This document shows, piece by piece, positions 1 to 21,923 of a stretch of 21,923 nt of DNA (its first letter is position 1; each line of letters begins with the position of its first letter). The notes beneath the pieces are model-generated. The model did no database searches, was not told where the DNA came from, and was given only the letters and a program-made list of their open reading frames with translations. The translations under genes were made by a program, and so were the position numbers. This stretch comes from a virus: IMG/VR virus record IMGVR_UViG_3300005753_000032, positions 1 to 21,923 of that record, one strand, 5' to 3'.

Positions 1-1
1 A

Positions 2-64
2 GAAGCTTTAGCAATAGTTAAAGCTTCTGATTTTTCATTGCCAAAATTAAAGAGGGTAGCATAA
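2..64 (+). CDS. C-terminal end of an upstream phage gene (partial)
   Basis: The frame starting at base 2 is open from the window edge to a TAA at 62-64 and encodes 20 residues ending in LPKLKRVA. It stops two bases before the ATG of the next gene, and its last codons contain the GAGGG ribosome binding site for that gene, an arrangement typical of a packed phage operon. Too little is present to assign a function, and the true start lies outside the window. Confidence 0.5.
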   Translation, partial: EALAIVKASDFSLPKLKRVA

Positions 65-66
65 AA

Positions 67-483
67 ATGAAAGTTTTTTTGGGCGGGACATGTAATGAAA
101 GCGCATGGCGAGATCATTTAATAAAACATCTCACCATAGACTATTTCAATCCTGTGGTCGATGATTGGACAGAGGACTGTATGGATGAGGAAATTAAGCA
201 AAGAGAAAATTGTGACATATGTCTTTATGCTATAACCCCTAAAATGACCGGCGTTTACTCTATTGCTGAAGTAGTTGACGATTCAAATAAAAGGCCGAAT
301 AAAACTGTTTTTTGTGTATTTGAGTTAGAAAACAATGGTGATAGATTTACCGACGGACAATTAAAAAGTCTAAAGCAGGTTAGTAAGATCGTAGAACTAA
401 ACGGTGGAAAATCATTCAGTGTATCATGTTATGAAGATATAGTTAAGATTGCAGATTACTTGAACACACTGAGAGTGGCATAA
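67..483 (+). CDS. Nucleoside 2-deoxyribosyltransferase-like protein
   Basis: This 138-residue protein resembles the nucleoside 2-deoxyribosyltransferase-like fold, whose members move or hydrolyse the N-glycosidic bond of (deoxy)nucleosides. The N-terminus VFLGGTCNESAWR is the usual first strand with a glycine-rich loop followed by a W-R pair. It is followed by DDWTED, by a CDICLYAITP strand, and by the segment GVYSIAEVV. The Glu in SIAE lies where the family's catalytic Glu sits. The length is normal for the family. A GAGGGTAGC sequence 8-16 bases upstream serves as ribosome binding site. Its role in the phage is unknown: nucleotide salvage, base modification, or degradation of a nucleotide signal are possibilities. 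The gene overlaps the next one by one base (TAATG). Confidence 0.7.
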   Translation: MKVFLGGTCNESAWRDHLIKHLTIDYFNPVVDDWTEDCMDEEIKQRENCDICLYAITPKMTGVYSIAEVVDDSNKRPNKTVFCVFELENNGDRFTDGQLKSLKQVSKIVELNGGKSFSVSCYEDIVKIADYLNTLRVA

Positions 484-641
484 TGAAATATCCTAAAGAA
501 ATTAAAAAATATATTTCAAATGCTAGATCTAATCGTGGGAAGAAAAACGGTGTTGTTAAATGTCTTTTTGATTATCCAGATATTGAACGAAAGATAGATA
601 ACAGCAAAAATAATTACAAAAGAAATAAATTAACAGGGTAG
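483..641 (+). CDS. Small basic hypothetical protein
   Basis: A 52-residue frame begins in the TAATG overlap with the preceding gene and ends at TAG 639-641, four bases before the next start. The product is strongly basic (many Lys, Arg and Asn; KYPKEIKKYISNARSNRGKK at its start) with no membrane segment or cysteine motif. Its tight fit between two real genes, with stop and start overlapping, supports it. The C-terminal codons contain the AGGG ribosome binding site of the next gene. The basic character would suit nucleic-acid binding, but that is only inference and the family is not recognised. Confidence 0.6.
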   Translation: MKYPKEIKKYISNARSNRGKKNGVVKCLFDYPDIERKIDNSKNNYKRNKLTG

Positions 642-645
642 CGTA

Positions 646-969
646 ATGAATAAAACACTAGAAAATTCAACAGTTTCAGGCGCAAGAAAAAATGTAGCTG
701 ATATAAATATCTTCGGAAACGGAGACACATTTAAACTAATCTGCAAAGCTAGCAGCAAAGCCGAGGGTTGGATGAAGTCAACTAAAGCTATGCATATTGA
801 CGGCGTTGGCTGCGTAGTGCAAGTAACGACACAACAAGGCGACAACGTGGCAGAAGCGTTGACTTTTGTGCCAGGGGTCGCAATTGAAGTCATCGATGGC
901 GATAAAAATAATGGTAGACGATTAATCCAGTCATTTATTAGATCAACTCCGATGCAGCACAAAGGCTAA
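646..969 (+). CDS. Conserved phage protein of unknown function
   Basis: This 107-residue soluble protein has no signal peptide or membrane segment. Its central block EGWMKSTKAM followed by GVGCVVQVTTQQ and VAEALTFVPG looks like a small beta-rich phage protein that I have seen in tailed phages next to lysis genes, where it has no assigned function. The ribosome binding site is AGGG about 8 bases upstream, in a context (AGGGTAGCGTAATG) almost identical to that before the gene at 67. The gene ends one base before the GTG of the next gene. The antisense strand also holds a 110-codon open frame here, but it lacks a start context and is a shadow. Confidence 0.7.
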   Translation: MNKTLENSTVSGARKNVADINIFGNGDTFKLICKASSKAEGWMKSTKAMHIDGVGCVVQVTTQQGDNVAEALTFVPGVAIEVIDGDKNNGRRLIQSFIRSTPMQHKG

Positions 970-970
970 T

Positions 971-1267
971 GTGGACGAGCGAAGAACAACGATACACTTA
1001 AATCATAGTCACATTGTGCCATTAACTGCTTTAACAGTTGTGTTATTTACAGTATTTATGGCTTTAATGTGGGTAATAATGAGCCAAATTTTACTGAGAG
1101 ATGCGCTCAAGGAAACAAAGACGGAGTTAAGAATAACGCAAATGCACTTACAAGATCAAAACGCTATTTTAATTAGAGCTGGAATTATAAAACCAGGCGA
1201 TTTAACAACCGGGCCAACAAACCCCGACAAAATGGAGATTAAAAAAGATGAGCGCGATACGCTGTAA
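971..1267 (+). CDS. Single-pass membrane protein with coiled-coil tail (lysis cassette)
   Basis: The gene starts with GTG at 971, immediately after the TAA of its neighbour, and encodes 98 residues. Residues 1-15 are polar. Residues 16-38 (PLTALTVVLFTVFMALMWVI) form one strong membrane segment. Residues 42-68 are heptad-like and probably coiled, and the tail is polar and proline-containing. This layout and the neighbouring holin and spanin genes suggest a lysis accessory protein, perhaps an antiholin or a small inner-membrane spanin-like factor. No catalytic motif is present, so it is not an endolysin. The 3' end overlaps the next gene by 20 bases and carries that gene's ribosome binding site. 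Confidence 0.65.
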   Translation: MDERRTTIHLNHSHIVPLTALTVVLFTVFMALMWVIMSQILLRDALKETKTELRITQMHLQDQNAILIRAGIIKPGDLTTGPTNPDKMEIKKDERDTL

Positions 1268-1457
1268 ATTACTACTATGCTCACTAGAAGCTCAAGCAGC
1301 ATCAAAAATAACAGAAGATTTTATTGAAGATATACTAGAATCTGGAGTTGTTTCATCGGTTAGCGATAATGCTTTAGCCAAGGCTTACATTTCAGTCCAG
1401 CAATACTACATCAAACAAATGAAAAACCTGAGCAGCGAGCTAACTGATGGCATCTAG
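1248..1457 (+). CDS. Small helical hypothetical protein
   Basis: The product has 69 residues, is soluble and probably all helical. It contains LEAQAASKITEDFIEDILES early and a second helix around AKAYISVQQYYIKQMKN. A GGAG motif nine bases before the ATG lies inside the preceding gene, and the two genes overlap by 20 bases. The next gene in turn overlaps its end by 11 bases, so the three genes look translationally coupled. No family is recognised. It may act with the flanking membrane proteins, but nothing in the sequence proves this. Confidence 0.6.
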   Translation: MSAIRCKLLLCSLEAQAASKITEDFIEDILESGVVSSVSDNALAKAYISVQQYYIKQMKNLSSELTDGI

Positions 1458-1707
1458 CAACTTGAAAAACCCGTGGAACGTGACTTTAACAATATTTTTG
1501 GTTACGAATATTGCTTTTTTTGGGGCTGCTTATGGTGCTTTTGCTAATCAGATGGAAAATGTTAATATTTCAATTATTGAAATAGTTAAAGAGCTAAAAA
1601 TAACTAACCAAGTTATTATCAATATGAAAGAAGCCGATATCAGGCTAAAGCTCAATCAAGAATACGCAATTGAACGAATTGAACGTATCGAGTCTAAAAT
1701 TAAATGA
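1447..1707 (+). CDS. Single-pass membrane protein, possible holin or lysis regulator
   Basis: This 86-residue protein has one membrane segment at about residues 11-33 (NVTLTIFLVTNIAFFGAAYG) followed by a 50-residue amphipathic helix rich in Ile, Glu and Lys. The shape matches several small phage membrane proteins that lie in lysis cassettes. Because the next gene is a better holin candidate, this one could be an antiholin or a lysis regulator. The start overlaps the previous gene by 11 bases. No strong Shine-Dalgarno sequence precedes it, so coupling is likely. Function is inferred only from position and topology. Confidence 0.6.
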   Translation: MASSNLKNPWNVTLTIFLVTNIAFFGAAYGAFANQMENVNISIIEIVKELKITNQVIINMKEADIRLKLNQEYAIERIERIESKIK

Positions 1708-1760
1708 GCAATCTAAACTTGAAAGACAGGCATGATCCAGCTTGAAATCGAGGTTATTAA

Positions 1761-1970
1761 ATGACAAAACTTGAAAAACAAATCAAAGGTGCAGCTAAAT
1801 CAAAAACAATGTATCTAGCATTAGCTTTATCTGTCTTGACACCTGCACTCGAAAACTTTCCAAATGTTGAATCGTTTTTAGGTGACAACTACGGTTGGGC
1901 TTTAGTGGCTCTAAGCATGTTGGTTGCTGGCTTGCGTTTCATCACGACAAAAGGGCTTGATGAAAAGTAA
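1761..1970 (+). CDS. Probable holin (two-TM, phage holin-like)
   Basis: This 69-residue protein has a short basic N-terminus (KLEKQIKGAAKSK) and two membrane segments, at about 17-33 and 44-62. They are separated by a loop with a conserved look (FPNVESFLGDNYGWALV). The C-terminal pattern LRFITTKGLDEK closely matches a family of short phage holins that I recall as ending in LRF.TT..L. Holins form inner-membrane lesions that set the time of lysis. A GAGG motif lies about 10 bases upstream. The stop overlaps the start of the next gene (TAATG). The 53 bases before it contain only frames of 10-13 codons. Confidence 0.75.
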   Translation: MTKLEKQIKGAAKSKTMYLALALSVLTPALENFPNVESFLGDNYGWALVALSMLVAGLRFITTKGLDEK

Positions 1971-2146
1971 TGTCTCACTTCAAGCGAAAGCGTCATCCGA
2001 ATGCTCGCGCAGGTTGTGCTATGTGCAAGCCCCAAAAAAAAGGCAAAGGCGCAAATCCAGATACTAAAGTTTGGCACAGGGGATTTGGAAAGATAAAATC
2101 ACTAATCAACGCAAAAACAGACATGAAAGATGATATTAGATTTTAA
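1970..2146 (+). CDS. Small basic CxxC phage protein
   Basis: The 58-residue frame begins in the TAATG overlap with the holin candidate and ends at TAA 2144-2146. The N-terminal half is very basic (MSHFKRKRHPNARAGC) and carries a single C-x2-C pair (Cys16, Cys19) followed by KPQKKGKGANP. Small proteins with this His-Arg-Pro-Asn-Ala-Arg start and one CxxCKP motif are common hypotheticals in tailed phages. With only two cysteines it might bind zinc as a dimer or not at all. It has no strong Shine-Dalgarno sequence and is probably coupled to the upstream gene. Confidence 0.6.
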   Translation: MSHFKRKRHPNARAGCAMCKPQKKGKGANPDTKVWHRGFGKIKSLINAKTDMKDDIRF

Positions 2147-2154
2147 AGGGTTTA

Positions 2155-2496
2155 ATGAAAATGTTTAGTGCAATAAAGATTAAGATAATAGCGGCACTCA
2201 CGGCCATAGGTGGGGTGCTACTCTTAATGCTTGGGTTAGAGCGCAGCAAGCGCAAAGCCGCAGAATTTAAAGCTAGAATAGAAGAATCAAACCGAAAGAA
2301 CTTAGAAGCTTCCGCAGCAGTTAATGAAAGTATCGAAAAAGAACGAAGAACATGGGATAAAAGCCAAAATGAAAGACACAGGCAAAACCTTAAAGAAATT
2401 GAAAAGTTGGACGATGAAAGTCTTAGTGACGCTGATTTTATCAATCAGTCTGCAAAGTTGCTCAAGCGTTCCAATAATCCAAAAAGAACACATTAA
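2155..2496 (+). CDS. i-spanin (Rz-like inner-membrane spanin)
   Basis: The product has 113 residues from ATG 2155, or 111 from ATG 2161. The second start has the better spacing from AAAGGG at 2146-2151. One N-terminal membrane segment at about residues 9-28 is followed by a long charged helix to about residue 95 (KRKAAEFKARIEESNRKN and onward), the usual anchor plus periplasmic coiled coil of an i-spanin. Spanins join inner and outer membranes and disrupt the outer membrane at the end of lysis. The matching lipoprotein is encoded in a second frame starting inside this gene at 2414, which is the classic Rz/Rz1 arrangement and strongly supports the call despite low sequence conservation. Confidence 0.75.
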   Translation: MKMFSAIKIKIIAALTAIGGVLLLMLGLERSKRKAAEFKARIEESNRKNLEASAAVNESIEKERRTWDKSQNERHRQNLKEIEKLDDESLSDADFINQSAKLLKRSNNPKRTH

Positions 2497-2683
2497 GATA
2501 CCAGCAAAGTACTTCCCTGGATGTTATTACAGCGAATTTGAGATTAGCGAAGATGCAAGCGATAATTTAAGAAAGTACGCAACTGAATTAATTTATTACA
2601 TTGGAGAATTAAAAATGGAAATAGATATTTGCGATAAAAATGATCAAGATGCGATGGAATATCAACAAAAGCTTACAAAGTAG
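2414..2683 (+). CDS. o-spanin (Rz1-like outer-membrane lipoprotein)
   Basis: The 89-residue protein starts at the ATG at 2414, inside the i-spanin gene in a different frame, and continues 187 bases beyond it. The N-terminus MKVLVTLILSISLQSC is a lipoprotein signal with Cys16 as the lipidated residue. The +2 and +3 residues are Ser, consistent with outer-membrane sorting. The mature part contains two prolines near its start (VPIIQ and IPAKYFPGC) and a charged helical C-terminus. The frame is open upstream to 2324, but that extension would place 30 charged residues before the signal peptide, so the internal ATG is preferred. It is expected to bind the i-spanin through the C-termini in the periplasm. 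Confidence 0.75.
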   Translation: MKVLVTLILSISLQSCSSVPIIQKEHIKIPAKYFPGCYYSEFEISEDASDNLRKYATELIYYIGELKMEIDICDKNDQDAMEYQQKLTK

Positions 2684-2786
2684 TGTATAATTAACTTGCC
2701 GGAATGCTGCAACACCGTTCAATGTAGCACTAGCCCCGAAGTTATCCTTTTCCTCGTGGATTTTTATTATATTTTAAGTAACACTC
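2684..2786. other. Unassigned intergenic DNA between convergent operons
   Basis: The rightward lysis genes and the leftward micro-gene operon converge here. On the plus strand, TATAAT at 2686-2691 with a poor -35 candidate (TCAACA, 18-base spacer) could make a weak promoter. Bases 2708-2731 can fold into a 6-bp stem (GCTGCA with TGTAGC, one G-U pair). A weak ATCC/GGAT stem at 2744-2761 runs into TTTTT and then an AT-rich tract, which may act as a poor terminator. On the minus strand a frame with protein-like composition is open but has no ATG. No tRNA or known RNA family is recognised. It may be a short non-coding RNA, a decayed gene or just a spacer. Confidence 0.25.
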
Positions 2787-2831
2787 TCAACCGACCAAGC
2801 GGAAATCTTTCACAATTTGTTGCATATTCAT
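2787..2831 (-). CDS. Possible 14-residue terminal micro-protein
   Basis: The frame encodes MNMQQIVKDFRLVG. It begins in an ATGA overlap with the stop of the 52-residue gene upstream and is the last link of the minus-strand chain of overlapping micro-genes. The chain-like overlap is the only support. There is no independent ribosome binding site beyond GAGGTAGATTAAAATG inside the preceding gene, and so short a frame could occur by chance. Confidence 0.3.
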   Translation of the reverse strand: MNMQQIVKDFRLVG

Positions 2832-2986
2832 TTTAATCTACCTCGCATATCATCTAAAATTTTAAAAAACATAGTTGTAGCAATAGCATCACCTGACATT
2901 ATCGATAACTGAACTAACTCAGGTAGACTGCACAATCGTTTAGCCACCATTTCTATTGCGAGTGTCTCTAAGTCATGAGTGCTCAT
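2828..2986 (-). CDS. 52-residue small protein of the minus-strand operon
   Basis: The sequence starts MSTHDLETLAIEMVAKRLCS and continues as a compact, probably all-helical protein of 52 residues with balanced charge and regularly spaced Leu, Ile and Met, which looks like a real globular mini-protein. It starts in an ATGA overlap with the 27-residue frame upstream. A GAGG motif just before the start is too close to be ideal, so translational reinitiation is likely. It has no cysteine motif or membrane segment and no recognised family. By position it belongs to the leftward early transcript. Confidence 0.6.
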   Translation of the reverse strand: MSTHDLETLAIEMVAKRLCSLPELVQLSIMSGDAIATTMFFKILDDMRGRLK

Positions 2987-3066
2987 ACCCTCGTACCATC
3001 TTGATATTTAGGGTTTAATGGCCGATAATCTCTGCGAGATCGAGTTAATATTTTTTTGATTTTCAT
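2983..3066 (-). CDS. 27-residue basic micro-protein
   Basis: This frame encodes a very basic peptide beginning MKIKKILTRSRRDYRPLNPK. A strong AGGAG ribosome binding site lies 9 bases before the ATG (AAAAAGGAGACCTAGAAAATG on the minus strand, read within the preceding frame). It overlaps both its neighbours by four bases (ATGA). The strong ribosome binding site with correct spacing is good evidence for translation despite the size. The peptide might act itself on nucleic acid or serve mainly to bring ribosomes to the next start. Function is unknown. Confidence 0.5.
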   Translation of the reverse strand: MKIKKILTRSRRDYRPLNPKYQDGTRV

Positions 3067-3113
3067 TTTCTAGGTCTCCTTTTTACATTAAAAATTCTAG
3101 TTGGTATTTTCAT
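3063..3113 (-). CDS. 16-residue micro-ORF, truncated copy of the 42-residue gene
   Basis: The frame encodes MKIPTRIFNVKRRPRK. It starts after a purine-rich stretch containing AGGGG and ends in an ATGA overlap with the next frame. Its first codons and the bases before them repeat the start region of the gene at 3325-3453 (25 bases at 3099-3123 and 3439-3463 with three differences), and the peptides align as M-K-x-x-T-[KR]-I-[YF]. It is best read as the remnant of a duplication that now serves as a leader peptide, or as a real micro-protein. Confidence 0.35.
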   Translation of the reverse strand: MKIPTRIFNVKRRPRK

Positions 3114-3116
3114 TTA

Positions 3117-3142
3117 CTTGATCCCCTCGATCCCTTCGATCC
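3117..3142. repeat. Short tandem GATC-containing repeat
   Basis: On the minus strand three imperfect units follow each other: GGATCGAA, GGGATCGA and GGGGATCAA. Each holds a GATC site, and the third supplies the purine-rich ribosome binding site before the 16-residue frame. The repeat could have arisen by slippage. The three GATC sites in 26 bases would be close-set Dam targets in a Dam-positive host. Confidence 0.5.
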
Positions 3143-3328
3143 TTAAAACTTAATAATTTTTTTACAAACAATGCATCGTTTTTGCTGTCCACCGCTTATC
3201 TTTTCTGAGACAACTCCATACGCTCTCCCGTTAAAATCAGTACTTTGAGTCACTCTCTCAACAAATACAACATAATACCCTGAAACATCTTTGCAATGAT
3301 GGCATCTAATATGATCCCCAGTGCTCAT
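3143..3328 (-). CDS. Small zinc-ribbon protein
   Basis: This 61-residue protein has two C-x2-C knuckles, Cys9/Cys12 (RCHHC) and Cys52/Cys55 (RCIVC), at the two ends of a short beta-rich core. That is the layout of a four-cysteine zinc ribbon. Such proteins often bind nucleic acid or a host protein such as RNA polymerase. The start overlaps the stop of the 42-residue gene (ATGA), and GCGGGGGAAAAATC upstream provides a purine-rich ribosome binding site. A plus-strand open frame at 3296-3484 overlaps its start but has no ribosome binding site and is a shadow. The specific function is unknown; a role in redirecting the host is an inference from position in the leftward operon. Confidence 0.7.
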   Translation of the reverse strand: MSTGDHIRCHHCKDVSGYYVVFVERVTQSTDFNGRAYGVVSEKISGGQQKRCIVCKKIIKF

Positions 3329-3453
3329 GATTTTTCCCCCGCTGATCTCGCTGACATTAAAAGCACATACAAATTAGTATGTGCGCCCTGGAATTTAGCA
3401 CCGATGAAGTACCACATCCGATTATTTTTGTATATTTTAGTTGATGTTTTCAT
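3325..3453 (-). CDS. 42-residue small protein of the minus-strand operon
   Basis: The frame begins MKTSTKIYKNNRMWYFIGAK and ends in an ATGA overlap with the zinc-ribbon gene. Its start lies 17 bases inside the 44-residue membrane-protein gene upstream. The middle is aromatic-rich (MWYF) and the C-terminus is polar. There is a weak ribosome binding site (AGAGATCAAG) at suitable distance. The start region is duplicated 340 bases further on in the operon. No family is recognised. Confidence 0.5.
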   Translation of the reverse strand: MKTSTKIYKNNRMWYFIGAKFQGAHTNLYVLLMSARSAGEKS

Positions 3454-3571
3454 TTGCTTGATCTCTAAAACTCGGCATCGATAGGTAATTATCATCAAAA
3501 AAGCTGGATGCTACGTCAGCAATGATTGACAGCGTGATGACTATCAAGTAAATGTTCATTAAGTTTTCCAT
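3437..3571 (-). CDS. 44-residue single-pass membrane micro-protein
   Basis: The product starts MENLMNIYLIVITLSIIADV. Residues 3-22 form one membrane segment and the remaining 22 residues are acidic and polar. A clear ribosome binding site, CGGAG, lies 7 bases before the ATG. It is the first gene after the intrinsic terminator at 3606-3626, so it depends on terminator read-through or on a promoter I could not identify. Small phage membrane proteins in early operons often act in superinfection exclusion or host membrane control, but that is only a general possibility here. Confidence 0.6.
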   Translation of the reverse strand: MENLMNIYLIVITLSIIADVASSFFDDNYLSMPSFRDQANENIN

Positions 3572-3605
3572 GTTATTCTCCGTTAATTTTCGATTAGTTT
3601 CACCC

Positions 3606-3626
3606 AAAAACCCCAATTAAGGGGTT
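3606..3626 (-). terminator. Intrinsic terminator of the minus-strand operon
   Basis: Read on the minus strand, AACCCC and GGGGTT form a 6-bp stem around the loop TTAATT, and the stem is followed by TTTTT. It lies 8 bases beyond the stop of the 81-residue gene. It would separate the proximal genes (3635-4457) from the distal micro-genes (2787-3571), making the latter subject to read-through or antitermination. Confidence 0.65.
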
Positions 3627-3634
3627 ATGGTTTA

Positions 3635-3880
3635 TTAATGGATAGCGATATAATACTTGCCGTTTTCTAATCCTAGTTTTAACTCAATTAGCTGGTCTTT
3701 TAAATCAACGATATATCCAACTTCACTCCCGGTTTTATGGGCAAGCTCATAAGTTCTGTGGCGACTTAAAACATTACCGTACGTGTCGTAAGATCTATTT
3801 ATTATTGCACTAGCATGAGTAAATCCTTGATTTAACATTTTTTGGATATCTTTTATATTTGTTATTTTAAGCGTTTTCAT
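3635..3880 (-). CDS. 81-residue hypothetical protein
   Basis: The protein is soluble, mixed alpha/beta by appearance, and begins MKTLKITNIKDIQKMLNQGF. The segment HKTGSEVGYIVDLKDQLIEL followed by NGKYYIAIH at the C-terminus suggests a small beta sheet. A purine-rich GAGAATTGAG sequence lies before the ATG. It is the third gene of the leftward transcript, followed directly by the intrinsic terminator. No family is recognised and no cysteine or catalytic motif stands out. Confidence 0.65.
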   Translation of the reverse strand: MKTLKITNIKDIQKMLNQGFTHASAIINRSYDTYGNVLSRHRTYELAHKTGSEVGYIVDLKDQLIELKLGLENGKYYIAIH

Positions 3881-3904
3881 TTTCTCAATTCTCTTTTTGT
3901 TTGT

Positions 3905-3956
3905 AAATTAACTTAATCATGCTCCAGATCCTGGAGCATTGTTAAATTAACTTAAT
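3905..3956. repeat. Perfect inverted repeat flanked by 13-bp direct repeats
   Basis: ATGCTCCAG (3919-3927) and CTGGAGCAT (3931-3939) form a perfect 9-bp stem with a 3-base loop. Identical 13-bp sequences AAATTAACTTAAT flank it at 3905-3917 and 3944-3956; the right copy overlaps the stop codon of the 96-residue gene. No T-run follows, so it is a poor rho-independent terminator. It could be an RNA-processing or stability hairpin, or a protein-binding site. The TTAACTTA core recurs at 4512-4519 and 4547-4554 in the control region. Confidence 0.6.
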
Positions 3957-4237
3957 TGTTGACTTAGCTTAATCTCCTCTTGAAACCCAAGATTTGTTAA
4001 AAAGTAATCTTTTTTATAGTCAAAAGGACTTGTGTTGAATTCTCTTTTGTCGACAAGGGCAAAGATAATTTCGTCGTAAGCTAGCTTAGTTATTTTAACT
4101 ATTTTATCAGTCCACTCAACAAAATAACCGTTTCCGAATTCGCTTTGATCGGATAGCTCAATTATTGCAGCGTCATTAACACATACTCTTATCGTGTTTG
4201 TTATTTCGTTTAGTATCTGGGTGTTTAATATATCCAT
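3947..4237 (-). CDS. 96-residue hypothetical protein
   Basis: The product begins MDILNTQILNEITNTIRVCV. Its central part contains ELSDQSEFGNGYFVEWTDKI, which looks like two beta strands with a turn, and the C-terminal third is helical (FLTNLGFQEEIKLSQQLS). It is acidic overall and has one cysteine. AAGGGG lies about 9 bases before the ATG and is a good ribosome binding site. It is the second gene of the leftward operon, 25 bases after the 64-residue gene. No family is recognised. Confidence 0.7.
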   Translation of the reverse strand: MDILNTQILNEITNTIRVCVNDAAIIELSDQSEFGNGYFVEWTDKIVKITKLAYDEIIFALVDKREFNTSPFDYKKDYFLTNLGFQEEIKLSQQLS

Positions 4238-4262
4238 TTTCTTGACCCCTTTTTAGTACGTT

Positions 4263-4457
4263 TTAAGCAAGCTCTAGAAGAGAAATGCTAACGTTTTTTA
4301 CTTGTCCATCAACAACAAATTCCGGCATTGATGAGGTGTCGTCATTATGAATAACGATTATTTGACCAGCTCGGACCGGGTACATATCTTCAATAACTTT
4401 AAATTGAGTTACGCCTTCTTCGATTTCAGTGTTGAATTTTTCATTTATTGCGCTCAT
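4263..4457 (-). CDS. 64-residue acidic protein, first gene of the leftward operon
   Basis: This small acidic protein begins MSAINEKFNTEIEEGVTQFK and continues with a beta-rich stretch (GQIIVIHNDD and PEFVVDGQVKNVSISLLEL), so it is probably a small beta barrel or sandwich. A CGGAG ribosome binding site lies 7 bases before the ATG. It is the first gene after the leftward promoter at 4500-4528 and would be among the earliest leftward products. Acidic early phage proteins are sometimes DNA mimics, but nothing here beyond charge suggests that. No family is recognised. Confidence 0.65.
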   Translation of the reverse strand: MSAINEKFNTEIEEGVTQFKVIEDMYPVRAGQIIVIHNDDTSSMPEFVVDGQVKNVSISLLELA

Positions 4458-4499
4458 TTTTTCTCCGTTTTTGTTTAGTTAATCTCTCGACTTGCAACT

Positions 4500-4528
4500 A
4501 TTGTATATCAATTAACTTACAATAGCAA
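4500..4528 (-). promoter_or_regulatory. Leftward promoter/operator, copy 1 of a 30-bp element
   Basis: On the minus strand -35 TTGCTA (4523-4528), a 17-base spacer and -10 TACAAT (4500-4505) form a sigma70-type promoter with predicted start near 4493, 36 bases before the first leftward gene. The spacer contains TGTAAGTTAATTGATA, which is nearly the same in the two rightward copies, and CTT...GTAAG at its upstream end forms a short inverted repeat. This suggests a shared operator overlapping the -35. Confidence 0.7.
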
Positions 4529-4563
4529 GTCTTATTTGTAAATAGATTAACTTATTTTAAAAC

Positions 4564-4592
4564 TTTACAATGTAAGCTAGCTAATATACAAT
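4564..4592 (+). promoter_or_regulatory. Rightward promoter/operator, copy 2, for the Cro-like gene
   Basis: The -35 TTTACA (4564-4569), 17-base spacer and -10 TACAAT (4587-4592) match the other two copies. The predicted transcription start falls at or within a base or two of the ATG at 4599, so the mRNA should be leaderless. CTTTACAATGTAAG at 4563-4576 is close to a perfect inverted repeat and is the candidate operator. It lies back to back with the leftward promoter. Confidence 0.7.
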
Positions 4593-4598
4593 AGACAA

Positions 4599-4781
4599 AT
4601 GCAAACAATCAAATTAATCGATCACATCGACAAGCATTACAAAACTAAATCAGATGCAGCAATAGCACTGGGTTCTAAACGTCAATCATTAAATAATATG
4701 CTCAACACTGGCATTAGAGTAGCGCAATTAACTGATGGCACTTACATAACAATAAATAAATCAAATAAAGAGTTTAAATAG
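4599..4781 (+). CDS. Cro-like helix-turn-helix regulator
   Basis: The 60-residue protein has the size and shape of the lambda Cro family. A short N-terminal strand/helix (QTIKLIDHIDKHY) is followed by a helix-turn-helix at about 17-37 (KSDAAIALGSKRQSLNNMLN) and a C-terminal beta hairpin (DGTYITI). It should bind the operators in the three surrounding promoters as a dimer and control the choice between leftward and rightward transcription. The gene has no Shine-Dalgarno sequence, and the -10 box ends only six bases before the ATG, so the message is predicted to be leaderless, like lambda cI from PRM. The stop codon directly precedes the third promoter. A repressor partner is not visible unless the HTH gene at 5826 serves as one. 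Confidence 0.75.
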   Translation: MQTIKLIDHIDKHYKTKSDAAIALGSKRQSLNNMLNTGIRVAQLTDGTYITINKSNKEFK

Positions 4782-4782
4782 C

Positions 4783-4811
4783 TTGACGATGTAAGTCAGT
4801 TGATATACAAT
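4783..4811 (+). promoter_or_regulatory. Rightward promoter/operator, copy 3, for the packaging block
   Basis: The -35 TTGACG (4783-4788), 17-base spacer and -10 TACAAT (4806-4811) give the strongest match to the sigma70 consensus among the three copies. The predicted start is near 4818, followed by AAAGGAG and the ATG at 4834. The spacer TGTAAGTCAGTTGATA differs from copy 1 at only two positions. Confidence 0.75.
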
Positions 4812-4833
4812 CGGCGCTCAAAAGGAGAATAAA

Positions 4834-4944
4834 ATGATTAAATGCACACTAAATTGCAAAAAATGTTTACACGCAAAAAGGACAAGACAAGACAAAAACT
4901 ATAACAAGTGCGAGTACATCAAGCTTGTTATTTATCCTAAATAA
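4834..4944 (+). CDS. 36-residue cysteine-rich mini-protein
   Basis: The frame follows a consensus ribosome binding site (AAAGGAG, 6 bases before the ATG) and a strong promoter, so it is very likely translated. The product begins MIKCTLNCKKCLHAKRTRQD and has four cysteines at 4, 8, 11 and 26. They are able to form a single zinc knuckle, followed by a short hydrophobic tail (IKLVIYPK). Its position as the first gene of the rightward transcript suggests an early regulatory role, but no family is recognised. It may also work partly as a leader for the terminase gene downstream. Confidence 0.6.
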   Translation: MIKCTLNCKKCLHAKRTRQDKNYNKCEYIKLVIYPK

Positions 4945-4971
4945 AATTTATCTACTGTAGTACAATAATGC

Positions 4972-5721
4972 ATGACTAAAAAACAAACCAAAGCTGAAAC
5001 TAGAGCAATCGAATTATACAAATCTGGCGAAACAGCTATTAATGCCTATCATTCAGCATTTCCATTATCTAAAAAGTGGAAAACCAGCACGATAGAGAGC
5101 AAAGCACAGCGTTTATTCGATTCAGTTAACGCAATACAACCAAAAAAGCCTAAAAGAGTGTCACACGTTAAATCTAGCGACTCTATACCCACAAACAAAC
5201 AAACTAAGAGCACACAAGCGCAAGAAACACTAAAAATTGAGCTATCTGATGAGCAAAAGTACTTATTAAGCAAATGTACTCAACTGCAACAGCGTATTGT
5301 TATCAACATTACGCAGGGCAATATGAGTAATCGTCAAGCATATTACGACGCGGGAGGGCAAGCTAAGAACGATAATACAGCAGATTCAAGCGTCGGCGAA
5401 ATCTTGCTAAATCCTGCGGTGAGTGCTTTATACGACTCTCTCACCCAGGAAAAGCTTAACGATGCAATAATGATCAGGGATGAAGGTTTAGAAATATTAA
5501 CAAGTATTAGCCGCTCTCGCATTGACGATGAAGAGCAGTTTAAGCTTAAAGTACAGTCAAAACTGGCGGCAATCAAACAATTAGCACTAATGCAGGGCTG
5601 GGATGCAGCTAGCAAGCACGAGCACACAGGCAAAGATGGCGAAGCAATTAAGATGATCACATCAGAAATGACAGCCGAAGAAGCCAGCCAAATCTATCAA
5701 GATAGTCTAAAATCTAAATAA
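4972..5721 (+). CDS. terS: Terminase small subunit (TerS)
   Basis: The protein has 249 residues. The central segment at about 93-152 (LSDEQKYLL, then LQQRIVINITQGNMSNRQAY, AGG and LLNPAVSAL) is the usual small-terminase domain with a helix-turn-helix that recognises packaging-start DNA. A second similar element lies at 10-50 (AIELYKSGETAINAYHSAFP, KKWKTSTIESKAQRLF), which also resembles TerS DNA-binding regions, so the protein seems to have two such modules joined by a Lys/Ser/Thr-rich linker at 57-90. The C-terminal part is helical and ends with AEEASQIYQDSLKSK, the likely oligomer and TerL-contact region. There is no Shine-Dalgarno sequence; TACAAT ends five bases before the ATG. It precedes TerL by about 1.6 kb with unrelated genes between. 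Confidence 0.75.
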   Translation: MTKKQTKAETRAIELYKSGETAINAYHSAFPLSKKWKTSTIESKAQRLFDSVNAIQPKKPKRVSHVKSSDSIPTNKQTKSTQAQETLKIELSDEQKYLLSKCTQLQQRIVINITQGNMSNRQAYYDAGGQAKNDNTADSSVGEILLNPAVSALYDSLTQEKLNDAIMIRDEGLEILTSISRSRIDDEEQFKLKVQSKLAAIKQLALMQGWDAASKHEHTGKDGEAIKMITSEMTAEEASQIYQDSLKSK

Positions 5722-5756
5722 ACCCCCACTAAAAGCGTGAATAATCGTCAATTCTC

Positions 5757-5790
5757 TTTACATTCTTATCAATATCCCCGACAATATACT
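5757..5790 (+). promoter_or_regulatory. Possible promoter before the second HTH gene
   Basis: TTTACA at 5757-5762, a 17-base spacer and GACAAT at 5780-5785 form a plausible sigma70 promoter. An overlapping TATACT at 5785-5790 is a better -10 but lacks a good -35. It lies in the 104-base gap after the small terminase gene and would make the HTH gene at 5826 independently expressed. The 30-bp element of the main control region is not repeated here. Confidence 0.4.
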
Positions 5791-5825
5791 TTAAAATTGA
5801 AATAAACTACTACTTTAAGGGTTTT

Positions 5826-6035
5826 ATGGACTTCGGGCGCGCTTTTTTAATTGCAATGGCAACGGCAGGTTTAAGACTCACTGCTAAACAAACAGCTAAA
5901 AAACTTGATATCTCAGTCAACTATCTCTACGACATCTATAATAATAAAAAACGCCCGAGTTTAAAACTACTAATTAAACTATCTAAAATGTGCAATACCA
6001 AACTTTCAACGGTAATTGCTTACGCAGGGGAATGA
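5826..6035 (+). CDS. XRE-family helix-turn-helix regulator
   Basis: The 69-residue protein consists almost entirely of a Cro/C1-type helix-turn-helix. LTAKQTAKKLDISVNYLYDI (about 19-37) gives the two core helices, followed by the usual NNKKRPSLKLLIKLSKMCN turn and helices. AAGGG lies 5 bases before the ATG. It sits inside the packaging block after an intergenic gap with a possible promoter. It could be the C1-like opponent of the Cro-like protein at 4599, a late-gene regulator, or a second antirepressor-type switch. No separate dimerisation domain is present, so it is probably a short DNA-binding repressor. Confidence 0.75.
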   Translation: MDFGRAFLIAMATAGLRLTAKQTAKKLDISVNYLYDIYNNKKRPSLKLLIKLSKMCNTKLSTVIAYAGE

Positions 6036-6036
6036 A

Positions 6037-6249
6037 ATGAACATTAAAATTATAGAAGAAATTGCTAGGCAGACTGGTATGGACTTACGCATGCATGACA
6101 CAAAACCGAGGATGACGCAAATTGACGATGCAACAAATTTAATTGTTGCAAGTGGTGATTTAACAAATTACGGAGAAAATCTTATTAAATTTGCCAACGC
6201 TGTAGAAAATCATTTTAGACAAAAAAACAGGGGGTTGAAGCTCCTATGA
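6037..6249 (+). CDS. 70-residue hypothetical protein
   Basis: The preferred start is the ATG at 6037, one base after the stop of the HTH gene and preceded by AGGGGAATGAA. A frame opening at 6016 would overlap the upstream gene and lacks a ribosome binding site. The product starts MNIKIIEEIARQTGMDLRMH and contains ENLIKFANAVENHF near its end. It is a soluble, mainly helical protein of unknown family. Its stop overlaps the start of the membrane-protein gene by four bases, and the GGGG tract near its end serves as that gene's ribosome binding site. Confidence 0.65.
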   Translation: MNIKIIEEIARQTGMDLRMHDTKPRMTQIDDATNLIVASGDLTNYGENLIKFANAVENHFRQKNRGLKLL

Positions 6250-6770
6250 AAATTACACCGTTATTGCTACTACTACTATTCAGCTTTAACGCACAAGCCA
6301 TCGAGCTATCATTAATGTTCGGGGGCTATTCTCATCACTTAAATTCTACTTATAGCTCTGATGAGAGCGTGCTTAATTGCAATGAGGGAATATGCAGATA
6401 TGAAGAAGGAAAGATTAAATACAATCAAGATCATGACTTTATCGGATTTATATATGATAACTATATAGTCGCTAAATTTAAAAACAGTCTTTATAGACAA
6501 TCATATCTTGTTGCGTACAACTACGAACTATACCAGTTTGAAAACTATTTTTTGGGAATGCAGCATACTGTATCTGTGATGGGGGGGGTTGTGACTGGTT
6601 ATCAACAAGATGATATAATGACTTCGATTAATGATAATCTGGCAATTTATATTTCACCAAGCCTTGAGAGCCGGTATGTTATTAATTCAGAGTATTCAGT
6701 TTCAATAAACACTAACTTAGTCGGTACGGCAATTGCTGTTACTGCTAGTATCAATTATAGGTTTAAATAA
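6246..6770 (+). CDS. Secreted outer-membrane beta-barrel-like protein
   Basis: This 174-residue protein has a clear Sec signal peptide (residues 1-18, hydrophobic Leu run, cleavage after AQA). The mature part is rich in alternating polar and hydrophobic strands, for example HDFIGFIYDNYIVAKFKNS and YLVAYNYELYQF, and ends in a typical barrel-closing SINYRFK strand. Cys45 and Cys50 may form a disulfide in a loop. The pattern SYLVAYNY...GVVTGY recalls small outer-membrane proteins carried by phages and PagP/Lom-like proteins, which can alter the host surface. Superinfection exclusion or host-surface change is a reasonable inference. The gene contains an 8-G tract at 6581-6588 within codons for Met-Gly-Gly-Val, a possible slippage site. 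Confidence 0.65.
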   Translation: MKITPLLLLLLFSFNAQAIELSLMFGGYSHHLNSTYSSDESVLNCNEGICRYEEGKIKYNQDHDFIGFIYDNYIVAKFKNSLYRQSYLVAYNYELYQFENYFLGMQHTVSVMGGVVTGYQQDDIMTSINDNLAIYISPSLESRYVINSEYSVSINTNLVGTAIAVTASINYRFK

Positions 6771-7331
6771 ATGAGAACAGGGATATTTTTTGACACAGAA
6801 ACGACAGGCTTACCGAATTGGAAAGAAAAATCTGATAGCGAATGTCAGCCGCACTTAGTACAACTAGCTGCAATAGTTGCAGACTTAGATACTCGCGAGA
6901 TATTGCAAAGCATGAATGTGATTATCAATCCCTTAGAATGGACAATACCGCAAGAAACAATTGATATACATGGCATAACAAATGAAATAGCTAATCAAGT
7001 CGGCATACCCGAGATACAAGCAATTGATATGTTTATGTCTATGCAACAAGGCTCATTACGCATTGCTCACAATGTAACATTTGATAATCGCATAATCCGT
7101 ATTGGCTGTAAACGATATTTTCCGGATATAATCTCAGATGAAGCATGGAAAGATAAATCAAATTATTACTGCACTTACCAAAACTTCAAGAAATTAATCG
7201 GCGGTAAGGGTGGGCACAAACTAATAGATGCTTATAAACACTTTACTAGTAAAGAGCTAGTCGGCGCACATAATGCTTGGACTGATACTAAAGCTTGTAT
7301 GGATGTTTACTGGGGATTGCGAGAAGCATAA
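6771..7331 (+). CDS. DnaQ-like 3'-5' exonuclease (DEDDh)
   Basis: This 186-residue protein carries the complete exonuclease set of the DnaQ family: Exo I FFDTETTGLP (Asp8, Glu10), the family's HGIT motif at 67-70, Exo II AHNVTFDNRI (Asp105) and Exo III HNAWTD (His167, Asp172). It is a stand-alone domain without polymerase or RNase T extensions and should remove nucleotides from 3' ends using two metal ions. It starts directly after the stop of the barrel gene and ends directly before the terminase gene. Placement next to packaging genes, rather than with replication genes, suggests a role in DNA processing before packaging, proofreading in trans, or host nucleic-acid degradation. Confidence 0.9.
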   Translation: MRTGIFFDTETTGLPNWKEKSDSECQPHLVQLAAIVADLDTREILQSMNVIINPLEWTIPQETIDIHGITNEIANQVGIPEIQAIDMFMSMQQGSLRIAHNVTFDNRIIRIGCKRYFPDIISDEAWKDKSNYYCTYQNFKKLIGGKGGHKLIDAYKHFTSKELVGAHNAWTDTKACMDVYWGLREA

Positions 7332-10040
7332 ATGGACTGGCAAAACCCCGACTACACTGAAGTATTTAGAGAACGCCAATTAAGGCTCGATAAAGTACGC
7401 TCTAATCCTATTTTGCTCCAAGCAATGAAGAAGCATTACAAGAATAATCCGTGGGACTTCATCAACGACTGGGGTATGACATTTGACCCCAGACAGGTCG
7501 AAAAAGGTCAGTTAGCAAACATTCCCTTCGTTTTATGGCCAAGACAAACAGATTTTTTGTATTGGATGGACGAAAGATGGAAAGCGGGAGAGTACGGAAT
7601 AGTCGAGAAGTCGAGAGATTGTGGGGTTACTTGGCTATCAGTTGGCTTTTGTTGTACTCAGTGGCTATTCAACTCAGGATTCAGTGCTGGATTTGGCTCA
7701 GCTAAAGAAACTAAAGTTGATAAAAAGGGCGACCCAGATTGTATATTTGAAAAGATACGCTTCTTTATCAATAATATTCCGAAAGAATTCTTACCTAAAG
7801 ATTTTAATCTAAACATTCACTCTTCGTTCATGAAGCTATCAAATCCAGAAAACGGGGCAACTATCACTGGAGACTCAGGGTTACAAATAGGTCGTGGCGG
7901 TAGAAAAGCCTTGACTCTTGAAACCCCAGTACTAACAACTGGTGGATGGAAGAAAAATGGTGAATTATCACTTAATGATTGTGTTATAAATAACAGTGGA
8001 AAGCCAACTAGAATCATAGGTATTCAAGATCATGGAAGAAGGAAAGTATATAGGGTTGGCTTCGATGACGGAACATCAGTTAAATGTTGTGGCGATCACT
8101 TATGGACTGTAACCACTAGATCAATACGTAAAGCAAATGGCAGAAGCACTAACGAAAAGCGAAGAACACCACATAATATCACGCTGTCTACAAATGAAAT
8201 GGTTGATAATGTATTGGTTAAAAGAAAAGACGATAACAAAGAATATCAATATCAAATACCAATTACCGCACCTGTAGTATTTCAAGAAAAAGATTTACCT
8301 TTAGATCCATATCTTTTAGGTTTATTACTTGGTGATGGATGTATGCCTTATACAGTCAATATTGTTAACAGTGAACCAGAGATAATCAAAGAAATAGAAG
8401 ATCGAGTACCAGAAGGGATATCCGTATCTCATGCAGGAATAACACATCGTTTAGTTGATTACAGTGCTGGTGGGCCAAAAAGAAGTAAAATGAAAATCAT
8501 ACTTGATTCTCTTGGGGTAAGAAATTGTCTCGCTCCCACGAAGTTTGTGCCAAAGAAATATTTATTTAATTCAATCGAAAATCGATTATTAATACTGCAA
8601 GGATTGTTAGATACCGATGGATGGGTGAGTAAACGCAAAGGCGCGGGAAAGGTTTGTTTTGCTAGTGCGTCGATACAGCTAGCAAAAGACGTTCAATTTT
8701 TAGCCCAATCATTAGGCGGGGTTGCTACGCTACGCACAAAAAAAACCACACATTTAGATTCCCATGAAATAATCCTTGCTATGCCTGACGGGATCAACCC
8801 TTTCAAATTAACGAGGAAAGCCGAAAGAGTTAAAACAAGAGCTTTATATCAACCAAGACGTTCGATTATCTCTATAGAACCTGATGGAACAGAACCTGTT
8901 AGGTGCATTACAGTAGAAAACGATAACGGACTATATTTATGCAATGATTTTATTGTGACTCACAATAGCGTATGGATAATAGACGAGGCGGCATTCATCG
9001 AAAATCAACAAGCCGCTGATAACGCGATAAGTCAAGCAACAAACTGTCACATCGATGTAAGCACTTACAATGGCAACGGTAATGTATTTTACAGAAAGTC
9101 CCTTAAATTTGAAGGTACAAAGCATAAATTTATCTTTGATTGGAGACAAGACCCACGAAAAGATGATGCTTGGTATGCTAAGCAAAAGGCAGAAAAAGAC
9201 CCGATAACAGTTGCTCAAGAGATTGATCGCGATCCGAATGCTTCACAGAGCGACTCATTTATACCGGCAGATTATGTTAGAGCGGCGGTTGACTTACACA
9301 AACTAATAAAAATACCACCGTCCGGAGTTAGAGCGACAGGCTTCGATCCAGCGGATGAAGGCGATGCAAAAGCAGTTGTTTCAAAGTATGGATATATTAT
9401 TCAATCCGCCGAAATGATGAAAGACGGCGATATTACACAAGCAATCCCGTGGGCTTATCAGCAAGCATTCAATAATCATTCTCAATTTTTAAGTTATGAT
9501 GCGGACGGAATGGGCGCGCCGGTCATGAAATTAACATTAGATTCGTATGCAGCGGGTAACATGCCTATCTTGCCTTATTATGGATCAGGCGAAGTTGTGG
9601 ACAAGAAAAAACATTTGACAAATGGTGAAGGTATACCCGATAAAACACTTAAAACTAACGGAGATACCTATCTAAACTATCGAGCGCAGACGGCAACATG
9701 GTTATATGATCGGTTTAAAGCGTCATACGATGTTAGAACTCAAATTGAATCAGGCGGTGTAGCACTTGGAGTTGATGCAGATAAAATTATATCTATTGAT
9801 TCCACTTGCGTTCATTCTTTTGAATTAATAGCTGAACTATCAAGACCTAAACGAGTATGGACTAACAACGGTAAGATAAAGGTCGAATCTAAGAAAGAAA
9901 TGAAGAAGCGAGGGGTGGAGTCACCTAATTTATTTGACGCTCTTGTTATAGTTAACGCAATCAAAGCCCCAAGCCCCACAGCAATTAGACGATATAAAAC
10001 ACGAAGCATTAAAATCAGAGACAAAGGGGTTGGAATGTGA
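7332..10040 (+). CDS. terL: Terminase large subunit interrupted by an intein
   Basis: The 902-residue precursor should splice to a 549-residue packaging ATPase/nuclease. The first extein holds a degenerate Walker A, KSRDCGVTW (93-101). The second begins SVWIIDEAAF, the Walker B with Asp551 and Glu552. The nuclease domain shows GFDPADEGD (Asp672), YDADGMG (Asp723/Asp725) and NLFDAL (Asp869). Residues 193-545 are an intein placed after GRGGRK, just before Walker B, where it would inactivate the motor unless spliced out. TerL cuts concatemers and drives DNA into proheads with TerS and the portal. The start follows directly on the exonuclease stop. A peptide at 614-642 (WYAK...EIDRDPNASQ) is echoed in the scaffolding protein. 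Confidence 0.93.
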   Translation: MDWQNPDYTEVFRERQLRLDKVRSNPILLQAMKKHYKNNPWDFINDWGMTFDPRQVEKGQLANIPFVLWPRQTDFLYWMDERWKAGEYGIVEKSRDCGVTWLSVGFCCTQWLFNSGFSAGFGSAKETKVDKKGDPDCIFEKIRFFINNIPKEFLPKDFNLNIHSSFMKLSNPENGATITGDSGLQIGRGGRKALTLETPVLTTGGWKKNGELSLNDCVINNSGKPTRIIGIQDHGRRKVYRVGFDDGTSVKCCGDHLWTVTTRSIRKANGRSTNEKRRTPHNITLSTNEMVDNVLVKRKDDNKEYQYQIPITAPVVFQEKDLPLDPYLLGLLLGDGCMPYTVNIVNSEPEIIKEIEDRVPEGISVSHAGITHRLVDYSAGGPKRSKMKIILDSLGVRNCLAPTKFVPKKYLFNSIENRLLILQGLLDTDGWVSKRKGAGKVCFASASIQLAKDVQFLAQSLGGVATLRTKKTTHLDSHEIILAMPDGINPFKLTRKAERVKTRALYQPRRSIISIEPDGTEPVRCITVENDNGLYLCNDFIVTHNSVWIIDEAAFIENQQAADNAISQATNCHIDVSTYNGNGNVFYRKSLKFEGTKHKFIFDWRQDPRKDDAWYAKQKAEKDPITVAQEIDRDPNASQSDSFIPADYVRAAVDLHKLIKIPPSGVRATGFDPADEGDAKAVVSKYGYIIQSAEMMKDGDITQAIPWAYQQAFNNHSQFLSYDADGMGAPVMKLTLDSYAAGNMPILPYYGSGEVVDKKKHLTNGEGIPDKTLKTNGDTYLNYRAQTATWLYDRFKASYDVRTQIESGGVALGVDADKIISIDSTCVHSFELIAELSRPKRVWTNNGKIKVESKKEMKKRGVESPNLFDALVIVNAIKAPSPTAIRRYKTRSIKIRDKGVGM
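7908..8966 (+). mobile_element. Intein (class 3-like, Ala1) with LAGLIDADG homing endonuclease
   Basis: The element encodes 353 residues (193-545 of the precursor). Block A reads ALTLETPVLTTGGW, with Ala instead of Cys or Ser at position 1. Block B is GDHLWTV (Trp258). Block F is VRCITVE with Cys525 where most inteins have Asp. Block G is FIVTHN with Thr543 before the penultimate His and terminal Asn545, and the +1 residue is Ser. Non-nucleophile position 1 together with this Trp-Cys-Thr set is the mark of class 3 inteins, in which the block F Cys starts splicing. Two LAGLIDADG motifs, YLLGLLLGDGC (327-337) and LLQGLLDTDGW (near 421-431), make up an apparently intact homing endonuclease. Confidence 0.88.
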
Positions 10041-10044
10041 ACAA

Positions 10045-10073
10045 TTGTAACTCACGCTCTGATAAAGTATAAT
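10045..10073 (+). promoter_or_regulatory. Promoter for the virion structural block
   Basis: TTGTAA (10045-10050), a 17-base spacer and a perfect TATAAT (10068-10073) lie just after the terminase stop. The predicted start is near 10080, and an AAGG motif precedes the ATG at 10118. This is the best -10 box in the window and would restart transcription for the portal and capsid genes. Confidence 0.65.
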
Positions 10074-10117
10074 ATTCGCTAGCATTTCCTCACATACTAA
10101 AAAATAAGGTTAATATC

Positions 10118-10285
10118 ATGCGAAAAAACAACAAACCAATGCCAGTAAAAGGCGGCTATGGTAGCCCATCACCAAAAAAACCAAAGACACCAAGACATAC
10201 AATACAGCCTGTACGCCCAAAGCCTAAGCCTAAATCTAAATTCTACAGACCGATGGATAGTTATGGCAGCAATTACACTTCTTAG
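10118..10285 (+). CDS. 55-residue Pro/Lys-rich small protein
   Basis: The frame starts at an ATG preceded by ATAAGGTTAATATC and ends at TAG 10283-10285, 23 bases inside the next gene. The sequence is dominated by Pro, Lys and Arg (for example KKPKTPRH and RPKPKPKSK) with few hydrophobic residues, so it is probably disordered and positively charged. Such peptides may bind DNA or acidic virion proteins. Its position right after a good promoter and before a structural gene suggests a virion-related role, but no family is recognised. Confidence 0.55.
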   Translation: MRKNNKPMPVKGGYGSPSPKKPKTPRHTIQPVRPKPKPKSKFYRPMDSYGSNYTS

Positions 10286-10607
10286 TGCGGCAGATAGCAC
10301 GGGAGCTGGCGATATTAAACAGCTTCCTCACTTGGTTGGCAATCATGTCGTACAAGTTACTTCAACTGGCAGCCCTACGACTGTAACATTGGCATTGGAA
10401 GGTAGTATTGATGGTTCTACTTGGTTTGTTCTTGACAGCTCAACTTACACAGCATCTAATAACATGAATTTTGCAATTGATATGCCAGTCACTTATGTTC
10501 GATTGAACCTTACAAATCTTTCAGGTGGCTCATCTCCAACGGTTACAGGTATATACGAAGGAGACAATCAAGGAGCATCTAAAACTGGCAGGCGTGGTCA
10601 ATTCTAG
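10263..10607 (+). CDS. Beta-sandwich virion-associated protein
   Basis: The preferred start is ATG 10263 (MAAITLLSAADSTGAGD), preceded by a GGA motif. The frame is open back to 10158, but the extra 35 residues overlap the Pro/Lys-rich gene and look out of frame. The 114-residue product is rich in Thr, Ser, Val and Gly. It contains HVVQVTSTGSPTTVTLALEG and FAIDMPVTYVRLNL strands, a pattern typical of Ig-like or decoration folds in phage heads and tails. Its stop abuts the GTG of the portal gene. It is likely a structural or head-decoration protein; the precise place in the particle is unknown. Confidence 0.6.
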   Translation: MAAITLLSAADSTGAGDIKQLPHLVGNHVVQVTSTGSPTTVTLALEGSIDGSTWFVLDSSTYTASNNMNFAIDMPVTYVRLNLTNLSGGSSPTVTGIYEGDNQGASKTGRRGQF

Positions 10608-13007
10608 GTGGCTCAATTAACGCCACAATCATCTGAACCATCTGACGGGCTTCCTATAGAAATCGATGAGCTTATAGCGCAACTCGATTTACTTGGATTG
10701 AAACTAGCAAAAACTCGCTCTGAATCTATTGAAGGTCGTGAAAACTCAGGAATAGAGGAAGAGTGGCTGGAAGACGAGGAATACTACGAAGGGCTTGACG
10801 ATGCTAATCGCGGAGAACTTCACGCATGGATAGACAAGCCTTTAGGTCAATCTAGCCCGCTAGATGGTGATGAAGATGAAAGCACTGGATCAACTATATT
10901 TCTGAACATCACCCGCCCATATGTGGATGCTTCATCAGCAAGAATAGGTGATATGTTATTCCCCTCTGAAGAAAGAGGATATGCGGTCAAAGTTACACCA
11001 AAGCCAGAACTAGCAGATTTATCAGAGGGGGTGATGGATTCCGATCAGCGCTATGAAAACGTGATGGATAATCCAAAAGACCCTAAAAAACAAGATGAAT
11101 CTGCTATAAACAAAATGGATGATGCTAAAGCAGAAATCCAGAAAATGAAAGATGCGGCTAAAAAAGCAGAAGATCAGATATGGGATTGGCATGTAGAAAG
11201 TGGTTTTCAAGCGCAGAATCGAAGATTAATTGAAGATGCGGCAAAAGTAGGTACTGGAATATTAAAAGGGCCTATTCCGACCAGAAAACAAAAAACCATA
11301 TTTATTGATGGCGAGCTACAAAAAATAAGCTCAATAAAACCAGCGTCATTTAGAATATTTTACCGTAATTTTTTTCCTGATTCAGCATGTGGCGAAGATA
11401 TTCAAGATGGAAATCATACCTGGGAAAGAGACTATATTACAGATTCTTTTTTAATAAAATTAATTGGGACTCCTAACTATCTAGATTTTCAGATCATAAA
11501 GTGCATAAAGGAAGGCCCCCAACAAGCAACGAAAGAATATTCAACCGATCAAGATAGACCCGGATTAAAACCTAATACAGACGCTCAAAGAAATATATAT
11601 GAAATATGGTATCACTATGGATTGATTAAAAGCTCAGAGTTACTTAATATTGATATTTTATCCAAAAAAAAAGATTGCGAAGAAGCCGATGAAGAGTGGG
11701 TAAACATTCACTTAATCATGGTTAATAATCGAGTAATCAAAGCAACATTATCTCACGCTAAAGATGGCGACTTCCCTTACGATGTTATGAATTGGCAGCG
11801 CAGAATAGGTATGCCTTGGGGTGCTGGTGTTGCAAGACAAATAAGACCTGCACAACGCATGGTGGTTGGGGCAATTAGGCACATGATGGATAACTCTGGC
11901 ATTGCTGGAGGCCCTATGGCTTTTATCGATACAACCGTTGTTCAAGCGGCAGATGGTGTTAATGAGATAAAACCTTGGAAAATATTTATTCCCGCTGAGG
12001 ATTATGAAAATAATGGTGCTGATAAAACACACGTAAGTGAAGCTATACAATTTATTCAAGCACCTATGATGCAGCAAGAAATGCAAAACATCGTTCAACT
12101 CGGCTTAAGAATGGCTGAGGATGTAACTGGAATGCCTCAGATAATGCAAGGTCAGACTAATCAAAGAACGCCTGAAACTTTGGGCGGCATGGTATTGCAA
12201 AACAACAACGCTTCAACCGTTTTAAGAAGAATGGCTAGAATTTATGATGATTATATTACTATTCCACACATCAAAAGGTATTATCAGTATATTTTAGAAT
12301 ATGTTGATGATGATTCAATGAAAGGTGATGTTAGTATTCAAGCTCTAGGATCATCTAGTTTGATTGAGCGTGAAATTGCCGATCAAGCAGTTACTCAGAT
12401 GTCAGAATTAGTTCTTAATCCTATGTTTGGTAAAGATCCAAAAAAATGGATAAACGAGATATTTAGGATCAATAAAATAAATCCTAGCAAGCTAGACTAC
12501 GAAGATGAAGAATGGAAAGGTGTTGTTGAGCAAATGAGCCAACCACAAGCTGATCCAAAGCTTGAGATTGCACAAATGAAAATGCAGTCCGATCAACAAA
12601 TGGCTCAATTTAAAACTAAGTCTGAGCAACAATTCCAGCAAATAAAGATCCAGTCAGAGCAAGAAATGGCACAATTTAAGATTAAATCTGACCAGCAAAT
12701 GGAGCAGTTCCAGACTCAAAGTAAAGAAAGGTTATTACAAATTGAAGGACAACTCAAAGCAGAAGAATCAGGAAGAGGTCGCGAGCATGAAGCCGCGATA
12801 CTTCAATTCACGAAAGAGATTGATATTCATGTTAAACAAATGGGAGAGGCGGGGTCTAATGAACGCAACTTGCAGACGATTAAACAAAAGTTACAAGATA
12901 CGGTCATGAAATTAAAAGCACAAATTCAATTAAATGATCGAGAAGTCACCACGCCACCAGTCGAACCAGCGGGACGCGCTCCTGATGGGCAGTCGTATCA
13001 GAAATAG
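10608..13007 (+). CDS. Portal protein (large podovirus type)
   Basis: The 799-residue protein starts with GTG directly after its neighbour's TAG. Its position between terminase and scaffold/capsid genes and its N-terminal pattern support a portal: STIFLNITRPYVDASSARIG, then DMLFPSEERGYAVKVTPKPE. Further support comes from MPWGAGVARQIRPAQRMV and GMPQIMQGQTNQRTPETLGG, motifs common in large portals of podoviruses. Portals form the dodecameric ring through which TerL pumps DNA. Residues 656-721 form six consecutive 11-residue repeats predicted to be a long coiled coil, an unusual C-terminal extension. A further helical and then Pro-rich tail follows. The 700-800 residue size is at the large end for the family. 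Confidence 0.82.
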   Translation: MAQLTPQSSEPSDGLPIEIDELIAQLDLLGLKLAKTRSESIEGRENSGIEEEWLEDEEYYEGLDDANRGELHAWIDKPLGQSSPLDGDEDESTGSTIFLNITRPYVDASSARIGDMLFPSEERGYAVKVTPKPELADLSEGVMDSDQRYENVMDNPKDPKKQDESAINKMDDAKAEIQKMKDAAKKAEDQIWDWHVESGFQAQNRRLIEDAAKVGTGILKGPIPTRKQKTIFIDGELQKISSIKPASFRIFYRNFFPDSACGEDIQDGNHTWERDYITDSFLIKLIGTPNYLDFQIIKCIKEGPQQATKEYSTDQDRPGLKPNTDAQRNIYEIWYHYGLIKSSELLNIDILSKKKDCEEADEEWVNIHLIMVNNRVIKATLSHAKDGDFPYDVMNWQRRIGMPWGAGVARQIRPAQRMVVGAIRHMMDNSGIAGGPMAFIDTTVVQAADGVNEIKPWKIFIPAEDYENNGADKTHVSEAIQFIQAPMMQQEMQNIVQLGLRMAEDVTGMPQIMQGQTNQRTPETLGGMVLQNNNASTVLRRMARIYDDYITIPHIKRYYQYILEYVDDDSMKGDVSIQALGSSSLIEREIADQAVTQMSELVLNPMFGKDPKKWINEIFRINKINPSKLDYEDEEWKGVVEQMSQPQADPKLEIAQMKMQSDQQMAQFKTKSEQQFQQIKIQSEQEMAQFKIKSDQQMEQFQTQSKERLLQIEGQLKAEESGRGREHEAAILQFTKEIDIHVKQMGEAGSNERNLQTIKQKLQDTVMKLKAQIQLNDREVTTPPVEPAGRAPDGQSYQK
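12573..12770 (+). repeat. Six 33-bp (11-residue) repeats in the portal gene
   Basis: In frame units read QMKMQSDQQMA, QFKTKSEQQFQ, QIKIQSEQEMA, QFKIKSDQQME, QFQTQSKERLL and QIEGQLKAEES. The pattern Q-[hydrophobic]-K-x-[QK]-S-[DE]-Q-[QE]-[hydrophobic]-x repeats exactly every 11 residues, the hendecad spacing of right-handed or straight coiled coils. The first four units also pair as two 22-residue doubles. The DNA is diverged between units, so selection on protein rather than recent slippage is suggested. Confidence 0.85.
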
Positions 13008-13015
13008 AGGCACAC

Positions 13016-13288
13016 ATGAGTAAGCTGCTATTCTTATTATGGGTTTTTTCGCCTTTTGGGATTTATTCGATAGCGAGGAAACAACAAGCGCCTTGTGATG
13101 AGTCTAATCGATTTAATAAGGTTATATTATTGTGGTTTGTATTCACTCGTTATGATCAAGTGAATACCAAATTTAAAACGCGTATGAGTAAGTTTTATTT
13201 AGTCTTGCATGCGACATTTAACGAACGTCACTTTATAATCGCTTGTCCATGGTTGAAATCAGATATGTGGGAGCGATTAAACAAATGA
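13016..13288 (+). CDS. Small membrane-associated hypothetical protein
   Basis: The 90-residue protein has two hydrophobic segments, SKLLFLLWVFSPFGIYSIA (2-20) and VILLWFVF (36-43), and a basic C-terminal half with many aromatic residues. An AGAGG motif lies 6 bases before the ATG. It sits between portal and scaffold genes, where small accessory genes often occur. Its function is unknown. The start of a 9-codon frame overlaps its stop but is probably not a gene. Confidence 0.55.
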   Translation: MSKLLFLLWVFSPFGIYSIARKQQAPCDESNRFNKVILLWFVFTRYDQVNTKFKTRMSKFYLVLHATFNERHFIIACPWLKSDMWERLNK

Positions 13289-13329
13289 GCATTCAACCTG
13301 TTAATAACAACTAACCTATAAGGAAAAAC

Positions 13330-13758
13330 ATGTCCTATTTTTGCCAATTTTGTGATCTAGAAATGAAGTTTGATGCTAGCGTCAAATATGTTAAAGACTA
13401 TATAACTTGTGGAAAATTTTCGTGCGTGGCTAAAGCTAACAGCAATGATAAGTATTACGCAGAACAAGCGCCACATAAAATAAATGTTAATGTAGTGGTT
13501 TTTAAAACTAAAACGCCAGAAATGTATGATACATGGTTAGCAATCAAACCCGAAGAGCACCCCGTTTTTTTAAAGAACCCCGATATTATGAAAGCATTGC
13601 TTGACGGCGATATAGCTAATTTAAAAGACAGCGAAGATTGCTATAGAGTCAGAACTTTGGTTGACTGCGAAAAGAGTGAGTTTAGTTTTGCGGTTCAATT
13701 ACTGCTAGATGACTTGAACATTCAAGAACAGGTTAATAACTTGGTCAATATTCGATGA
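13330..13758 (+). CDS. Hypothetical protein with N-terminal cysteine cluster
   Basis: The 142-residue product has cysteines at 5, 8, 27 and 32 (FCQFC and TCGKFSC), which may bind one zinc ion. An acidic, helical remainder follows (MYDTWLAIKPEEHPVF, ALLDGDIANL, FAVQLLLDDLNIQEQ). The first knuckle resembles treble-clef or zinc-ribbon starts. A ribosome binding site AAGGAAAAAC precedes the ATG. The stop overlaps the next start (ATGA). No family is recognised. It lies in the head-gene cluster and may be an assembly cofactor, but that is inferred only from context. Confidence 0.65.
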   Translation: MSYFCQFCDLEMKFDASVKYVKDYITCGKFSCVAKANSNDKYYAEQAPHKINVNVVVFKTKTPEMYDTWLAIKPEEHPVFLKNPDIMKALLDGDIANLKDSEDCYRVRTLVDCEKSEFSFAVQLLLDDLNIQEQVNNLVNIR

Positions 13759-13937
13759 GCCTACTATCAGAACATGAACTATCCCATCCGTCAGTTATTA
13801 AGATAAAAGAGCTTTTAGAGCAGAGATTAAACAAATACCGAATAAAGAACGACCAATTTAATGCTGATCAATCAACACGTGGTAGAATAGCAGAGATAAA
13901 ATCTTTACAAAAAATCATTTACACACTAGGAGTCTGA
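13755..13937 (+). CDS. 60-residue helical protein
   Basis: This frame begins in an ATGA overlap with the cysteine-cluster gene and ends three bases before the scaffold gene. The sequence (for example PSVIKIKELLEQRLNKYRIK and GRIAEIKSLQKIIYTLGV) suggests two helices forming a hairpin. Small helical proteins of this size are common between portal and scaffold genes in podoviruses and have no fixed function. The 3' end contains the AGGAG ribosome binding site for the scaffold gene, so expression of the two is probably linked. Confidence 0.65.
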   Translation: MSLLSEHELSHPSVIKIKELLEQRLNKYRIKNDQFNADQSTRGRIAEIKSLQKIIYTLGV

Positions 13938-13940
13938 TAA

Positions 13941-15011
13941 ATGGGTAAGCAAGCACAAAACGAAAACTTAGATGAAAACTTAGATGCCAAAGATGATCCA
14001 AAGGCTAGTCAGAAAGATTTAAACGCCGCATTTATTGGCGGTCATGAAGGTAAAGAAAATGATTGGTACGCCAAGGATGAAGATCAAGACCTTATTATAG
14101 CTGAAGAAATAGATCGCGATCCCAAAGCATCGCAAACGCTTAGTCTTAAAAAAAACAAGAAAGATGATAAGGATATTGACGAATGGGCTGGTGTTTCTTC
14201 AGCAGTGAGAGCTAGGCTTGAGAAAATGGAAGCTTCAGTTGCTCAAGCGAATAATGCAGCTAGTTCAGCCAGCGGAAGAGCGAGCAAATTACAAGCAGAA
14301 TTAGATAAAAGACTTGCGGCCAATAAACCAAAACCTCGACCAACGTCAGAGCAAATAACAGAAGCGTTAGGAAACCCAGAAAAATTAAAAGAATTAGAAG
14401 AGCAGTGGCCGGATATGGTTGCTGGCATCAATGAAGGGCTAAACAGCATGAGCATTGCAGTTGGCGGTCAAATCGATAAAGCGACTTCCGCTATGAGGAA
14501 AGAATGGTCTGAGATGCAACAGAAATCTCAGGATGACCTATTAAATAGGCTCAAAGTTGACAATGCACACCCAAACTGGGAAAATACCATATCAAGTAAT
14601 GATTTTAAAACTTGGTTTTACGAAGGAGGCCCAAGCAATCAAGAAAGCATGGAATATGAGCAAGCAGTAGCAAACGCAAGCAACTCATTGAATACACCGC
14701 AACAAAGCGCTGAATTCTCTAAACGAGCTGGCGACACCTACTCAAGATTATTAACCTCATATCCTGATTGGGCTGCTAAGAAAGGTAATTTGTACGGGTC
14801 TCCGTCTAGTGACGCAGCCATCAAGTTACTCGACATGCACAAAGGTTCTTTTGTAAACGAAGATGAAGCAAAGATTGAGAAGGACTCAAAGAAAAAGAGA
14901 CTATCTGATAACATTGCTCCAACTACTGGCAAAGGCGTAAAAGCCCCAGCCGATAATGTTGAAGATGTTAACGAAGCCTTTTTATCTGGGTTTAAAAGCT
15001 CAAGCTACTAG
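13941..15011 (+). CDS. Scaffolding protein
   Basis: The 356-residue protein is highly charged and helical, and lies directly before the major capsid gene. A coiled coil runs from about 85 to 128 (VRARLEKMEASVAQANNAAS, GRASKLQAELDKRLAAN). It has a middle helical region and a basic-to-acidic C-terminus ending in AFLSGFKSSSY. These are the usual traits of an internal scaffold that guides capsid assembly and then leaves. The ribosome binding site is AGGAG, 8 bases upstream. An odd feature is residues 42-68 (WYAK...AEEIDRDPKASQ), which match a segment of the large terminase in this window. DPKASQ occurs twice (19-24 and 60-65). Confidence 0.75.
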   Translation: MGKQAQNENLDENLDAKDDPKASQKDLNAAFIGGHEGKENDWYAKDEDQDLIIAEEIDRDPKASQTLSLKKNKKDDKDIDEWAGVSSAVRARLEKMEASVAQANNAASSASGRASKLQAELDKRLAANKPKPRPTSEQITEALGNPEKLKELEEQWPDMVAGINEGLNSMSIAVGGQIDKATSAMRKEWSEMQQKSQDDLLNRLKVDNAHPNWENTISSNDFKTWFYEGGPSNQESMEYEQAVANASNSLNTPQQSAEFSKRAGDTYSRLLTSYPDWAAKKGNLYGSPSSDAAIKLLDMHKGSFVNEDEAKIEKDSKKKRLSDNIAPTTGKGVKAPADNVEDVNEAFLSGFKSSSY

Positions 15012-15118
15012 CGCGGCACAAGCCCCGCAATATATATCATTTCACAATATTTCTGAAATGTAATCAGTAACGATATTTTGTCGTTATTATTTTATTATAT
15101 TTTTAGGAGTAAAGTGTT
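15012..15118 (+). promoter_or_regulatory. Leader before the major capsid gene with two possible hairpins
   Basis: CATTTCA and TGAAATG can pair over a 9-base loop (about 15039-15061). TAACGA and TCGTTA can pair around TATTTTG (15068-15086), followed by a long T/A-rich tract. No convincing promoter was found. The second hairpin plus the tract could be a weak terminator; together the two could protect the capsid mRNA or act as a processing site. An AGGAG ribosome binding site at 15105-15109 precedes the ATG. Confidence 0.35.
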
Positions 15119-16171
15119 ATGGGCATCGTCAGTTATGATATCAATACGCCGCGTATTGCAAAAACCAAAGGTGAAATTTTAAAACATGCCATTCCTCGAA
15201 TGGTACTATTGATCACGGGTAGACAGCACAAAATTGGTCGCAATATGTCGGATACCATTATTTTCCGCCGTTGGCTTCCATTTGGAGGCGCTACAACCAA
15301 TTCAACTACAATCAACGCATGGGTAGTTGATCCGAATCTGCATTTAACAACCGATGGCGTAACCCCAACAGCAGATACCATCACCCCACAGGATGTTACG
15401 GTTCAATTGAATCAATATAGCTGTTTGTATGCTTATACAGACAAAACGGCTGAATTGTATGAAGATGATATCCCCACGCCGATGAAAAAGCAGGCTGGTC
15501 AAAGAATGGGGCTGGTTAAAGAAAAAGTTGCTTATGGCGTATTAAAAGCTGGTACAAACAAGTTTTATGCTGGCGGCACATCAAGAGCTACAGTTGACGC
15601 TACAGTTACCCTTAATCGGCTACGCAATATCACTCGTTCGCTAGAAGCTAATCGAGCAGACCAAATAACCGAAGTAGTAAGCGCATCACCGAATTACAAT
15701 ACTTCACCAGTTGAATCGGGATTTCTTGTTTTTTGTCATTCAGATATGGCGCATGATATTCGAGAAATCGAAGGTTTTACCAAAGCAGCCGAATATGGCG
15801 AATCGAATATGAAAGCTCACCCACGAGAATTGGGGGCAGTTGATGAATATCGATTTATCACTTCACCTGAACTCAGCCCAACAATTGATTCTGGAGCGGC
15901 AGTAGGCGCAACCGGATTAGTCTCAACTGGAAATTCAAATATCGATATTTACTTTTTGATAGTTGTTGCCGAAGATGCTTGGGGCGATGCTGCCTTGCGT
16001 GGTCTTGACGGGTTCAGTCTCATTCATTTACCACATAACATGAAATCCAAGAGCGATGCTTTACAGCAACGCGGATATGTTGGCGGTAAATTCTGGTGTG
16101 CCCCCTTCATGCAAAATGATGGATGGGCTGCAATTTTAGAATGTGGCGCAACCGTTTTAGCTGATAGTTAA
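15119..16171 (+). CDS. Major capsid protein (N4-gp56 family type)
   Basis: The 350-residue protein has the features of the N4-gp56-like HK97-fold capsid family. An early GRQHKIGRNMSDTIIFRRW is followed by LTTDGVTPTADTITPQDVTV, by QYSCLYAYTDKTAELYEDD and by VAYGVLKAGTNKFYA. Later come CHSDMAHDIREIEGFTKAAE, the GELG-like ELGAVDEYRFITSPE segment, and a late domain containing ALRGLDGFSLIHLPH. It makes up the icosahedral shell with the scaffold as assembly partner. A strong AGGAG lies 9 bases before the ATG. The length is within the family's usual range, and no N-terminal delta domain is seen, which agrees with a separate scaffold gene upstream. Confidence 0.85.
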   Translation: MGIVSYDINTPRIAKTKGEILKHAIPRMVLLITGRQHKIGRNMSDTIIFRRWLPFGGATTNSTTINAWVVDPNLHLTTDGVTPTADTITPQDVTVQLNQYSCLYAYTDKTAELYEDDIPTPMKKQAGQRMGLVKEKVAYGVLKAGTNKFYAGGTSRATVDATVTLNRLRNITRSLEANRADQITEVVSASPNYNTSPVESGFLVFCHSDMAHDIREIEGFTKAAEYGESNMKAHPRELGAVDEYRFITSPELSPTIDSGAAVGATGLVSTGNSNIDIYFLIVVAEDAWGDAALRGLDGFSLIHLPHNMKSKSDALQQRGYVGGKFWCAPFMQNDGWAAILECGATVLADS

Positions 16172-16185
16172 TAGGAGATATTAAA

Positions 16186-16662
16186 ATGTTAAATCCCAAC
16201 TTAAATAATGGCGGGACTCTATGTTTCTCCAAGGTAGCTTTAGTAGCTGGTACGACTACAACGTATACCACAACTGTCGCTACAGATTACATCATTGACG
16301 GCAAGTTTGGCGTACAGTTCGCGACTAAAACAAATCAAGCCGTCCCTTCTACTGATGCAAATACAGGTGCAGCATTTCCCGTAGTGGCGGACGATAAAGG
16401 CATGGCTTTAGTATTTGGAATTAATGCCGCTGGGGCTGTTCAATTAGTACAAGGCGATATTAAAGACTTAGAGGTTGGCACTCTTGAATTTAAGATAGCA
16501 CCGCCATTCCCTAGCTTTCCAGATGATTTCTGCCCTATAGGGTATGTAATTTGCAAGAATGATAGCGGCAGTGATTACACTGTCGGTACTACTAACTGGG
16601 CTGATATTGATGTCACGTTTGTCAATATTGCTATGATGCCCGATAGACCTCAAGAAAGCTAG
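16186..16662 (+). CDS. Probable capsid decoration or head-associated protein
   Basis: The 158-residue protein starts 14 bases after the capsid gene with its own AGGAG ribosome binding site. It is rich in Thr, Val, Ala and Gly and forms beta strands by appearance (CFSKVALVAGTTTTYTTTVA, GMALVFGINAAGAVQLVQGD, EVGTLEFKIAPPFPSFPDDF). Such proteins directly downstream of N4-gp56-type capsid genes are usually minor head or cementing proteins. The assignment rests on position and composition. Its TAG overlaps the GTG of the HNH gene by one base. Confidence 0.6.
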   Translation: MLNPNLNNGGTLCFSKVALVAGTTTTYTTTVATDYIIDGKFGVQFATKTNQAVPSTDANTGAAFPVVADDKGMALVFGINAAGAVQLVQGDIKDLEVGTLEFKIAPPFPSFPDDFCPIGYVICKNDSGSDYTVGTTNWADIDVTFVNIAMMPDRPQES

Positions 16663-17399
16663 TGACTATTAATAGTAAAGATTGTTCTCTTTGTGGGGTT
16701 AATAAACCTCATAAAGAGTTCTCTTTGTTTCCGAACAAAAAGCATAAGCCGCATTGTAAGTCATGTCATGCTGGCAATTCTAAAGAATATTATTATCGTA
16801 ATAAAGATATCATTAAAAAAAATAGAAAAATTGCTTATGATGCTGGAAATAAAACTTTACCTAACTATTGTCTGCCCGCAGATAAAGCATGTTCTAAATG
16901 CGGGTCAATAAAACTACTTGATGAATTTTCTATAAGCTCTGATAGAAAATTTGGACGTAAAAGTGCTTGCAAGGTGTGTATGTCTATGGGCAATAAGGCT
17001 TATTATCAAAAAAATAGAGAATCTATGTTAAAAAAAGAAAGAGATAGGTATCACGACAAATCTGGAAATGCCAAAGAAACAAAAATCAAATACTTAAAAA
17101 ATAATTTAGGATCTAATAATGCGAGTAGCACAAGACGTTATGCAGATAAACTAAATGCAGTTCCCAGGTGGGCTGATTTAAGTGTGATCAAGGGTATATA
17201 CGAATATTCAAGATTGAAAACATTAATAACAAAAGTTAAGCATCACGTAGATCACATTATACCGCTGCAACATAAACTGGTTTGTGGTCTACACACAGAA
17301 GCAAACTTACAAGTGATTACCGCTACTGATAATCAACGTAAGTCAAACAGATTCATTCCTGGTTATCAGGTGGATCTTAACATTTATTCCCCCTCTTAA
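16662..17399 (+). CDS. HNH homing endonuclease with two zinc-binding motifs
   Basis: This 245-residue protein has two tandem four-cysteine units: Cys8/11/32/35 (CSLCG...CKSC) and Cys77/80/103/106 (CSKCG...CKVC). A basic linker and a C-terminal HNH nuclease follow: HHVDHIIPL (194-202), GLHTEANLQV and TDNQRKSNRF, with His195, Asn215 and Asn224 as likely catalytic residues. It begins with GTG overlapping the preceding stop, so it inserted without harming its neighbour. The codons look less like those of the flanking structural genes and more AT-rich. Free-standing HNH genes in phage structural modules are mobile and spread by cutting related phages that lack them. A GC hairpin lies over its stop codon. 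Confidence 0.85.
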   Translation: MTINSKDCSLCGVNKPHKEFSLFPNKKHKPHCKSCHAGNSKEYYYRNKDIIKKNRKIAYDAGNKTLPNYCLPADKACSKCGSIKLLDEFSISSDRKFGRKSACKVCMSMGNKAYYQKNRESMLKKERDRYHDKSGNAKETKIKYLKNNLGSNNASSTRRYADKLNAVPRWADLSVIKGIYEYSRLKTLITKVKHHVDHIIPLQHKLVCGLHTEANLQVITATDNQRKSNRFIPGYQVDLNIYSPS

Positions 17400-17407
17400 T
17401 TGAGGGG
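17390..17407 (+). other. Hairpin over the stop of the HNH gene
   Basis: CCCCTC and GAGGGG form a perfect 6-bp stem around TTAATT, which contains the TAA of the HNH gene. No T-run follows, so it is not a standard terminator. It could limit read-through from the HNH gene, protect the RNA end, or mark the border of the inserted element. The same loop sequence is found in the minus-strand terminator at 3606-3626. Confidence 0.5.
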
Positions 17408-17433
17408 TGCAGCTTCCCTAGGAGGAATGAAAA

Positions 17434-18042
17434 ATGGCTAAGAACAATCAAAGACAAAGAAATTTAACGATAACTGATAAGCTTACGCTAAGACAAAACG
17501 CCGTAATCAGACAGTCAAACGGTAATGATTATGACGTAATAAGCTTAACAGAGCTTGGCGTGTTGGACGGCTTAACAGCTACCACAGCCGAACTTAACAT
17601 CATGGATGGCGTAACAGCCACAGCGGCAGAGCTTAACGCTAATTGTGATGCTTCGGTAAATTATGAAGTGGTCACCGCAACTAACGTGATTACTGCGTCA
17701 GAAAACGGCAAACATTTTGTTTTAAATACTGCCACCGCTTTTGTTAGCACATTACCAGCCCCAGCACTTGGCTTAGAGTTTTGGTTTCATATTGGCGCAA
17801 CTGCTCCAACTACAAGCCATACGATCGTCACCAATGCGAGCGCTAACATCATTGTTGGTAACATCACCTCGCCAGAAGTATTCGCTTTAGTAGCAGTTGT
17901 TCAGGATGCAGATACTATCAGTTTTGTGGCTAACCTTGCTTTGCATGGCGATCATGCGCATGTTTGGTCTGATGGTACTAACTGGTATTTAGACGGCATG
18001 TGCGGCGTTCAAGACGGCATGACAACAACTCAAGCTTCATAA
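17434..18042 (+). CDS. Fibre-like or head-decoration structural protein
   Basis: The 202-residue protein contains two copies of a short repeat, LDGLTATTAELN (44-55) and MDGVTATAAELN (57-68), often seen in trimeric phage fibres and head fibres. The C-terminal part (about 75-200) is a compact beta-rich domain with AHVWSDGTNWYLDGMCGVQD near its end, a pattern found in structural tail or capsid fibre tips. A near-consensus AGGAGG lies 9 bases before the ATG, implying strong expression. Being so close to capsid genes, it may be a capsid-associated fibre rather than a tail fibre. The sequence alone does not separate the two. Confidence 0.65.
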   Translation: MAKNNQRQRNLTITDKLTLRQNAVIRQSNGNDYDVISLTELGVLDGLTATTAELNIMDGVTATAAELNANCDASVNYEVVTATNVITASENGKHFVLNTATAFVSTLPAPALGLEFWFHIGATAPTTSHTIVTNASANIIVGNITSPEVFALVAVVQDADTISFVANLALHGDHAHVWSDGTNWYLDGMCGVQDGMTTTQAS

Positions 18043-18048
18043 TCAAAT

Positions 18049-18064
18049 GCCGCTTAACTGCGGC
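18049..18064 (+). other. GC-rich hairpin between structural genes
   Basis: GCCGC and GCGGC pair perfectly around TTAACT just after the fibre-like gene. It is followed by TTAAAC rather than a T-run, so termination would be weak or absent. It may reduce transcription into the following genes or stabilise the upstream mRNA. Confidence 0.45.
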
Positions 18065-18083
18065 TTAAACAATAGGTATGATA

Positions 18084-18761
18084 ATGACAGATAAAAAACA
18101 CGCAACAATTAAAAGTCTTCAATCTGAAATGAAAGCAAGTGAAAATGAAACCGATGATCGCTTAAACGCTTTAGAGTCCTCTATAGGTGAGTTAACCATT
18201 GATATCGATACTAAATTTTCCGAAGTACTTGATGCTATCCGCAGTCAGGCAAAAAACAATCCTGTCAGTATTTCAAAAGACGGTGTTGACTGTAGAGACG
18301 TTCACCAACACAAAGATGAAGATAAAAGCGGCGTTATTTTTGCAGACGGTCGACCTGAGAATGATGTTGAATTAATCGAAATTAGTCTAACCTCTTCTGA
18401 CAGCGCAGAATTCAAAGAGAAAGCCGATCAAGTCATGTTTGATAAAGAAGAAATAGAGATCAGAGTAATGCCGTCTGGGTCGAGTTATCCAGACTTTTCT
18501 TTTTCGGTGGGCATAAACGGCAAAATGAAAGCCATTATGCGAGGTCAAAATCAGTGGGTACAAAGAAACTACGTCGAAGTATTACTTCGAGCAAAAACAT
18601 CTAACTTCGGAAACATTGAAACTGTAAATCAATTGACTGGTGATAAATCTATTATCTATCCTGAAACAAAATCTCATCGTTACCCATTACAGGTTATTAC
18701 AGATAATAGCCCAAAAGGTGCTAAGTGGTTAGAAAGAGTGCTTAACGACCGTGCTGCCTAA
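18084..18761 (+). CDS. Virion protein with N-terminal coiled coil
   Basis: The preferred start is ATG 18084. An in-frame ATG at 18078 lies too near the AGG motif. The 225-residue protein has a coiled-coil N-terminal part to about residue 55 (KSLQSEMKASENETDDRLNA) and a linker with two His and Cys residues. A folded C-terminal domain follows, with EIEIRVMPSGSSYPDFSFSV, NGKMKAIMRGQNQWVQRNYV and SHRYPLQVITDN. Proteins with this C-terminal look occur in podovirus head/neck regions, but I cannot name a function. It overlaps the adaptor gene by one base, consistent with a head-completion role. Confidence 0.6.
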   Translation: MTDKKHATIKSLQSEMKASENETDDRLNALESSIGELTIDIDTKFSEVLDAIRSQAKNNPVSISKDGVDCRDVHQHKDEDKSGVIFADGRPENDVELIEISLTSSDSAEFKEKADQVMFDKEEIEIRVMPSGSSYPDFSFSVGINGKMKAIMRGQNQWVQRNYVEVLLRAKTSNFGNIETVNQLTGDKSIIYPETKSHRYPLQVITDNSPKGAKWLERVLNDRAA

Positions 18762-19486
18762 TGTCAACCTATCTTCAAATCTGCCAAGATGTTGCGAGAG
18801 AGTGTGGAATTGCTGGTGGTGCTGACGCATCACCTAAGCCGACTGCTGTTACTAGCCAAATTGGCGAATTAAACCGCGTTGTTAACTGGGTAGCAGATGC
18901 TTACACAGAATTACAAAATGCCAGAAAATGGCGATGGCTTCGTAAAAAATTTACACTAAACACGGTTGATGGGACTGATAATTACGCTTTTGGTTCATGT
19001 ACCGATGTATCTACAGCCTCAGCCATTACCCGATTCGATTCATGGCGTTTAAACGATAGAAGAAATCCCCCTAAAATTTACTTAAGCTCTGCTGGTGTTG
19101 GCGGGGAAACATTCCTAGATTGGACAATTTGGGATAACTTCGAGTACCTTTATAAAACTGGTTCTTTGCAAAGCCAAACTTCTCGACCTTTCCATATTAC
19201 GTTTAACCCTGACGATGAAATTGTTTTAGGGATAACCCCTAATGATGTTTATGTGGTAACAGGTACTTATTATCGTTCGCCCCAAATATTGGCGGCTGAT
19301 GGAGATATACCAGAAATGCCAGCCCAGTTTCATGATCTGATTAAATATCAAGCTATGGAGTGGTATGGATTGTTTGAGTCTGCACCAGAAGTAATCTCAA
19401 GAGCGCAAAAGGGCATTAAACGACTTAATTCTCAACTGAATAAAAACCAAGGATCACGGTTTAGAGTGGGAAATTCTCTAGCATGA
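18761..19486 (+). CDS. Head-to-tail adaptor protein
   Basis: The 241-residue protein begins MSTYLQICQDVARECGIAGG. It then has NRVVNWVADAYTELQNARKW and RWLRKKFTL, features of the podovirus adaptor family that docks below the portal. The middle is beta-rich (NPDDEIVLGI, VYVVTGTYYRSPQ), and the end includes MPAQFHDLIKYQAMEWYGLF, a helix typical of these proteins. It links the portal ring to the tail machine, and the genes for virion proteins and the large tail protein on either side agree with that. It starts in a TAATG overlap and ends 10 bases before the next gene. Confidence 0.75.
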   Translation: MSTYLQICQDVARECGIAGGADASPKPTAVTSQIGELNRVVNWVADAYTELQNARKWRWLRKKFTLNTVDGTDNYAFGSCTDVSTASAITRFDSWRLNDRRNPPKIYLSSAGVGGETFLDWTIWDNFEYLYKTGSLQSQTSRPFHITFNPDDEIVLGITPNDVYVVTGTYYRSPQILAADGDIPEMPAQFHDLIKYQAMEWYGLFESAPEVISRAQKGIKRLNSQLNKNQGSRFRVGNSLA

Positions 19487-19496
19487 AGAATTCATC

Positions 19497-21566
19497 ATGA
19501 GGTATCAACTTGCTCAACCAAAATTTGATTATTTACCTTTTCAAGGTGGATATGATACTGAGACTAGATCATGGAATGTCAAGTCAGGAAAACTGAGAGA
19601 ATCCCAAAATTATGAGATAGGTGTCAACAATCAAGGCTATGTAGATATTCAAGGCTATGAGGCTTTTGATGGTCAAGACAGACCTTCAGAATCTGGTTAT
19701 TCTATTTTAGATGTCACCATTACAGGTGAGTTTTCTGTAGCAGATACCATTACTCAACTTACATCTGGCGCAACAGGTGTCGTTCTCGATGTTGTGACTA
19801 CTACGACACCTAATTATCTAGTGATCACCAAGATCACAGGCACTTTTGATGCAACCAACGACCTTCAAGTATCAGCTTCAACAGAGGGTACGTCTTCATC
19901 ACTGGCTAAGGCAAGCGGAGCATCAACCCCCAATCTTCACTCGCAATATAATAATTTAGCTGCTGATGAATATCGTGGAGATATTGCAGCTGTTCCAGGC
20001 TCTGGTGTGATTTTAGGGATCTACATGCTAGACGATGTTTGGTATGCGTTTAGGAATAATGCGGGGGCAACTGCTGCCGACTTATATAAGTCAACATCCT
20101 CAGGATGGAGTCAGGTAGCGTTAGGTCGAGAATTATCATTTACCTCTGGTGGAACATATGTGATTGCAGAGGGTAACACTATCACAGGTGCAACCAGTAC
20201 GGAAACGGCTGTCATTACTAGAGTTGTATTAGAATCTGGCTCATTCTCTGCTGGAACGGCGGCTGGCAGACTTATTTTTGCTTCACAAAGTGGGGCGTTT
20301 CAGGCAGAAAATCTCGACGTAGGCGCTAATACAAACGTAGCAACGATAGCCGCTGATAGTAGTGCCATTACTTTAACGGTTGGCGGACGTTATGAATTTG
20401 TCCGAGAAAATTTTGGCGGTGAAGCTGGTGCAAAAAGAATTTATGGTTGTGATGGTGCTAATCGAGGTTTTGAATTTGATGGAACTGTTTTTGTTCCTAT
20501 CAATTCAACAATGACAACCGACAAGCCAACCCATGTTATCGTACACGCCCATCATTTGTTTTTTTCATTTGCTGGATCAGCACAGCATTCTGGACTATCC
20601 ACTCCTTATATATTTTCCCCCATATTTGGCGCTGCTGAACTGGCAACAGGTGATATTATTACAGGATTCATGATTGAACCTGGGTCTTCTGGAGGCGAAG
20701 CATTAGGGATCTACAATAGAAACCGTGTCAATATTCTGTATGGATCGTCCACATCTGATTGGCAATTAACCCGTTATAGGAAAGAAACTGGCGCTTATGC
20801 GCATTCTATCCAACAATTCGGTCAAACGATGTATATCGATGATCGCGGAATTACGACATTAAGCACCGTACAAGCTTACGGTAATTTCCAGCAGGCGACC
20901 GTATCAAGGCACATTCAAACATTTATTAATGCCAAAGCTAAACTGGTGAATGCCTCGTGTATCACAAGAGGGAAAAACCAATATCGTTTATTTTTTACCG
21001 ACAAAACAGGATTATATATCACCACTGAAGGAACAAAAGTGGTAGGTATAATGCCGATTTTATTTAATGATAAGGTTGATTGTATCGCTTCTTTAGAAAA
21101 GAATGACGGTACAGAAGAGATGATGTTTGGCTCGTCTGACGGGAAAGTTTATCAGCTAGATAAAGGCACATCTTTTGATGGCGATACAATAGAGTCATTC
21201 ATGAAATTGCACTACCATTTTTCAAATTCAATTAGATGGGTAAAAAAATATTTGGATATAACCATTGAGGCAGAAGGAGATGGTTATTCAGAATTTAATT
21301 TATCGACAGAATTAGGTTATAACTCAACCAACATATCTCAACCCGCCACGCAAAATTTAGTCTTAGATTTTAGAGCAACAGTTTGGGATTCTTTCGTTTG
21401 GGATTCTTTCGTTTGGGACGGCGTAAGCTTAAACCCCGCTTCCGCAAAAATAGAAGGAAGCGCAGAAAATATATCAATCACAATCCGTAAAAACAGCGAT
21501 CATTTTTTACCGATCCATTTAACGGGTGCAATGGTTAGATACCAGTTTCGCAGACAGTTAAGGTAA
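19497..21566 (+). CDS. Large podovirus tail protein (tail hub/nozzle type)
   Basis: The 689-residue protein starts MRYQLAQPKFDYLPFQGGYD and has N-terminal and middle regions dense in Thr, Ser, Gly and Val, likely beta-propeller or barrel folds. Blocks such as YGCDGANRGFEFDG, THVIVHAHHLFFSFAGSAQH and GDIITGFMIEPGSSGGEALG resemble large tail components of podoviruses that follow the adaptor gene. Two Thr/Ser/Gly-rich stretches around 70-140 and 205-290 look like inserted beta domains. Near the C-terminus WDSFV occurs in tandem from an exact 15-bp duplication. It most likely forms the tail tube/nozzle below the adaptor; phage stabilisation protein is an alternative name. The ribosome binding site is weak (GAAGAA). 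Confidence 0.65.
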   Translation: MRYQLAQPKFDYLPFQGGYDTETRSWNVKSGKLRESQNYEIGVNNQGYVDIQGYEAFDGQDRPSESGYSILDVTITGEFSVADTITQLTSGATGVVLDVVTTTTPNYLVITKITGTFDATNDLQVSASTEGTSSSLAKASGASTPNLHSQYNNLAADEYRGDIAAVPGSGVILGIYMLDDVWYAFRNNAGATAADLYKSTSSGWSQVALGRELSFTSGGTYVIAEGNTITGATSTETAVITRVVLESGSFSAGTAAGRLIFASQSGAFQAENLDVGANTNVATIAADSSAITLTVGGRYEFVRENFGGEAGAKRIYGCDGANRGFEFDGTVFVPINSTMTTDKPTHVIVHAHHLFFSFAGSAQHSGLSTPYIFSPIFGAAELATGDIITGFMIEPGSSGGEALGIYNRNRVNILYGSSTSDWQLTRYRKETGAYAHSIQQFGQTMYIDDRGITTLSTVQAYGNFQQATVSRHIQTFINAKAKLVNASCITRGKNQYRLFFTDKTGLYITTEGTKVVGIMPILFNDKVDCIASLEKNDGTEEMMFGSSDGKVYQLDKGTSFDGDTIESFMKLHYHFSNSIRWVKKYLDITIEAEGDGYSEFNLSTELGYNSTNISQPATQNLVLDFRATVWDSFVWDSFVWDGVSLNPASAKIEGSAENISITIRKNSDHFLPIHLTGAMVRYQFRRQLR
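21384..21413 (+). repeat. Exact 15-bp tandem duplication in the tail gene
   Basis: TGGGATTCTTTCGTT is present twice in a row and begins a third time (TGGGACG), encoding WDSFV-WDSFV-WDG. The DNA identity shows a recent duplication or active slippage. W-D-x-x-x-W-D patterns are common near the C-terminus of such tail proteins, so the length here is probably variable between relatives. Confidence 0.85.
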
Positions 21567-21597
21567 ATTATGGCTAATTTAATAAAGGCGGTTCTCA

Positions 21598-21923
21598 ATG
21601 GCTAATTCATATTATGCGCCAACAGGTGCGCCAGCAACCAGTTCACAAGGCTCTTCATCCACTATTCAATCAGAATTCACAGATATTGAGGGAGGCTTTG
21701 ACAAAATGCCTTCGCTTACGGCTAGTTATGTTGTTGTGGTCAATTCAGGTGGAACAACTTTAGAATCTGTCGCATCACTCACGGTCGCTCAAGGCGGCAC
21801 AGGCGTTGCCACTCTCACCGATGGTGGAATTCTTTTAGGATCAGGTACTAGCGCGATAACGGCTTTAGCTGTTCTTGCCGATGGAGAAATGATTGTTGGT
21901 GACGGCACAACCGATCCATCCAT
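21598..21923 (+). CDS. Tail-fibre-like protein, N-terminal part (cut by window end)
   Basis: The frame starts at ATG 21598 after AAAGGCGG and remains open to the window edge (at least 108 residues). The sequence starts MANSYYAPTGAPATSSQGSS and continues with fibre-type repeats: SLTVAQGGTGVATLTDGGIL, then LGSGTSAITALAVLADGEMI and VGDGTTDPS. The GGTG and VGDG turns are typical for fibre shafts of trimeric tail fibres. The start of this gene probably anchors the fibre to the tail nozzle encoded upstream; the receptor-binding tip lies beyond the window. An 11-codon frame at 21570-21605 begins with the same ATGGCTAATT bases and is not considered a gene. Confidence 0.7.
   Translation, partial: MANSYYAPTGAPATSSQGSSSTIQSEFTDIEGGFDKMPSLTASYVVVVNSGGTTLESVASLTVAQGGTGVATLTDGGILLGSGTSAITALAVLADGEMIVGDGTTDPS

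Follow-up and report, generated by a model that had tools for sequence, protein, structure and literature searches.

The minus strand of this uncultured bacterial virus, a marine phage, carries about seven very small genes in a tight row within 785 bases (positions 2787-3571 of the window, which is the whole stretch analysed and a complete virus record of 21,923 bp). The chain is a real, unusually compact set of micro-genes whose known kind is the orphan small genes found in phage accessory slots, and it forms the distal part of a ten-gene minus-strand block. With a probability of roughly 0.55, it makes up the promoter-distal end of a leftward operon of accessory (moron-type) genes between the lysis and terminase genes. 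This reading draws on a chain of SD-led frames beyond chance, on the enrichment of ATGA overlaps, and on the fold of F52 and the CxxC pair of C61; it draws further on a promoter-like module common to both sides of a divergent region, on a position and strand like those of lambda bor, and on a closest relative that lacks the block but has a small-gene chain of its own upstream of TerS.

The lengths and positions of the seven frames reported in the first-pass annotation proved exact: 44, 42, 61, 16, 27, 52 and 14 codons for A44 (3437-3571), B42 (3325-3453), C61 (3143-3328), D16 (3063-3113), E27 (2983-3066), F52 (2828-2986) and G14 (2787-2831), all on the minus strand. That most of them are joined by ATGA overlaps is correct for four of the six junctions (B42/C61, D16/E27, E27/F52 and F52/G14), but not for A44 and B42, which overlap by 17 nt, or for C61 and D16, which are separated by a 29-nt gap, and the distances from A44 to G14 are -17, -4, +29, -4, -4 and -4 nt. 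Overlaps of 4 or 1 nt, taken as the sign of translational coupling, are thus present at four of six junctions, all of them of 4 nt, a spacing for which translational coupling has been demonstrated (PMC10666635, PMC6728339). Four of the 7 chain frames stop within an ATGA, a context seen at 7.8% of the ends of chance ORFs across the window (P about 0.001).

Strong ribosome binding sites (SDs) precede six of the seven starts, bearing out the earlier description of several good sites (CGGAG at A44, AGGAG at E27). Anti-SD pairing energies from A44 to G14 are -6.6, -2.9, -8.6, -8.0, -8.7, -6.4 and -7.2 kcal/mol, only B42 being weak; these values were computed with an E. coli-like anti-SD, which may differ from that of the host. 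An energy of about -6.3 kcal/mol is reached by only 4-8% of other ATGs and six of the seven chain starts lie at -6.4 or better, giving a binomial P of about 1e-6 for a set of frames that was partly picked by ribosome binding site in the first reading. A shuffle test for SD-led chains accounts for this choice, and none of 2,000 dinucleotide shuffles held a chain of at least four SD-led ORFs, compared with the six observed. When any ATG start was accepted, irrespective of SD, chain length was only mildly unusual (P 0.017); since equal chains arise in 1.7% of shuffles, the open frames alone prove little and the starts are decisive. A scan for SD-led chains in the window and about 120 related-phage loci, 2.57 Mb of strand sequence in all, returned this chain only. 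In stretches of T4, T7, lambda and SPO1, chains limited to ORFs of at most 65 codons have three SD-led starts at best, and with ORFs up to 130 codons the number per chain rises to four and five in T4 and T7 and to six in the closest relative, indicating that small-gene packing is ordinary in phages and that genes this tiny are less so. Small SD-led frames chained as closely as these are very unlikely to arise by chance.

The best single candidates are F52 and C61, the most likely functional proteins of the chain. F52 is the best-supported protein of the chain; its codon score is the most gene-like among the chain frames, and a single-sequence model made without an alignment predicts a bundle of three helices (pLDDT 84.8), for which a fold search returned no known fold at E<=0.001. 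C61 was annotated earlier as a four-cysteine zinc ribbon. The four cysteines and two CxxC knuckles are there in the translation (C9/C12 and C52/C55, CxxC-X39-CxxC), and two CxxC motifs occur in 0.19% of shuffled ORFs of 40-90 aa, but the ribbon is not backed by a family profile or fold match, with nothing above threshold in Pfam, weak signals in PHROGs and no usable fold match, so that C61 is best called a candidate zinc ribbon. Its single-sequence model was poor (pLDDT 48.5), and its fold search was dropped for that reason. The proposed one-TM micro-protein corresponds to a hydrophobic stretch in the acidic A44 (residues 7-25), whose KD19 peak of 2.09 is not significant alone, because the window is AT-rich and a value of 1.9 is attained by 5 of 56 chance ORFs in it; a single TM helix is plausible, not proven. 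E27 is strongly basic (net charge +7) and has the strongest SD of the chain, which sits in the 3' end of D16. D16 and G14 more probably serve as leader or coupling peptides, and G14, the last frame of the chain, is doubtful as a protein. B42, a basic product with no clear SD of its own, is the weakest member.

Local repeats mark several of these starts. On the minus strand, a 30-nt repeat at 3434-3463, spanning the A44/B42 junction, is identical at 26 of 30 positions to 3094-3123, which spans the start of D16, so that the B42 start together with the A44 end is duplicated at the D16 start. Because the best match in 60 shuffles was 23/30, part of the block is taken to be a product of local duplication. 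A 9-nt tandem repeat (3120-3142) lies at and upstream of the D16 SD, and GATCAAGNAAATGAAAA has two exact copies at starts in the block and looser ones at three more starts. The latter recalls the start-associated sequences of Cluster K mycobacteriophages, a 13-bp repeat present in many copies per genome at the starts of unrelated genes (PMC3203893); unlike those, GATCAAGNAAATGAAAA has only two good copies, which one duplication could explain.

The cluster is bigger than first noted, as three further minus-strand genes lie upstream of the chain at 4457-3635: up64 (4263-4457, 64 aa), the first gene of the operon, with an SD of -6.6 and the highest codon score of the block; up96 (3947-4237, 96 aa), with an SD of -7.3 and gene-like codon usage; and up81 (3635-3880, 81 aa), also with gene-like codon usage. 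A putative leftward operon promoter (4500-4528, minus strand, TTGCTA-17-TACAAT) is part of a repeated module, TGTAAGTYARYTGATATACAAT, that combines with a -35-like hexamer at 17 nt in three copies, one leftward and two rightward, where none is expected in shuffles. The second copy is a putative divergent promoter (4564-4592, plus strand) preceding a 60-aa HTH-like gene (4599-4781), and the third lies at 4783-4811 (plus strand). Such a repeated module ahead of the operon makes phage-regulated transcription likely, judged from sequence. An IMG/VR search for an exact match to the module elsewhere returned none. These promoter- or operator-like copies (4498-4594 and 4782-4811) flank the divergent HTH-like gene and run in both orientations. 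Between up81 and A44 lies a terminator-like hairpin (3609-3626, AACCCC-TTAATT-GGGGTT, T-rich thereafter on the minus strand); promoter and hairpin alike are consensus matches, and the count of terminator-like sites is not above that in shuffles. No convincing terminator was found after the chain, and for structured RNA there was no Rfam match and folding z-scores were close to zero, both for the chain and at its end. A second hairpin, TGCTCCAGGATCTGGAGCA, flanked by two copies of TTAAGTTAATTTA at 3904-3954 between up96 and up81, is a possible operator or processing site.

These features suggest how the operon might work. Transcription would start at the module promoter near 4500 and read up64, up96 and up81, and the leftward polycistronic mRNA would pass the weak hairpin into the chain. 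Ribosomes would load at individual SDs, with probable reinitiation at the four ATGA overlaps, and such coupled reinitiation would cause neighbouring products to be made together. A small membrane protein may be made from A44 and a small basic peptide from E27, while B42, having no SD of its own, would either depend on coupling or not be made. Our best guess at a role is a non-essential tuning of the relation between host and phage, through exclusion, host-factor binding or regulation. The 30-nt repeat suggests that the block took shape through local duplication where translation starts, and the products of the block would be replaced too quickly for homologues to remain detectable.

The genomic setting is that of an accessory cassette, as the block is inserted between conserved late modules, with spanin genes and TerS as its flanks, and did not turn up in the relatives examined. 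The plus-strand spanin genes end at 2683 and are followed by the minus block; beyond it come the HTH-like 60-aa gene, TerS (4972), an HTH_3 protein, an exonuclease, an intein-bearing TerL, a portal gene and capsid genes. The closest relative found, NVWB01000056.1 (TerL 82%, MCP 90%), is a contig binned in a Blastopirellula MAG; it lacks the minus block and has instead a plus-strand chain of 18 small ORFs ahead of TerS. The block is also absent from the other relatives examined, and its absence together with the different small-gene chain in the closest one indicates that this region turns over quickly. Phages of this sort commonly exchange accessory genes at such a position. Some of the ORFs in NVWB01000056.1, a member of the same phage group, have 1-4 nt overlaps as here, but that chain is on the plus strand, has larger genes (26-115 codons) and has no sequence similarity to ours. 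One of its ORFs (chain at 96-4310 of locus L128) ends in CPCNSGKKFKKCC, which has the look of a SEC-C motif. The archetype of such morons is lambda bor and its minus-strand neighbour, where, as here, minus-strand accessory genes directly follow Rz/Rz1 and, on the lambda map, precede the terminase genes. The difference is that lambda has two ordinary minus-strand genes for unrelated proteins, whereas there are ten small genes here, seven of them chained.

The first-pass annotation likened the chain to an early host-takeover or anti-defence locus. On this reading, which we consider possible but unlikely, proteins made right after infection would bind host or defence targets. Dense small genes, repeated and likely phage-controlled promoters and a zinc-ribbon-like protein speak for it, as do the small early genes of T4 and T7, which form looser chains. 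The SPO1 host-takeover module and the T4 and T7 early genes are likewise clusters of small, mostly orphan genes; these are mostly larger, less overlapped and set amid early genes, and some have known takeover functions, which none has here. However, the locus lies on the opposite strand between late lysis and packaging genes with no recognised early or replication gene adjacent, no clear early or replication region was recognised in the 21.9-kb fragment, and searches of the chain products against PADLOC, Pfam, NCBIfam and PHROGs found no match to a defence, anti-defence or takeover family. Nothing found favours early takeover over an accessory or lysogeny-related role.

Less likely still, and in our view doubtful, is an operon that regulates lysogeny, in which a switch would be built from the leftward genes together with the HTH-like gene that diverges from them (4599-4781), with the small proteins as antirepressor- or MOR-like partners. 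The divergent promoters share one module in inverted copies, the relatives found lie in bacterial genome assemblies, and small phage antirepressors are known (PMC11323111). Against it, the gene is only weakly assigned as HTH (lambda Cro at BLASTP E 0.11; PHROG E 0.19), and no integrase or full CI-like repressor could be recognised within the 21.9 kb.

Codon usage speaks against an accessory operon, and it bears on the improbable reading that the frames arose by chance in a non-coding or decaying stretch, with only C61 and F52, or none, as genes. After correction for composition, the chain frames pooled together give 0.00 bits per codon, below every sampled piece of the real genes of the same phage (0.149 +/- 0.058) and below the three upstream genes (0.098), whereas sets of shadow ORFs average -0.13 +/- 0.06 and 1% of them reach the score of the chain. 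Codon usage therefore backs translation of the chain only weakly; the low score would be compatible with short, foreign or young genes, and equally with a mixture of real and spurious frames. The lack of homologues, the P of 0.017 for chain length alone and the local 9-nt and 30-nt repeats, which suggest a restless region, add to the case for chance frames, but six strong SDs in register, the outcome of the 2,000 shuffles and the F52 fold argue against it. A plus-strand ORF at 3296-3484 was considered as an alternative and set aside, as it lacks an SD and its codon score is neutral.

Homologues of the chain frames were sought widely. None was found by tblastn (E up to 10) against collections of phages and plasmids, in 369 genomes from the class of a Pseudomaricurvus genome, or in about 120 related loci and the closest relative; IMG/VR pattern scans for C61, up96, F52 and TerS, a method that can reach close relatives only, likewise gave no homologue of a chain frame. 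Purifying selection on the frames accordingly left no visible trace, a point against the accessory reading. Weak E27 and F52 matches in some TerL loci fall within unrelated longer ORFs, and a match of the A44 start to T4-like phages (E 0.6, about 40 nt) is a chance similarity at a start region. The earlier expectation of undescribed functions holds insofar as none of the products matches a described family in the collections searched, while the role itself is a guess. That the micro-proteins (membrane, zinc-ribbon, basic and three-helix) would form one machine made in fixed ratio by termination-reinitiation and directed at an undescribed process of the host or a rival phage strikes us as quite improbable. 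The least credible reading is that alternating, overlapping frames reflect a single longer gene broken up in a metagenomic contig by frameshifts from sequencing or assembly, since scans of the three whole minus frames revealed no PHROG family running across several ORFs and most starts have their own SD, which is unexpected in a split gene.

An accessory operon of translated micro-genes would mean that about 0.8 kb of phage DNA yields five to seven proteins with no family in the libraries searched. Three of the frames (16, 27 and 14 codons) are shorter than the smallest gene that widely used gene finders accept by default. If translated, the chain would be a compact natural system in which to test serial translational coupling and the renewal of accessory genes in phages. 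As orphan small phage genes its members join a large known class, with over 2 million small phage genes reported (PMC11323111).

Several other features of the window were observed. A nucleoside 2-deoxyribosyltransferase-like protein (67-483, Pfam E 4.6e-11) is encoded near the lysis genes. The TerL intein (7332-10040, residues about 194-545), absent from the closest relatives, apparently begins with Ala and ends in THN|S with a Cys nearby; these termini presumably resemble those of class 3 inteins of phage terminases. Among the structural genes, 16662-17399 may encode an HNH endonuclease; it has CxxC pairs, and its Pfam match falls just short of the cut-off. Finally, tandem 33/66-nt repeats (12570-12698) lie within the portal gene, in its C-terminal part.
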